From Bowmanella denitrificans (GTDB lineage Bacteria; Pseudomonadota; Gammaproteobacteria; Enterobacterales; Alteromonadaceae), in assembly GCF_002887595.1 (NCBI RefSeq), contig NZ_PEBU01000001.1:558001-622000 (forward strand): a DNA stretch of 64,000 nt, in the 5' to 3' direction. Position numbers and translations under genes: made by a program. Below, one piece after another: positions 1 through 64,000 of the stretch. How positions within the stretch are numbered: the first letter of the stretch is position 1; the number at the start of each line of letters is the position of its first letter. The notes below the pieces were generated by a model that worked only from the letters and a program-made list of their open reading frames with translations, was not told where the DNA came from and ran no database searches.

Positions 1-1295
1 AACCAGAACTCACTACCTTGTTCCGGCACGCTGCGCACCTCTAATTCAGCTCCCATCAGCCTGACCAGTCGCTGGCTGATAGTCAGACCCAGGCCTGAGC
101 CTTCGGCGCGGGTAATGTCGTTGTCCAATTGCTGAAAGGGAATAAAAATGTGCTGAAGTTGCTCTTTGGCGATGCCAATCCCCGTGTCTTTGACACTAAA
201 GCGCACCTTATGCCGATGATCGCGGCTTTGTTTCAAGTGCGTGACGCTAAAATTAATCTGTCCTGAATGGGTAAACTTCACCGCATTGTGCAACAAGTTA
301 AGCAATACCTGGCGCAGGCGTTTATCATCCACCAGCACCATATCCGGCAGGTCTGCAGAAAATACATGAGTGAACGTCAGGTTTTTCACCTCTGCGCTGA
401 TACTGATCATGTCCACCAGCGTGCGCAGGAGTAAGGGTAAATTAACCTCGTGGGGGTGGATTGTCAGGCTGTCCTCATCGGTGCGGGAAAATTCCAGAAT
501 ATCGTTAATCAGCAACAAAAGATGTTCGGCACTGCGGTCTATGGTTTCAATACCGTGACTGTGTTCCTGCATCAGCGTACTGTTTTGCTTGTATAGCTGC
601 GTGTAGCCAAGAATGGCATTCAATGGCGTACGTAGCTCGTGGGTTACATTGGCCATAAACTTTGTTTTAGCCTGATCAGAAGCCTCAATCAGCAGTTTGG
701 CGGAATTGAGTCGCTGGAACATAATGGCCAGTGCCAACCACACAGCCACCAACAAGCCCAGGGCAATGCTGGATTCAGCATACAACTTGGACTTCATTTC
801 CGCGCTTAAACTTCGAAAATAGGCGTCACTAATATCAAACATGGCCACACCCATCAATTCTCCCATGTGGCTGATGAGCGGAATATCCACGCGAAAGCAA
901 TCAGGACAGGGGGTGCCTTCGGTACTGTAATCCAGGCTCCCTGCCGGGGCCCCGATGGCGTCATAATTTAATTCCAGGCTGAAGTGATGAATATAACGCC
1001 CACCAATTGCTGGATCTTCCACAATCAGCATCTGTCGAATGGTATTCATCAAGTCCTCAGCCAGGGCATTACTGTGTTCCAAGGTTCCTAATAAAACCGT
1101 GCCTTGTGACTGGGCCAGGATACTGGCCTGGGTTTTCGCCGCCAGATACAATCTGGGCTGTAAGGTTTTTTGCCAGTACCTGTCCAATGACCACAGAAAA
1201 ACCGCCAGCAGGGTCAGAAAGATAATGGCAATCACCAGGTGATTGACCAGATTGCTGTTGCCTTTGAGCCAGCGTTGTATTTGCCTGTTATTCAT
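1..1295 (-). CDS. Membrane sensor histidine kinase, partial (C-terminal end beyond left edge)
   Basis: Reading the minus strand from ATG at 1295 gives an open frame to the window edge, about 431 residues. A first membrane segment lies near residues 18-35 and a second near 155-175, so the roughly 120 residues between them should be periplasmic; this loop contains a CPDC motif. A HisKA domain follows with the phospho-acceptor box HELRTPLNA, then a HATPase with an N box (NLLHNAVKF), DTGIGIA and GSGLGL. The kinase core is therefore complete; receiver or HPt domains could follow off the edge. The start overlaps the stop of the upstream YfiR-like gene by 8 bases, so the two are probably translationally coupled. 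It is the last visible member of a minus-strand set with a TonB receptor and a GGDEF regulator. Its partner may be the GGDEF regulator or the sigma54 regulator close by; this is inference. Confidence 0.9.
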   Translation of the reverse strand, partial: MNNRQIQRWLKGNSNLVNHLVIAIIFLTLLAVFLWSLDRYWQKTLQPRLYLAAKTQASILAQSQGTVLLGTLEHSNALAEDLMNTIRQMLIVEDPAIGGRYIHHFSLELNYDAIGAPAGSLDYSTEGTPCPDCFRVDIPLISHMGELMGVAMFDISDAYFRSLSAEMKSKLYAESSIALGLLVAVWLALAIMFQRLNSAKLLIEASDQAKTKFMANVTHELRTPLNAILGYTQLYKQNSTLMQEHSHGIETIDRSAEHLLLLINDILEFSRTDEDSLTIHPHEVNLPLLLRTLVDMISISAEVKNLTFTHVFSADLPDMVLVDDKRLRQVLLNLLHNAVKFTHSGQINFSVTHLKQSRDHRHKVRFSVKDTGIGIAKEQLQHIFIPFQQLDNDITRAEGSGLGLTISQRLVRLMGAELEVRSVPEQGSEFW

Positions 1296-1866
1296 ATTGT
1301 ATGGCTACCTTCATATAGAAGGACTTAATGTTGAGGCCACTGCGTTTCAGCGTGCGCAAATTAATGTAGGGGCGCACTGTTGCCTGCACCGACAAGCCGC
1401 CAAGCACCCCTTGTTCAACGTCCCCTTCAAAAGGCGAGAACAACACAAAAGGTTCAGCGATACTCTTCGCCACCAGTGCCTTAAGTTCATCGTCATTTAG
1501 CGGTTGGGTAATAAAAGCGCCGGCAATTTGTTTGCCCGGCAACGCAAGCAGCTCTTCCAGAGTGACAACTTCTACACGGGTTTTGGCATTCTGCAACTGC
1601 TCGAAACTGTCTGCCAGTACTTGCCGGTAAAGCTGCGCGTCCTCATCGGAATTGACATGAATCAGGTAAAACACCAGCGTCTGGTCCTGTGCAATTCGCT
1701 CGTGCAGGCCAAGATCTGAGGTCACCAGGGTTCGAAACAGTTTCAGACCAACATAGGCACGATGCTGGCCATAACCGTCGGCCAGATATAGGCTCTGCAC
1801 AGGTGCTGGCACTGACAAGACAGTCAGTGTCAACAGACATGCAAACCAGCGCCTTATATGCTGCAT
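1288..1866 (-). CDS. YfiR-like (DUF4154-type) periplasmic protein
   Basis: A 192-residue protein with an N-terminal signal peptide (cleavage near PAPVQS). The C-terminal half has the YfiR/DUF4154 pattern, ending in a segment like INLRTLKRSGLNIKS followed by a short amphipathic tail. In Pseudomonas, YfiR is a periplasmic repressor of the diguanylate cyclase YfiN; more distant relatives sit beside TonB receptors and sensor kinases. Here it lies 40 bases behind the TonB receptor gene and overlaps the kinase gene, which suggests it carries an envelope signal to that kinase. I see no cysteine pair of the kind that stabilises Pseudomonas YfiR. The family assignment is by overall pattern, so moderately sure. 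Confidence 0.65.
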   Translation of the reverse strand: MQHIRRWFACLLTLTVLSVPAPVQSLYLADGYGQHRAYVGLKLFRTLVTSDLGLHERIAQDQTLVFYLIHVNSDEDAQLYRQVLADSFEQLQNAKTRVEVVTLEELLALPGKQIAGAFITQPLNDDELKALVAKSIAEPFVLFSPFEGDVEQGVLGGLSVQATVRPYINLRTLKRSGLNIKSFYMKVAIQYE

Positions 1867-1906
1867 AATCTTGTCGCATCACCTTGTTTCAGGATGACGA
1901 CAAATC

Positions 1907-3985
1907 CTATCTGAATGCATATTGCAGTTGCACATAAGCCTGACGTCCACCATATGGCAGTCCTTCAGGGTACTGAATCAGATTTGGCACAATGTCATAC
2001 TCCCGGTCCGTTAGGTTGTTGATACTGGCGGTGAACGTCAGACCATTTTGGTCAAACAATTCGTTAATGGTCAGGCTGTAATCCAGGGTAGTGTGTGCAT
2101 CAAATTCACGAGTAACAGGTGTACGCAATTGCACATCCCAGCCCTCTTGTGTGCCTGTGTGGCGAAGCATTACCTGATGGGTCGCCATGCTATCAGAACG
2201 CCAGGTCACCCCCAGGTTACCCAGCCAATCCACCGCTCCCAGAAGTTTGCCGTCGGTTTCATCCAGATGGTCCTTGGCATGCACATAAGACAAGTTGGCA
2301 AACCAATGCCAGTTTCGATTGATATCCTGTTGCCATTCCAGTTCCACACCACGACTGTCAATATCTCCTCGATTGCGCCAAACAGGGGATTGACCTGGGC
2401 GCAGATAGTATTCAATCAGGTCAGTAACCTTGGTGAAAAACAAGGTGGAGCGAAAACTAAAACCCGGCGCCCGATAGATATATGCCAGCTCGCTGGATGA
2501 CAAAGACTCTTCGCTAAGTTTGGTGGACTGTGACGCCACCACAGACAGACTGCCCGGGTAGCTTTCTTTCAGAGTAGGCGGCCGGAACGCTTCGGCATAC
2601 TGCGCCTTGAAAATATGACTGTCGCTGTGTCGCCACACCGCCGCTATGCGGGGTGAAGCTTGATTACCCCAATCGTCATAATTGTCATAGCGTGCGCCCC
2701 ATGTGATCTCCAGCTTGTCTGTGGCTTGCCATTGGTCCTGCAACGTAATACTGGTCAGGCGTCGTTCTACTCCCGGCATCACCAGCACACGCTCTGGCGG
2801 GCTTTCTACAATGGGCTGCCCCAGCGCATATAGTTGGTGGAAGGCATTATCCACCTTATTCAGGCTATGACTTATTTGTGCATACCATTGATGATTGGCT
2901 GAAAACTGCCAATGCAAGTCAAGTGCGGCTCGCAAGGTGGAGTCTTCACTGCCTTCACGAACGAAATTATCCCGCAGCACTGGCCTGCCACCAGGCCCAT
3001 TAATACCGGCTGGAATAGGCAAGTAAGTCGCTTCATTCAGGCGGGTCTGCATACTGGCCAGCGTCAAACCCAATTCCATGTCTGTTGCCAGGGTCCAGTT
3101 TTTCCTTAACTGAATCCCCTGCACTGTCTCCAGTCTGGGTTCCAGTGCCTGGGGCATGGCTGCGTTTTTTCCATACCACCCGCCACGTTCAACCTCTGCA
3201 TACTGGAGGTTTAGTTGATAGCCCTGATATTCGCCCTGGGCCAGCAGCAATCGACCTTTTTCGCGATCATAGATTTCACCAGGTGAGTAACCATGCCCTC
3301 CACGAGCAAAATTATCCGGATTGGTCAGTCTGCCAACATCGTTCTGATCCCAGGCTGAAAAATTGAATGAGGTTGACAGGCCGTTTTGCCATTGGTGATT
3401 CAGTGACAGATCGATCTGACCGTAATCCTGACTACCTGCTCTTAGTAGCAGGCTATTTTGTTGCCGGGTAACCACATTCACCACCCCGGCAAAGGCAAAT
3501 TCCCCATGCAGTGCCGAACCAGGGCCTCGCACCACTTCAATACGTTCCACCTGACTAACTGGCAAGCGCATCAGCCAGTCGGCCGAGGCATCCACCGGGC
3601 GGTTGACCGGTACGCCATCGACCAGAATTTTCAGGTTGCTGCCATTTAGCGTTGCCCCTATGCCCCTGACCACGCTAACCATGTCGCCGCTGTTGTTGAC
3701 CATAGTGTAAAAACCGGCAATCTGATCCAGGGCAGCGCCAACATTGTGCACACCACGTTCGGTAAGATCATCACCATGCAATACACTGACCATACCAGGT
3801 ACATAATCAGCGTTCATTTTGCTATGGGTAGCCAGGGCGGTTTCTTCTTCAAGCATGGCCATCAGCTCGGCCATTTCCTGCATTTCCTCCAGGTTTTCGG
3901 CACTGACTGGCCGCCAAAACGCAAAAGTGGTTAAAAACGTGATTACCACCAAGGGGCTACTAATCGCATGATTTTTTGTTGTCAT
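1907..3985 (-). CDS. TonB-dependent outer-membrane receptor
   Basis: A 692-residue protein. A signal peptide covers about residues 1-29 (cleavage near PVSA). A plug domain runs from about 55 to 175, with the typical stretches DDLTERGVHNVGAAL, VVRGIGATL, KILVDGVPVNRP and VERIEVVRGPGSALHG. A beta-barrel follows and ends in a C-terminal aromatic signature (YVQLQYAFR). Receptors of this type import siderophores, vitamins, carbohydrates or other ligands; the sequence does not tell which. An acidic, Met-rich stretch sits between the signal peptide and the plug. Neighbours are a GGDEF regulator upstream (87-base gap without a clear terminator) and YfiR-like and kinase genes downstream, an arrangement that suggests a sensory rather than purely nutritional role. 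No Fur-like box was seen before it. Confidence 0.92.
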   Translation of the reverse strand: MTTKNHAISSPLVVITFLTTFAFWRPVSAENLEEMQEMAELMAMLEEETALATHSKMNADYVPGMVSVLHGDDLTERGVHNVGAALDQIAGFYTMVNNSGDMVSVVRGIGATLNGSNLKILVDGVPVNRPVDASADWLMRLPVSQVERIEVVRGPGSALHGEFAFAGVVNVVTRQQNSLLLRAGSQDYGQIDLSLNHQWQNGLSTSFNFSAWDQNDVGRLTNPDNFARGGHGYSPGEIYDREKGRLLLAQGEYQGYQLNLQYAEVERGGWYGKNAAMPQALEPRLETVQGIQLRKNWTLATDMELGLTLASMQTRLNEATYLPIPAGINGPGGRPVLRDNFVREGSEDSTLRAALDLHWQFSANHQWYAQISHSLNKVDNAFHQLYALGQPIVESPPERVLVMPGVERRLTSITLQDQWQATDKLEITWGARYDNYDDWGNQASPRIAAVWRHSDSHIFKAQYAEAFRPPTLKESYPGSLSVVASQSTKLSEESLSSSELAYIYRAPGFSFRSTLFFTKVTDLIEYYLRPGQSPVWRNRGDIDSRGVELEWQQDINRNWHWFANLSYVHAKDHLDETDGKLLGAVDWLGNLGVTWRSDSMATHQVMLRHTGTQEGWDVQLRTPVTREFDAHTTLDYSLTINELFDQNGLTFTASINNLTDREYDIVPNLIQYPEGLPYGGRQAYVQLQYAFR

Positions 3986-4071
3986 TATGCTCTCGTTACT
4001 GCAATTTTCAGTAGGTTAATGGCCTGTTTGGCGGCAAACAAACATTTTTATCCGCTCTGCCGTCAGTCAAC

Positions 4072-5004
4072 TTAATCCTGCCAGGTTCTGTGCTCCATGC
4101 TGTAACAATTTCGACCATGGCGTTTCGCCCGGTAGAGCTGCTCGTCGGCCTGTTGCAACAATGCCAACTCAGCCATATTTTGCTCTGGAGAACATGTAGC
4201 CCCGCCCAGGCTGATACTGACGAAGCAACCTGAAGAGTCCGGATGAGGCAGCGCTTCGGCAAGAACCAGCCGACGTAAACGCTCGGCCACCTTGGCAGCC
4301 CCCTCGCGATCCGTGTCAGGCAGTAACACCACAAACTCCTCACCTCCGAAACGGGCTACCGCATCGGCCGGGTCCCGCAGCCCCATAGACAGAACTCTGG
4401 CAATGGCTTGCAAACACGCATCTCCCTGCGTATGGCCGAATCTGTCGTTGTAAGCTTTGAAGTGGTCCACATCTATCATTAGCAATGACAGTTGCGATTT
4501 GTTGCGTATTGCTCTTAACCATTCTTGTCGGAACACCTGATTAAAGTGGCGACGATTCATCAGAGACGTCAATTCGTCGGTGCAGGCCAGTTCCGCCAAC
4601 TTATCGCCTTTTTGTTTCAGTGCCAGATGATTACGCAACCGGGCCTTGAGGACCGGAATGGAAAAGGGTTTGTTGATATAGTCTATGGCTCCCAAACTCA
4701 GGCCTTTCTCCATATCTACCTCATTGTCCCGGGCGCTGAGAAACACAACGGGAATGTCTGCGGTGGACGGGTCCTGTTTTAGCCGACGGCACACTTCATA
4801 GCCGTCCATCCCAGGCATCATAATGTCCAGTAAGATAAGATCGGGGCGGCGCTGATGCACCAATGCCAGGGCCTCCTCGCCGGACAATGCTACCATCAGC
4901 TCAATGTCTTCCTCTATCAGGTGCGCAACCAGAATATCCAGGTTGGACGGAATATCGTCGACGGCCAGTACGGTAGGTTGCTTGAATTCCATTTTAATAC
5001 TCAT
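4072..5004 (-). CDS. Response regulator with GGDEF output (PleD-like diguanylate cyclase)
   Basis: A 310-residue protein with two domains. A receiver spans about residues 9-125 (acidic DD pair near the N-terminus, phospho-acceptor in LILLDIMMPGMDG, conserved Lys in NKPFS). A GGDEF domain spans about 135-300, with the active-site motif GGEEF. It should make c-di-GMP when phosphorylated. The inhibitory RxxD I-site is not in register: where R is expected the sequence reads RDPAD, with the Arg shifted by one. The start chosen is ATG 5004, preceded by a GAGAGA Shine-Dalgarno; a TTG one codon earlier is less likely. A sigma54 promoter is visible 52-67 bases upstream (5056-5071). It diverges from the sigma54 regulator gene, probably its direct activator. 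Confidence 0.93.
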   Translation of the reverse strand: MSIKMEFKQPTVLAVDDIPSNLDILVAHLIEEDIELMVALSGEEALALVHQRRPDLILLDIMMPGMDGYEVCRRLKQDPSTADIPVVFLSARDNEVDMEKGLSLGAIDYINKPFSIPVLKARLRNHLALKQKGDKLAELACTDELTSLMNRRHFNQVFRQEWLRAIRNKSQLSLLMIDVDHFKAYNDRFGHTQGDACLQAIARVLSMGLRDPADAVARFGGEEFVVLLPDTDREGAAKVAERLRRLVLAEALPHPDSSGCFVSISLGGATCSPEQNMAELALLQQADEQLYRAKRHGRNCYSMEHRTWQD

Positions 5005-5055
5005 CAATTCTCTCAGACGCGGTGCAAATAAATTCGGTTAAACAAGGCATCTCAA

Positions 5056-5071
5056 TGCAAAACCACCGCCA
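5056..5071 (-). promoter_or_regulatory. Sigma54 promoter for the GGDEF regulator gene
   Basis: On the minus strand this reads TGGCGGTGGTTTTGCA. It has GG and GC exactly 10 bases apart, with a full TGGC -24 block and TTGCA -12 block (consensus TGGCACG-N4-TTGCW). The predicted start is near 5045, about 40 bases before the ATG at 5004. A cluster of repeated sites (5121-5172) lies at the distance usual for enhancer-binding proteins. Confidence 0.75.
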
Positions 5072-5120
5072 ACTTGAAATAATCTTAAATATCAACGCAT
5101 TAATCCAACTTCACATTCAT

Positions 5121-5172
5121 CCTATAGCGAATATGCTTATAGAACACTTCCTTTGCTTATAGATTCTTATAG
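5121..5172. promoter_or_regulatory. Repeated CTTATAG sites, likely upstream activator sequences
   Basis: CTTATAG occurs at 5136-5142, 5156-5162 and 5166-5172, with a variant CCTATAG at 5121-5127. Starts are 10, 20 and 15 bases apart, so they are close to helical phase. Read on the minus strand, the proximal pair is CTATAAGAATCTATAAG, lying about 110-127 bases upstream of the predicted sigma54 start near 5045. A nearly identical pair lies at 6750-6767. This is the expected place for binding by the adjacent sigma54 regulator. Confidence 0.6.
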
Positions 5173-5205
5173 ACTAACAAGCACCGTTATTGTCGCGAGT
5201 GCTTT

Positions 5206-6738
5206 ATGTCATCTATCCCTCTGGTGTTGTTGGTAGACGATAAACCGGACAATCTGGATCTATTGGTCAACTACCTGGCCGAGTGTGGATTAGAACTTAA
5301 GGTGGCTACCGATGGCGAACAAGGCCTGGAATTAGCTGCTGAGTATGTGCCGGACCTGATCCTACTGGATGTTATGATGCCAGGTCTTAACGGCTATGAA
5401 GTCTGTGACCGTCTCAGAAACATGCCAACAACCCGTCATTGTCCGGTTATTTTTATGAGTGCCCTGACCGATACTGATAGCAAAGTCAGGGGATTTGATG
5501 CCGGCGCAGTGGATTTTATCAGTAAGCCTTTCCAACGCCCCGAAGTATTAGCGCGCATTCAGGCCCATCTGACCATTAGCCAGCAAAAGCAGCAGTTACG
5601 TTTGAAAAATCAACAACTGGTTCAATTAAATAAGGAACTGCAGGAGCAGGTAAACAAGCGACAACAAGTAGAGCACGCATTGCAACTGGCGGATGAACGT
5701 TTGTCAGCGCTCAGCCGTCAGGAAGCAGAACATTGGGGCATTGATGCCTTCGTCGGCGACAGTCGTGTTGTCGCCGAATTGCTTGAGGAAGTGCGCAACC
5801 TGCAACAGGCACCCGACACAAGCGTTCTGGTGTTAGGTGAGAGTGGTACGGGTAAGGAGCTGGTTTCCAGAGCCATCCATTTTGGCAGCAAACGCAAACT
5901 CAGCGCCTTTGTCGCGGTTAACTGTTCCGCCATTCCCGCCGAGCTGGCCGATGCAGAATTTTTCGGTCATGTAAAAGGCGCTTATACCGGGGCAACCAGT
6001 GACAGAAGTGGTTACTTTGTTCAGGCAGATGGTGGCACGCTGTTTCTGGATGAAATAGGCGATATGCCAATACATTTGCAGGCCAAATTATTAAGGGTAC
6101 TGGAAGACGGTATTGTAACGCCGGTAGGCGGACGCCAGAGCCGACGGGTGAATGTGCGTATTGTGGCGGCAACAAACGCCAATATCAGTGACAAGATCCG
6201 CAAACAGGCATTTCGTCAGGACCTGTATTTTCGTCTGGCAGGTTATCAGATTCAGTTGCCACCACTGCGGGAACGATTATCAGACATTCCGCTGTTGGTT
6301 GACCACTTCCTGACGTCACTGGGACGTCAAATGGGCAAAGACTACCCCACCTTAACGCCACAGGCGTTACTGGCACTGCAACAGTACCACTACCCGGGCA
6401 ATGTCAGAGAGCTAAAGAATCTGATTGAATATGCCCTGATTGCCAGTCGCGGCAGGCCTATTGGCGCACACCACCTGCGCTTCGTTGACTTGTCTGCCGA
6501 GCAAAGTGCTGTGGACCTTCCTTACCATGAACCTGCTAAGCCGCACAGCAACACTGAATCTGCTGAAGCCTTACTGATGAACTATGCCAACAATACAGGC
6601 CGTATTGACAATAACACTGCTCAGGCACTGCTGCGCGTTGACCATGGCCGTGCTTCCTATCTGCTTAAAAAACTCTACAAAGACGGTAAACTACAAAAGC
6701 AAGGACAGCGGCGCTGGGCGTTTTATATTCCTGCCTGA
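5206..6738 (+). CDS. Sigma54-dependent response regulator (REC-AAA+) with an atypical C-terminal domain
   Basis: A 510-residue protein. The receiver spans about 5-122 (DD pair, [17 protein letters not shown]), followed by a coiled-coil linker at about 125-170. The AAA+ sigma54 activation domain spans about 180-420, with Walker A GESGTGKE, the sigma54 contact loop GAYTGA (GAFTGA variant), Walker [12 protein letters not shown] and an R-finger region [22 protein letters not shown]. Such proteins hydrolyse ATP to open sigma54 holoenzyme promoters. The last ~75 residues are not a Fis-type helix: [22 protein letters not shown], then [19 protein letters not shown] and a basic/aromatic end, look like a winged-helix DNA-binding domain. 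Flanking CTATAAG pairs and two sigma54 promoters make it the probable regulator of both neighbours. No strong Shine-Dalgarno precedes ATG 5206. Confidence 0.92.
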
Positions 6739-6749
6739 CGGCCCACATC

Positions 6750-6767
6750 CTATAAGAACTCTATAAG
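6750..6767. promoter_or_regulatory. CTATAAG pair downstream of the sigma54 regulator
   Basis: CTATAAGAACTCTATAAG starts 12 bases after the regulator's stop codon. It differs from the minus-strand pair at 5156-5172 only by one extra C in the spacer. It lies about 76-93 bases upstream of the predicted start of a second sigma54 promoter (6817-6832) and points the same way toward it, as expected of a second activator site. Confidence 0.6.
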
Positions 6768-6816
6768 CGAAACGACTTGGAAGAAAATCTATCTTATTGA
6801 AAAATAAAAAATAGAT

Positions 6817-6832
6817 GGGCGTTGTTTTTGCT
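6817..6832 (+). promoter_or_regulatory. Second sigma54 promoter, reading toward a small gene or RNA
   Basis: GGGCGTTGTTTTTGCT has the GG-N10-GC spacing and a good TTGCT -12 block; only the first base of the -24 TGGC is off. The predicted start is near 6843. No long gene lies downstream on this strand before mesX, only the 43-codon frame at 6911-7042. Confidence 0.6.
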
Positions 6833-6851
6833 CCTGCGATATTCAGATCCT

Positions 6852-6877
6852 GCCCGGTGCACATGGCCGTACCGGGC
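6852..6877 (+). other. Hairpin in the leader behind the second sigma54 promoter
   Basis: A perfect 7-bp inverted repeat, GCCCGGT (6852-6858) and ACCGGGC (6871-6877), with a 12-base loop. It would form at the 5' end of the transcript from the sigma54 promoter at 6817-6832. It could stabilise the RNA or shape translation of the 43-codon frame; it has no U-run and so is not a terminator. Confidence 0.45.
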
Positions 6878-6910
6878 TATGGCGGTTGTTTATCTCTGAG
6901 AGGAATCCCT

Positions 6911-7042
6911 GTGCTGAATAATGACAGCCATCCTAACCAACTGACCGTCGCTGGTTTAATGGTGCTCCAGCTAAGTGGCTGTATCTTGTATAAATACAAA
7001 TTCAGCGCCGTTGTTACGAAGTTTGCTCTGCCAGGTGAATAA
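6911..7042 (+). CDS. Candidate 43-residue small protein
   Basis: A GTG-started frame of 43 residues, preceded by a strong Shine-Dalgarno GAGAGGA (6898-6904) at a 6-base spacing. The peptide has a polar N-terminus (NNDSHPNQ), a hydrophobic core (LTVAGLMVLQLSGCILY) and a mixed C-terminal tail, so it may be membrane-associated. It lies about 68 bases behind the predicted start of the sigma54 promoter and runs tail to tail with the MetR-type gene (29-base overlap). No family is recognised. The transcript could instead be a regulatory RNA. Support comes from the promoter and ribosome site, not homology. Confidence 0.4.
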   Translation: MLNNDSHPNQLTVAGLMVLQLSGCILYKYKFSAVVTKFALPGE

Positions 7043-7898
7043 ATTCACTGACATAAGGGATCTGTTCATCGCCCTTGCGGATCCCCAAGTAGATGCTTTT
7101 TTGAATCCCCGTTTCGCCAATCCGCAAACTGGCGATGGGCAGGGTCGATTCAAATTCCTGAACCAACCATCCTGGTAAGGCGCAAATGCCGCGGCCACTG
7201 GCCACCATTTGCAGCATGATTTCGGTTGTTTCAATCACTTTGTGCTGGCGCACGGTGCATTGGGCCGGGTTGAGAAACTGACTAAAAATATCCAGGCGCT
7301 GCGGTTCCACCGGATAGGTAAACAGTACCTCATTACTAAGTTGTTCGGGTTTGACCCATTCCAGCTCAGCCAATGCATGCGATTTGGCCACCACCAGGCG
7401 ATGCTCGTAACCAAACACCGGGAAATACTCCAGCTCCGGTTTAAATAGCGGGTCGGGGGTCACCAGCATATCGATTTCGTAATCAAACAGCGCCCGTAAG
7501 CCGCCAAACTGGAATTCCTGGCGGACATCAATATCGACGTCAGGCCATTGCTCCAGAAAAGGTGCCACGACCTTGAGCAGCCACTGATAGCATGGGTGAC
7601 ATTCCATGCCAATACGTAGCGAGCCCATCTCGCCTTTGGCAATCTGTTTAAGTAATAATTCGGTATGCTCAAATTGTGGCAGCAACCTGCGCGATAAGGC
7701 ATGAATGCGCTTGCCTGCTGCGGTCAATCGCAGGTTACGACCTTGCTTTTCCCAGATGGCGGTACCAATCTGTCCTTCCAGCTTCTTAATGCTGTGGCTT
7801 AGCGCCGACTGGGTTAAATTCAGCGCCTCGGCCGCCTGGGTCAGCGTACCCTGCTCCTCAATGGCGGACAGGATCGCCAGATGAATACGTTCCAGCAT
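7014..7898 (-). CDS. metR: LysR-type regulator, MetR-like
   Basis: A 294-residue LysR protein. An N-terminal winged HTH spans about 1-65 (AAEALNLTQSALSHSIKKLE), followed by an effector domain. The GMECHPCYQWL stretch is characteristic of MetR, which senses homocysteine and activates methionine synthesis genes. It diverges from mesX-mesD, and two TGA-N7-TCA sites lie just upstream, which supports the assignment and suggests control of both directions. Length is normal for the family (about 300). Confidence 0.85.
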   Translation of the reverse strand: MLERIHLAILSAIEEQGTLTQAAEALNLTQSALSHSIKKLEGQIGTAIWEKQGRNLRLTAAGKRIHALSRRLLPQFEHTELLLKQIAKGEMGSLRIGMECHPCYQWLLKVVAPFLEQWPDVDIDVRQEFQFGGLRALFDYEIDMLVTPDPLFKPELEYFPVFGYEHRLVVAKSHALAELEWVKPEQLSNEVLFTYPVEPQRLDIFSQFLNPAQCTVRQHKVIETTEIMLQMVASGRGICALPGWLVQEFESTLPIASLRIGETGIQKSIYLGIRKGDEQIPYVSEFIHLAEQTS

Positions 7899-7921
7899 GA
7901 AATCGTTCCAAACCTTAAATC

Positions 7922-7957
7922 ATGAGTATCACTCATGAATCAATGAGAATAAATCAT
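7922..7957. promoter_or_regulatory. Two MetR-type operator boxes
   Basis: ATGAGTATCACTCAT (7922-7936) and ATGAGAATAAATCAT (7943-7957) both fit the MetR pattern TGAA-N5-TTCA at its outer TGA-N7-TCA positions. The first is palindromic at all five bases of each arm. They are 21 bases apart, two helical turns on the same face. They lie 24-59 bases before the metR start and about 200 bases before mesX. The remaining bases up to 8159 form a long leader with the repeat AATCAAGT twice; I saw no riboswitch fold there. Confidence 0.65.
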
Positions 7958-8159
7958 TTTTATTCATAAAATGGTCCAAGTATAAATCACCCTATGCTCT
8001 CAACTCTATACAAGATCACCGCGGTTTCTTGATGATGCGATTGGAATCAAGTCAATCAAGTGGTGACAACGACTGACTGCAATAATGTGAAGAAGAAGTT
8101 GGAAAGTCAGCAAAGAGCAGGGACTCAATTCAGGTTTTATCTCAAAAATTGGATGCCAG

Positions 8160-9143
8160 ATGACAATGAATAATGACTTTACTTTCACAATTAAACGTAT
8201 CTGTCTCGATGAGAATTATCACCCATCAGACAATACACGCATTACTACCAACTTTGCGAATTTGGCCAGAGGTGAAAGCCGTCAGCAGAATTTGCGCAAC
8301 GCCTTAAAAATGATAGACAACAGTTTTAATTCCAGAGCGCATTGGGACAACCCTAACGGCGATCGTTACTCTATTGAACTGGAAATTATTTCCGTAGATA
8401 TAGATATTGAAGGTAGCGGTCAGACTTTCCCATCCATTGAAGTATTAAAGACCAATATTGTTGATCATAAAACCAACGAGCACATTGAAGGGATTGTCGG
8501 GAATAATTTTTCTTCCTATGTGCGTGATTACGACTTTAGCGTATTACTGCTTAATCACAATAAGGACCAAAGCGTATTCAGTATTCCGGATAATTTTGGT
8601 GAGCTGCATGGAAAGCTATTCAAGTACTTTGTCAACTCAAGTGCTTACAAAGAGAATTTTAACAAGCCACCGGTTATTTGTCTGAGCGTGTCGGATAACA
8701 AGACTTATCACCGTGCCGAAAATCAGCATCCGGTATTAGGCTTTGAGTATCAGCCCAATGAATCGTCTCTGACTGAACAATATTTCAGAAAAATGGGGCT
8801 GCAGGTTCGCTATTTTATGCCACCCAATAGTGTTGCGCCGTTAGCCTTCTATTTCTTTGGTGATCTACTTAATGATTACACCAACCTGGAACTTATCAGT
8901 ACTATCAGTACGATGGAAACATTTCAGAAGATTTACCGGCCAGAAATATATAACGCCAATGCGGTTGCCGGTAAGTGCTACAAACCCAATCTGAAAAACT
9001 CAGACCATTCGTTAACTCAAATTGTGTATGACCGGGAAGAGCGCAGCAAGCTGGCGATTAAGCAGGGTAAATTTGCTGAAGAACACTTTATCAAACCTTA
9101 CCAAAATATACTTGAGCAGTGGTCAGCTAATTTCTCTCTTTAA
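8160..9143 (+). CDS. mesX: DUF1852 protein, MesX: partner of folate-independent methionine synthase
   Basis: A 327-residue soluble protein. Its N-terminus (FTFTIKRICLDENYHPSDNTRITTNFANLARGES, read in pieces) is the signature start of DUF1852. In Acinetobacter the DUF1852 protein MesX is required by the core methionine synthase MesD, which makes methionine without methyl-folate; the biochemical role of MesX is not well defined. It is followed 28 bases later by mesD, the known pairing. ATG 8160 and ATG 8166 are both possible starts; neither has a clear ribosome site. MetR boxes upstream fit its role. Confidence 0.88.
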   Translation: MTMNNDFTFTIKRICLDENYHPSDNTRITTNFANLARGESRQQNLRNALKMIDNSFNSRAHWDNPNGDRYSIELEIISVDIDIEGSGQTFPSIEVLKTNIVDHKTNEHIEGIVGNNFSSYVRDYDFSVLLLNHNKDQSVFSIPDNFGELHGKLFKYFVNSSAYKENFNKPPVICLSVSDNKTYHRAENQHPVLGFEYQPNESSLTEQYFRKMGLQVRYFMPPNSVAPLAFYFFGDLLNDYTNLELISTISTMETFQKIYRPEIYNANAVAGKCYKPNLKNSDHSLTQIVYDREERSKLAIKQGKFAEEHFIKPYQNILEQWSANFSL

Positions 9144-9171
9144 TTAATCAGAAGATACAGCAGCAGCGATT

Positions 9172-10200
9172 ATGAAAACTTTACTACCGACTTCAACCGC
9201 GGGCAGCTTGCCTAAACCTTCCTGGCTGGCACAACCTGAAACACTTTGGTCCCCCTGGAAATTACAGGGGGAGGAATTAATTGACGGTAAACAGGATGCC
9301 TTGCGTGTGTCATTGCAGGAACAGCAACAGGCTGGCATTGATATCGTCAGTGACGGCGAGCAGACGCGCCAGCATTTCGTTACGACCTTTATTGAACACC
9401 TTAGCGGCGTGGACTTCGAGAATCGCAAAACCGTTAAGATTCGTGATCGCTATGATGCCAGCGTTCCGACTGTAGTTGGAGCGGTTTCCCGGCAACAGCC
9501 GGTTTTTGTCGAAGATGCCAGGTTTTTGCGCCAGCAAACCAGACAACCGATAAAATGGGCGCTGCCAGGCCCGATGACCATGATCGACACCCTGTATGAT
9601 GATCATTATAAAAGTCGTGAAAAGCTCGCCTGGGAATTTGCCAAAATCCTCAACCAGGAAGCCAGGGAATTAGAGGCAGCGGGAGTGGATATTATCCAGT
9701 TTGATGAGCCGGCATTTAATGTATTTTTTGATGAGGTCAATGACTGGGGTATTGCCACGCTGGAAAGAGCCATAGAGGGCCTTAAATGCGAGACGGCGGT
9801 ACATATTTGCTACGGCTATGGCATTAAAGCCAATACCGACTGGAAAAAGACCCTGGGCTCTGAGTGGCGACAATACGAAGAGGCCTTTCCCAAACTGCAA
9901 AAATCTAAAATCGATATCATCTCACTGGAATGTCATAACTCCCGCGTACCAATTGATTTGCTAGAACTGATTCGCGGTAAAAAAGTCATGGTCGGTGCCA
10001 TTGATGTGGCAACCAATACCATTGAAACAGCAGAGGACGTTGCCGCCACCCTGCGAAAAGCCCTGCAGTTTGTTGACGCCGACAAACTCTACCCTTGCAC
10101 CAATTGTGGTATGGCACCGCTGTCCCGCCAGGTAGCGAGAGGCAAGCTGCAAGCGCTCAGTGCCGGGGCTGAGATTGTCCGCAAAGAACTGCAAGCCTAA
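9172..10200 (+). CDS. mesD: Core methionine synthase MesD (MetE C-terminal-like)
   Basis: A 342-residue protein matching only the catalytic (C-terminal) barrel of cobalamin-independent methionine synthase; the N-terminal folate-binding half of MetE (about 755 residues) is absent. Zinc ligands of the family can be placed: His in AVHICYG, Glu in SLECHNS with an adjacent Cys, and a Cys in YPCTNCGMAPL. It would methylate homocysteine using a donor other than methyl-tetrahydrofolate. It is co-transcribed with mesX, the DUF1852 partner. A MetR-type regulator diverges upstream. Confidence 0.88.
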   Translation: MKTLLPTSTAGSLPKPSWLAQPETLWSPWKLQGEELIDGKQDALRVSLQEQQQAGIDIVSDGEQTRQHFVTTFIEHLSGVDFENRKTVKIRDRYDASVPTVVGAVSRQQPVFVEDARFLRQQTRQPIKWALPGPMTMIDTLYDDHYKSREKLAWEFAKILNQEARELEAAGVDIIQFDEPAFNVFFDEVNDWGIATLERAIEGLKCETAVHICYGYGIKANTDWKKTLGSEWRQYEEAFPKLQKSKIDIISLECHNSRVPIDLLELIRGKKVMVGAIDVATNTIETAEDVAATLRKALQFVDADKLYPCTNCGMAPLSRQVARGKLQALSAGAEIVRKELQA

Positions 10201-10217
10201 ACTCAGGCCATAAACCC

Positions 10218-10248
10218 TGGAGTTCAGGGAAAGCTTACTTGAACTCCA
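10218..10248. terminator. Hairpin between convergent mesD and the PhoD-like gene
   Basis: A perfect 9-bp inverted repeat, TGGAGTTCA and TGAACTCCA, with a 13-base loop, followed on the plus strand by a short T-run (TTTTAT at 10252). It overlaps the last codons of the PhoD-like gene. Likely the mesXD terminator, though the T-run is short. Confidence 0.4.
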
Positions 10249-12097
10249 CGGTTTTATCTTTACTGATCACCCGGGCCTGAATATGTTCATATTGATCCGA
10301 CAGACATAACTGACCAATGCCACTGTTGTTATACAGCACACCAGGCTGCCCCTGGGGCTGGCGGCGCTTTATCAGCATACGACGGCGCTTGGTCAGAAAG
10401 TTAAGCGGTGAACGACTGCCATACAGCCACAGATTGATCCGATCAAACCAGCGCAGCAGTCCCGCCGGAAAACAGTTTTTAATACCACTGGCCGTCACCT
10501 GCAATATTTGTGGACTGTGTTTGCGAAAACGCAGGGTAATGTCATAGACAAAGCTGTAGTGCACATCACCGGATAGGATCACAAAATGTGGCGGTGTTTT
10601 GTGATGGCGGAAAATATTCAGAATCACATTGGCGGCACCGGGATGCGCCATCCAGTTTTCTGCATCCACCATCAGAGCCTTGCCAAAAAAGGTAAAAATG
10701 CGCTGCACCGCCTCAATCAGCTTCACACCGAAGATCGGCGCTGGCGACACCAGAATCACCGCCGGTTCACCAATTAACTGCTGTTGTAAATCAGACAATG
10801 ATTCCCAGTCCATCAAACCTGATGGCTTGGCCGCACTGCTTTCTGAGCGCCATCTATGGGTACGGGTATCCAGTACAATGATTTTCGGTGAGGTGGCCAG
10901 GTGATAGTGCCAGTCCTGCCAGTCCAGCAGCTTGTCTATCAAGCTATCCTGCGCTTGTATCTGGCCGTCACGGAAACTCTGGCGCATATCTGCCAGTAGC
11001 TCGTCAAAGCGTTCAGGTTGATTGCCCCACCCCTGGCAGAGCAAATAGCCAATCAGGGCATTGCCAATAATGCGACGGGAAAATGGGTGACCATAGGCGG
11101 ATTCTTCCCAACCCCGGGTCAGGTTCCAGTCGTCGGTAATATCATGATCGTCGAAGATCATATAGGTTGGCATATGCGCCAAAGCCCGGCGAACCTGGCC
11201 CAAGCCCGCGACAAAATCCTTTATTGCCAGGCATTCCTTGTCATAACGGGCTTTAAACTTGTCGTCAATCCGCGCTCTGCCACTAGCCAAATCAACCCAC
11301 TGCCAGCAAGTGTCAGACCACACCAGCAGGTACATGGCAACGATCTCAGCCAGGCAGATCAGATGATTATGTGCCCCGGACGAAGTAAAAATAGGTTTCC
11401 TGGCCCCACCAAAGAAGCGCTCCACCAGCTTTTCATTGGCTTTGTTTTTCGGTAGCAGTTGCTCACGCATGTAGTAGCAATGGCTGCTTTCACGCAATTG
11501 ATCACTGCATGTGACCGTCGCTCCTGCAAAGGTCTCGCTGTATAAACCGAGTTTTTCGATCACCTGATGAATAGCCCAAAGAGTAGGGCCGGCCACATCA
11601 TCCACATAGACCTGGTCACCGGAAAATAACAGCATAGCAGGGCGTTCGCTGTCACTATGGCGATGCCTGGCGAGCAATTTATCGACCTCGAGTAAGCCAT
11701 CACTGCTGGGGTGGTGCGGCTTGCGGCAAGAACCATGTAGCAGATTATCCACGCGCGACTTCAGCATATAGCCAGGCTGTGTTTCGCCTTGATAACACAA
11801 GCCATCAATATGTTTTGTCAGGCCCTGCTGTTGTTCGTCCAGCAGGTCATAATGCACATACTGGTGTTCCTGCAGCGGACTATCCAGTTGAAAGTGCAGT
11901 AGCTGGATATGACAATGTGTACCAACCTGGATTTGTTCTGTTCTGGTTGCTTTTGCAGAGAAAACGCTGCCATCTGCGGTGTTAAGTTGCAGGGCGAAAT
12001 CACAGGCACGGGAGGTTGCCAGCCACAAGGTTAACTGGGTATCTGTGCAGTGCCTAAGCACAGGGCCGGCTAGAATTAACGGAAGAGTATCGCTCAC
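10235..12097 (-). CDS. PhoD-like metallophosphatase
   Basis: About 620 residues. Metallophosphatase motifs in order are SGDQVYVDD, FDDHDITDDW and SGDVHYSFVYD; these match the PhoD-like branch, which acts on phosphomonoesters or diesters. No signal peptide is apparent, unlike secreted PhoD, so a cytoplasmic location is likely. The start chosen is GTG 12097, whose last two bases overlap the upstream TGA stop (GTGA), a classic coupled start; a TTG 36 bases earlier would overlap the upstream gene more. It is co-transcribed with a DUF2252 protein. The substrate is unknown. Confidence 0.85.
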   Translation of the reverse strand: MSDTLPLILAGPVLRHCTDTQLTLWLATSRACDFALQLNTADGSVFSAKATRTEQIQVGTHCHIQLLHFQLDSPLQEHQYVHYDLLDEQQQGLTKHIDGLCYQGETQPGYMLKSRVDNLLHGSCRKPHHPSSDGLLEVDKLLARHRHSDSERPAMLLFSGDQVYVDDVAGPTLWAIHQVIEKLGLYSETFAGATVTCSDQLRESSHCYYMREQLLPKNKANEKLVERFFGGARKPIFTSSGAHNHLICLAEIVAMYLLVWSDTCWQWVDLASGRARIDDKFKARYDKECLAIKDFVAGLGQVRRALAHMPTYMIFDDHDITDDWNLTRGWEESAYGHPFSRRIIGNALIGYLLCQGWGNQPERFDELLADMRQSFRDGQIQAQDSLIDKLLDWQDWHYHLATSPKIIVLDTRTHRWRSESSAAKPSGLMDWESLSDLQQQLIGEPAVILVSPAPIFGVKLIEAVQRIFTFFGKALMVDAENWMAHPGAANVILNIFRHHKTPPHFVILSGDVHYSFVYDITLRFRKHSPQILQVTASGIKNCFPAGLLRWFDRINLWLYGSRSPLNFLTKRRRMLIKRRQPQGQPGVLYNNSGIGQLCLSDQYEHIQARVISKDKTVEFK

Positions 12098-13404
12098 GAA
12101 TTGATTTTTAACAGGGATTTCAGCAGGTTGCAATCATCCAATTGATATTTGGCATAGTCAGATACGGCTTTTATCAACGCCTCTTTATGACCGGGCAACA
12201 AATCTGCCATCGCCGTTTCAAAACGCACCGAACGTCTGTCACCGCGACAATGGGCCAGCGCCAATGCCTGACCACAAGCCTGTGCATAAGCAACAAAACC
12301 ACCGCTGACGGCCTTATTACCCAAACCGATATCTTCAGGATCAATCCCCACTCGGGCATGGTGACGGGAACGCACCAGGTAGTGCTCGCCCTGCCAGTAT
12401 ACTTCATCCAACAGTAAGTCTGGCCGACGTTGCATGCGGCGCTGACAGACTGCGGTAAGATGCGCCGGATTTAGCTGATTCACCTGGCTTAAATCGGCAA
12501 ACCAATGCAATGGCGCGGCCTGGCGCTGTTTCTTCACTTCCACCACATGGCAAAGAGGGAGGTCGTCAGGTGAAGCGCAATTGGCTGGCCCCACCAGCAT
12601 ATAAAAACGCTGCATATTGGCCGAGCCCGTGCCTGCATCCAGTCGCCGTACGATGTCCAGAATCGCATCATCCATATAGGGTGCAAACGCCTGGCGCACA
12701 CTGGCATCCAGCTCAGCGGTCAGGGGGCGAAATTTATCCGGTAGATGACGAAATCTGGGCGGAAACTGCGACAGATCCACGGCCTTGGCTAACGCACTTT
12801 TACTGTGAAATTGCTCACCTCCGGCTGCTCGTGCCACGGCTTTCTTCTGCTTTTTAGCCAGCAGATGAGGCTTTTTAAACAACTTCAGTACCTGCATGCG
12901 CGACTCAGGCACATCGATACTGGCTTTACAGATGTTCAGGTATTGGTCCAGAAATCCGTGCATGGCCTGTAGTCCCTGCTCCGGGCTGACCGCAGGGTCC
13001 TCCTGGCATTGGGTACCATTGTTATAGCGCCCTGCAGACAACCCCTGGCAATAATCAACACAAAGCAACAGACTGGAACAAAAGCGCGCCAGATCCCACA
13101 CCGCATGGCCAATACAGGCATCGTCAAAATCATTGGGAGAAAAAATAACCTGATCGCCATGGGAGCCTTCTTCAGTTAAAAACCCAAAGTTGCCCAAATG
13201 ACAATCCCCCATCACGATCGTCAAAGGAACAGAAAGTAGCGCTTGCGGTAAATTCAACAAGCCACTGGCCAGGTCAGCGTAAAACAGCTGAGCTGCGCCA
13301 CGCATAAACACATAGGGATTTGCGATCATTTTCCGGTGCTTACCCACGCCAAGCTTACCGTCAACACGGACAAGTTCGGTTTCTATTTGCCTGATACGTT
13401 GCAA
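12094..13404 (-). CDS. DUF2252 family protein
   Basis: A 436-residue protein. The family pattern is clear: NPYVFMRGAAQLFYADL, then VMGDCHLGNFGF and FDDACIGHAVWDLARFCSSLLL. These resemble the catalytic loop and metal site of aminoglycoside-phosphotransferase-like kinases (HxGN and D-rich motif), to which DUF2252 is distantly related. The substrate is unknown. The start is TTG 13404, backed by a strong AAGGAG five bases upstream. Its stop overlaps the PhoD-like start. A kinase-like protein coupled to a phosphatase suggests opposing or sequential action on one substrate (inference). Confidence 0.85.
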   Translation of the reverse strand: MQRIRQIETELVRVDGKLGVGKHRKMIANPYVFMRGAAQLFYADLASGLLNLPQALLSVPLTIVMGDCHLGNFGFLTEEGSHGDQVIFSPNDFDDACIGHAVWDLARFCSSLLLCVDYCQGLSAGRYNNGTQCQEDPAVSPEQGLQAMHGFLDQYLNICKASIDVPESRMQVLKLFKKPHLLAKKQKKAVARAAGGEQFHSKSALAKAVDLSQFPPRFRHLPDKFRPLTAELDASVRQAFAPYMDDAILDIVRRLDAGTGSANMQRFYMLVGPANCASPDDLPLCHVVEVKKQRQAAPLHWFADLSQVNQLNPAHLTAVCQRRMQRRPDLLLDEVYWQGEHYLVRSRHHARVGIDPEDIGLGNKAVSGGFVAYAQACGQALALAHCRGDRRSVRFETAMADLLPGHKEALIKAVSDYAKYQLDDCNLLKSLLKINS

Positions 13405-13498
13405 TGCTTCTCCTTACACTGAGAAAAGCAATAAACTGATGTTACTTACCTTAACGTACTGACAGAGCCGGGCAAAGAGGAAGAAAACAGCAAGATCA

Positions 13499-13523
13499 GG
13501 CCGCCTGCAATTTGCAGGCGGCC
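13499..13523. terminator. GC-rich hairpin behind the small secreted protein gene
   Basis: An 11-bp stem, GGCCGCCTGCA and TGCAGGCGGCC, around a 3-base loop, 14 bases past the stop of the gene at 13537. The tail is only weakly T-rich on either strand, so it may be a terminator or an mRNA-stabilising end. Confidence 0.6.
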
Positions 13524-13536
13524 TTATTCTGCGTTG

Positions 13537-13869
13537 TCATAGGCTTTGGGCCTTTTTGCTCAGATACTGATAGACTGACTCAGCCTGACGCTGTCTGGCA
13601 AAATCCACCAGATTAAGACCATCACATTTCAGGCCATCCAAAGCTAATACCGTCCGGTAGACACCGTTTTCACTGCTGGCTACCCGACCAATTTCCTGAA
13701 ATACCGAGCGGCGCAATAAGGCTACGTCGTCTTTCAGTGCAGAGCGGCAAAAGTTGGCAAAGGCCACATCACCGGTAAATGCATAACGTGATATTGGTTT
13801 GTCATCAGTGTTGGCCATTACAGGGGCGCTAAGCAACGTAGTGGCACAAAACAGGCTTAGGGCTTTCAT
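13537..13869 (-). CDS. Small secreted protein, DUF3718-like
   Basis: A 110-residue protein with a signal peptide (MKALSLFCATTLLSAPVMA). The mature part of about 90 residues has two cysteines about 38 residues apart (FCRSAL and KCDGL), which could form a disulfide. The pattern resembles DUF3718, small periplasmic proteins of Alteromonadales of unknown function. GAGGTG five bases before the ATG supports the start. It diverges from the chemotaxis receptor gene and is followed by a hairpin terminator. Confidence 0.7.
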   Translation of the reverse strand: MKALSLFCATTLLSAPVMANTDDKPISRYAFTGDVAFANFCRSALKDDVALLRRSVFQEIGRVASSENGVYRTVLALDGLKCDGLNLVDFARQRQAESVYQYLSKKAQSL

Positions 13870-14278
13870 AGGTTCACCTCGTTAAAGAACAAGCACATGC
13901 TTGCCTGATTAAGCCTACCCGGTTCTGCTTTTTGGTCTGTGTCTCTATTGTTTTCAATCAGTTAAATATTTGTAATCTGTCCCAAATGAAACACAATATG
14001 TGCTGCCGACGCCCCTTGCAGCGCGTTACATATAAATAAATGAAATTAAAATTCAAATTGTGTGCAAAAAATTGTCTTATAAACTTGGCTTTTCTGAGTC
14101 CTCTGTACACACTAACTGCATTAGTTTTAATTTTTTGTTGCTAGTTTTTCCAAAATTGACGATACAAGTGGTTCAGGGAAATAGAATTTTCAGACGGAAT
14201 TGGAATTTTCTGCAGTGATTCAGGAACATCGCATCACTGTTACTTAGGTTCTGAGATAACAACAAGTTGTGGTCCGCT
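13870..14278. other. 409-base AT-rich intergenic region
   Basis: This separates the divergent DUF3718-like and chemotaxis receptor genes. I find no open frame of note, tRNA or riboswitch fold. A weak sigma28-like -10 (GACGATAC, 14158-14165) precedes the chemotaxis gene, but its -35 is poorly spaced. It probably holds both promoters. Confidence 0.4.
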
Positions 14279-16450
14279 ATGCAAAAAATCGCCAAACAGC
14301 CTTCTTCTCCCACCCTCTCCATTAAACAAGCCTCACTGGCCATTAAACTGCTACTCACCGTGGGTTTGTTGCTGATACTGGTCACTCTGGCGTTTTTACT
14401 TTACAGCAACTGGTCTCTGAATCGCTCTGAACAGGTCATAGTCGGCCAGGTGTCGCAGCAGTTGGAAAGCAGCGTAACAGAGAGCCTTAAAGCGCAAGCC
14501 GGTATGCACGCTGCCGAGGTAGCCGCTAGCATAGAGAGTGTTTATCAGTACCCTAAAGCCGTTGCCAGCCAGCTAGGCAAAACCATTGAAACCCCCGGGG
14601 CACAACCACTAACCCGCAAACAGGTGGAAGACCTGGTGCGCTATACCTTAAGCGCCAGCCCGTCTTCGTCCTTGTATGCCCAGTTTGAAGCCGGAGGCTT
14701 TTATGACAAAGACCAGGACTATATTAGCAATGCCAGCCATTCGGTACCTGGAGCCGGGACACTGGAGATTTATTTCGTCCGTGAGTCTAACGGCAATATC
14801 AACCAGGAACCGGTAGAAGATGCTGATGAGAAACACGACACCACGCGGGATGAATTCGGATTTCGCGCAGCAGAATGGTACTTGTGTAATCAGGAAAAAA
14901 TGCGCCCTTGTCTGACCAATCCCTACAACTACGAAATTCGCCCGGGCTATGAAGAACTGATGACCAGCCTGACCGTGCCGGTGATTGCCCAGGGTCGGTT
15001 TCGCGGTGTGGTGGGTGCCGATATGAACCTCCCCATTTTGCAACAAAGAGCAGAGCAACTGGCAGCGTCACTGTTTGCCGGTAAAAGCAAAGTGTTTCTG
15101 GTCAGCCAGGACGGTATGTTGGTGGCCGCCAGCAGCAATCCGGATAAGTTAGCCAGGCCTTTTGCCGAAGTCGTTAATGCCGAACAGGCCAGACAACTGC
15201 GCGGTTTAGCAACGTCAGGTGACACGTTGAAGCTGGATAACTTCCTGTATGTTGCCAATCAAGTTGAAATAAAAACCGCACAAACTCAGTGGCAACTGAT
15301 TATCGGCGTGGACTACCCTTCTGCCATGGCAGCGGTTGGCAAGGTTTCCACTGCTATTCAGGAGGAAGTCTCTGCGCTGCTGGGCCAGCTTCTGTTAATC
15401 GCTTTAATTCTGGTGGGTGCCTCACTGGCCATCGTCTGGCTGTTTACCCGCAGTATTGTCAGTCCACTTCAACTGGTAGCGCAGCGTATGAAGGAACTGG
15501 CAGGACAGGGTGGCGATCTGACCAACAGCCTGCATGTCAGTACTCACCAGGAATTGATTGAGCTGGCTGAAGGTTTTAACCAGTTCCAGGAAAAAATTCG
15601 CCTGCTGCTGCAGTCAGTAAAATCATCCAGTCGTGATGTTTCACAAAGTGCCCATCAGACCTCTGGGTATGCCGAGCAAACCAGCAGCCAGATAAACCGC
15701 CAGCACGAAGAAATAGACAGCGTGGTGACAGCGATTACACAAATGTCGGCCACTGCCAGCGACGTGGCCAAACATGCCAACGACGCCGCCGACAGTGCAC
15801 AATCGGCCAGAGATTCGGCTAATACCACAGAACAAACCCTGTCATTTGCCGTCGACGAAGTGACCAAGCTGGCCGAAGATATGGGCCAGGCTGCCTCTGC
15901 GGTATCCGCCGTGGCATCGCGCAGTAATGATATCCGCAAGATTCTCGACGTAATTGGTGCGATAGCCGATCAAACCAACTTGCTGGCGCTTAATGCGGCG
16001 ATAGAGGCTGCCAGAGCAGGCGATCATGGCCGCGGTTTTAGCGTAGTAGCAGATGAGGTTAGGGCACTGGCATCTAAAACTGCAGACTCGGTCAAAGAAA
16101 TTGGCGATGTGATTGCCGGTTTGCAACAAGAAGTGAAAACCACAGTGGGGGTGATTGACGCCAACAGCAGCCGCGCTGGCTCGGCGGCGGATAAGTCCAG
16201 GGAAGCCTTTGCCGATTTGAGCAATATCGTCAGCGAAATTACCCATATTTCTGATCGCATCATGCAAATGGCCACCGCAGCGGAACAGCAAAGCGTAGTG
16301 AGCGAAGAGATTAATCAGAATATGGTGTCCATTGGCGACGCCACCCGTCAGGTAGCGGAGCTGGCCAGTTCTTCAACACAAAGCGCTGGCGCTATCAGTG
16401 ACAGTGTTAAGCAACTGCAACAACAACTGGATAAGTTAAAAACCGAGTAA
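14279..16450 (+). CDS. Methyl-accepting chemotaxis protein with large periplasmic sensor
   Basis: A 723-residue receptor. TM1 spans about 22-44; a periplasmic ligand domain of about 320 residues (double-Cache-like, containing [10 protein letters not shown] and [11 protein letters not shown]) follows; TM2 lies at about 366-391, then HAMP (about 392-445) and a long signalling coiled coil. The hairpin tip carries the invariant [20 protein letters not shown], the CheA/CheW contact. There is no C-terminal CheR/CheB tether pentapeptide (ends KLKTE). ATG 14279 is preferred to the TTG four codons earlier. The ligand is unknown; no other che or fla genes are nearby. Confidence 0.93.
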
Positions 16451-16464
16451 GCCGTGCAAACAAA

Positions 16465-16489
16465 AACACCCGCACTGTGGGCGGGTGTT
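16465..16489. terminator. Bidirectional terminator between the chemotaxis gene and ilvH
   Basis: A 9-bp stem, AACACCCGC and GCGGGTGTT, around a 7-base loop. On the minus strand it is followed by a T-rich tail (TTTTGTTTG), so it mainly suits ilvIH. Confidence 0.8.
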
Positions 16490-16506
16490 CGTTTCTGGCT
16501 CAATGC

Positions 16507-17004
16507 TCAGGGGCGCATGGCTTTCTCGCCACGAGACAATCCACACACGCCGGTGCGCGACAGTTCAACGATTTCTGCAGTCTGTGCCATGGTTTGCACG
16601 AATGCGTCCAGTTTGTCGCTGGTGCCGGTTATCTCAATAGTGTAATTACGCGGGGTAATATCCACCACCTGACCACGGAAGATATCCACCGTGCGTTTCA
16701 CTTCATCCCGTATCGCATCACTGCGGGTGGCCACTTTCACCAACATAAGCTCCCGCTCAACATGGCTGCCGTCGGTAAGATCTGAAATTTTCAATACGTC
16801 AATCAGCTTATTCACCTGTTTGGTGATCTGCTCAATGACTTTGTCATCACCCACAGTGGTGATCGTCAGCCTGGACAGACTGGAATCATCAATGGGCGCG
16901 ACACACAATGAGTCAAGGTTATAGCCCCGCTGGGAAAACAGACCAATTATACGTGACAGGGCACCGGGTTCGTTTTCCATCAATACAGAAATAATTCTTC
17001 TCAT
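16507..17004 (-). CDS. ilvH: Acetolactate synthase, small regulatory subunit
   Basis: A 165-residue protein, the normal IlvH length. An ACT domain at the N-terminus (RRIISVLMENEPGALSRIIGLFSQRGYNLDSL) mediates valine feedback; a C-terminal ferredoxin-like domain follows (DIFRGQVVDITPRNYTIEITG). It binds and regulates IlvI in branched-chain amino acid synthesis. Its ATG overlaps the ilvI stop by one base (TGATG), so the subunits are translationally coupled. Confidence 0.97.
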   Translation of the reverse strand: MRRIISVLMENEPGALSRIIGLFSQRGYNLDSLCVAPIDDSSLSRLTITTVGDDKVIEQITKQVNKLIDVLKISDLTDGSHVERELMLVKVATRSDAIRDEVKRTVDIFRGQVVDITPRNYTIEITGTSDKLDAFVQTMAQTAEIVELSRTGVCGLSRGEKAMRP

Positions 17005-18722
17005 CAGGTGCGCTCCGTCTTGCTTAGTCTCATATCATCCATAGCGCCGTATTTGATTTGCATGGGATAAACATGTTCATTCTGGTCCACGGCAATATCC
17101 ATAAAGACCAGTTTGTCTTTCAGTTCAAAGCAGCGCGCCATGGCGGCGTCCAGTTCTTCCGGCTTGTCCACGCGGATCCCAACATGGCCATAGGCTTCGG
17201 CCAGTTTCACAAAGTCTGGCAATGAATCCATATAAGAATGGGAATGTCGGCCTTTGTAAATCATGTCCTGCCATTGGCGTACCATACCCAGAGCACGGTT
17301 GTTAATAGAGATAATCTTGATTGGCAAACCATACTGCATACAAGTGGACAGTTCCTGAATATTCATCTGGATGCTGCCATCGCCTGTTACGCAGGCCACC
17401 ACGGCTTCAGGATGGGCAAACTGTACGCCCATGGCTGCAGGTAAGCCAAATCCCATAGTGCCCAGACCGCCGGAGTTGATCCAGCGTCGCGGCTTGGCAA
17501 AGGGGTAATACAACGCGGCAAACATTTGATGCTGACCTACGTCGGAGCTGACATAAGCATCGCCCTGGGTATGCCGATACAGAGACTCGATAACTTGCTG
17601 CGGTTTTATCAGCTCGTCACTGGTTTTATAGGCCAGGCAGTTACGCGCGCGCCAGGCGGCGATTTGTTCCCACCAGTCGGCAAGCTGTTCCTTGCGTTCG
17701 GTTTCATTAATTTCGTGCATCTGCTCGAAAAACTGCGTCAGCACACTTTTAACCGAACCCACCACCGGAATATGCGCATTCACCGTTTTGGATATGGAAG
17801 CCGGGTCAATATCCACATGAATAATGGTGGCGTGCGGGCAGAATTTCTGCACATTGTTCGTTACGCGATCGTCAAAGCGGGCACCGAGCGCCAGAATACA
17901 GTCAGCATTGTGCATGCTTTTGTTGGCTTGCAGGGTGCCATGCATACCCAGCATGCCAAGACATTGCTCATGATCGCCAGGGAAGGCTCCCAGGCCCATC
18001 AGGGTATTGGTAACCGGCAAGTGCAGCTTTTCAGCAAGCTCGGTAACCAGGCTGCTGGCGTCACAGGCGATGGCCCCGCCACCCACATAGAGTATCGGGC
18101 GCTTGGCATCCAACAAGGTTTTAAGGGCTTTTTTAATCTGCCCCATATGCCCCTTGATTGTCGGGTTATAGGAACGCATCTGTACCTTGTCTGGAAACTG
18201 ATAAGGATGCGACTCCAGCACATTCACGACATCTTTGGGCAGATCCACCACCACAGGACCAGGACGGCCGGTATTGGCAATGTAATAGGCCTTGGCAATG
18301 GCATCGGGAATGTCCACCGCACGTTTAACCAGAAAGCTGTGCTTCACGATAGGCCGGGAACAGCCCACCATGTCGGTTTCCTGAAAGGCATCTTCACCGA
18401 TATGCATGGAAGGCACCTGACCGGACAGGATCACCATCGGAATACTGTCCATATAAGCTGTGGCGATCCCGGTCAGGGTATTGGTTGCACCCGGGCCAGA
18501 GGTCACCAGCACAGTACCAGTCTGCCCGGTGGCTCTGGCATAGCCGTCCGCCATATGCGCGGCAGCTTGCTCATGGCGCACCAGAATATGTTGAACATCT
18601 TCCTGAGCATATAGGGCATCATAGATATCCAGCACGGCACCGCCCGGATAACCAAATACATGTTTAACCCCTACATCTTTCAGCGCTCTGACCACCATCG
18701 CGGCGCCTGACATCATCTCCAC
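17004..18722 (-). CDS. ilvI: Acetolactate synthase, large catalytic subunit
   Basis: A 572-residue thiamine-diphosphate enzyme making acetolactate or acetohydroxybutyrate for valine, leucine and isoleucine. Motifs seen: the TPP Glu region [15 protein letters not shown], the FAD region ([13 protein letters not shown]), and the TPP motif [15 protein letters not shown] ending in NN. GTG 18722 fits the family N-terminus (MEMLSGAEMVV in E. coli) and has GGGAG eight bases upstream. The leader carries an imperfect hairpin (18744-18775) but no convincing branched-chain attenuator peptide. Confidence 0.97.
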
Positions 18723-19029
18723 TGGCTATTCTCCCGTTGCTTCTGACAGATGCGGGCGTCTTTACCCGACTGTCATGTTTTGTATCGGGGCATCCCCCTT
18801 TTTTGCCAAAGCACCAGCATGGCTGAGGACCAGCGCCATCGCCAGATCACTGCTGCTAAGAGGAAGAAAACTATACTGAAGGAGGAGAAAATTTTAAACA
18901 GTAAAAGCGGCAAAAGTGAGATATCTATCCCAATATAGAGAATAAATAGGATGAATATCCCGAAACCAGGGGTGAGAATGCGAAAATTAGGATATGTCAA
19001 CCTTTTGTTAACATATCCTTTGAGTTTGA
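18723..19029. other. 307-base leader and promoter region of ilvIH
   Basis: It contains a nested hairpin just before ilvI (TGACAG 18744-18749 pairing with CTGTCA 18770-18775, enclosing CGGG/CCCG) and the maoP terminator at the far end. A hydrophobic 75-codon frame (minus, 18773-19000) rich in Ile, Leu and Phe begins with TTG inside the terminator stem; I doubt it is a gene. Probably holds the ilvIH promoter and an Lrp-type regulatory region. Confidence 0.4.
18989..19019 (-). terminator. Terminator of maoP
   Basis: A 13-base inverted repeat with one mismatch, AGGATATGTCAAC and GTTAACATATCCT, around loop CTTTT, starting 11 bases past the maoP stop. On the minus strand it is followed by AATTTTC. 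Confidence 0.65.
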
Positions 19030-19398
19030 CTAGTCGTCCAATTCGATTTCGACGTCTGAGTCTTCACCCATATCTTCATTGTCACCCATGCCACGGGACT
19101 TAGTGCCATAGATACTGCCCATTTTGGGGCGGTTTATGCGCTTCTGATATTTGCACCAGGCTTTTTCTGCAGCGCTTTGAGGCTCTCTGTCACCTCTGGC
19201 GGCGGCAATGTATCCTTCGTCCTCCTCAGTTTCAGGAGCAAGATGCCCATCCACTAAAGCAGCAATCAGGCAACCGTAGCGGCTAAGCGCCTGGCTTTCG
19301 GCAATAGAAAAATCCCCGGATCGGGAAAACCCATAAGGGTAATTCTTTGGATCAAGAAATTGGCGTTTCAACAGCTGTTCTTTCGTTTGTTTGGCCAT
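19030..19398 (-). CDS. maoP: MaoP (DUF413/YifE), Ori-macrodomain organiser
   Basis: A 122-residue acidic protein. The DUF413 core is clear: PKNYPYGFSRSGDFSIAESQ, then PETEEDEGYIAAARGDREP and AWCKYQKRINRPK, followed by an acidic tail. In E. coli, MaoP binds a 17-bp site, maoS, next to its own gene and shapes the Ori region of the chromosome. ATG 19398 is chosen: GGGGA lies eight bases upstream and it gives the family start (MAKQ...). A 17-bp palindrome lies 43 bases upstream. As in enterobacteria, ilv genes are nearby, though here ilvIH. Confidence 0.9.
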   Translation of the reverse strand: MAKQTKEQLLKRQFLDPKNYPYGFSRSGDFSIAESQALSRYGCLIAALVDGHLAPETEEDEGYIAAARGDREPQSAAEKAWCKYQKRINRPKMGSIYGTKSRGMGDNEDMGEDSDVEIELDD

Positions 19399-19440
19399 GA
19401 CGGGCATCCCCAACTAAAAAGTCATCAACATCAGGAATGA

Positions 19441-19457
19441 TACCAATAGATTTGGTA
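19441..19457. promoter_or_regulatory. 17-bp palindrome upstream of maoP (maoS candidate)
   Basis: TACCAATAGATTTGGTA has perfect 6-base arms (TACCAA and TTGGTA) around 5 bases, 17 in total. It sits between the putative maoP promoter and its start. The total length and the position beside maoP match what is known of maoS in E. coli; the sequences were not compared. Confidence 0.5.
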
Positions 19458-19498
19458 CAGGCAGCGTGGCCCAAGGGATATGGGCAATTGCCAAGGAC

Positions 19499-19527
19499 TA
19501 GATAGTTTTAAAATGGGGGACTGTCAA
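19499..19527 (-). promoter_or_regulatory. Putative sigma70 promoter of maoP
   Basis: On the minus strand, a perfect TTGACA (19527-19522) and TATCTA (19504-19499) are separated by 17 bases. The -10 is weak. It would start transcription near 19492, placing the 17-bp palindrome in the leader. Confidence 0.35.
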
Positions 19528-19554
19528 CAAAAAACTGTAATGTCCCCCCATTTT
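19510..19554. terminator. Terminator of nhaD
   Basis: AAAATGGGGGAC (19510-19521) pairs with GTCCCCCCATTTT (19542-19554) with a one-base bulge, starting right behind the nhaD stop. A T-run (TTTT) follows on the minus strand. Confidence 0.6.
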
Positions 19555-19555
19555 T

Positions 19556-20812
19556 TTATTGAATGAACAAATATTGGCCCAGCCAGTGCACCAGCAAATA
19601 ACCAAAGCTGTAGGCAATAATCAACTGCAAACTGTATTTAGCGAAACGGCCAAAAGTCAGTCCTGGCACTTTACTCATAGCCACTATGCCAGCCGCCGAG
19701 CCTATCACCAGCAGCGAACCACCCACGCCGACCGCATAGGTCAGGCTTAACCAGGCGCCAGGATCCATATGGATATCCGCTTTCAAAAGCGCTGCGGTCA
19801 AAGGCACGTTGTCAATAAAAGACGACAATACGCCCAAGGTATAGTTGGCCACAGGCAGCGGCATGACCTCATAGATCTTCAGCAGTACATCCAGCACCTG
19901 AATCTGCTTAAGCATACCCACCAGCAGCAGAATGCCCAGGAAGAACAGCAGCGTATCAAACTCGATACGACGGATATAATCCAGAATAGGATCTTCGTCA
20001 TTGTCCTTACGCAGAAAGTGCGCCATAAGAAACATCACCGACAACCCGCACATGAAACTCAGTACCGGCGGAATCTTAAAGGCAATATTGCCCAGAATCG
20101 TCATCAGGATAGTTGCAAGAAATACCAGCGCAATCAGCATATCCACTTTATTGACCGGAATGCGCTTTCTGCTCAGAGTAATCTGCCCCTGCATGCCAAA
20201 GGACAGCATGGCCGCCAGCAGCAACACCGAACACAATGACGGTAAGCTCAGCCACAGTAGATTCTGAATTTCGGTTTTGCCATCCAGGAAGATCATCAGG
20301 GTGGTAACATCACCGGTAATCAACGCCACACCACCTGAGTTAACGGCAAACACCGCCAGTACCGCAAACTTAAGCACTTTATCTTTTGACAGTCCCAACG
20401 GCAAAATCATCGCTACTGACACTAAAGTTGCGGTGATATTGTCGGCCAAGGATGAGAAAAAGAAGGCAAACAGACCGGTCATAAACAACAAATTGCGTTC
20501 GCTGATGCGACTGGGCAACAGTTTGTTGATCAGACTTTCAATCATGCGCTTTTTATTCAGATAGGCAACAAAGGTCATGGCCGCCACCAGAAATAGCCAG
20601 AGGCTGGCAATTTCCGCGATATTCTCTTCCAGATGGTGGTTCACCAGCTCGGTGGCACTGTCGGTGGCGGCGCTCAGATAAAGGATGACCCAGGAAAGGG
20701 TGCCGGTAAATAAAGTGATTTTGGCTTTACTGATATGGGTAACTTCTTCAAAAATCACCCCCAGCAAGGCCAGCACGGCCAGGCCGATTAGAAAAATCTC
20801 CACGCCACTCAT
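19556..20812 (-). CDS. nhaD: NhaD-type Na+/H+ antiporter
   Basis: A 418-residue inner-membrane protein with about 11-12 hydrophobic helices. It shows NhaD features: FFSSLADNITATLVSVAMI, NSGGVALITGDVTTLMIFLDG, and a late SSFIDNVPLTAALL. It exports Na+ (and Li+) in exchange for protons, supporting salt and alkali tolerance as expected of a marine or halotolerant bacterium. Single gene with its own terminator; length is somewhat short but typical of marine NhaD. Confidence 0.92.
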   Translation of the reverse strand: MSGVEIFLIGLAVLALLGVIFEEVTHISKAKITLFTGTLSWVILYLSAATDSATELVNHHLEENIAEIASLWLFLVAAMTFVAYLNKKRMIESLINKLLPSRISERNLLFMTGLFAFFFSSLADNITATLVSVAMILPLGLSKDKVLKFAVLAVFAVNSGGVALITGDVTTLMIFLDGKTEIQNLLWLSLPSLCSVLLLAAMLSFGMQGQITLSRKRIPVNKVDMLIALVFLATILMTILGNIAFKIPPVLSFMCGLSVMFLMAHFLRKDNDEDPILDYIRRIEFDTLLFFLGILLLVGMLKQIQVLDVLLKIYEVMPLPVANYTLGVLSSFIDNVPLTAALLKADIHMDPGAWLSLTYAVGVGGSLLVIGSAAGIVAMSKVPGLTFGRFAKYSLQLIIAYSFGYLLVHWLGQYLFIQ

Positions 20813-20931
20813 GCGCTGTTGCCTTGTGATTTACAATGGCGGCGGATTTTAAACCATCAGCCAGCCTATGCCTATTATCCATTTGGTTAATGGATTGCTA
20901 GAGATTTGTTGGCATTGGCCTGGTGGCTTGC

Positions 20932-21426
20932 TTAACGGGACTTCTTCGCCACCCAAGCCCACAGCATATCGCACTCAATGGTTTGTGCGCCGGTGCTGTC
21001 GGTAACAGTGACAGCAATCAGCGCCTCCCCCCGCTCCTGGGATTGCATGGCCTGAATCTGCTCATCACTAATGCGCGCCACGGCCTGCATATCACCCTGG
21101 GCGCGGGTTAGATAGCAGATCTGCATGGACTTAATCAGTGGCAGTTTATCGCCCGGCAGATTCAAACCGAAGATAAAGCCCGTGGCCGACTCAGCCAGTA
21201 GTGCCATAGCAGCGGCATGTACACTGCCAATATGATTCTGGGCTTTTTTCAGGTTACGCTGGCGCATGGTCACTGTGCGTCCATCGGTAGACAGGATCTC
21301 CAGGCCCGCGGTACCCGCCAACTTTACCTTACTGCAGAATGCCCAGGTGATAATTCGCCTGCTCAGCCAGGTCGGGTAAGTATTGGCTTTATCAATAAGA
21401 CGGCGCAGCGGATTGGGGGCAGACAT
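20932..21426 (-). CDS. Hotdog-fold DUF4442 protein (thioesterase-like)
   Basis: A 164-residue protein. Its central part (NLKKAQNHIGSVHAAAMALLAESATGF) has the DUF4442 hotdog pattern, in which N-x-x-G-S-x-H precedes the long hotdog helix. Many such proteins are acyl-CoA thioesterases, but the substrate is unknown. ATG 21426 is chosen because AGGAG lies seven bases upstream; a longer frame to 21483 has no such site. Confidence 0.75.
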   Translation of the reverse strand: MSAPNPLRRLIDKANTYPTWLSRRIITWAFCSKVKLAGTAGLEILSTDGRTVTMRQRNLKKAQNHIGSVHAAAMALLAESATGFIFGLNLPGDKLPLIKSMQICYLTRAQGDMQAVARISDEQIQAMQSQERGEALIAVTVTDSTGAQTIECDMLWAWVAKKSR

Positions 21427-21591
21427 AAACACACTCCTGGTTGGACCAGTTGAAAGAGTGCCAGATGCCGCCATCTCAGGCAAATGGATTTTGCTTAATC
21501 AGGTGAACGTAAAGGGCTTCTTGCTGAGACGCTGAGTAGACCCTATCGATACAAACTGAGTGTTATTAATGATTAGCAAGAGTTGCTTATC

Positions 21592-22161
21592 TTACAGCCC
21601 ATCAAAGCAACTGTTCCGGTTTTCTTCCGTAACAGCGCTGGTATCAAAAGGCTCTTGACTATATTGCCCTTCAATCAACTGCTCCTGCGTACCCCATATC
21701 TGAGGTTTGCCTAAATGCCAGAGAAGCCTGTCTTCACTTGCACATCTGAGCCATCGAAGAGGTTGAATGTTCCCGCCCAATGCCAAAGCCTGCCCAGCCA
21801 GTTCAGAGGCTAATTCCAGATAACGGCCTTCAGGATGATGCATAAAGATAATGGCTGCCTGATAGAAATCACAATAGTGGTTCAATCGCCCTTGCTTGTA
21901 TTCCTTGAAGACAATCTCTGCTCTTTCTATATCTTGATAAAAGGTGAATTCTTTATTGCGACGTTGTTGCTGGTCTTCATGAAACAATCTATCCAGCACT
22001 TTATTGCGTTTTTCATCTTCGACATATTCTTTATGCTTAATATGCACTTCGCCGTAATTATTCACGCCCCGCAGGGCATTTTCATAAGAAAAGCAATGCC
22101 AATCCTTGCTGAAAGCGGGGAAAGAGCAAAACAGTAAAAGAGACAGAAATATTTGTTTCAT
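21592..22161 (-). CDS. Secreted DUF6624-like protein
   Basis: A 189-residue protein with a signal peptide (MKQIFLSLLLFCSFPAFS). The mature part has a helical stretch with HHPEGRYLELASELAGQALALGG, then ASEDRLLWHLGKPQIWGTQ; the EDR and GKPQ-x-x-GTQ elements resemble the DUF6624 family, of unknown function. Cysteines in WHCF, HYCDF, LRCAS and NSCF may form disulfides. ATG 22161 has AGGA seven bases upstream. No operon partner. Confidence 0.65.
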   Translation of the reverse strand: MKQIFLSLLLFCSFPAFSKDWHCFSYENALRGVNNYGEVHIKHKEYVEDEKRNKVLDRLFHEDQQQRRNKEFTFYQDIERAEIVFKEYKQGRLNHYCDFYQAAIIFMHHPEGRYLELASELAGQALALGGNIQPLRWLRCASEDRLLWHLGKPQIWGTQEQLIEGQYSQEPFDTSAVTEENRNSCFDGL

Positions 22162-22269
22162 GTAGCGTCCTGAAATGAGGCTCATACTAGCCTCAATATC
22201 TACAAATTAAGACCCTCCACCGACACCAGAAGCCGGTTTGATGATACTTCCTCTATCATGATCAACATC

Positions 22270-25200
22270 TCAAGATAACTGCAATTCACCTTTTAGACGG
22301 GTCAATGACTCTGCCGCAGCGTCAAAGTCATAACTGTCAATATAACCGGCTAACTGGCGCAATTGCGTCTGATGTGGTCCGTTTTTCAACATGGGCTCAA
22401 GCTGTTCAAGGATGTCCACCGCATCGGTGTCGTAATCGGCGATCAGCGCGTCAAGCTCGTTCAATAACGAGGCAACCCTGGCGGCATCGAAAGCCTGTTC
22501 ATGGTTTTCTTGCTGTTCTGAGTGACTGGCTTGCAGGGCTGTTAGTACCAGATTGAGTTCGTCTTGCAGTGCCGCCAGCAGTTCAGGGGCCTGTTGTGTA
22601 GCGCCCTGACAGGCATGTTCAAGAGCTCCGGCCCTGGCATGTAGTTCCCTGGCGCCGATATTACCTGCCGTACCCTTAAGGGTGTGCGCCATATGCGCTA
22701 CCGCTGGTATATCGCCTGCGGCCAGGGCCGCTTCGATTTGTACGCCAAAATCTGCATTACCTTGACTAAAACGCTGCAACAACTTTTGATACAACCGCAC
22801 ATCGTTTTGTGTGGTGGCCAGGCCAGCCTGCACATCAATCCCATCAATCGGAGCAATCTCTGTTGCCGCTACAGCGGTTTGCACCTGCTGCGGCCCAGCC
22901 AATGGCTGGGCCGGCACAATCCACTTTGCCAGAGTCATAAACATCTGATTGACGTTTATGGGTTTGGCGATATGGTCGTTCATACCGGCATCCAAAGCCC
23001 GTTCAATATCTTTGGCCATCACATTGGCGGTCATGGCAATAACCGGCAAAGATTGCCATTTGGGCTGCTCACGCAGCAAGCGGGTAGCCTGATAACCGTC
23101 CATCATCGGCATCTGACAATCCATCAATACGCCGTCGAAGTGGTTATCTTGCAGGGCATCCAGTGCTTCTTGGCCATTGCAGGCCAGACTGACCAGAACA
23201 CCACTGCTGCTAAGCAGCTCCATGGCCAGCTCCTGGTTCAGCTCATTGTCTTCCACCAACAATATTTTCGCCCCCTGCAGTTTCTGCCTGGCGTCCTGAG
23301 CAGCATTGTTGGCAGTGACATTTGCGGGGTCAGCCAATTCACCTTTGCCCATTGCATGCAATACGGCGTTGAGCATGCCACTGCGAGTAACGGGTTTAAT
23401 CAGATAACTGCTAATAGGCAGATGCCGCGATGCCAGGCGCGCCTCGTCACAGCCAAAGGCAGTTACCATGATAATTCTTGGTCGGTGAGGCATTTGCAGC
23501 TCGGTTAAGATTTGCTGGCTGGCCTCCACACCATCCATACCAGGCATACGCCAGTCCATGCAAACCAGTTGGAACGGGTCGCTGGCTGCCGCCTGCGCCA
23601 CCATAGTCACAGCTGCTGCACCGCTATTTGCCTGCTCGGTACGAAAACCAAAACCTGCCAGCAGCTCGGCAAGTATTTCTCTTGCAGTGAGATTGTCATC
23701 CACAATCAATACCCGCAACGGGCCCAGTTCATTTTGCAGGCTAACGCGCTGCGACTGGATGCCGCACTGCTTACCCAGACGCAGGGTGAAATGGAAAGTG
23801 CTGCCAGCACCCGCCTGGCTTTCTACCCAGACTCGCCCCTCCATCAGTTCGCAGAGGGTTTTGCAGATGGCCAACCCCAAACCCGTGCCGCCATATTTGC
23901 GGGTAATGGAACTGTCAGCCTGGCTGAAGGATTGAAATAGCTTGGCCTGCTGTTCGCCCGACATACCGATCCCGGTATCGCGCACCGAAAACTGCAGTTG
24001 TACCTGTTCGTTATCCTGTTCCAGGCTTTGTACCGCCACCACAATTTCACCGGCCGTTTCGGTAAATTTCACGGCATTGTTGCCAAGGTTGGTGAGTATC
24101 TGCCCCAAACGCAACGGGTCACCAATTAAAGCGGTAGGCACATCAGCCGCCACGTCAAAATGCAGCTCAATGCCTTTTTCTTCCGCCTTCATGCCCACCA
24201 GGCTGATCAGGTTGTCCAGCACATCCTCAAGACGAAACTCCACGGCTTCTATGTCCAGCTTGCCGGCTTCAATTTTGCTGAAATCCAGAATGTCATTGAT
24301 GATGCCAAGTAACGCCTCGGCACTGCGATGCACTTTGGATATGTAATTGTGCTGACGACGATCCAGATGGGTTTGCAAAGCCAGATGACTCATACCTATG
24401 ATGGCATTCATCGGTGTGCGGATCTCATGGGACATATTGGAAAGAAAGTCCGACTTAGCCTGAGTAGCCGTTTCTGCTTTGTCCTTGGCCTCAAGTAAAT
24501 CCGCTTCCATAGCCTTGGCATCGCTGATATCCAGGTTGATACCAAATACATGCCGGGCCAACTCTCCTGCGCGGGCGTCCAGCGCTTTGCCGACACTGAG
24601 GATCCACTTCCACTGACCGCCAGCGGTCAGCATGCGAAATTCCGCCCGGTAAATACTGGTATGTCCAGCCAGATGTTTACGCAACGCATTTTTTGCCTGG
24701 GCTTTATCATCGTCATGCACCAATTGCATGATTTGCTCAATACGATTGTCAAAGCGAGCTTCTAACTCGGCTTTGTCATATCCCAACATGGTGGCCCAGA
24801 TATCGTTAGTCAGTAGAATCCCACTTTTAGTATCCAGCTCCCAGGAGCCGGCATTGGCACCCACCATGGCCAGTTCAAAACGTTGTTTGGTTTCGATCAG
24901 TTCGCGATAGGACTGGCTGTTGGAAAGCGCTACGGCGGTGTGGCTGGCCACCACACGCAAAATGTTAATCTGTGCGCTGTCAAAGGCGTCGGCCTGGTCA
25001 CTTTGTACCGTCATGACCCCCAGCACGTCATGGCCGGCCATTAGTGGCAAGCAAACCACCGTTTGGGTTTGCTCGCCATTGAGATTCTGGGCACTGGACA
25101 TGGCTTTGTCCTGCCACTGCTGCTCAGTAGCCGCAATAAATTCCTGCTTGCGCGTGATACACCACGACAATGGATCGCTTTCTGCCTGGATCAGCGTTTC

Positions 25201-27852
25201 AACTGTATCAAGACTTTGCCCTTTGCAATGCATAAACACAAACTCCAGACGTTGCTGCTGGGCATGATACAAACCTATAGCGAAGGTATCCGCTGGCAAG
25301 CTTGTCCTTAAACGTGCATAAATCATGCTGCCAATTTTGTTTAAATCGAAAGTGGCGGTAATGTCTTTGCCCACATCGCCCAGCACCAGGATATCGTGGG
25401 TACGCTGCTCTACCTGTCCGGCCAGATATTGTTGTGTCAGTCGGTGCTGCCTGGCCCGATAGGCTATCAGTGCCGTTACCAGCACAATCAGGGTTAATGG
25501 TGCTGATAGCAAAAACTCGGTGGTTTGGTACCAGGCCGGCAGCACCCGAATTGATAAGAATTGCGACTGGTTACTCCACACGCCATGGTTGTTACTGCCT
25601 TCAACCTCAAACCGATAATCTCCTGGTTGCAAGCGACCATAGTTAATCTGATTGGCTGCGGTACGATGTTGCCAGTCTTCCTCGTAACCCAATAGCCTGG
25701 TTTTATACCTGTTGTCTTCACTGGCCTGATAATCCAGTGCCGCAAAACTGATACTCAGACTCTTAAAATCCGGCGGCACATTTAAAATATCGGGAAGAGG
25801 GAAAGATTGTGTCCGACCGTCGATTTTGACTGAGGTAATCACCAAGGGGGGAGGCACGTCATTGACCTTCACTTTTAACGGATCAAAGCCAGTGATGCCA
25901 TCAATGCTGCCGAGGTAGACTTTGCCCTCGCCACTTTGATGAACAGAGCGGGCCAGGAAACTATTGCTGTTTAACCCATCATTGGTGGTGAAATGATGAA
26001 AAGCACCAGAGTCAGGGGCAAGACGGAACACGCCATGGGATGTCGCCAGCCAGATCCTTCTTTCCCGGTCCATTGCCATAGACTGCACCGAGAATCCTTC
26101 TTCTTCGGCCATATGACGAAAGCTGCTGAATGTTCCGCTTCGGGTGGAATAACGCTCCACGCCGCTGTCTGTAGCAAACCAGAAAGTTTCATTATCTTCC
26201 TGCATGACCGCGTTGATATGCCCGTCACTTAACTCACCAGGCGCAGAGCCGGGTCTATGGTGCTGAATGTCGCCGCTTTTAACATTAATTCTGAACAACC
26301 CTTCCCCTGCCGTGCCTACCCAGACCAAACCCTGGCGGTCAACAAAGGTAAAAGTGGGGTCAATATTATCCAGATATGATTCAACCTGATTCGTGGCCGG
26401 GTCCCATCTGAATACCTGTGAGGAAAATGACAGCACCAGCCACAGTCGATCATGCTCATCGGCTGCTACCCACTCAATAGAATGGCTCTGGCCCCCTAAC
26501 CAGGACAGCGAAACTGGTTCAATTTCCTGCTGATCAGCATACAGACGATAAACCCCGGCATCGGTGCCAAGATAGAGATCGTTATTGCTCAGGTACGCCA
26601 TACTTTTCACCCGGAAACGGGTTAGTTCACCAGGCAGGTGTTCATCTTCAATAGGCGTAAATCTGCTTTCTCCATCAAAGGCTACCAGGCCTTTGCCGGT
26701 TCCCAACCATAATCCGCCCTGGCGGTTAGCGGTAATTGACAATACCTGGGAATACAAGCCAGATAAGCGCTGATCCTGCAAATAACGGCTCCAACTGCGA
26801 AAAGAAGGCTCGCCAGGGAAAACTTTAATAACCCCGGAATACCGGGTAGCGGCCCAAAGTAGTCCGGTGTCATCCACCAACACCTGACGAACATCCCTGT
26901 TACCCAGCAGTGCCCACTGTTCATGCAAATCCGCCGCCACAAAACGCTGTGAAGATAACTGGAAATAATAAATGCCCGCCAGTGTGGCGAGAATCAATCT
27001 GTCACCCTGGCGGGTCATGCTATTAACACTGGGTAACTCGCCATCCGGCAAGGTCAGGCGATGGTAAACTGCCGTTTCGGGGTCGAAGCGACCAAAGCTA
27101 AGCCGGGTGGATATCCAAAGCCTGTCCAGGGGGTCGATATACAGAGAGCGCACCTCTGGGTGGTCCAGCATACCGTCGGCAACGCCAAATTTTTCAAATT
27201 TCTGTTTTTGTCTGTCCAGCTTGTACAGACCATTGGAGGTCGCCACCCAGATAAAACCCTGGCTGTCCTCACTGATTCCCCAAATCCGATCACTGCCCAG
27301 ACTGCCTGGGTCGGCAGGGTCCGGTTGATAACGGCGGAAACGCCCGCTTTTTTCATCAAACAGGTTAAGCCCCCCCCCATTGGTACCAACCCAAATCTCT
27401 CCTGAACGGCTCTCGAACAGCGACTGTACCTTGTCCGCGCCAAGTGAATCAGGCTGATCGGGGTGATGGCGAAAATGCTTGAAGGACTGACTATCCGCAA
27501 GATAGAGATTAAGCCCGCCTCCCCAGGTTCCTACCCAAAGACGGTTTTTTGAGTCGTTCAACATTGCTCCGACATTGTCTTTCGACAGGGACGTAGGATC
27601 TTTATCATTGTGCCGAAATGAGCTGAATCCATAGCCATCATAGCGCTTTACGCCGTCTGCAGTGCCAAACCACAAAAAGCCCTGTTGGTCCTTAGCTACC
27701 GCATAAATCTGCGGATTGGCCAGACCATTGTAGATTGACAGCTCTTCGGTTTTCTGGGGCTGGCTCAGTACATTAACTGAACTGAACAACAACCAGACAA
27801 GCCATACCAGGCGAAAACAGGTGAGATGCCGCAAGATCTTTGTCCTTACCAC
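22270..27852 (-). CDS. Giant hybrid histidine kinase with two-component propeller sensor
   Basis: An 1860-residue one-protein phosphorelay. Order: signal peptide (about 1-30); two seven-bladed periplasmic Reg_prop propellers (about 35-680, repeated WVGT/WIAT blade ends); Y_Y_Y domain (about 690-760); TM (about 780-798); GAF (about 845-985); PAS (about 990-1110); HisKA with SHEIRTPMN (about 1142); HATPase with DTGIGMS and GTGLGL (about 1250-1365); REC1 (DWRMPGMDG, about 1434); REC2 (DCQMPMMDG, about 1580); HPt with [13 protein letters not shown] (about 1720). Propeller kinases often sense polysaccharide breakdown products. GTG 27852 has AAGGGG seven bases upstream. The HD-GYP regulator gene lies 29 bases upstream in the same operon. 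Confidence 0.93.
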
Positions 27853-27881
27853 TAATTACCCCTTATATCAGGCGTGTTAAC

Positions 27882-28913
27882 TCAGATATCATCGGTATAT
27901 CTGGCCTGAACATCGCGAATCTGCGGCAAACAACCAACAAACTCTTGCACCAGTTGTGGATCGAAATGCTTGCCACTTTGCTCATTCAGTAAGGTTACAG
28001 CCTGCTCCTCTGTCCAGGCGTTTTTGTATGGGCGTTTGCTGGTCAACGCATCAAACACATCTGCAATGGCCACAATACGTGCCGACAGAGGGATATCTGT
28101 ACCACTTACGCCATGGGGATAACCGCTACCATCCCATTTTTCATGATGAAACAGGGCAACTTCACGAGCCATTTGCAATAAAGGGGAAGGGTGGTCGCCA
28201 AGAATATCCGCACCAAACTGCACATGTTGCTGCATCATCTGCCATTGCTCTGCATCCAGAGCACCGGGTTTCAGCAGCACGTTGTCAGGAATACCAATCT
28301 TGCCAATATCATGCATAGGTGCAGCATTAAACAACAATTCACACCAGGTGTCGGGTTGGCCAATTTGCTCAGCCAGAAAGCGTGAAAACCAGCTCATGCG
28401 GATCACATGCATACCGGTTTCATTGTCTTTAAATTCTGCCGCCCGGCCCAGACGACGAATAATTTCCAGACGCGTTTCATTGAGCTCTCTGGTGCGTTGC
28501 TGAACCATGTTTTCAAGATGCCTGGCTTGGTTGTATAAAGCCAGTTGGCTTTTTACCCGAGCCAGCACCAACAGCGGGTTAACTGGTTTACTGATATAGT
28601 CCACAGCACCGAGACTGAAACCCAGTGCTTCATCCTGTTCTTCAGATTTAGCCGTCACAAAAATAACCGGGATGGCCTGGGTTTCGATACGGCTTTTCAA
28701 TTGTCGGCACACTTCATAGCCATCCATATCCGGCATCATCACATCCAGCAAAATAAGATCCGGACGAGGGTCTGCGCTGGCGACTTTCAGGGCCAGAGCA
28801 CCGTTTAAGGCCGCTTTCACCCGATAATCCGCGCGCAAAATGCCGGTTAAAACGTCTATATTTTGCGGGGTATCATCAACGACCAATATGGTTGCTTTGT
28901 CCGTTTGAGGCAT
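27882..28913 (-). CDS. Response regulator with HD-GYP c-di-GMP phosphodiesterase
   Basis: A 343-residue protein. The receiver spans about 8-125 ([20 protein letters not shown]). The HD-GYP domain spans about 145-335 with MHDIGKIGIPD, HHEKWDGSGYP and ADVFDALTSKRPYK, all metal and c-di-GMP residues being in place. It should hydrolyse c-di-GMP when phosphorylated. It is first in an operon with the giant hybrid kinase, whose HPt is the natural phosphodonor. The double-receiver gene diverges upstream. Confidence 0.93.
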   Translation of the reverse strand: MPQTDKATILVVDDTPQNIDVLTGILRADYRVKAALNGALALKVASADPRPDLILLDVMMPDMDGYEVCRQLKSRIETQAIPVIFVTAKSEEQDEALGFSLGAVDYISKPVNPLLVLARVKSQLALYNQARHLENMVQQRTRELNETRLEIIRRLGRAAEFKDNETGMHVIRMSWFSRFLAEQIGQPDTWCELLFNAAPMHDIGKIGIPDNVLLKPGALDAEQWQMMQQHVQFGADILGDHPSPLLQMAREVALFHHEKWDGSGYPHGVSGTDIPLSARIVAIADVFDALTSKRPYKNAWTEEQAVTLLNEQSGKHFDPQLVQEFVGCLPQIRDVQARYTDDI

Positions 28914-29134
28914 TATCCGGATTCCCTCAGGCTTTTTGTTATAACTAGGGGCTTTTGCAGTAACAACGTAACCTTGTTTTTAGTCATTGACGTCTCACCG
29001 TCCTTGTAAGCGTCTGGTTCAGTTCAACCAAGCGTAAAGTCTGAGTCTAGTCATTTTTAATGACGAACGACGGGAATTCGCTTAACTTTAATTGCAGAGC
29101 ACCTGGAGAACCTCAGCGTATAAGGAGTTTTAGC

Positions 29135-30073
29135 ATGTCGACAAGCAAAGCCACACCCCAGGCTAAGTCCTACGCTGCCATGACCGCCTTGGTTGTGGAG
29201 CCGGTTGAGAGCATGCGAGCCACAGTAGCTAAAATGGTATCTGAGATGGGCTTTGCTAACGTGATTGGCGCCAGTAACGGCGAACACGCTCTATCGTTGC
29301 TCAGAAGCGAAGATGTGGATTTGGTGTTGTCCGAATTGTTGATGCCTAAAATGAATGGTATTCAATTGCTCCAGCACGTACGCAATGGCAAGCGAAATTT
29401 CAGCGTGCCCTTTGTGATGATCTCCGCCAACATAGAACAAAGTCAGGTTGTCCAGGCTATTAAACAGGGTGTGTCCGAATATGTGGTCAAACCCTTTTCT
29501 GCCAAGATCCTGCATGCTCGCATTGAACGTGCACTGATTAACCCGGTTAAGCGCACCTCTGCGGTAGCCGAAAAAGTCGATAAGCTCAATGACGCATTAG
29601 TCGAAGCAGAGCCTTTACGCATTCTGGTGGTGGACGATGTGGTAGACAACATACAACTCATCAGCGACATCCTGCGTAAGGAATACAAAGTTCGCGCTGC
29701 AACCAGTGGTGAAACAGCCCTGAAAATCTGCTCGTCAGATCCCTTGCCCGATCTGATATTACTGGATGTCATGATGCCGGATATGGATGGCTTTGAAGTC
29801 TGCCGCCGCTTAAAACTCAATCCCTTTACCCAGCATATCGCTATTATTTTTTTAACTGCACTGGATCAAACCGACGATATGCTGAAAGGCTTTGAACTGG
29901 GCGCCGTGGACTATATCACCAAACCTATTAATCCACCGGTATTACATGCCAGAGTGCGAACTCATATGACCCTGACTGCGCAGCTCAGGGAAATGCGCAA
30001 TATGCTGGATACCATGCAGGATAATGTGTTACTAAAAGAAGAACTGGAGCAGTTGAAAAATAGCCGCAATTAA
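29135..30073 (+). CDS. Double-receiver protein with a degenerate first receiver
   Basis: A 312-residue protein made of two receivers and no output domain. REC1 (about 15-135) has lost key residues: the phospho-acceptor Asp is Glu (VLSELLMPKMNG) and the acidic pair reads EP. REC2 (about 165-290) is intact ([25 protein letters not shown]). A C-terminal helix follows. REC1 may mimic the phosphorylated state or act only in docking. AAGGAG seven bases before ATG 29135 fixes the start. It diverges from the HD-GYP / hybrid kinase operon and may be a phosphate sink or adaptor for it (inference). Confidence 0.88.
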   Translation: MSTSKATPQAKSYAAMTALVVEPVESMRATVAKMVSEMGFANVIGASNGEHALSLLRSEDVDLVLSELLMPKMNGIQLLQHVRNGKRNFSVPFVMISANIEQSQVVQAIKQGVSEYVVKPFSAKILHARIERALINPVKRTSAVAEKVDKLNDALVEAEPLRILVVDDVVDNIQLISDILRKEYKVRAATSGETALKICSSDPLPDLILLDVMMPDMDGFEVCRRLKLNPFTQHIAIIFLTALDQTDDMLKGFELGAVDYITKPINPPVLHARVRTHMTLTAQLREMRNMLDTMQDNVLLKEELEQLKNSRN

Positions 30074-30110
30074 GTGGATGACTTAAATAATACAAAGAAT
30101 GAGGAAAATT

Positions 30111-30186
<76 letters not shown>

Positions 30187-30316
30187 AACTCTGAAACGCT
30201 TTAAGGTAAATTTAACTACCTCAAGCGGAGGCGCATTTTACAAAAATACCGGTCAGACGCAAGGGCTATTTTGAAAAATCTTGCTGACCGACGATTTTAT
30301 AGGCAGCTATTTGCCG

Positions 30317-30862
30317 TTAAATGGCGAACACATGCTGGCGATAAAATTGCAATTCGGCGATAGACTCACGAATATCATCCAGGGCCAGATGGGTACCCTG
30401 CTTGGTAAATTGGTTAAGCAACTCCGGCTTCCAGCGCCTGACCAGCTCTTTAATGGTGCTGACATCGACATTGCGGTAATGGAAATAGGCTTCCAACTCA
30501 GGCATATGGCGCACCATAAATCGCCGGTCCTGACCGATGCTGTTACCGCATAGCGGTGACTTGCCTTGCGGTACCCAGTCGGCTAGAAATGCCAGGGTCT
30601 GCGCAACGGCCTGCTGTTCATTGATTTGGCTGTCCCGGCAGCGTTGGGTCAGGCCGCTGTTACCATGAGTACGAGTGCACCACTCGTCCATGCCGTTCAG
30701 TACCTCGTCACTTTGATGTATGGCAATCACCGGTCCTTCGGCCAACACATTAAGCTGGCTGTCAGTGACAATAGTGGCAATTTCCAGGACTTTTTCCCGC
30801 TCTGGATCCAATCCTGTCATTTCCATATCAATCCACACCAGGTTGTCAGCATTCTGTGTCAT
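30317..30862 (-). CDS. orn: Oligoribonuclease
   Basis: A 181-residue DEDDh 3'-5' exonuclease that degrades very short RNAs and pGpG, the product of c-di-GMP hydrolysis. Motifs: [10 protein letters not shown] (Exo I), [12 protein letters not shown] (Exo II) and [14 protein letters not shown] (Exo III, with catalytic His). ATG 30862 gives the normal family start and length; a longer upstream frame is spurious. It diverges from rsgA, the usual gammaproteobacterial arrangement. Confidence 0.97.
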
Positions 30863-30957
30863 GTCTCGCCTGCCTTTATCTTTTGGTATTTGCTTATGTT
30901 GCAAGGTACACTGGGCGTCCCGTATCAGGCCGTCATAGTAAAGCATTCGCATCCCAA

Positions 30958-31992
30958 GTGGCAAAAAGAAACAAATTAACACAGCGCCAGAAGCGTCAGG
31001 TTTCCAGTAACCTGAAGAAGCGCTTAAGTGGCAAGGAAGTCGGCCCAGCCGACGATAGCCTGTTGCCGTCCCGAGCCGGTTTGGTGGTTGGGCGTTTTGG
31101 ACAGCATGCCGATGTTGAAGACGAACAAGGCACAGTATATCGCTGTCATATACGCCGCAATGTGGAAGGGGTGGTATGTGGTGACCAGGTGCTGTTCAGA
31201 CCGGGCAAAGACCAGACCCTCAATGTCAGCGGTGTGCTTGAAGCACTGCAAGAGCGTAAATCCGTGCTCACCCGGCCCGACTACTATGACGGTATCAAAC
31301 CTGTCGCCGCCAATATCGACCAGATTATTGTCGTCAGCGCGGTGCTACCCAGCTTATCGCTGAATATTATCGATCGTTACTTGGTGGCAGCCGAAGATGT
31401 TCAGATTGAGCCGGTGATTTTGCTCAACAAAGTGGACATGCTGAGTGCTGAACAACGTAGTGAAATTGAACAGCAGCTTAAACTATATGCGGATATTGGT
31501 TACCGATTGTGCTTTGTCAGTTGCAAAAGCGGCGAAGGCATAGAGCAACTGGCCGCCTTACTCAAGGACAAAACCAGTGTATTTGTCGGCCAGTCCGGCG
31601 TAGGGAAATCCAGTCTGGTTAATAAGCTGCTACCTGAAGCAGAAGAGGCCATTGGCGATGTATCGGATAATTCCGGTCTGGGCCAACATACCACCACTGC
31701 GGCCAAACTATTGCGCTTCCCTGGCGGCGGTAATCTGATTGACTCGCCAGGAGTAAGAGAATTTTCTTTATGGCATCTGCCAGATGAAAGGCTAATCTGG
31801 GGATTCCGCGAATTTCGTGATTTTCTCGGTGGCTGTAAATTTCGTGACTGCAAGCATGGTGACGATCCCGGCTGCTTACTGCGTGATGCGGCGCAGCAGG
31901 GCAAAATCAGCCAGGCGCGTTTTGACAGCTACCACAAGATATTGTCAGGTATGGACGAACAGCGCCCATCTTATAGTAAGCCCCCCAAGTAA
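30958..31992 (+). CDS. rsgA: Ribosome small-subunit biogenesis GTPase RsgA
   Basis: A 344-residue protein: an N-terminal OB fold, a circularly permuted GTPase with G4 LLNKVDML before G1 GQSGVGKSS and G3 DSPGVREF, and a C-terminal zinc knuckle (Cys in [15 protein letters not shown], with His). It helps mature the 30S subunit. GTG 30958 is chosen to match the family start ([10 protein letters not shown]...); no strong ribosome site is seen. Confidence 0.95.
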
Positions 31993-31998
31993 AGAAAC

Positions 31999-32022
31999 AG
32001 GGTCACCCTATCAGGTGACCCT
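31999..32022. terminator. Terminator between convergent rsgA and 5'-nucleotidase genes
   Basis: A 9-bp stem, AGGGTCACC and GGTGACCCT, around loop CTATCA. On the minus strand TGTTTCTTT follows, so it suits the nucleotidase gene best; it may act on both. Confidence 0.7.
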
Positions 32023-32027
32023 ATGCG

Positions 32028-33851
32028 TTACGGCGCAATGCTGACAGACTTGAGACAGTATTCCTGCCAATCCAAAGCCGGTAGGTTGTGATTTGGCAAA
32101 ACATCACGGAAATATTCAAGCAACGGCACCGCATACACCACATCGGATTGTTCAAAGGCATCGGGCCGGGTTTCTCTGACCTTTGCGAAGGTCAGGTATC
32201 CATCCTTGCCCAGGGCCGTAAAGGAATTGGTTGCAACAGAGTAGATGGATTGAAGATCAATAGGTTTCCACTGATTGCTGCGTCTGTCTTTGACTTCCAG
32301 ATTCTTTATGCCTTGCCCGGTTGCGGCATTTAACACCACGTCGTAACGCAAATGTGACGAGTAAGGGAAGGCGCCGGTTGAAGCACTGATACCCTGAGCA
32401 TAATCGAGCGCTTCATTCAGCACCTGCAGAATTTCCGCACCGGTCAGGTCCAAGGTCACCACAGTATTGGAGAACGGCAGAATCTGGTAAGCGTCTGCCA
32501 CAGTAAACTGGCCCTGATGCAATTCGGCTCTGACTCCACCGGCATTCTGAATCGCCACATCAGCCTTAGGCATATAATGCAGAAACGCGTCGGCAACCAC
32601 TTGCGCAGCGTAGCTGCCAGAAGGCTGCTCACCGTTGCTGAAGGCTGCCGGGATACGAGTAAAAGGCATGGTTTGGTCCACTTGGCCCAGTTGTGACTGT
32701 TTGAAGCTCTCCAGTTCCAGTTTGTAAGGCGCCAGAATGGCATCTACTGCTGGATCCGCAGCAATAGTGCGAATACTGGTTAATGTCCCGATTTCCTGAA
32801 GGATGGCTTGCTGCTGTGATTGGTCAGCGGCAACCCATTTATTTTCTGCGTCCTGCACTTGAAATTGGTCTGCAACCAATAACTCTAAGTTGCCCTGAAT
32901 CGTTTCTACGTTGCCTTGGGCGTCGAAGTTCACGTTAAGACGCCCCAGCCCTTTGGCATATTCCCAAGCCTGGGCAATATAAACCGGCTTACCTTCGGGA
33001 TTGCTTACCTGGGTGGGATACTCACCATCCACGGCGATCCCCATCCCGGTGAGTTCTCCGGTCGAGTCCAGAACATCGTGAGTGTCGCCGCCTATAATGA
33101 CATCAATGCCATTCACCTGGCTGGCCAATTGTTGGTCGAACTCATAACCAAGATGGCTGAGCACTATAATTTTATTGATGTCCTCGGCCTCCAGTTCCTT
33201 GACCTGAGCCTTGACCGACTCGACTTCGTCGGTGAAATTAACCTGATCACTGACCATGGATGACTCACGGGTTTTCTCCACTTTCAGTACGCCTATAATG
33301 GCGACTTTTTCACCTTCGATATCTTTTATCACTCTGGGCATGATTGGCTTGCCATACAGTGGGCTTTGCTCGGTAGGATGCACATTACCGGCCAGAATCG
33401 GGAAACTCGCCATATCAATGAGTTCGGCCAGATGCGCATCCCCTTCGTCGAATTCGTGATTACCGAGCTGGTAGGCGTCCAGACCAAGGTAATTGAATAC
33501 CTGAATATCGACCTTGCCTTTAAACAGGCTGAAGTACAGCGTTCCATTCAACTCCCCGCTATTTAGCACCAACGTATTTGCATCCCGATATTCTTCAATG
33601 GCACTGGCAATGCGGGAAAAGCCGCCCAGTTGCACCCGGACCCTCTCATTACCCTGTGACTCTGAATCGTAGTTCAGAGCCAGATCCATGGTCTGACTTT
33701 CAAAATAAGAATGGTGATCATTGGTATGCAAGATCTTCAGACTGATGGGCTGATGGTTTGGCAGCGGCAAGACAGGGTCTGGCTTATTATCATTGTTGCA
33801 AGCGACCAGCATGCCAGCCAGAACAGGTAAGGACCAAAGCGCAGGTTTCAT
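32028..33851 (-). CDS. 5'-nucleotidase / UDP-sugar hydrolase family lipoprotein (UshA-like)
   Basis: A 607-residue protein. The signal peptide ends in lipobox LVAC, so it is probably a lipoprotein. The N-terminal metallophosphatase domain has HTNDHHSYFE, LGNHEFDEGD, VLSHLGYEFDQ and IGGDTHDVLD; the C-terminal 5'-nucleotidase domain (about 380-590) has QNAGGVRAEL and an aromatic substrate region (LPFSNTVV). It would release nucleosides and phosphate from extracellular nucleotides. It stands alone between terminators. Confidence 0.9.
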   Translation of the reverse strand: MKPALWSLPVLAGMLVACNNDNKPDPVLPLPNHQPISLKILHTNDHHSYFESQTMDLALNYDSESQGNERVRVQLGGFSRIASAIEEYRDANTLVLNSGELNGTLYFSLFKGKVDIQVFNYLGLDAYQLGNHEFDEGDAHLAELIDMASFPILAGNVHPTEQSPLYGKPIMPRVIKDIEGEKVAIIGVLKVEKTRESSMVSDQVNFTDEVESVKAQVKELEAEDINKIIVLSHLGYEFDQQLASQVNGIDVIIGGDTHDVLDSTGELTGMGIAVDGEYPTQVSNPEGKPVYIAQAWEYAKGLGRLNVNFDAQGNVETIQGNLELLVADQFQVQDAENKWVAADQSQQQAILQEIGTLTSIRTIAADPAVDAILAPYKLELESFKQSQLGQVDQTMPFTRIPAAFSNGEQPSGSYAAQVVADAFLHYMPKADVAIQNAGGVRAELHQGQFTVADAYQILPFSNTVVTLDLTGAEILQVLNEALDYAQGISASTGAFPYSSHLRYDVVLNAATGQGIKNLEVKDRRSNQWKPIDLQSIYSVATNSFTALGKDGYLTFAKVRETRPDAFEQSDVVYAVPLLEYFRDVLPNHNLPALDWQEYCLKSVSIAP

Positions 33852-34050
33852 AGTTTCTCCAACATCGAATGGGTTAGGCGGGATAGGTTGATTGGCAGTC
33901 TATGGCGGATGTGTGAATAGTTTATTTATGTCTCATTAAGATTTACTGCTGTCTGACCCGTAAATTCTGGTTGAGAGCTTTTTGGTATTTCGACTGGCCG
34001 GGATGGTTAGGGTACAATCCCCGCGGTTATTTTCATCAGGAAAGAAAAAC

Positions 34051-34908
34051 GTGCAGCCAATTAAGGTCAGCCTTCAGTATCTGCTTCCTAAGCATGCCGT
34101 GTCCCGTCTGGTGGGCAAGTTAGCCGCTGCAGAAGCGGGGTTTCTTACTACCTGGCTTATTAAACTGTTTATCAAGCAGTTTAAGGTGGATATGCAGGAA
34201 GCGAAGCAATCCGATCCGGCCAAATACAAAAGCTTTAATGAATTCTTTACCCGTCCGCTGAAAAAGGGAGTACGGGAAATTGTTCAGGATGAAAATAAAC
34301 TGGCCCATGCGGTAGACGGCACGGTCAGCCAGGCCGGAGATATCGATGCAGATCGGATATTCCAGGCCAAAGGCCATAACTATAGCCTTACCGCTCTGCT
34401 TGGCGGCGATGCCGAGCTGGCCAAACCTTTTGAAGGCGGCACCTTTGCCACCATTTATTTATCCCCCCGCGATTACCACCGTATTCATATGCCAATGGAC
34501 GGGCAGCTAACCGATATGCTGTATGTGCCCGGCGAGTTGTTCTCGGTAAATCCTCTGACAACTGAACATGTGCCCGGCTTATTTGCCCGTAATGAGCGGG
34601 TGGTAAGTATCTTTGACACACCGCATGGCAAAATGGGGCTGGTATTAGTGGGTGCCACCATTGTGGCCAGCATTGAAACTAAATGGGCTGGTACTGTCAC
34701 ACCACCAACAGGTAAGCAGGTGCAACGCTGGCAATATCCAGCCCAGGGCAACAATGCCGTGATGCTGAAAAAAGGCGAGGAAATGGGGTTATTCAAGCTA
34801 GGCTCAACCATAGTCGCGGTATTTGAACCTGGCATGGTGGAGCTGGAAAACCTGCAGCCTGGTGACGTAACACGTTTAGGTCAGCCATTCGCCACCCTGA
34901 AATCCTGA
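34051..34908 (+). CDS. psd: Phosphatidylserine decarboxylase
   Basis: A 285-residue proenzyme of phosphatidylethanolamine synthesis at the inner membrane. Family motifs: [27 protein letters not shown] and the self-cleavage site LGST near residue 250, where Ser becomes the pyruvoyl group. Length matches E. coli Psd closely. GTG 34051 is chosen: it gives the family N-terminus and has AGGA nine bases upstream. In many relatives rsgA and psd are neighbours; here a nucleotidase gene lies between. Confidence 0.96.
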
Positions 34909-34909
34909 C

Positions 34910-35788
34910 GTGGACCCGGTTAAAAAAAGCCTGTGGTCATTGCACCTGGCGGTAATACTGCTGGGTGCCACCGCACTGTTTTCCCGTATTATTCCGCTGT
35001 CGGCCCTGGATATTACCTTAGGACGGGCGGCCATTGCTTTTGTGGTGCTGGCGCTACTGGTCAGAATAAGCGGCAGTAGTCTGCGCTTTCAGCGCCCCAG
35101 AGACATGGGCATCGCCATTTTGCTTGGTAGTCTGATGGCGGTGCATTGGGTCACCTATTTTGCCGCCATGCAATACTCCTCGGTATCCGTGGGCATGATC
35201 GCGCTTTTCACCTTTCCGGTTATTACTGTATTGCTGGAACCTTTTTTTGAGGGAATTCGGCTGGTCTGGCAGGATCTGGTCAGTGCGGTAGTGGTGCTGG
35301 CAGGCATTGGCCTGATTGTACCTGAAGCGTCTCTGGGCAATGAGGTGACCCTGGGAATTGCGGTCGGGGTATTTTCCGCCCTGTTGTATGCTTTGCGCAA
35401 TCTGCTGCACCGCAAATACTTTTCCCACTATGGTGGGGCCCAGGCCATGACCTATCAGACCCTGGTGATCGTATTGTGCTTGTGCTGGTTCGGCTCTGCC
35501 GAGCTTTATCAGGCATCACAACATACTTATCTGATGTTGCTGCTGCTTGGCACCATCTGCACCGCCGCCCCTCACGCCCTGGTGGCTTACACCCTGATAC
35601 ACCTGCGCGCCAAAACTTTCTCGCTGGTAGCCTGTATGCAGCCTTTGTATGGCGTAATACTGGCGATATTGGTCCTGAATGAACAACCGAGCTGGCAAAC
35701 TCTGGTAGGTGGGATTATGGTCATTAGTGCGGCCATTTATGAAACCATTAACGCGAACAAGTTGCATCCCGCTAAAGGACAAAGCTGA
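34910..35788 (+). CDS. EamA/DMT-family transporter
   Basis: A 292-residue inner-membrane protein with ten hydrophobic helices in two EamA repeats (LGRAAIAFVVLALL in the first; LRAKTFSLVACMQPLYGVILAILVLNEQP in the second). Drug/metabolite transporters usually export amino acids or other small metabolites; the substrate is unknown. GTG start one base behind the psd stop, and one base before the next gene, so it is in a tight three-gene operon with psd and a glycerophosphodiesterase. Confidence 0.88.
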   Translation: MDPVKKSLWSLHLAVILLGATALFSRIIPLSALDITLGRAAIAFVVLALLVRISGSSLRFQRPRDMGIAILLGSLMAVHWVTYFAAMQYSSVSVGMIALFTFPVITVLLEPFFEGIRLVWQDLVSAVVVLAGIGLIVPEASLGNEVTLGIAVGVFSALLYALRNLLHRKYFSHYGGAQAMTYQTLVIVLCLCWFGSAELYQASQHTYLMLLLLGTICTAAPHALVAYTLIHLRAKTFSLVACMQPLYGVILAILVLNEQPSWQTLVGGIMVISAAIYETINANKLHPAKGQS

Positions 35789-35789
35789 T

Positions 35790-36500
35790 ATGCTGATATT
35801 CGCCCATCGCGGTGCCAGTAAAGCGGCCCCGGAGAACACCCTGAAAGCCATGCATTGCGCATTGCAAATGGGCGCACAGGGCATTGAGATTGATGTTATT
35901 CAGGCAGCCGGACAGTGCTGGGTTATTCATGACGTTTGGGTGCAGCGCACCACCAACGGATTTGGCCGGCTGGACCAGATGACCGAAGCCCAGATTCGCC
36001 AGTTGGATGCCGGGGAAGGGCAGCAGGTGCCAACCTTAGAGGAAGTGATGGCGCTGACAGCAAACCGCTGCTTGCTGAATATTGAACTAAAAGGCATCAA
36101 GGACTTAGCGCTCTTTCTGCAACAGCTTGACGGTGCCTGCGAGAGCCTGGGCATAGCACATCAGCATTTGTTGTTTTCATCCTTTGATCATCACCTGCTG
36201 GCGCAGCTGAGTCGCTTACGGCCAGAATTTGCCATTGGCGCCCTGACGGCCAGTTGTCCATTAGATTATGCGGCCTTTGCCCAGGAGTTGGGTGCCGTGT
36301 CGGTGCATACGGATGTGGCCTTCACCAGCGCTGAATTTGTGCAGGATGCCAAAGCACGGGGTTTAAAAACCTATGTCTACACGGTGGATGAACCGCAGGA
36401 TATGCAGATGCTTAAGAACTGGGGAGTGGACGGTATTTTTACTAATGTACCAGATAAGGCACTGCACTGGCTGGCTGAGTCAGAACAACAGCCAGCTTAA
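35790..36500 (+). CDS. Glycerophosphodiester phosphodiesterase
   Basis: A 236-residue enzyme of the UgpQ type, cleaving deacylated phospholipids to glycerol-3-phosphate and an alcohol. Motifs: FAHRGASKAAPENT with the catalytic His and metal residues, GIEIDV, VIHD and later LNIELK. No signal peptide, so cytoplasmic. It follows psd and the EamA gene (ATG one base after the stop), a sensible lipid-turnover context. Its stop overlaps that of the convergent MerC gene in a shared TTAA. Confidence 0.93.
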   Translation: MLIFAHRGASKAAPENTLKAMHCALQMGAQGIEIDVIQAAGQCWVIHDVWVQRTTNGFGRLDQMTEAQIRQLDAGEGQQVPTLEEVMALTANRCLLNIELKGIKDLALFLQQLDGACESLGIAHQHLLFSSFDHHLLAQLSRLRPEFAIGALTASCPLDYAAFAQELGAVSVHTDVAFTSAEFVQDAKARGLKTYVYTVDEPQDMQMLKNWGVDGIFTNVPDKALHWLAESEQQPA

Positions 36501-36886
36501 TGATCGTCACACTGACGGCAGCTTTGACAGAGCTTCAGGTTGATCAGGTGGGCGGCAATAATCAACACTGCGCCCACAGCAATAGTGAACGGCTCATATT
36601 CGTGGCCGAACATGTCCTTATTCCAATAAATCAAACCACCCAGAACCAGGCTGTATAGGGGATAAATCTGTCTGTGGTAATGATAAAAACCAGACAGCAG
36701 CGCCCAGAAGCCGATGATCATCGATACCGTCAGTATGCTGCGCTCAAACCAGGCATCGGCAAAGAAACTGGCTCCGACAAAAGGCAGCAGAGGGATTAAA
36801 ACCGGCAACAGCAGGCAATGCAATGCGCACAGGCTGGAAGCCCAGATGCCCATTTTATCCAGCAAATTGTTGCTTTTGTTCGACAT
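36497..36886 (-). CDS. MerC-domain small membrane protein
   Basis: A 129-residue protein with four hydrophobic helices. The MerC pattern is clear: ASSLCALHCLLLPVLIPLLP early, with a cysteine pair in helix 1, and a C-terminal tail CQSCRQCDDH. MerC moves mercury in mer operons; solitary MerC-domain proteins in marine bacteria are often not linked to mercury. There is no merR, merT or merA here. A Zur-like box sits about 30-45 bases upstream, so a zinc role seems more likely (inference). ATG 36886 is preferred; an ATG 12 bases earlier is possible. Confidence 0.85.
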   Translation of the reverse strand: MSNKSNNLLDKMGIWASSLCALHCLLLPVLIPLLPFVGASFFADAWFERSILTVSMIIGFWALLSGFYHYHRQIYPLYSLVLGGLIYWNKDMFGHEYEPFTIAVGAVLIIAAHLINLKLCQSCRQCDDH

Positions 36887-36913
36887 AATCCACAGCATAA
36901 CGAGGTTTCAGAG

Positions 36914-36934
36914 CCCGTTATAGTATAACATTTA
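36914..36934. promoter_or_regulatory. Zur-like box before the MerC-domain gene
   Basis: The core GTTATAGTATAAC (36917-36929) is a perfect palindrome around G36923, and the right arm continues TATAACATTT. This matches the gammaproteobacterial Zur palindrome TGTTATANTATAACA at 14 of 15 positions; the outer left arm is weaker. Confidence 0.65.
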
Positions 36935-36982
36935 CCAAAATTGGCAATAGACGATCTTGCCAAACAAATTTAAGCAACTGAT

Positions 36983-37771
36983 TTATCGAATGTTTTTTCT
37001 GACACTAAGTCGAAAAAAGAAATTCGGAAACCAGCGTTTGATATAAGGTGCCAAAGCGCTCAGTCCCTTACCAATAACCACTTCAAACTTGTCTTTGTGT
37101 ATAGCAAGGATAATTTGCTGAGCGCAATCTGCGGCGCTGATCCCTTCAGCAATGGACTTAGCAACTTCGCCGTAGGGTTGGCCACTTTCGGTAAGGGCGT
37201 TAACAGAAATGTTGGTTTGCACAAAGCCCGGGCAAACATTCAGCACTTTCACGCCATGATGGGTTTCTTCGGCGCGCAAGCAATCCATGTAACCAATCAG
37301 TGCATGTTTGGACGCCGCATATCCAGACATCCCATGACCACCCACTTTGCCTGCCACGCTGGCAATATTCACCAGCATGCCCTGATTCTGACGCAGGGCA
37401 GGTAACAGCGCCTGAGTGAGGCAGATAGTGCCAAAATAATTGACTTCCATCACCTGACGCTGCACTGATAGGGGCGTTTGTGCTGCGGGTCCACGCTGGG
37501 AAATTCCACCATTGTTAATCAGCATATCCAAGCCATCTGACAGGTCAGTTTGTGCCACCACGTCAGGCAAAGTCTCTGCCCTGGATAAATCTAACGGCAC
37601 AATTTTATGCCGCTGCGGATGTTTCAATGACGCTCGCAGCACTGCCAGTTTATCGGCCGAGCGGGCGCTGAGGATCAGTCTGGCGCCTTGGGCATCCAGG
37701 GCCCGTGCCAATGCCTCACCAATCCCCATGGATGCCCCTGTCAGCCAGATATGCTTGTCTTGAACCTTCAT
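36983..37771 (-). CDS. Short-chain dehydrogenase/reductase
   Basis: A 262-residue classical SDR. NAD(P) motif TGASMGIG at residues 11-18, NNGG, catalytic Ser in NIASVAG, and YAASK. An Arg after the second strand (SARSADK) hints at NADP. The C-terminal extension is basic and aromatic (IKRWFPNFFFRLS), as in membrane-associated SDRs of the DltE/YqjQ kind. The substrate is unknown. It lies 5 bases behind the YibQ-like gene. Confidence 0.9.
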   Translation of the reverse strand: MKVQDKHIWLTGASMGIGEALARALDAQGARLILSARSADKLAVLRASLKHPQRHKIVPLDLSRAETLPDVVAQTDLSDGLDMLINNGGISQRGPAAQTPLSVQRQVMEVNYFGTICLTQALLPALRQNQGMLVNIASVAGKVGGHGMSGYAASKHALIGYMDCLRAEETHHGVKVLNVCPGFVQTNISVNALTESGQPYGEVAKSIAEGISAADCAQQIILAIHKDKFEVVIGKGLSALAPYIKRWFPNFFFRLSVRKNIR

Positions 37772-37776
37772 ACTGA

Positions 37777-38538
37777 TTATTCCGTTAAGGGTTGTGATAC
37801 AGCCTGCTCTGCCAAGGCCAGATGTTTTTCCCGCATCAGTTCACTAATAGGCAGTAATTCAATGCCCATCTCTTCCAGCTGAGGCAGACGAGTTTGCAAA
37901 AAAACCAGCGTTTCCTTATAGGGATGGCCAATACCAATGGCATAAGGGTATTTGCGTGCAATACGGATCAGGCGTTCAAACTGTGCCTGAATATGTTCTT
38001 CACTCTGGATATGATCAAGAAATACATGGCGATGGGCGCTGAGTACCCCATGACGATGAGCAATTTGCTCAGCCTTGCTGAAGCGAGTGGTGCGGCTGTC
38101 CACAAAGAACATCTGCCGTTCACGCAAAAAGCGCATCGTAACATCCATCGGCTGACTTAATTGTGTCAGTTTGCTGCCCATATGATTGTTCAGACCAATG
38201 GCATTAGGCACCGATTGCAATGCCGCACTCAGTTCATGCTGTATGGAGTCTGAGGCCATATCAGAGGTCAGTGCACCGGGCCCCAGCTTATTGCCTGCCA
38301 AGGCTTCCATGGGCATGTGCAAAATCACATCACGACGCTGGCTTTTGGCTAAATCCGCATAAGTCTGGGAAAAAGGCGTGTGGGGTAAGATGGCAAAGGT
38401 GACTTCGGCTGGAAGTGCAAAGGCTTGGCTGTCATCTTTGCGATAACCCATATCATCAATAATAACAACAACCCGGCCAGCCCAAACAGGAAGGGCCGTT
38501 AACAATATCAGCAGCGCACAGGCGTATTTTATCAACAC
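37777..38538 (-). CDS. yibQ: YibQ-like divergent polysaccharide deacetylase
   Basis: A 253-residue secreted protein. Signal peptide (cleavage near PVWA) then the divergent deacetylase (DUF610) domain: VVIIDDMGYRKDD, FAILPHTPFSQ, DVILHMPMEAL, IGLNNHMGSKLT and IGIGHPYKETL. In gammaproteobacteria the gene lies next to envC, as here (97 bases away, same strand), implying a cell-wall role. GTG 38538 is the only reasonable start. Confidence 0.92.
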   Translation of the reverse strand: MLIKYACALLILLTALPVWAGRVVVIIDDMGYRKDDSQAFALPAEVTFAILPHTPFSQTYADLAKSQRRDVILHMPMEALAGNKLGPGALTSDMASDSIQHELSAALQSVPNAIGLNNHMGSKLTQLSQPMDVTMRFLRERQMFFVDSRTTRFSKAEQIAHRHGVLSAHRHVFLDHIQSEEHIQAQFERLIRIARKYPYAIGIGHPYKETLVFLQTRLPQLEEMGIELLPISELMREKHLALAEQAVSQPLTE

Positions 38539-38635
38539 TCAGACTTATTATTTTTCCTATCTTTCTTAGCTTAGCATGCCAGTATTCTTGGCAGATACCA
38601 AGCCAGCAGAAGTATGGAAATTGATAACCTGCTAT

Positions 38636-39769
38636 TTAATCACTCAGCCAGCGCGCCGGGCTGACCGCCTGACCTTTGTGGCGCAGTTCAAAGTACAATG
38701 CCGGGCTGGATTGTCCACCGGTTTGCCCCAGTAAGGCGACTTCTTCGCCCGCTTCCACGGAATCGCCAACGCCTTTTAACAGCGCCTGATTATAGCCGTA
38801 CAAACTCATATAGCCGTCACCATGATCTATCACTGTGACTAAACCAAAGCCCCGCAGCCAGTCAGCAAATAGCACTTTGCCATGATGCACTGCACGCACT
38901 GAATCCCCCGTACTGCCTTGAAAAAGTACCCCCTTCCAGCGTACCTGGCCCTGTCGGTGCTTACCAAACAAGTCTCGCATACGCCCGTCGGTTGGCTTCA
39001 GCAGCGTCCCCTGCATACCATCCAGTCCGGATAAGGTCTGATTTTGCCTGGCCGCCAGCTCGGCGGCACGCTGAATAGCCTGGATCAGGTTTTGTTCATT
39101 AATCTGCAGTTGCTCTATCTGCGCGGCTTCACTGTCAATGCGACTTGCCAGTTCTTTCAATGTGCCTTCACGTTTTTGTTGCTGAGACGCCATTAGCTGG
39201 CGCTGGGCATCCTGTACCTGCTCCAATTTGGCCAGCTCATCGCGTTTTGCAAGAAGCTCAGAACGTACCATTTTCAGTCTGTCCACCATGGCAGTAAACT
39301 GGCGAATTTGTTCAAGACGGGCTTTATTCAGGTAACCGTAGTAGCTGAGCATACGTTCCAGCTTGCCGGCATCTTCCTGGTTGAGCAGCATCTTGGTGAA
39401 GTCATGCTGACCACTCATATAGGCGCTACGAAGTTGATCGCCCAGCGCATCTTGTTGCTGGCGGATTTTGCCCAACAATTCGGCTTCCTCGCTTTGCAAT
39501 TTACGCTGTTGGCTCTCATTGGTTTGCAAACGCTGGCGGGTCGTATTGATATCCTTAACCAAACTGGCGATGTCTTTCTCTGCTTTTTGCAAGACGTTTT
39601 CCAGTTCCCTGGCATCAGCCAGACGCAAATCTAGTTGCTGTTGCCGTTCTTTAATCTGTTCCTGCAAAGCTTTGAGTTGTTGGTCGGGATCTTCTTGAGC
39701 AAAAGCCAGCCCAGACAGGCAAAAGCACACCAGACCAAGACACTTGCTGGTTAAAGAAACCCAGTGCAT
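38636..39769 (-). CDS. envC: Murein hydrolase activator EnvC
   Basis: A 377-residue periplasmic protein. Signal peptide (ending GLAFA), a long coiled coil (about 30-260, rich in Q/L/R heptads, which binds FtsEX), and a C-terminal LytM domain (about 280-375, VHHGKVLFADWLRGFGLVTVIDHGDGYMSLYG). The zinc ligands of active LytM are degenerate, the EnvC pattern of activating amidases rather than cutting murein. ATG 39769 is chosen over an upstream frame without ribosome site. It diverges from yibN; gpmI, often found between them, is absent. Confidence 0.93.
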   Translation of the reverse strand: MHWVSLTSKCLGLVCFCLSGLAFAQEDPDQQLKALQEQIKERQQQLDLRLADARELENVLQKAEKDIASLVKDINTTRQRLQTNESQQRKLQSEEAELLGKIRQQQDALGDQLRSAYMSGQHDFTKMLLNQEDAGKLERMLSYYGYLNKARLEQIRQFTAMVDRLKMVRSELLAKRDELAKLEQVQDAQRQLMASQQQKREGTLKELASRIDSEAAQIEQLQINEQNLIQAIQRAAELAARQNQTLSGLDGMQGTLLKPTDGRMRDLFGKHRQGQVRWKGVLFQGSTGDSVRAVHHGKVLFADWLRGFGLVTVIDHGDGYMSLYGYNQALLKGVGDSVEAGEEVALLGQTGGQSSPALYFELRHKGQAVSPARWLSD

Positions 39770-40021
39770 AAGCAGCCTGACCAACCTGAGCCGGGAATTA
39801 AGCTGATTTGTCAGAGCACTGCGGGTATAGGGCACTGGTTTCTCCTGTCCATAAGGTTGGTCATTACCGCGGCAATTTATACCAATTTGCAGCTTGCCAG
39901 GCAAAGACTTGGCACCCCATCACGACAATTTCAGAGTAGACAGGGGACTGGCTTCTGTGGCGGTTTTCTATATACTTTGCAGTCATTTTTTTACCTATCT
40001 TGTTTAATAGGCGAGCCCAAT

Positions 40022-40447
40022 ATGCAGCAGTTTATCGAATTTATCGGTAACCATTATCTTCTTTCCAGTGCCTGGGTGGCATTGGCAGTATTGCTGGTCT
40101 ACAGCCTGGTCAGCAGTAAATTCTCCCCGGTCAAAGAACTGGGTACGCACGACGTCACATTATTAATGAACAAGCAGGACGCATTGGTGCTGGATATTCG
40201 CAGTCAAAATGAGTTCAAGAAGGGCCACATACTGGGTGCTAAACAAATTCCGGCAGAAAAACTCAATAAAGGCGAGTTTTCAGCCCTTGAAAACAACAAG
40301 GACAAACCCATTATTGTGGTCTGTGCCATGGGAATGACGGCCAAGCGTACGGCTTTACAAATGTTGAAAGCCGGCTTTAGTCAGGTTTCGGTGCTGAAAG
40401 GCGGCATGAACGCCTGGCAGAGTGCCAATTTACCTGTAGCCAAGTAA
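40022..40447 (+). CDS. yibN: YibN-like membrane-anchored rhodanese
   Basis: A 141-residue protein: one N-terminal membrane helix (about 14-32), then a rhodanese domain with LDIRSQNEFKKGHILGA and the active-site loop VVCAMGMTAKR (catalytic Cys). It likely handles sulfane sulfur at the inner membrane face. First gene of yibN-grxC-secB-gpsA, a conserved gammaproteobacterial order. AGGCGAG precedes the ATG. Confidence 0.93.
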   Translation: MQQFIEFIGNHYLLSSAWVALAVLLVYSLVSSKFSPVKELGTHDVTLLMNKQDALVLDIRSQNEFKKGHILGAKQIPAEKLNKGEFSALENNKDKPIIVVCAMGMTAKRTALQMLKAGFSQVSVLKGGMNAWQSANLPVAK

Positions 40448-40483
40448 CGGCGGATTGTTGTTGATGCCAATGCGAGGTTAATC

Positions 40484-40747
40484 ATGGCAAAAGTGGAAAT
40501 CTATACCAAGAATTATTGCCCTTATTGTGTGCGTGCCAAACAGGTATTGACCAGTAAAGGGGTGGTTTTTCAGGAATACCCCATAGATCTTCAGCCCGAG
40601 TTGCGTGATCTGATGATTCAACGGGCAAACGGCGGCTATACTGTGCCGCAGATTTTCATCAACGAGCGCCATATTGGTGGATGTGATGATATGTTGGCTC
40701 TGGATGCCCGGGGACAACTGGACGAATTACTGGCCGCGCAGGCCTGA
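40484..40747 (+). CDS. grxC: Glutaredoxin 3
   Basis: An 87-residue dithiol glutaredoxin with redox motif YCPYC near residue 10, the cis-Pro segment YTVPQIFIN and the GG-x-DD glutathione site (HIGGCDDMLAL). It reduces disulfides and glutathione adducts. Lies 36 bases behind yibN and 18 before secB. Confidence 0.97.
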   Translation: MAKVEIYTKNYCPYCVRAKQVLTSKGVVFQEYPIDLQPELRDLMIQRANGGYTVPQIFINERHIGGCDDMLALDARGQLDELLAAQA

Positions 40748-40765
40748 ACACTTTTAGGAAAAAAC

Positions 40766-41272
40766 ATGACAGAAGAAGTACAAGCCAACGGTATGGACCA
40801 GGGCGAAGCAGCACAACCACAGTTTGCCATCCAACGTATTTATACCAAGGATATTTCCTTCGAATCTCCAAACTCCCCGGCCATTTTCCAGCAGGAATGG
40901 AAACCCGAAGTAAAAATGGATTTAGACACCCGCAGTGCTAAATTGGACGACAACAGCTACGAAGTGGTTTTAGCTGTGACCGTGACTGCCAAAGCTGGTG
41001 ATCAAACCGCATTTCTAGTTGAAGTTCAGCAGGCCGGCATTTTTACTATTGCTGATATGTCTGATCAGCAAAAAGCCCATATTCTGGGTTCATTCTGCCC
41101 TAACACTTTGTTCCCTTACGCCCGGGAGTGTATTTCAAACCTGGTCAACCGCGGTACATTCCCGCAACTGAACCTGGCTCCGGTGAATTTCGATGCGATT
41201 TTTGCCGCTTATCTGCAAAAGCGCATGCAGGATGCCCAAGCTCAGCAGGCTGCTCAAAACCAAGAGGCCTGA
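40766..41272 (+). CDS. secB: Protein-export chaperone SecB
   Basis: A 168-residue homotetrameric chaperone that holds precursor proteins for SecA. Typical pieces: [31 protein letters not shown], and [32 protein letters not shown], followed by a Gln/Ala-rich tail. Its stop overlaps the gpsA start by one base (TGATG). Confidence 0.97.
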
Positions 41273-42279
41273 TGATCGCTTCAACCAAAAGCATGACAGT
41301 CCTGGGGGCGGGGTCGTATGGCACCGCCCTTGCTTTTTGCTTCGCCAGAAATGGGTTTCCCACCTGGATCTGGGGGCGGGATAGAGCCCAGATGACGCAG
41401 ATGGCCAGTGACAGAGTCAATGCCCGCTACCTGCCCGGCGCTGCTTTCCCCGAGCAATTGCAGGTCGAAACTGAGCTGGCCAAAGCCGTGGCCGCCAGCC
41501 CCAATATTCTGGTGGTGGTGCCGAGCCATGGTTTTGCAGAGTTGCTTAAACAAATTAAGCCGATGCTGACTACCGAGCACCGGATTGTCTGGGCCACTAA
41601 AGGACTGGAACCAGAAACAGGTTGCCTGCTTCAGGATGTGGCCCGGCGTATTTTAGGTGACAAAGTTTCCCTGGCCGTGCTGTCCGGTCCTACCTTTGCC
41701 AAAGAAATGGCTGCTGGCCTGCCCACCGCCATATCCTTATCTTCCACTGATGATGCCTTTATTGACGATATTGCAGATATGCTGCATTGCGGTAAGTCTC
41801 TGCGGGTTTACAAAAACACGGATTTTGTTGGCGTGCAATTAGGTGGCGCAGTTAAAAATGTTATTGCCATTGGCGCTGGTTTGGCAGACGGTATCGGCTT
41901 TGGTGCAAATGCCCGGACTGCACTTATTACCCGGGGGCTGGCGGAACTAACCCGTTTGGGGGCAACATTAGGGGCCGAGGTCAGTACTTTTATGGGAATG
42001 GCCGGTCTGGGAGATCTGGTGCTGACCTGCACGGACAATCAGTCCCGCAACCGCCGTTTTGGTTTAGCATTGGGGCAGGGAATGTCTGTACAGGAAGCCA
42101 TGGACAGTATTGGCCAGGTTGTGGAAGGCTATCGCAATACCCGTGAGGTTTATTTGCTGGCACAGCGCCAGGGTGTGGAAATGCCCATTACCGAGCAAAT
42201 CTACCAAGTGCTGTATGAGGGAAAACCGCCAAAAGAGGCAGCCCTGGCTTTGTTGGGACGCGAGAAAAAATTTGAATAG
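41272..42279 (+). CDS. gpsA: Glycerol-3-phosphate dehydrogenase [NAD(P)+]
   Basis: A 335-residue enzyme reducing dihydroxyacetone phosphate to glycerol-3-phosphate for phospholipid synthesis. N-terminal nucleotide motif [28 protein letters not shown]; catalytic Lys in [25 protein letters not shown] 41272 has AGAGG five bases upstream and overlaps the secB stop. The operon ends at the terminator behind it. Confidence 0.97.
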
Positions 42280-42280
42280 G

Positions 42281-42303
42281 GCCCGGTGATCCGGGCTTTT
42301 TTT
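42281..42303 (+). terminator. Rho-independent terminator of the yibN-gpsA operon
   Basis: A 6-bp GC stem, GCCCGG and CCGGGC, with a 4-base loop, followed by seven Ts. It begins one base after the gpsA stop. Confidence 0.9.
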
Positions 42304-42377
42304 AACCAAGTGTTTTCGCTTTCAGCAACTGGGTTTCTGCATACAGATTTTAGCTAATATCCAGTCTCTGTCTTGCA

Positions 42378-43313
42378 TCAGCCAGAGTGACCAAAATAAC
42401 CTTCAACCCGCAACGCCAGTCCGTAAGACACTTTAAAATCCTCATCACGACGCCACAGCATAAAAGGCTCCACCTCGAAGAATAGCCATTTCCGTAATGC
42501 ATTTTTCCGCCAGCGGGTACTGACTAAATATTCTTCTACCCGGTAATTCGGTCGGCTGTTACCTTCTACATAAAGACCGTAAATCATCGCGGTTTTATCA
42601 TCCCATTGGCTGTATTTGTACCAGCCATGTTGCCAGATCCAGTCGTTTTCCTCGTCCCGAAAATAAAAGTGGTTGTCGAAACGGAACAGATCATTGCCTG
42701 CCAGTTGGTGTTCATACTGGGCCATCAGATGACTGCCGAATCTGTCCTGAGTGTAGTAGTAAACCGAGGCCTCCAGATTGACATTGTTGATATCCGATAA
42801 GCCAAAAGTCTTGCGTACCTGTGACTTCACGTAAGGCTGCAACTTTCGCCCCACACCGATTCGATGGGAAACATTCAGATCTGCACTTTTCTTGGCTGTC
42901 CAGCGTAGCGCCATGGAGAAGCGATTGCGGTTATCTATGGCATCATTGCGGGCGGCTTTGATACTGGATGCATCTTCGTCTTCGTCATAGTCTGAAAAAA
43001 TAAGGTCGGTTTGATGCTTCATGTTCGGCAATTTAACCCGCACCCGAAAGCGTGTTTCAAATTCGTTTACCGCACGACTGCGAGGCTCCCAACCTAACCG
43101 AATTCTGGCCTCGCCTCGGGCTTTTTCATCCATTTGCAGAGATTCATCGGCAAAAAAATGATCAAACCACAATGCCGTGGCATTAATGGAATCCGTTACA
43201 TTGTCTTGCAAGTCATCCAACCAGGGCTGGTCTTGCAGCGGTTGCTGCGAGTCCTGCGCCTGAGCAGGCAGAGCAAGGACGACCATTAAAATGAAAATCC
43301 TTGGACAGTTCAA
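42378..43313 (-). CDS. Predicted outer-membrane beta-barrel protein of unknown function
   Basis: A 311-residue protein with a signal peptide (MNCPRIFILMVVLALPAQA). The mature part, from about residue 65, is a run of alternating strands rich in R, W and Y (EARIRLGWEPRS, FRVRVKLPNM, FSMALRWTAKKSADLNVSHRIG, LEASVYYYTQDRF), ending near SYGLALRVEGYFG, all typical of a small beta-barrel. No function is known to me. TTG start with AAGGAG five bases upstream. It sits between gpsA and tatA on the opposite strand. Confidence 0.75.
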   Translation of the reverse strand: MNCPRIFILMVVLALPAQAQDSQQPLQDQPWLDDLQDNVTDSINATALWFDHFFADESLQMDEKARGEARIRLGWEPRSRAVNEFETRFRVRVKLPNMKHQTDLIFSDYDEDEDASSIKAARNDAIDNRNRFSMALRWTAKKSADLNVSHRIGVGRKLQPYVKSQVRKTFGLSDINNVNLEASVYYYTQDRFGSHLMAQYEHQLAGNDLFRFDNHFYFRDEENDWIWQHGWYKYSQWDDKTAMIYGLYVEGNSRPNYRVEEYLVSTRWRKNALRKWLFFEVEPFMLWRRDEDFKVSYGLALRVEGYFGHSG

Positions 43314-43378
43314 AGCTGCTCCTTTTCAACAATGCCTATTCACAAGCATGACCACTAACCACCGCAGGATCAAATGCA

Positions 43379-43406
43379 GTGACCTTTTGTCCAACCTACG
43401 TATAAT
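43379..43406 (+). promoter_or_regulatory. Putative sigma70 promoter of tatABC
   Basis: A perfect -10 TATAAT (43401-43406) lies 30 bases before the tatA start; the -35 (GTGACC at 43379-43384, 16-base spacer) is weak. Confidence 0.45.
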
Positions 43407-43436
43407 AGCTGCAAAAGTGTTAAACGGGAGTAAAGC

Positions 43437-43673
43437 ATGGGTGGCATTAGTATCTGGCAATTGTTGATTGTCTTCGCAATCATCGTATTGCTGTTCGGCA
43501 CCAAGAAGTTGCGTACCCTGGGCAGTGACCTGGGTTCAGCGGTCAAGGGCTTTAAGAAGGCCGTAACTGACGAAAAAACTGAAGAGCAGGATGCTGATTT
43601 TCCTCAGCAGAAAATGGAAAATAAGGCTGACAATCAGCCAAGTAACCAAGCAGATAAACAACAACAAAAATAA
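43437..43673 (+). CDS. tatA: Twin-arginine translocase subunit TatA
   Basis: A 78-residue protein: one membrane helix ([16 protein letters not shown]), the [24 protein letters not shown] amphipathic helix and a Gln/Asp-rich tail. It forms the pore for folded Tat substrates. GGGAG upstream of ATG. First gene of tatABC. Confidence 0.96.
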
Positions 43674-43675
43674 TT

Positions 43676-43975
43676 ATGTTCGACATCGGCTTCTGGGAAC
43701 TCTTGGTGATAGGTATAGTGGCCTTGCTGGTGCTGGGCCCCGAACGTCTGCCTGGCGCTATCCGGTCCACCAGCAGAACAATTTCCGGTATTCGATCTAT
43801 GGCCAGCAACTTCAAACAGGAAATGGAGCAACAACTGAAAATTCAGGAATTGCATGACAACCTGAAGAAGGCCGAGCAGCAGAATCTGGAAAATTTGTCA
43901 CCAGAACTGAAGGATTCCGTAGATACATTGCGTGAAGCGGCCGACTCGGTGCAAAAACCCTATCAAAAAGAATAG
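43676..43975 (+). CDS. tatB: Twin-arginine translocase subunit TatB
   Basis: A 99-residue protein with the TatB start [26 protein letters not shown], then an amphipathic helix and a charged tail; shorter than E. coli TatB (171) but normal for this group. It partners TatC in signal-peptide recognition. Two bases separate it from tatA and its stop abuts the tatC start. Confidence 0.95.
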
Positions 43976-44719
43976 ATGTCAGACTCACAAACCCTTTTCA
44001 GTCACCTGGTAGAACTGCGCAGCCGCATATTAAAAGCCCTGCTGGCAGTGTTGCTGGTATTTATCAGTCTGGCCTACTTTGCCCAGGATCTTTACCACCT
44101 ATTGGCGACCCCTTTGTTGTCGGTGATGCCAAAGGGTGCACAAATGATTGCCACCGATGTCGCGTCACCGTTTTTTGCGCCCTTTAAACTCACCATGGTA
44201 CTGTCGTTTTTTATCGCCATTCCCGTGGTGCTGTATCAGGTGTGGGGATTTGTCGCTCCGGGCTTATATCGCAATGAGAAGAAACTGATAGCACCACTGT
44301 TGGTTTGCAGTACCTTACTGTTCTATGGCGGTATCGCATTTGCCTATTATGTGGTGTTTCCTCTGGCTTTCGCTTTTTTTACCAGTGTTGCGCCTGAAGG
44401 GGTTACCATCAGTACAGATATCAACAGTTATCTGGATTTTGTACTCAAACTGTTTTTTGCCTTTGGCCTGTCATTTCAAATCCCGGTTGCCATCATACTG
44501 ATGTGCTGGACCGGTATGACCAGCCCGGCGCAATTGAAGGAAAAACGCCCTTATGTGGTGGTTGGCGTGTTCGTGATTGGCATGCTTCTAACACCACCGG
44601 ACGTCATTTCCCAAACCTTACTTGCCGTGCCCATGTGGCTGTTGTTTGAACTTGGCGTACTGGCTGGCGCAATCTATTACCGACCCGACCAGGACGTGGA
44701 ACATCAGGATTCACCATGA
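43976..44719 (+). CDS. tatC: Twin-arginine translocase subunit TatC
   Basis: A 247-residue six-helix protein that binds the twin-arginine signal. Motifs: [12 protein letters not shown] at the N-terminus, [17 protein letters not shown] in the first cytoplasmic loop and [14 protein letters not shown]. Its stop overlaps the next gene by four bases (ATGA). Confidence 0.97.
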
Positions 44720-45252
44720 AAATAAAACAATTATTTCTGGCCTTACCTTTTTGTTTTTTGGGCGTTTTTGCCCAGGCTGAAACGCTGGCGTCAGCATTAC
44801 AGGCTTGCACAAAAGAGCAAAACAGCCTGAAGCGTTTAGTCTGTTACGACAAAGTCGCCAAAGATGCCAGCCAATTTGAAGGCGGCGACAGGGTATTATC
44901 CACCCATCAGGCCATCAGCCAGGTTCGCGGCCAGTCGGCGAGGCAAGATGGCCCTTTGCCAACACAACAGACAGTTGAAACAACTAGCCAGGAGCAGAAC
45001 TTTGGTCTTGAGCATGTCACCAGACCGGAAAATGAAGAAGATAAAATCTATGTCACCCTGCAGTCCAAAGACCAGGATGCCTATGGCAAACTGATTCTGA
45101 CCCTGACCAACGGGCAAATCTGGAAACAGTCCGACTCCGGCAACTTCCCCATTCCAAATGGCCAGCTATATATCGAGCGTGGCATGCTGGGGGCATTTTT
45201 CCTGAGTTCCGATGAAGCCAACCGTAAGATACGGGTCAAACGTATCAAGTAA
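44716..45252 (+). CDS. Secreted protein of unknown function in the tat operon
   Basis: A 178-residue protein with a signal peptide (cleavage near FAQA). The N-terminal mature part has [22 protein letters not shown], the C-x(10-12)-RL-x-CYD motif seen in several periplasmic proteins and likely a disulfide. A Gln-rich linker follows, then a C-terminal beta-rich domain ([23 protein letters not shown]). It overlaps tatC by ATGA, so it is coupled to the translocase, and lies 2 bases before tatD. It is not a known Tat component. Confidence 0.8.
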
Positions 45253-45254
45253 GC

Positions 45255-46032
45255 ATGACCTGGTTTGATATTGGCGTTAATCTGACCAACAAAAGGTTCA
45301 GTGCCGATCTGGATCAGGTTCTGACGCGCGCCAGACAAAATAAGGTTTGTCAGATGTTGATTACCGGCACGGATGTGCAGGAAAGTCATTCAGCCTGGCA
45401 ACTAGCCAAGCAGCATCAACTCTTCAGCACTGCCGGTGTACATCCACATTATGCCGGCAGTGTACAGCCAGACTTTGTCGACAAACTGCGGCAACTTGCC
45501 AAGAAGCCGCAGGTCAGAGCGATAGGGGAATGCGGCCTGGACTTTAATCGCAATTTTTCGACTCGTGAAGACCAGCTCAGGGTTTTTGAGCAACAACTTG
45601 AATTGGCTGTAGAGTTACAGAAGCCGGTATTTCTGCATGAACGGGATGCCTTTAACGAGCAAATAGCGATTCTGAAACGCTTTCGTCCACATTTAGCCGG
45701 CGGTGTGGCCCATTGCTTTACCGGCAATCGTGAGCAGATGGAAGCCTATCTGGATCTAGGCCTGTATATTGGCATAACTGGCTGGCTTTGCGATGAGCGC
45801 CGGGCCACAGAGCTACGACAAGCGGTCGCACATTTACCCCCAGCCCGCATGATGCTGGAAACCGACGCCCCTTATCTGGCACCCCGTCATGTCAGGCCCC
45901 GCATTGAGCGCTGCGAACCTTGTCATCTGCCGCTTATTGCAGAAGAGCTGGCAAGTTTAACGGGTATCCCACTAGCACAACTTGCCACCAGCAGCTTTAC
46001 CAATAGTCAGACACTTTTCGGCCAGGAGCCGC

Positions 46033-46049
<17 letters not shown>
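45255..46049 (+). CDS. tatD: TatD-family DNase
   Basis: A 264-residue metal-dependent hydrolase. Motifs: DIGVNLTN, AGVHPHYA, IGECGLDFNRNFS, PVFLHERDA, AHCFTGN and LETDAPYL. TatD acts on DNA (3'-5' exonuclease) and is not needed for Tat transport despite its operon. It overlaps the next gene by 17 bases. Confidence 0.96.
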
Positions 46050-48898
<2,849 letters not shown>

Positions 48899-48962
48899 TT
48901 GGCCGTTGGACTTGCTCCCACGCTCCGTCAACTGATGGCTGCCAAATGACGACTTAAATTCT

Positions 48963-49007
48963 GTCGGACTTAAGTCCGACCCACTGTGGGTTGGGCTTCA
49001 GCCCAAC
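48963..49007. repeat. REP-like cluster of three palindromes behind hemB
   Basis: Three palindromes abut: GTCGGACTTAAGTCCGAC (48963-48980), CCCACTGTGGG (48980-48990) and GTTGGGC-TTCA-GCCCAAC (48990-49007). Such GTCGGACTT / GGGCTTCAGCCC composites are common dispersed intergenic elements in gammaproteobacteria. It may also stabilise or end the hemB mRNA. Confidence 0.6.
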
Positions 49008-49034
49008 AATGATCGCTAGCCACTCTGTACTGAT

Positions 49035-49349
49035 TTAGCTTCGGTCATTAAACCAGAATTCGATTTCGTCGGTTTCCACTGCAAAACTGGCAGCATGTTC
49101 GGTATTGGCTGGTACATGATACCAGTCACCAACAGCGAAACGACGGGTTTCACCCTGCATGGTCAGGATCAATTCCCCCCGTATAATCACCCCGTAGTTG
49201 TCGGTTTCATGCTGATGCGGGGGGATCTGGGTTCCAGCCTGGTATGATGCAAACAGAACCTCTGCGCCCTGAGCCCTTAAGCGATATGCATCGAATCGCC
49301 CATCGTAGAGCTCCAATTGCCGAATTTTATCTGGATATTTTCCCGCCAC
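49035..49349 (-). CDS. Cupin-domain protein
   Basis: A 104-residue single-domain cupin. Motif 1 is PPHQHETDNYGVIIRGELIL (His, His, Glu metal ligands) and motif 2 is VGDWYHVPANTEHAA. Function unknown; such proteins bind a metal and small ligands. GTG start with AAGGA eight bases upstream. Confidence 0.88.
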   Translation of the reverse strand: MAGKYPDKIRQLELYDGRFDAYRLRAQGAEVLFASYQAGTQIPPHQHETDNYGVIIRGELILTMQGETRRFAVGDWYHVPANTEHAASFAVETDEIEFWFNDRS

Positions 49350-49505
49350 ATTATGTTCCTTTTTGTTGTTTGAACCACCTTAGCACTATCTCATCTGGAA
49401 CCCAACACAGGGCATTAGCGACGCTTCCATTCGATTAATCTGCTGCCATTTTACCCGATTATCAGTATGCTAGTGGGTATAGAAAACCGCTCGGATTGCC
49501 CCCTT

Positions 49506-50561
49506 ATGTCTGAATTAAATGACGTTTTTGATCTGCTAAAAACCCTGATTCGCGAACCCAGTGTAGTCGGTGCCGAGCATAGTTTTTTTCGGGTGCTACA
49601 ACGAGAGCTGGAAGAGCGAGGTGCCCAGGTCACCTGGTATGAAGGCGTACTGGTGGCACAAGGCAGCAAACCTTTCTCCGCCATGTTCTCCGCTCATATC
49701 GACCGCCATGGCCTGATTTGCACCGGCCCCAATGAATTTCAGTATGCCGCCTTTGTAGCGGGTAACCGCTCGGATTTATTGGGCAATTCGGTATCGGAAC
49801 AGCTGATCAACAAAATTGTTGATCGCTTTGATGCCACGCCGGTGATGGCTTATGAGCCCTGGTCCGGCGCTTACCGAGGCAAAGGGCACATCGCCAAAAG
49901 TTATGTATGTGAAAGACGCAATAACCTGATCTTCACCCTTGAAGGTATGGAACACCTGGTAGCAGGCACTCCCGTGGCCTTTGCCGACCGTCTGACGGTG
50001 CGTGACGATACCATCAGCGGCCAGCTGGACAATGTGCTGACTGCCGCATTTCTGGTCCATCTGTTTAGTCAGGGTTTTGAAGGTACGGCATTTTTTACCG
50101 CCCAGGAAGAAGCAGGCAAAAGCTGGCGTTACCTGCTGGAATGGTTCCGACGCTTTGGCAGCAGTACCAACCGACTGATTGTGGTGGATACCAGCCCCTA
50201 TCCAGATCGTATAGAGGCAGATAAGCAGCAATTGGTGTTACGCCATAAAGACGCCAACGCCGATTTTGATCCGCTGTTGACCGAACAACTTCAGGCTATT
50301 TGCGAAGTGTATGGCCATACCTGTAGCTATAAGGATGAATACATAGACCAGAAAAATGCGCAGTTGGTGGCACAAGGTTTATCAGCGCAATCCTATGGCA
50401 GTACGGAAATGGGCAGAATTATCGCCGCCTCGAATGGGGTGGTAACAGGTTCAACCCTGCAAATTCCGACCACGGGTTATCACACTATGGAAGAAACCGC
50501 CTCCATCGCTTCCTGCCAGGCATTTCTTACTGTGTTAAAACGTATTGCCGAATTACATTGA
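49506..50561 (+). CDS. M42-like metallopeptidase / aminopeptidase family protein
   Basis: A 351-residue protein of the M42/M20 fold. Visible metal and catalytic pieces: SAHIDRHG (His, Asp), the central Asp in GQLDNVLTA, FFTAQEEAGKS (Glu pair), VVDTSPYPDR and a late GYHTMEETAS. The substrate is probably peptides, but members of this branch are poorly known. ATG 49506 is favoured by context over a frame starting 39 bases earlier. It precedes the YCF48-like gene by 16 bases. Confidence 0.8.
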   Translation: MSELNDVFDLLKTLIREPSVVGAEHSFFRVLQRELEERGAQVTWYEGVLVAQGSKPFSAMFSAHIDRHGLICTGPNEFQYAAFVAGNRSDLLGNSVSEQLINKIVDRFDATPVMAYEPWSGAYRGKGHIAKSYVCERRNNLIFTLEGMEHLVAGTPVAFADRLTVRDDTISGQLDNVLTAAFLVHLFSQGFEGTAFFTAQEEAGKSWRYLLEWFRRFGSSTNRLIVVDTSPYPDRIEADKQQLVLRHKDANADFDPLLTEQLQAICEVYGHTCSYKDEYIDQKNAQLVAQGLSAQSYGSTEMGRIIAASNGVVTGSTLQIPTTGYHTMEETASIASCQAFLTVLKRIAELH

Positions 50562-50577
50562 GCCTGAGGGAGTCACG

Positions 50578-51600
50578 ATGCTGAAAAGAAGCGCATTAAC
50601 CTTAACAGTGTTGGCCTTGTTGCTAACAGCTAAGGTATCAGCCCTGGAATGGCAAATACATACCCTACCTGACTCCCCATCGTTGCGGGCCAGCAGTGCA
50701 GCTTATGGACAGTTGTGGGTAGCAGGTACGCAAGGGCAGGTGTACAAGAGTCTGGATGGTGGTCAAAGCTGGCAATCGGCGGCGATTGCGGCCGAAGCCA
50801 ACGGGGATATTCGCGACTTACAGCAATTTGCCGATGGCAGCCTGTTGGCCATGACGGTGGGGCCTGGCCAAAGTTCACGTATTTACCGCAGCACTGATAG
50901 TGGTGAAAGCTGGCAATTGTGGTTGCAAAATCAGCACGCCGAGGGCTTTTTCAATGCTATCGACTTTTGGGATCAGGACCATGGTCTGCTGTTGGGCGAC
51001 CCTGTTGACGGCTTCTATATGGTGATGAAAACCTCCGACGGTGGTAAGACCTGGCGACGCATCAGCCAGGCACAACTACCAGAGATACTCGACAAGGAAG
51101 CGGCCTTTGCGGCCAGCGGCAATACCCTGAAAATCCAGGATAAGCAAAACGTCTGGATTGCCACTGGTGGCTTTTCGGCCTCGGCCTATCACTCCAAGGA
51201 TGCGGGGGAACATTGGCAACGTGTCGAACTGCCTATCCACAACCAGGGACAAACCGGTGGGGCTTATGCTATTGGCCTGAACAGCAAAAATGAAGCCTTT
51301 GCCCTGGGCGGGGATTATCAGGACAGACCGGGCAAATATCCCAATCTGGCCAAGCTTACTTCAGAAGGTGCCGAGCTTATCCAAACCGGTGAGCGGGGGC
51401 TGCGCACGGCCATGGCCTGTATCAATGCCATTTGTTTAGCTACCGGCAAGAGCGGCACAGACATCTCCTATGATCACGGATCCAACTGGCAGGCATTTTC
51501 TGACCAGGGCTTTTATACTTTGGCGGCGGATCAGCAAACCTTTGTCGGTGCAGGCCATGATGGCCGTATTGGCATACTAAAGATCAGTCAGATCAAGTAA
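50578..51600 (+). CDS. Secreted YCF48/sialidase-like beta-propeller protein
   Basis: A 340-residue protein with a signal peptide (ending VSA). Repeated Asp-box-like blades (SLDGGQSWQS, STDSGESWQL, TSDGGKTWRR, SKDAGEHWQR, SYDHGSNWQA) make a propeller like YCF48 and plant-type oxidoreductases. Such proteins assemble complexes or bind glycans; no catalytic function is assured. GAGGGAG six bases before ATG 50578 fixes the start. Confidence 0.85.
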   Translation: MLKRSALTLTVLALLLTAKVSALEWQIHTLPDSPSLRASSAAYGQLWVAGTQGQVYKSLDGGQSWQSAAIAAEANGDIRDLQQFADGSLLAMTVGPGQSSRIYRSTDSGESWQLWLQNQHAEGFFNAIDFWDQDHGLLLGDPVDGFYMVMKTSDGGKTWRRISQAQLPEILDKEAAFAASGNTLKIQDKQNVWIATGGFSASAYHSKDAGEHWQRVELPIHNQGQTGGAYAIGLNSKNEAFALGGDYQDRPGKYPNLAKLTSEGAELIQTGERGLRTAMACINAICLATGKSGTDISYDHGSNWQAFSDQGFYTLAADQQTFVGAGHDGRIGILKISQIK

Positions 51601-51608
51601 TAATCAAA

Positions 51609-51645
51609 GGCGCCTAAGTAGTACCCTGATAGATACTGTGGCGCC
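51609..51645. terminator. Weak hairpin between convergent propeller and amidase genes
   Basis: Two GGCGCC palindromes (51609-51614 and 51640-51645) can pair around a 25-base loop that itself has a small inverted repeat (AGTA/TACT). No T-run; a weak candidate. Confidence 0.3.
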
Positions 51646-51655
51646 CTGATGGATA

Positions 51656-53197
51656 TTAGTTCAATGTCGGAGGGCGGCGTTTGTTGCTGGCTTGCTCGTA
51701 ACCGAACGCCGCCTCGATAAGCACCGGCTCTGATTTCGCCGCACCGAAAAAGCTCATCCCTACAGGCAGTGCCGGGCTACCCGGCACTTCTATAAACCCC
51801 ATAGGTATGGTGATATGTGGATACCCGGCTACAGAGGCGGCAGAACTGGCGGCCCCCAGATAATGATCGCCATTGATATGGTCAGTCTTCCAGGCTGGTC
51901 CAACGGTTGGCGCAATAAGTAAATCCAGCTTATCTTTGACCAGCAGCGCATCAATACCTTCTTCACCAGCCAGGCGCTTGGCACGCGCCAGGGCTTCGAG
52001 GTATTCGGGCTCCTGCGTCGTATCGCGAGCCTCAGCCATATCAAACAATTCCTGAGCAAAAATTGTCATTTCCTCAAGCTGGTTAACCTTATTGGCTTCA
52101 ATTAAGTCGGCCAGGCTGCGATAGGGTAATGACGTGCCCGCCAGATACTCGGTAATCCCGCGTTTGAACTCATGCAACAGTATCGTAAATTCATCATCTC
52201 CCCACTGGTTTTCCAAATGGGTATCCACCAGTATCGCGCCCTGTTCACGCAATACGTCCAGTTGTTGTTCAAACACGTTATCCAGCAAGGCATGGTAGCC
52301 CATCAGACTACGTACAACACCGATGCGCTTACCTGCCAATCCAGTACTTATCAGGTGTTGGCTAAAATCACGGTGGTCGGCATAGCTAGCAGCATCGGCG
52401 CTGTCCGGCCCTTGCATCGCTTCGAGCAACAGTACTGCGTCGGTCAGAGTGCGGGCCATCGGCCCGGCAGTGTCCTGACTGTGCGCGATAGGAATGATGC
52501 CGTCGCGACTAATCAAGCCCAATGTCGGCTTGATGCTGACAATGCCATTCATGGCCCCGGGGCAAACCAACGAGCCGTCGGTTTCCGTGCCCACGGCTAT
52601 GGCAGTGAGGTTGGCTGCCACGGCAGCACCTGAACCTGAACTTGAACCACAGGTCGAGGTGCTGGTGTCGTAGGGATTACGAGTTTGTCCGCCCATGGCA
52701 CTCCAACCGGAGCTTGAGCGAGTGGAGCGAAAGTTTGCCCACTCGCTGAGATTGGCTTTACCCAGAATGATCACCCCAGCCTCACGCAGCTTTTTCACCA
52801 GGAATGCATCATCGGCCGGCAGATTATTTTTAAGCAGCACTGACCCGCCGGTATTAGCAACACCAAGACTATCAATATTGTCTTTCAGCAGCACCGGAAT
52901 ACCGTGCAGGGGGCCTCGCACACGGCCTTGCTGCCGCTCAATGTCCAGTTCTCTGGCTTGCCTGATTGCACTGGGGTCCAGGCTGATTACCGCATTTAAG
53001 GCAAGCCCCTGGTCGTCATACTGGTCAATCCTGTGCAGGTAGAAATTCACCAGTTGCTCGCTGGTCAGCTCCCCGCCGGACATCAGTTGCTGCAATTGTG
53101 GTGCACTGGCTTCCAACACTAAGGGGGTATAGTCGCGAACTGATGCACAGGCGCTTAGCAGCAGTAGCATTGCGGCAAGCCATATTCTAAGACTCAT
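51656..53197 (-). CDS. Amidase-signature family lipoprotein
   Basis: A 513-residue protein. The signal peptide ends in lipobox LSAC, so it is probably a lipoprotein. The amidase signature has the Ser-cis-Ser-Lys triad: Lys in PVLLKDNID, Ser in CGSSSGSGAAVA and the nucleophile in GTETDGSLVCPG. It would hydrolyse amides in the periplasm; the substrate is unknown. ATG 53197 has AAGGA six bases upstream. A palindrome (53226-53243) lies before it. Confidence 0.9.
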   Translation of the reverse strand: MSLRIWLAAMLLLLSACASVRDYTPLVLEASAPQLQQLMSGGELTSEQLVNFYLHRIDQYDDQGLALNAVISLDPSAIRQARELDIERQQGRVRGPLHGIPVLLKDNIDSLGVANTGGSVLLKNNLPADDAFLVKKLREAGVIILGKANLSEWANFRSTRSSSGWSAMGGQTRNPYDTSTSTCGSSSGSGAAVAANLTAIAVGTETDGSLVCPGAMNGIVSIKPTLGLISRDGIIPIAHSQDTAGPMARTLTDAVLLLEAMQGPDSADAASYADHRDFSQHLISTGLAGKRIGVVRSLMGYHALLDNVFEQQLDVLREQGAILVDTHLENQWGDDEFTILLHEFKRGITEYLAGTSLPYRSLADLIEANKVNQLEEMTIFAQELFDMAEARDTTQEPEYLEALARAKRLAGEEGIDALLVKDKLDLLIAPTVGPAWKTDHINGDHYLGAASSAASVAGYPHITIPMGFIEVPGSPALPVGMSFFGAAKSEPVLIEAAFGYEQASNKRRPPTLN

Positions 53198-53225
53198 CAA
53201 GGTTCCTTAACTGTTTGATTTATTA

Positions 53226-53243
53226 TGATAATGTCTATTATCA
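53226..53243. promoter_or_regulatory. Inverted repeat before the amidase gene
   Basis: TGATAAT-GTCT-ATTATCA, perfect 7-base arms, 29-46 bases before the amidase ATG. A plausible operator for an unknown regulator; it resembles a Fur box only in part. Confidence 0.35.
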
Positions 53244-53362
53244 AAACCTAGAGAGCGGGCTCAGGCAATAGCGGGAAGTAAAAGCGTGTGGCAGGGAAAG
53301 CAGGGATTGTGTATGCAATTATTGACGCACAAGCCTGAGCCTGTGCGCCACAAAGACAAGGA

Positions 53363-54166
53363 TCAGCCGTTTTTAGCAAACCTGCGGCTTAACCCCAGGA
53401 GCCCGCCAAGCATCAATAGCAAGGTAGCTGGCTCTGGCACTTCAGCGCTGCCGCCCTGACCCACGATAATCTGGATCTCGGTTCTGGCTAGTTCCTGCCC
53501 GGCAGTATTCATGGCTGCCAGGAATATGTTGTAAGTACCATCCACAGTGGGGTCAAATACCGGGAAAAACCAGTGGGGTTTCCAGGAGTTTTGCGCAACA
53601 TTGTAGTCGGTCAGATTGGTAGCATAGTCTGCTACTGCTGTTGCCAAGCCACAGTTGGTTTCAACGCCTGCGCCATTTGCCGTGGCATTATCACCCAAAG
53701 AATGGTCCCAGCACACATTGCCAGAGCCTGGGTTGTTGGCATGAATAGGATCAAAAGTGGTAAAGGCAGTAGACAGACTGGGATTCGTGTCTAAACCAAG
53801 CACAAAGCTAAGATCGGCCAGTTTTAGTTGGTTGTTGCCTGTGTAGTCAGTATTGATCGACCACTCAAAGCTCCACACTGCAGTGGGAAAACTCTGTGTA
53901 GGAGCAACGCCGGCATCGAAACTGTAGGTGCCATCCCCGTTGCTGTTAAAGGTGTTCTCCGGTGCACCACTGCCGTTATGACGCAGCTTGCCACGCAAAC
54001 CCAGTTCGACACCGTTATCTCGATCTATGGTATAGCTACCATTGGCATTGCCGCCACCAAAAATAACATCGGGCGTAACATTACCATCATAGATAATTGC
54101 CGCATTTGCACCTGCAGCAGTCAGCAGCGTTGCTGCGGCCAGTGTCTTTATTGCTGTTTTTTTCAT
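53363..54166 (-). CDS. PEP-CTERM sorting-signal protein
   Basis: A 267-residue secreted protein. Signal peptide (MKKTAIKTLAAATLLTAAGANA), a beta-rich body without known domain and a C-terminal PEP-CTERM signal: VPEPATLLLMLGGLLGLSRRF, i.e. PEP motif, membrane helix and basic end. Such proteins are cut and released by exosortase, often with exopolysaccharide production; no exosortase gene is in the window. ATG 54166 has AAGGGA upstream; a longer frame is spurious. A sigma54 promoter at 54327-54342 fits the known link between PEP-CTERM genes and the PrsK/PrsR sigma54 system. Confidence 0.88.
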   Translation of the reverse strand: MKKTAIKTLAAATLLTAAGANAAIIYDGNVTPDVIFGGGNANGSYTIDRDNGVELGLRGKLRHNGSGAPENTFNSNGDGTYSFDAGVAPTQSFPTAVWSFEWSINTDYTGNNQLKLADLSFVLGLDTNPSLSTAFTTFDPIHANNPGSGNVCWDHSLGDNATANGAGVETNCGLATAVADYATNLTDYNVAQNSWKPHWFFPVFDPTVDGTYNIFLAAMNTAGQELARTEIQIIVGQGGSAEVPEPATLLLMLGGLLGLSRRFAKNG

Positions 54167-54326
54167 GCATTTTCCCTTACTGGTTTTTTTGAGGTTAGGG
54201 GCGCCGTCCAAACCTGTTTCGACATATTCGAAACAACCAACTGGGAGATTGGCCAGCCACTTCACATGGCGTGCATCCTTGACAAGATAACGAAATAATA
54301 AAATATTCCGTACTGGCAGAGATGTA

Positions 54327-54342
54327 GCAATATTTGTGCCCT
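54327..54342 (-). promoter_or_regulatory. Sigma54 promoter of the PEP-CTERM gene
   Basis: On the minus strand GGGCACAAATATTGCT has GG-N10-GC spacing, GGCAC and TTGCT; only the first -24 base and one spacer position differ from consensus. The predicted start is near 54316, giving a leader of about 150 bases, common for PEP-CTERM genes. Confidence 0.7.
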
Positions 54343-54466
54343 TCAGTTTTATCTATGTTTTTCATACAGATAGAAAAGCTGGCGAAAGAAAGCTGACTGC
54401 AGTGTAAAAAATATTGACAGAAGAGCACTGCGCCTAAGGGTAACCAGACGAACGAAGGTTAAATGC

Positions 54467-54489
54467 CAGGGGAATGTACAGCCTGGCGC
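54467..54489 (-). terminator. Hairpin behind the FabD-like gene
   Basis: GCCAGG (54467-54472) pairs with CCTGGC (54484-54489), loop of 11 bases, just past the stop at 54494; on the minus strand ATTTAACC follows. The rest of 54167-54493 holds the PEP-CTERM promoter and leader. Confidence 0.4.
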
Positions 54490-54493
54490 AGCC

Positions 54494-55534
54494 TTAACGG
54501 CTGACCAGGCTCCTTTGTGCTTCCATGCCCATGGCAAGAATCAGCGGATCCTGCTGTTGACGTTGGATAAAGCCCTGTTTATCGCTCAGGTTGTGCCAGT
54601 TCTGCTTGATCAGCACCTGAGCCGTCGCGCCCCCTAATGTAGCGCCGGGGCCAAGAATAATCAGCTTATCTGGGGCAAACTCCTTAATCGCCACTTCAAT
54701 GGCCTTGCTGTAGTCATAAGGCGCAACCACCTGAGTATCCAAGGTATAACGATACAATGCCGTCATGTCGGTGCTGTGGGGTTGCCAAATCCGCCCCTGA
54801 CCGTCAATCAAGGGCAATGCAGGCCTTTGAAACAGATTCTGTGACAGCCTTGCAAAGGCCTTGTCTGACACGCTTTGCAATAATGGCGTGTGAAAAGCGG
54901 CATGATTATACAGGCGCATAGGGTAGCGGTCTTGTAACCTGGGCAGGCGTTGTTCCATGGCTTTTAGTCCAGCTTCATTACCCCCCAAAACCAGATAGCC
55001 GCCAAGCCAGATGGAGGGATACACCTGGCAGCCAGGCTGCTGATTCACCTCTGTCATCCATTGCAGGATTTGCGCTTTCTGCGCACTATCTTCATGCCAG
55101 TTGTCATCTGTGATGGGGTAAATCATTTGGCCGCCAATCAAGCCACCACTCATCATTGACCCCATGGTATTGATAAGTTCAATAGCGCTGTGTTGGTTTA
55201 ACACATCGGCCATCGCCAGAGCGATATACCAGCCCATGGAGTTACCAGTCACAGCAACAATGTCGTATTTGTTCCTGTCTATGGCGGCAAAGTCGCCACG
55301 TGCACAGGCGTAAATCAGGGCAGAGGCATTTTCGCCAGCCGTATGTACGGGCAGCTTATAGGCAGGCATGGCGTCCAATTCTGTCACGCTCGGCTGTGCC
55401 TGGCTGCGGCGGTATTGGTCAATCACATCCAGCATGGCCTGTTTGTCACTGTGATAACGACCCAGGTAGCCAAGCTCTTCCTTGTTATAGGTGCCCCGTC
55501 CGGGGCAAATGACCACAGCAGTTTGTTTGGTCAT
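54494..55534 (-). CDS. FabD-like acyltransferase
   Basis: A 346-residue protein resembling malonyl-CoA:ACP transacylase. The nucleophile elbow reads GNSMGW in place of GHSLG, and the catalytic His is in NHAAFHTPLLQ; a late GPGATLGG matches the family. The typical substrate Arg is not obvious, so it may use an acyl group other than malonyl. Its ATG overlaps the E1 stop by one base (TGATG), so it is coupled to a 2-oxoacid dehydrogenase E1. It is last in the gcdH operon. Confidence 0.8.
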   Translation of the reverse strand: MTKQTAVVICPGRGTYNKEELGYLGRYHSDKQAMLDVIDQYRRSQAQPSVTELDAMPAYKLPVHTAGENASALIYACARGDFAAIDRNKYDIVAVTGNSMGWYIALAMADVLNQHSAIELINTMGSMMSGGLIGGQMIYPITDDNWHEDSAQKAQILQWMTEVNQQPGCQVYPSIWLGGYLVLGGNEAGLKAMEQRLPRLQDRYPMRLYNHAAFHTPLLQSVSDKAFARLSQNLFQRPALPLIDGQGRIWQPHSTDMTALYRYTLDTQVVAPYDYSKAIEVAIKEFAPDKLIILGPGATLGGATAQVLIKQNWHNLSDKQGFIQRQQQDPLILAMGMEAQRSLVSR

Positions 55535-57759
55535 CAGCTGGCCTCTCTTATGGTTTTATTAAGCATGTTAAGGGCAGCATTAACAATGTCCTGAGTTTTG
55601 GGCAAAACTTCATAGCTGGCACTGCCTAGTGGGATAAAGCAGTCCTGCGCACAAACCCGCTGAATATTGTGTATCCCCGCTGGGTGTTCGCTGAGCATAG
55701 TGACTAAGGCTTCACTGATAGAGGCGGTTTGCCGGCATTCGTCCACTATCAAAACCTGCTGGTGGTCGGCAACCTGCTGCAAGATAGCGCTTTGATTTAG
55801 CGGGGCTAACCAACGCAAATCAATCACTGTGCATTGGATACCTTGCTCGGCTAACTGTTTCTCGGCCTGGCGACTAAGGTAGTAGCCATTGCCGTAACTG
55901 ATAATACAGAGATCTTTGCCGCTGCCATACACACCGGGCTCGCCAAGGGCAATGGGCTTAGCGTCTGCGGGCGGCACGTAAGGGAATGACCACAGGTTGT
56001 CACCCTCTTCGTGCAGGTCCTTTTTCATATACAGTGCAATGGGTTCCAGAAACACCACCAGTCGCTGCTCCTCGCGAGCGAGGCGCACACATTCACGCAG
56101 CATTTCCACAGCATCGGCACCATTGGAGGGGCAAGCCAGAATCAAGCCGGGAATATCGCGGAACACCGCAAAGGAATTGTCGTTATGGAAATGACCACCA
56201 AAGCCTTTTTGGTAGGCCAGCCCGGCAATGCGAATCACCATAGGGTTGGCATACTGTCCGTTAGAGAAAAACGGTAGGGTGGCCGCCTCGCCGCGAATCT
56301 GGTCCTCGGCGTTATGCACATAAGCCAGAAACTGGATTTCAGGGATCGGCAACAAGCCGTTGTGTGCCATGCCGATACCCATGCCCAGAATAGACTGTTC
56401 GTCCAACAGCGTGTTAATCACCCGTGACGAGCCAAACTTTTCACAGAGTTTGGCGGTGACATTGTACACCCCACCTTTACGGCCAATATCTTCACCACAC
56501 ATCACAATTTCTTTGTACTGCGCCATTAAATCCAATAATGCCCAGTTGATCAGCTTGGCTAAATGCTGGGGTTTGGCCAGATTGTGTTTTTCATGGGCAA
56601 ACAAGCTGTCCCGTTGTGCCGTTTCAATAGCAACCACGTCAGGCGGCTCACGCCTGGGCGGTACAATAGATGCTTTAATTTGGGCAGGATTGGTCAGTTT
56701 CGGACGCGCTGCCGCCACGTCACTAATGCGGGCAATACGGCTTTCCAATTGCAGGTACAGCTCGGCAATTTGCCCGGCCGTCATCGCCTTATTATTCAGC
56801 AGTAAGCTGGCACTGTAGGCAATGGGATCCTGGCGCTCTGCGGCTTCAATGGCGGCCTGGCTACGATAGGCAAACTCCGAATCAGAACCGGCATGGCCCA
56901 ATAAGCGCACAGTACGAACATGCAAAAACAACGGCTTTCTGCGTTTCCGCACCCAATCGGCCGCCTGTTTGGCGGTGCGATAGGTATCCAGCAGATTCAA
57001 CCCGTCGCAATAGCGGTATTCCAGCCCGGCACGATTGGCAAAGTTGGCGTGGATCCAACCTTGCGGCGTGGCGGTAGAAATGCCGATGCCGTTGTCCTCA
57101 CAGATAAAAATAAGCGGCATGGGAATAGACTGAAAAGACGCCCAGCAGGCAGCGTTAATGGCACCCTGCGCGGTGGAATGATTAGCCGAGGCATCGCCAA
57201 AGCTGCATACCACCACAGCGTCATCTGGCAGCTTGGTGGCCGTATTTAGTTTCTTGCTCAGGCCAATACTATAAGCAGCCCCCATGGCTTTGGGTAAGTG
57301 TGAGGCGATAGTGCTGGTTTGTGGCGGAATAAACAGCTCATGGCTGCCAATCACTTTATGCCGGCCACCGGATATTGGATCTTCGCTGCTGGCGGCAAAG
57401 GACAGCAGCATATCGTAAAGCGGCGTCGTGCCGGGCTTTTGTTTACTGCGCTGAATAGCAAAGGCGCCGCTGCGGTAATGCAGAAATGCCATATCATCAA
57501 TGCGCAGAGCGGCGGCGATAGCCGCGTTGCCTTCATGTCCTGCACTGCCTATGGTATAGAAACTCTTGCCCTGTTTTTGCATCTGTCTGGATTGCAAATC
57601 CAGATGGCGGCTCATCACCTGCGTTTCAAATAAATCCACCAGTTGACAATCGGTCAGGCCTGCTTCGGCCAGAGAGACATCCAATACCGACTGTGGCAGA
57701 TTATCGTCTTCCAGCCAACGCAGCAGGTTATGCCTGACTATGGCGTTGCGATCCAGCAT
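55534..57759 (-). CDS. Fused alpha-beta E1 component of a 2-oxoacid dehydrogenase
   Basis: A 741-residue protein. The alpha half (about 1-340) has the TPP motif GDASANHSTAQGA through EDNGIGIS and MGAAYSIGLSKKL. The beta half (about 400-741) starts near INWALLDLMAQYKEIVMCGEDIG and has AYQKGFGGHFHNDNSFAVFRDIPGL and IDLRWLAPL. It would decarboxylate a 2-oxoacid and pass an acyl group to a lipoyl E2; no E2, E3 or lipoyl domain lies in this operon. A strong AGGAGGT precedes ATG 57759. Co-transcribed with gcdH (18 bases) and the FabD-like gene. Confidence 0.88.
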   Translation of the reverse strand: MLDRNAIVRHNLLRWLEDDNLPQSVLDVSLAEAGLTDCQLVDLFETQVMSRHLDLQSRQMQKQGKSFYTIGSAGHEGNAAIAAALRIDDMAFLHYRSGAFAIQRSKQKPGTTPLYDMLLSFAASSEDPISGGRHKVIGSHELFIPPQTSTIASHLPKAMGAAYSIGLSKKLNTATKLPDDAVVVCSFGDASANHSTAQGAINAACWASFQSIPMPLIFICEDNGIGISTATPQGWIHANFANRAGLEYRYCDGLNLLDTYRTAKQAADWVRKRRKPLFLHVRTVRLLGHAGSDSEFAYRSQAAIEAAERQDPIAYSASLLLNNKAMTAGQIAELYLQLESRIARISDVAAARPKLTNPAQIKASIVPPRREPPDVVAIETAQRDSLFAHEKHNLAKPQHLAKLINWALLDLMAQYKEIVMCGEDIGRKGGVYNVTAKLCEKFGSSRVINTLLDEQSILGMGIGMAHNGLLPIPEIQFLAYVHNAEDQIRGEAATLPFFSNGQYANPMVIRIAGLAYQKGFGGHFHNDNSFAVFRDIPGLILACPSNGADAVEMLRECVRLAREEQRLVVFLEPIALYMKKDLHEEGDNLWSFPYVPPADAKPIALGEPGVYGSGKDLCIISYGNGYYLSRQAEKQLAEQGIQCTVIDLRWLAPLNQSAILQQVADHQQVLIVDECRQTASISEALVTMLSEHPAGIHNIQRVCAQDCFIPLGSASYEVLPKTQDIVNAALNMLNKTIREAS

Positions 57760-57777
57760 AGCAACCTCCTACTGGGC

Positions 57778-58953
57778 TTAAGAAAACGCCTGAAGCCCGG
57801 TTTGCGCACGCCCCAGAATCAAAGCGTGCACGTCGTGGGTGCCCTCATAGGTATTCACCGCTTCGAGGTTCATCACATGGCGGATAACATGGAACTCATC
57901 AGCAATGCCGTTGCCGCCGTGCATATCCCTGGCAATGCGGGCAATATCCAATGCCTTACCGCAGGAATTGCGTTTAATCAGCGAGATAGCTTCTGGTGCC
58001 AGCAGGTTTTGATCCATTAACCGGCCTGCTTGCAAACAGGCCATCAGGCCAATACTGATTTCAGTCTGCATGTCAGCCAGTTTTTTCTGTATTAACTGGG
58101 TAGCCGCCAGGGGGCGACCAAATTGCTGGCGGTCCAACGTGTACTGGCGCGCGGCGTGCCAGCAAAATTCGGCAGCGCCCAGCGCTCCCCAGGCAATGCC
58201 ATAGCGCGCCTTGTTTAAACAACCAAAAGGGCCTTTTAAGCCACTGACATTAGGCAGCAGGTTGTCTTCTGGCACAAACACATTGTCCATCACTATTTCG
58301 CCGGTAATAGACGCACGCAGAGAGAACTTGCCTTCAATCTTTGGTGCACTCAGCCCTTCCATGCCTTTTTCCAGCACAAAGCCTTTAATTTCACCGTTCA
58401 GTTTGGCCCACACCACAAACACATCGGCGATGGGGGAGTTGGTGATCCACATTTTGGTGCCGGTCAGACGATAGCCGCCATCTACTTTCGTCGCGCGGCT
58501 GGCCATAGAGCCCGGATCGGATCCCGCGTTAGGCTCGGTCAGGCCAAAACACCCCACCCACTCGCCGGTAGCCAGCTTGGGTAAGTATTTTTGCCTTTGT
58601 GCTTCGCTGCCATAAGCATAGATAGGGTGCATCACCAGAGAGGACTGTACGCTCATGGCACTGCGATAGCCGCTGTCGACACGCTCCACTTCACGGGCAA
58701 TCAAACCATAGGTAACGTAGTTCACCCCGGCGCAGCCGTACTCTTCGGGTAATGTCGCGCCAAGCAGGCCCAGTTCACCCAGCTCATTCATAATTTCACG
58801 ATGGAAGATTTCCTGACGGTTGGCTTGCAGTACCCTGGGCTGTAACTGCTCCTGGCAATACTGGTGAGCGCTGTCGCGTACCATGCGCTCGTCTTCGGAT
58901 AAAAGGGAATCCAGGGCCAGCGGATCTTGCCAGTTGAAAGCGGGACGAGACAT
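57778..58953 (-). CDS. gcdH: Glutaryl-CoA dehydrogenase
   Basis: A 391-residue flavin acyl-CoA dehydrogenase. N-terminus [22 protein letters not shown] and the stretch [22 protein letters not shown]-like (here [15 protein letters not shown]) are typical of Gcd[17 protein letters not shown]; the catalytic Glu is in [21 protein letters not shown]. It turns glutaryl-CoA into crotonyl-CoA in lysine and tryptophan breakdown. ATG 58953 has AGGTG upstream. First in its operon and divergent from a LysR gene. Confidence 0.93.
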
Positions 58954-59037
58954 ATATACACCTGCTAAATAGTTGTTAACTGTTCGATAATAGGCCGATT
59001 TCAGATAAAGCAATAGTATCAAATTTCTTTAATAGCT

Positions 59038-59052
59038 ATAGTATTTAGCTAT
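59038..59052. promoter_or_regulatory. LysR-type operator between gcdH and its regulator
   Basis: ATAG-N7-CTAT (59038-59052) fits the LysR T-N11-A dyad. It lies within two copies of TAGCTATAG (59033-59041 and 59046-59054), 13 bases apart, 30-45 bases before the LysR start. Confidence 0.5.
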
Positions 59053-59082
59053 AGCTTGATTTTGGCTTTATTAAGGTAAAAC

Positions 59083-59904
59083 ATGGACTTGCGAGTACTT
59101 GGACATTTTGTAGCAGTGTATGAACAGGGCAGCTTCAGTGCGGCATCGCGCAGTCGCTTTATTGCACAGCCATCATTGTCAGCGGCATTAAAGCAGTTAG
59201 AGGATGAATTAGGGCGGCCGCTCTTTGTGCGCCATGCGCGCGGAGTCCGCGCCACGGATGCGGCCGAACAGTTGTATCCACTGGCTAAACAATTGCTTGG
59301 CCAGGCCGATGCGATACAAGCCATGTTCAGCGGCAGTCAGGTAAAAGAACCGTTTCGTCTGGGCCTGATTAAGGGGCTGGGCGTGGCTCGCATGAGTGCC
59401 CTGCTGAAACAATTTTGTGCCGCCAGGGACAGCCTGGAATTAACCCTGGTCCCACCGGAAGAAGCCTGCGATGCACGCATTATTACCCGCGAATTACTGA
59501 TACCGGGAGAGAAGTTTCACCCGATTTGGCAAGAGGACTACCAACTTGCACTCCCTATGGGTCACCCGCTCTCCCTGCAGGAGCAGATTTGTATCAATGA
59601 TCTGGCCGACATTGCATTTATCCAGCGTACCCCCTGCGAAGCCTGGAACAACCTGAAAACACTGTTGCGTCAGGCCGGCATTGGCTTGGATATCCGTGCC
59701 CGTATTCAAACCATAGAATATGCCATGGGCCTGGTTAGTGCCGGAGTAGGGTGCGCCTTGATCCCGGTCCATGCTGAACTGGCGCAGCAGGATGTACTGT
59801 TCAGGCCCTTACAGGAACTGCAACAAAGCCGCGAAATTGGCCTGGCCTGGCGGCGCGACAACGACATTATTCAGCTGTTAGGCACATTGCTGGCACGCGG
59901 CTAA
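59083..59904 (+). CDS. LysR-type regulator, divergent from gcdH
   Basis: A 273-residue LysR protein. HTH at about 16-40 (GSFSAASRSRFIAQPSLSAALKQLE), then an effector domain somewhat short for the family (290-310). AAGG six bases before ATG. The divergent layout and shared operator suggest control of the gcdH-E1-FabD-like operon and of itself, in response to a glutarate-related compound (inference). Confidence 0.88.
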   Translation: MDLRVLGHFVAVYEQGSFSAASRSRFIAQPSLSAALKQLEDELGRPLFVRHARGVRATDAAEQLYPLAKQLLGQADAIQAMFSGSQVKEPFRLGLIKGLGVARMSALLKQFCAARDSLELTLVPPEEACDARIITRELLIPGEKFHPIWQEDYQLALPMGHPLSLQEQICINDLADIAFIQRTPCEAWNNLKTLLRQAGIGLDIRARIQTIEYAMGLVSAGVGCALIPVHAELAQQDVLFRPLQELQQSREIGLAWRRDNDIIQLLGTLLARG

Positions 59905-59932
59905 AGACGATTTTATCCGCTAACAAAAGCCT

Positions 59933-60712
59933 TCAGTGTGCAGGCACACTTTGCAAAGGATGGAGTGGGCTGAATCGTGCCGATTTGGGTGGGCGTTCAC
60001 CCATGATAATAGATAACTGGCGATTAAATTCAGTAACGAAAGCCTCGTCCAGGTTGATTTTACTGAACATGTAGTGCTGCTCTGCTATATCCAGGGGCCT
60101 TGTTATCAGAGCAAGGTCCGTCAAACCATTTCGCTGCATTTCCGCCAGCACGGTATCCTTGTCATCAATAAATGCATCCACTCTGCCTCGCCTGAGAAGT
60201 TCGAGACGGGATGCAAAGGTTTCAACATGCATCAGTTGTCTCGCCCATTTGGAATCAAGCACCGCAGCGACCTCATGTCCGTACCAACCACCACGGTTTA
60301 ACGCAACAAGCTTATTCTGCTGCACCAGATCTAATATGGTATCCAGCGCCGCTGTTTGACGGTCGGACTTGCGATATACCAATACAATGGTTTGCAAACG
60401 ATAAGGAATAGAAAACATAAATTGCTTTTGCCGCTGTTCAGTCAGGGTGGCGGCAATTGCCACATCGACACGACCACTAAGCAAATCGGCACTGATACGA
60501 CGTTCAGGCAGATGCAAAATTGCCAGTTCACAGTCCATTCGCATCAGGCCTTTGCGCAATAACTCCAGGTCCCTACCACTGTATTGCCCTTGCTTGTCCA
60601 GATAAAAATACGGGTACCAGTCACCACTGAAAACCAAATTTATGGGGTGTGGGCAGAACGTCTGAGCCAGGCCCGGACCTGCTATCAGGGACAAGATTAG
60701 CAACAGGCGCAT
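59933..60712 (-). CDS. Periplasmic solute-binding protein, family 3
   Basis: A 259-residue protein. Signal peptide (ending GLAQ), then the bacterial type-3 fold: DWYPYFYLDKQGQYSGRDLELL, LLSGRVDVAIAATLTEQRQKQFMFSIPY and VDAFIDDKDTVLAEM. Two cysteines near the start and in domain 1. It resembles amino acid binding proteins, but no transporter genes are adjacent; orphan members in Alteromonadales often act as sensors. Converges with the LysR gene. Confidence 0.85.
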   Translation of the reverse strand: MRLLLILSLIAGPGLAQTFCPHPINLVFSGDWYPYFYLDKQGQYSGRDLELLRKGLMRMDCELAILHLPERRISADLLSGRVDVAIAATLTEQRQKQFMFSIPYRLQTIVLVYRKSDRQTAALDTILDLVQQNKLVALNRGGWYGHEVAAVLDSKWARQLMHVETFASRLELLRRGRVDAFIDDKDTVLAEMQRNGLTDLALITRPLDIAEQHYMFSKINLDEAFVTEFNRQLSIIMGERPPKSARFSPLHPLQSVPAH

Positions 60713-60829
60713 TCTGCTATTACGCCGCTATCAGGGAAAGGTGCGTATCGAATGCGATGCTATCGCCAAACATAACTTGAGTCCCCTAGGCTGTTCTTAT
60801 TATTAAGCTTACTGGCAATCCTGCCATTT

Positions 60830-60849
60830 TGCCCTTTTATCAAAGGGCA
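60830..60849. terminator. Perfect hairpin behind the GcvA-like LysR gene
   Basis: TGCCCTTT-TATC-AAAGGGCA, 8-bp stem and 4-base loop, in the 248-base gap between the solute-binding and LysR genes. T-rich bases lie beyond it on the plus strand only in part. Terminator or operator. I see nothing else in this gap. Confidence 0.4.
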
Positions 60850-60960
60850 TTTCGAACTTAGCCAGCATAGCGAATTCCGAAAAGAAACAAATGGTAATAT
60901 TGTGTTGCTGTGCCCTTATAGGTATGAAAAAACAAACCTTACTAACCAGACTTCTTCTTT

Positions 60961-61869
60961 CTAGATTGACTTGGCGCTGCCAGCCGCTAATTCCTGCCTG
61001 AGCCAGTCCCGAAATATCTGAATTCGCGCTAATCTGGGTGAGTCCGGGTTATGCAATATGGAGAATGTCGGCCCGGGAGTAATTTCAATCTCAAACGGCT
61101 TGACCAGAACACCGCGCTGAATCATCTCTCCGGCCAGTGTTGCAGTGGATAAACAAATACCATGACCAGCCGCTACCGCATTAATGCACATTTCCCAGGT
61201 CGCCACCTCCACCCAACGCAATTGTTTACGGTCGAAATGAATCCCAGCCAGGCTAAACCAGTTCTGCCAACTAAATAGGCCAGGATCATGTCCCTCCACC
61301 AGCAAACACCCATTCACCTGACTGGGATGGGTCAATTGCATCTCATCTGCCATGCGTCTGGAACATACGGCAAACACCGGGTCGCTGATAAGCACCTCCT
61401 GACAGAGTTCGCTCCACACACCGTCTCCCTGGCGGATAGCCACATCAATATCGCCATGGCGTAAATCTTCTACCTGAGGTGAGGCCATGACCCGGATGGA
61501 GATATCCGGATACAGCACGGAAAACTTCCAAAGCCTGGGCATCAGCCACATGGACGCAAAAGATCCGGTTGTGGTTACCGTCAACACGCCGGCTTCCTCT
61601 TCACATTGCACCTGATTGAAGCCTTTGAGCAGTTGTGAAAAGGCTAGCTCCACCGCTTTGGCCAAAGTGCGCCCACGCGCCGTCAGACGCATTTGCCGAC
61701 CTTCACGATAAAACAGCTTAACCCCAAGCCCCTCTTCCAGAGCCCGGATTTGCTGACTTACCGCCGCCTGCGTAATGGCTAGCTCATCGGCAGCCTGACG
61801 ATAGCTCTGGTGGCGGGCGGCCGCGTCGAAGCAGCGTAAAGCGGGTAAATGCCTCAGTCTTTTATCCAT
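60961..61869 (-). CDS. LysR-type regulator, GcvA-like
   Basis: A 302-residue LysR protein of the GcvA/AmpR branch: LPALRCFDAAARHQSYRQAADELAITQAAVSQQIRALEE (HTH near 20-45) and VTTTGSFASMWLMPRLWKF in the effector domain. The target is unknown; the small gene diverging from it at 61967 is the first candidate. The spacer contains the repeat TCGTTCG twice. Confidence 0.9.
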   Translation of the reverse strand: MDKRLRHLPALRCFDAAARHQSYRQAADELAITQAAVSQQIRALEEGLGVKLFYREGRQMRLTARGRTLAKAVELAFSQLLKGFNQVQCEEEAGVLTVTTTGSFASMWLMPRLWKFSVLYPDISIRVMASPQVEDLRHGDIDVAIRQGDGVWSELCQEVLISDPVFAVCSRRMADEMQLTHPSQVNGCLLVEGHDPGLFSWQNWFSLAGIHFDRKQLRWVEVATWEMCINAVAAGHGICLSTATLAGEMIQRGVLVKPFEIEITPGPTFSILHNPDSPRLARIQIFRDWLRQELAAGSAKSI

Positions 61870-61966
61870 TAGTTAAAGTTATCCCAAACTTAAGATTTTG
61901 TCGTTCGTCATCGTTCGATAAATGTTCAATAATATCCCCAGGTCAAAACGCAAAGGGGTACGGATT

Positions 61967-62116
61967 ATGTTGGCAGCTTCAGTAAAAATTCCGGTAAATC
62001 ATGACAGTAAGCAAGCTTGTGAGCAAGAGCAGAAAGCCAGACAGGCTCGTTTGTGGCGCTGGCTGGGACAAATGGCAAAAACCATGAGCTATGCGCAGAT
62101 GGTTAACTTCAAGTAA
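61967..62116 (+). CDS. Small protein of unknown function divergent from a LysR regulator
   Basis: A 49-residue protein: polar N-terminal half (KIPVNHDSKQACEQEQKARQ) and an amphipathic basic helix (ARLWRWLGQMAKTMS). No family is assigned; the layout of a small Trp/Arg-rich protein opposite a GcvA-like LysR is common. AAAGGGG lies nine bases before ATG 61967 and a strong terminator follows 28 bases after the stop, which supports a real transcript. A start 45 bases earlier is possible. Confidence 0.6.
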   Translation: MLAASVKIPVNHDSKQACEQEQKARQARLWRWLGQMAKTMSYAQMVNFK

Positions 62117-62144
62117 TGATTTAGTTAAGCTGTACTTATCATTT

Positions 62145-62180
62145 AAACGCCCATCAATTGAGATTGCCGGGCGTTTTTTT
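62145..62180 (+). terminator. Rho-independent terminator behind the 49-residue gene
   Basis: AAACGCCC (62145-62152) pairs with GGGCGTTT (62169-62176), with a T-run of 7 from 62174. It may also serve the convergent propeller gene. Confidence 0.85.
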
Positions 62181-62234
62181 TAAGCCTTAACCACCCACTT
62201 GCGGCGCCAGGCTAGTGTAACAAGATGAACTGCG

Positions 62235-63458
62235 TTACTCATCCGGCCGCCAGGCCAGCAATCTGCCGTTTGCCAACCCCAGATAAAGTATGCCATTCGC
62301 CGCACTCAGGCTGACAATGCTATCCATGTCCTCAAGCATATCTGTGACTTGTTTTACGCTGGCCTGGTGTGGGGTCAGTTGTGGATCCAGAGGTTGATAG
62401 AGAGGTCCGCCACCTTGCCGCACATACGTCTGATAATGAGCCCGGCTGCTTTGAGTTTGAAACTGCCGCTTCATTTCCTTACTTACTGGATGATAGCTAA
62501 ACAGCTCACCGGACAAAGTAGCAAAGTACAATTGTTCACCCACAGCAACAGGCGCTGCAAAGATAAGATGTGGTGAAAGCACCAAGTGTTCGATATTTCC
62601 CGAGTCAGTTTGCTGACCGACCAAGGCCTGGCCGTCTGACAATCCATAGTAGACAATTTCATGATGTACCAGGGCCTTCGAGCCAATCCAACTGCTGGCA
62701 TGTTTAGTACTCCAGACTTCATGGCCGTCCTTCAGGCTCAATTTAAAAAACCAGGTACTGCGGCTACCCACATAAAGATGCTCTCCATCGATCAATGGTG
62801 CCAGATTAAACCCCAGCCAGCCGTCCCATCCGCCAAGTTCACCTTCAGGTACAGGACTTTCAAACTGCCATAGAATATGGCCATGTTGTGCACTAAGGCC
62901 GTACAAGCGGTTGTTCCAACTACCAACCACTACCACGCCCTGCGCCACAGCAGGTTGAGTGTGGGTGGTGCCGGTATTCTGATGCCAAAGTTGCTGTCCG
63001 TCTGATACGCGTACAGCATAAGTACCGGCTCGACTGCCATAATATGCTGCGCCATCGGCAACACTGACCGACGAGCGATACCAGTTCCAGGGGTCGGCAT
63101 AATTACCTTGACCCCAGCCCCAATTGACCAGATGTGGGCCGTCATCACTGTGGTGCTGCCAGATTAACCGGCCTGTCAGATCAAATGCCTGCAAACCCTG
63201 CTCGGTTTGCAATAACAGTAATCCGCCGGCAATGGTCGGCGTGCTCCTGGTCTGCGAGGATAGCTGGTGCTGCCAAAGGCTTTCTCCCTGCAGACTCAGG
63301 GCTCGCAAAGTGTTGCCATTTGCCAGATACAGTACATTATTGTGGAGCAGAGGAGGTGCGAACACCCCATGGCTTGTTTGTAGCTGCCAAAGCACCCCTG
63401 CATGGACAGGAAAAACGATTAGCCAGATCAACACTAAAACGGAGTTAACGAGTTTCAT
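62235..63458 (-). CDS. Secreted PQQ-like beta-propeller protein
   Basis: A 407-residue protein with a signal peptide (ending PVHAG). Repeated PQQ-type blades: ALSLQGESLWQHQL, AFDLTGRLIWQHH, VRVSDGQQLWHQN, GLSAQHGHILWQFE, KLSLKDGHEVWSTK. It is like BamB and related scaffold propellers, but the context differs and no PQQ-enzyme residues were identified. The gene that ends 99 bases upstream is on the same strand. Confidence 0.85.
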   Translation of the reverse strand: MKLVNSVLVLIWLIVFPVHAGVLWQLQTSHGVFAPPLLHNNVLYLANGNTLRALSLQGESLWQHQLSSQTRSTPTIAGGLLLLQTEQGLQAFDLTGRLIWQHHSDDGPHLVNWGWGQGNYADPWNWYRSSVSVADGAAYYGSRAGTYAVRVSDGQQLWHQNTGTTHTQPAVAQGVVVVGSWNNRLYGLSAQHGHILWQFESPVPEGELGGWDGWLGFNLAPLIDGEHLYVGSRSTWFFKLSLKDGHEVWSTKHASSWIGSKALVHHEIVYYGLSDGQALVGQQTDSGNIEHLVLSPHLIFAAPVAVGEQLYFATLSGELFSYHPVSKEMKRQFQTQSSRAHYQTYVRQGGGPLYQPLDPQLTPHQASVKQVTDMLEDMDSIVSLSAANGILYLGLANGRLLAWRPDE

Positions 63459-63556
63459 CAGGTATTGTAGTTTTGGTTAAAACCGGCAAATTATCAGGGC
63501 GACTAACCTGGATCCTGAAGTTGACATAAATAAACCTTAAGAAAGGTTAGAGTGGG

Positions 63557-64000
63557 CTAATTTAGTTCAACATTCTTTTTTTGTCCGATGCCATCCAGTT
63601 TCAGTTGTTTAAGAATCTGATGAAACTCCGGCTCCAAGCGCAGTGGGTCATAGTAAGGGTCGACTGCCAGCCACAAAACTTCTACCTGCCGTTGTTGTAT
63701 AGCATCCTGTAGCCACTTGATCGCCTGGGCTGGTTGGTTAGCCTTGATGGCATAGCGGGCATAGGCTAATGGTGCTGCATAGTGCCCCAAATTGTCGCGA
63801 ATCTGGTTCTGAATCAGCCAGTTGTATACTTGTGCCAGACCACCAGTTGCAAACTGTTGCTTGGCGTCTGCTATTTGTCCGCTGGTAAATCCTTTGTAGT
63901 GCATACTTTGCAATAAGTGATTAAAAGCGCGTTGCTCCAAACCCAGGCTTTCCAGAGTTTTGATGGCTGAATAGTGGAAGCCAAGATCTGGTTCGGTCAG
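63557..64000 (-). CDS. TPR-containing protein, partial (N-terminus beyond right edge)
   Basis: An open frame of 147 residues entering from the right edge and ending at 63557. The end has tetratricopeptide-like helices with AYARYAIKANQPAQAIKWLQDAIQQR followed by VDPYYDPLRLEPEFHQILKQLKLDGIG; this DP-x-x-DPLR-x-x-P-x-F ending is typical of the C-terminal TPR region of CadC-like winged-helix regulators and related signalling ATPases or kinases. Which of these it is cannot be told from this end. Confidence 0.75.
   Translation of the reverse strand: MTEPDLGFHYSAIKTLESLGLEQRAFNHLLQSMHYKGFTSGQIADAKQQFATGGLAQVYNWLIQNQIRDNLGHYAAPLAYARYAIKANQPAQAIKWLQDAIQQRQVEVLWLAVDPYYDPLRLEPEFHQILKQLKLDGIGQKKNVELN

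Follow-up and report, generated by a model that had tools for sequence, protein, structure and literature searches.

A predicted sigma54 two-component circuit with direct-repeat operators and a winged-helix regulator in Bowmanella denitrificans and its relatives

The sigma54 response regulator of the LuxO–Qrr system of vibrios drives promoters of its own system, and in the YfiBNR pathway of c-di-GMP signalling YfiR is encoded near a diguanylate cyclase. The locus from Bowmanella denitrificans described herein shares features with both. As with LuxO–Qrr, a regulator is accompanied by promoters of its own system, and the small transcript envisaged in the original prediction resembles Qrr; LuxO is, however, a generic relative of the regulator (279 bits, the cut-off being 800), and in relatives the target downstream encodes a protein. 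As in YfiBNR, a putative YfiR-like protein is encoded close to a putative diguanylate cyclase, although here the cyclase is a receiver–GGDEF protein with a TonB receptor, kinase and sigma54 activator beside it. With regard to the NtrC-type activators (type Ia of Francke et al. 2011, PMC3162934), the likeness comprises a receiver joined to a sigma54 AAA+ domain carrying the motifs GESGTGKE and GAFTGA/GAYTGA, as well as putative upstream activating sites preceding −24/−12 promoters. By contrast, the HTH_8 (Fis) domain is undetected in all eight orthologues examined here and a winged helix stands in its place, whilst the operators mostly take the form of CTATAAG arrays in head-to-tail orientation. 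Among the papers listed in a literature search covering few subscription journals, none describes, judging by title and abstract opening, the operator, the cassette or a winged-helix response-regulator activator of sigma54.

The window (the whole 64,000-nt stretch of DNA analysed) carries the regulator gene, encoding 510 aa, at 5206–6738 on the plus strand. From the evidence of sequence, we assign a probability of roughly 0.8 to the reading that this gene is part of a two-component sigma54 circuit that is self-contained and carried as a cassette, in which the regulator would activate transcription via repeats on either side of it. Using an orthologue cut-off of E ≤ 1e-90, a match is carried by 5 of the 395 genomes screened in the family and by 4 of the 394 screened in the order, both counts including the query genome, and the resulting set consists of the window and seven relatives at 58–75 % regulator identity. 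One further protein from the class search (G873; 45 % identity over residues 7–417, E 3.2e-105) also cleared this cut-off but was excluded because its match misses the C-terminal domain, and at least 80 further loci at 35–45 % identity, which represent generic response-regulator activators, were left out of the comparison.

As originally predicted, the gene lying between the two repeat pairs encodes a sigma54 response regulator, with a layout of receiver, linker, sigma54 AAA+ activator and then a winged-helix-like C-terminus at approximately residues 450–510, as derived from Pfam, the alignment of the eight orthologues and an AF2 model compared using Foldseek. Both the receiver (PF00072) and the Sigma54_activat domain (PF00158; E 5.6e-63 for the regulator of the window) are matched in 8/8 orthologues. 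Within the alignment, receiver residues D11, D12, D55, S85 and K107 are invariant, as is GESGTGKE, the Walker A motif, and each orthologue has either GAYTGA or GAFTGA, the GAFTGA loop of sigma54 enhancer-binding proteins. A sigma54 gene is present in each of the eight genomes, as Sigma54_DBD scores above its cut-off in all of them.

The C-terminus of the regulator is of a different kind. HTH_8 (Fis-type) is not found among the 18 Pfam families that match the eight orthologue C-termini at E-values up to 1; the matches are all weak, and include FtsK_gamma (4 members), MarR (4) and HTH_27 (3, best E 0.0035), among others. The AF2 model of this region shows a wing (pLDDT 83.5), and its Foldseek rows include MarR, BpsR, CadC and MecI, all at E > 0.001, whilst a sequence search of solved structures gave weak matches only (best E 0.8). 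The helix RASYLLKKL and the residues of the wing are invariant in 8/8 orthologues. Homology is found to the C-terminal winged helix of one SLFN_AlbA_2/RecG-like protein (PF04326 plus PF13749) in the nearest relative, G001, with an hhalign probability of 97 % (32 % identity, 62 columns) and a profile match of E 9.1e-10; that protein, however, has no receiver or sigma54 domain, the DNA-binding end being the common part. No copy of the C-terminal domain was matched among 72,556 plasmid records. Judged by these comparisons, the regulator appears to have traded the DNA-gripping part usual in its family for another one.

Both repeat pairs and both GG-N10-GC promoters of the original prediction are present at their predicted coordinates and distances. 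On the minus strand, the putative operator pair CTATAAGAATCTATAAG occupies 5172–5156, with repeat starts at −127 and −117 relative to the predicted transcription start of the GGDEF operon, whose sigma54-type promoter TTGGCGGTGGTTTTGCA lies at 5072–5056. The putative plus-strand pair CTATAAGAACTCTATAAG occupies 6750–6767, its repeats beginning at −93 and −82 relative to the downstream promoter TGGGCGTTGTTTTTGCT at 6816–6832 (plus strand). Describing the minus-strand element as a pair is correct but incomplete, since it is an array of three exact CTATAAG repeats, the third, overlooked previously, being at 5136–5142 (minus strand, start −97); a sequence scan adds a degenerate copy with one mismatch, CTATAGG, at 5121–5127 on the same strand as a candidate fourth. 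Pairs with a spacer of 0–8 were absent from 100 dinucleotide shuffles of the window, and a search of the full 5.48 Mb genome for CTATAAGN{1,8}CTATAAG finds these two places alone, with the pattern read backwards occurring once. The repeats also precede the start codon of the regulator itself by 34–85 bp, and autoregulation is therefore possible.

Promoters were scored using weights set by the analyst from the sigma54 consensus. The minus-strand site is equalled in 0/500 shuffles. The plus-strand site is weak when taken alone, because 13/500 shuffles and 1 of 28 control loci equal its score; stronger counterparts exist in three relatives (L116, L120 and L122). In 8/8 loci the repeats are followed by a sigma54-like site directed towards the divergent operon, in strict GG-N10-GC form in six of them, the exceptions being L120 and L121, and scores are weak in L117, L120 and L121 (10, 24 and 12 shuffles as good per 500, respectively). 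Across the eight genomes, 16 regions, chosen for having repeats, combine these with a sigma54-like site, which is strict GG-N10-GC in 14. The regulator 3′ flanks of L117, L118 and L119 have neither exact repeats nor a sigma54-like site, and in G673 the repeats point away from both downstream promoters.

The divergent operon opens with a gene for a response regulator with a GGDEF domain (4072–5004, minus strand; Pfam), a putative diguanylate cyclase. Behind it on the same strand follow a TonB-dependent receptor (1907–3985; Pfam), present in 8/8 loci at 39–73 % identity in relatives, a YfiR/HmsC-like protein (1288–1866) and a sensor histidine kinase with HisKA and HATPase_c domains (1–1295, running past the window; Pfam). 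The YfiR-like protein matches PF13689 (DUF4154) weakly, at 21.0 bits, below the cut-off of 24.9 (E 3.7e-4); a homologue is encoded in 8/8 loci, with the L120 copy cut by a contig end. The kinase is found in 7/7 loci (six relatives) for which the contig is long enough, as a fragment in L119, the L120 contig ending earlier. A GGDEF gene opens the operon in 6/8 loci, with a receiver-only gene taking this position in L121 and the TonB receptor in L117, from which the GGDEF gene is absent. The cassette, which joins the regulator to the receptor, YfiR-like protein and kinase and in most cases to a GGDEF protein, is rare, and occupies varied sites in one genus.

Wherever the regulator is kept, so are the repeats, as an exact CTATAAG adjoins it in 7/7 relatives and a same-strand pair with a spacer of 2–16 is present in six, the exception being L120 with copies 26 bp apart. 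The outcome named beforehand as refuting the prediction, loss of the pairs from relatives that retain the regulator, was therefore not observed. In a de novo search of the upstream intergenic DNA of the seven relatives, CTATAAG is the top enriched 7-mer, with 18 occurrences against 0.55 expected; this is seen in 7/7 regions, and per-region shuffles equal the observed count in no more than 2/1000 cases for each of the eight. The enriched word extends to CTATAAGC. Placement is likewise maintained, with the window's repeat starts of −127/−117/−97 recurring in two other genomes as −128/−118/−98 and −126/−116/−96 (third-repeat counterparts at −98 in L116 and −96 in L122), and the intervening DNA is unconserved in the three genomes that share these positions. 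Compared with the nearest relative, identity extends to 21/21 bases in the upstream repeats and 14/17 in the promoter, with 67/163 for the remainder of the region. The plus-side pair has counterparts at −93/−84 in L116, −130 in L120 and −127 in L122, the last with a one-mismatch copy at −105. Comparison across genomes thereby supports the predicted association of regulator, repeats and sigma54 promoters.

In terms of specificity, the eight orthologous loci contain 32 repeats, with pairs in seven, and the 25 loci of paralogous activators in the genus, which total 93.5 kb, contain four single repeats and no pair. The pair was rejected as a stand-alone genome-wide marker because 90 of 390 family genomes contain CTATAAGN{2,16}CTATAAG; 85 of these are without a regulator match, and some of the pairs are simple repeats. 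From those 85 genomes, 28 loci (L159–L186) served as chance-pair controls, and none has a same-direction sigma54 site scoring above 0.81 within 170 bp (L169 has one of 0.84 in the opposite direction). The corresponding sites of target pairs score 0.86–0.92 in L116, L118, L119, L122 and L155; for L156, one of three pair matches outside the main loci, no good site lies ahead, the best scoring 0.72.

The small transcript proposed downstream is not supported as stated, with L116, L120 and L122 carrying a PKD/YHYH lipoprotein gene at this position behind the corresponding promoter. In the window, a 43-codon stub is found there instead (6911–7042, plus strand), with a lipoprotein-like signal peptide, an LSGC lipobox-like motif and readthrough into LysR antisense, and the YHYH part of the lipoprotein has no match in this genome. 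On sequence grounds, the frame is probably the remnant of a deleted PKD/YHYH lipoprotein gene. That the promoter might instead yield a functional small RNA or small lipoprotein appears unlikely: the operator and promoter do survive the presumed deletion, and a leader hairpin, GCCCGGT-N12-ACCGGGC, can be read by eye at 6852–6877, but the full gene stands here in three relatives, the frame enters LysR antisense about where homology to the G002 and G004 LysR loci starts, the stub signal peptide is without Lys or Arg at its start, and no Rfam family, including Qrr, matches 4900–7200 at E-values up to 1. Terminator-like sites are about as frequent as by chance (4 in 4980–7100, 2.3 expected). YHYH genes were rejected as obligatory targets because no exact repeat precedes the unlinked copies in G673, G168, G032 and G003, that of G032 having a sigma54-like site (0.86) and no repeats. 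A YHYH fragment in G075 begins at a contig end.

It is also conceivable, at rather long odds, that the repeats are owned by another DNA-binding protein, such as an intergenic repressor, with the regulator using other sites or binding no specific DNA. Enhancer-binding proteins lacking a DNA-binding domain do exist, according to PMC3162934, but exact repeats accompany the orthologue in 8/8 loci and pairs are absent from the 25 paralogous ones, the 28 pair loci of regulator-less genomes have no good sigma54 site ahead, the C-terminal helix is invariant, as is the operator, and gene lists compared by eye reveal no further DNA-binding gene common to the loci. Slimmer still is the chance that CTTATAG/CTATAAG represent sigma70 −10 boxes (TATAGA, TATAAG) for the regulator and its neighbours. 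The hexamers resemble such elements, at 34–85 bp ahead of the start codon, and a sigma70-like site is predicted at 5110–5137, though three were found in the scanned region against 2.5 expected; the enriched word is, however, longer, at up to CTATAAGC, and the repeats keep fixed distances from −24/−12 sites, downstream targets included. The repeats possibly double as part of the regulator's own sigma70 promoter.

For the preferred sigma54 circuit, we infer a signal, phosphorylation, binding, activation and autoregulation as follows. The TonB-dependent receptor, YfiR/HmsC-like protein and histidine kinase would sense something at the cell surface, and the kinase would phosphorylate the regulator's receiver and may act likewise on that of the GGDEF protein. 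Phosphorylated regulator would bind tandem CTATAAGC through its C-terminal winged helix, on repeats arranged mainly head-to-tail and for the most part spaced by one or two helical turns, and contact sigma54 polymerase at a −24/−12 promoter roughly 80–175 bp downstream. In this manner the GGDEF–receptor–YfiR–kinase operon would be switched on, forming a positive feedback loop, together with surface-protein genes near the regulator, a target seemingly cut down to the 43-codon stub in this genome. The regulator may additionally tune its own expression via the repeats ahead of its start codon.

More broadly, we consider it an evenly balanced proposition that a family of response-regulator sigma54 activators with an AlbA_2-type winged helix in place of Fis thereby reads a directional, mostly head-to-tail operator code, constituting, together with its receptor, YfiR-like protein, kinase and cyclase, a portable, self-amplifying surface-sensing module with host-specific targets. 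If so, targets would differ by host (YHYH lipoprotein, S74 fibre, M60 peptidase, receiver protein), and new ones would be recruited by setting the same array ahead of their sigma54 promoters. Orthologues that share a substituted winged helix, recurring promoter positions and an operator that can be read from sequence would together offer a clean test both of how far the working of an enhancer rests on the DNA-binding module and of how short direct repeats recruit regulons. The uncharacterised receptor–YfiR–kinase–GGDEF cassette would also be linked to concrete surface targets, and its signal would therefore become searchable.

Both CTATAAG pairs, the two GG-N10-GC promoters (5056-5072, minus strand; 6816-6832, plus strand) and the sigma54 regulator between them (5206..6738, plus strand; 510 aa, receiver plus AAA+ activator) lie where the original prediction placed them, as confirmed by a sequence check of the window. 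The downstream pair occupies 6750-6767 (plus strand), and the upstream pair belongs to a longer array (5121-5172, minus strand) that also holds a third exact copy (5142-5136) and a degenerate fourth (5127-5121). Nowhere else in the whole 5.48 Mb genome does a CTATAAG pair with a spacer of 1-8 occur. The upstream repeats are found 34-85 bp 5′ of the regulator start codon and read TATAGA/TATAAG, resembling -10 boxes, and so autoregulation by occlusion would be possible.

Searches with the regulator protein (E ≤ 1e-90) returned matches in 5/395 family and 4/394 order genomes, the query genome being included in both, and in 2/369 genomes of the class, one being the query and the other a partial relative that was excluded. 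Seven relatives remain (loci L116-L122, from genomes G001, G168, G032, G075, G690, G673 and G555, respectively), displaying 58-75 % identity to the regulator. The expectation that relatives keeping the regulator would also keep CTATAAG is borne out, with exact copies 5′ of the gene in 7/7. Across all eight upstream regions, 19 copies are oriented toward the divergent operon and 2 the opposite way, and the repeat count of each region was reached in no more than 2 of 1000 shuffles of that region. With the window excluded, CTATAAG is the top enriched 7-mer (18 versus 0.55 expected, in 7/7 regions) and CTATAAGC the top 8-mer (12 versus 0.15 expected, in 6/7). Alignment of the upstream region with that of G001 reveals identity at 21/21 repeat, 14/17 promoter and 67/163 remaining positions; the downstream values (10/14, 8/17 and 61/141) come from an alignment that slips, the spacing being unequal, and are unsuited to footprinting.

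The repeats follow this regulator rather than its paralogues: 25 sigma54-activator loci (every match in the genus except two orthologues; 93.5 kb) contain four single copies and no pair, against 32 copies in the eight orthologous loci, seven of which have pairs. Each repeat-bearing region was scanned with a general sigma54 consensus and author-set weights for the highest-scoring sigma54-like site pointing at the gene, the regions having been selected because they carry repeats. Such a site is present before all eight divergent operons, strictly as GG-N10-GC in six, with GC replaced by GT in L120 and GA in L121; those of L117, L120 and L121 are weak relative to shuffles (10, 24 and 12 of 500, respectively). 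Repeats begin at -127/-117/-97 from this promoter in the window, -128/-118/-98 in L116 and -126/-116/-96 in L122, and exact copies in the remaining five loci begin between -102 and -176. In total, 16 regions join repeats to a sigma54-like site, 14 of them strict.

A loose CTATAAG pair is in itself common, occurring in 90/390 family genomes, 85 of which have no regulator match. At 28 pair loci from regulator-free genomes, the top site facing the same way as the pair, at a distance of 25-170 bp, scores between 0.48 and 0.81. The pairs in L116, L118, L119, L122 and L155 (a second G075 locus) reach 0.86-0.92, and that in L117 reaches 0.77; in L121 and L150 (a second G673 locus) the sites score 0.86 and 0.89, and lie on the opposite side of the pair. 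One further pair match, L156 in G555, was dismissed as chance, with no site above 0.72 ahead of it. At the sequence level, regulator, repeats and promoters are linked.

Targets beyond the divergent operon vary. In the window, L116, L120 and L122, the far side of the regulator carries repeats together with a strict site ahead of a lipoprotein gene or, in the window, its stub. At 8008-8351 (reverse-complemented), L121 instead has a strict site before Peptidase_S74-domain genes, with repeats oriented the other way, and L150 (5800-6118) similarly has a strict promoter before an M60 peptidase gene, with repeats facing away; a broken second kinase copy was seen by eye in L150. The L118, L155 and L150 regions emerged either in the search for pairs or within the locus concerned. 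A lone, weak receiver-domain gene (147 aa product) is a likely extra target in G032, where it sits beyond the kinase (L118 216-933), and in G075, where it is on a different contig from L119 (L155 895-1561). Both regions have three exact copies, one inverted in L118, and strict promoters (TTGGCAAGAACTGTGCA in L118, TTGGCAAGGACTGTGCA in L155). The 3′ flanks of the regulator in L117, L118 and L119 contain neither exact repeat nor sigma54-like site (best 0.61-0.72, equalled by 181-403 of 500 shuffles).

The lipoprotein-like product encoded behind the downstream promoter in L116, L120 and L122 harbours PKD and YHYH domains. The window stub (43 codons, 6911..7042, plus strand) has a GTG start, a hydrophobic stretch and LSGC, and ends inside the LysR gene in antisense. 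In comparisons with the G002 and G004 LysR loci, homology sets in close to the stop codon of LysR (window 7010 and 7027), and the stub resembles the N-termini of relatives' lipoproteins in layout, without significant alignment. Queried with the L122 lipoprotein, the window's genome gives 14 matches, all confined to residues 20-162 (the PKD part). We read the stub as the probable product of a deletion that spared operator, promoter and signal peptide. By eye, a secreted-looking 167-209 aa protein is encoded behind the YHYH/PKD lipoprotein genes of L120, L122, L151, L152 and L154, with no Pfam match in L120 and L122. An unlinked YHYH gene of G032 (L153 5483-5594) has a sigma54-like site, CTGGCATATTTTATGCT (0.86), approximately 110 bp 5′ of its start; its upstream region contains no exact CTATAAG, and it may be under a different activator.

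In Francke et al. (PMC3162934), response-regulator activators are described as bearing a C-terminal HTH_8 domain. Pfam detects receiver, Sigma54_activat and AAA_lid_14 in 8/8 orthologues, whereas HTH_8 is detected in 0/8, being absent from the 18 families matched at E up to 1 when the eight C-termini were scanned separately; FtsK_gamma, MarR and HTH_27 are among these families, each matched weakly. The final ~60 residues contain an invariant RASYLLKKL stretch and G-x-RRW-xx-Y, and AlphaFold2, given only the window's last 66 residues, predicts three helices and a short wing (pLDDT 83.5 for the best model, 62-64 for the other four). Top Foldseek rows for this model include MarR, BpsR, FtsK gamma, CadC and MecI, all at E > 0.001, and searching the PDB by sequence profile yielded four matches (best E 0.8). 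A profile of the domain matches once in each of the eight genomes, with no match in three congeners or among 72,556 plasmid records. One additional match, in G001, is the C-terminus of a SLFN_AlbA_2 protein with a RecG-like HATPase_c_4 domain (E 9.1e-10; hhalign 97 %), and therefore the regulator's putative DNA-binding end and the winged helix of that protein type most likely have a common ancestor.

In the divergent operon, TonB receptor and YfiR-like genes are present in 8/8 loci, the kinase in all seven where the contig extends far enough, and a GGDEF domain in 6/8 (L121 has a receiver only; L117 lacks the gene). The window's GGDEF protein (4072-5004) retains GGEEF, with no RxxD inhibition site ahead by eye. 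Only two of five genomes of the genus have the regulator. The window cassette sits between MotA-like and LysR genes that are adjacent in G004, and that of G001, with one further 203-aa gene, between SIMPL-like and GNAT genes that stand side by side in G002 and G003 (names by eye). The presence of the cassette at two different sites in the genus favours its gain or loss as a block. Beside it (7014-10200), the LysR gene is divergent from a MesX-family gene (Pfam), followed by a methionine-synthase-like gene (by eye), an order shared by G002 and G004.

In the most likely scheme, with each biochemical step inferred, the receptor, YfiR-like protein and kinase would sense a surface signal, upon which the regulator would become phosphorylated and bind the CTATAAG arrays. 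From there, it would switch on both its own sensing operon and genes for surface proteins through their sigma54 promoters, and the GGDEF protein would couple the circuit to c-di-GMP.
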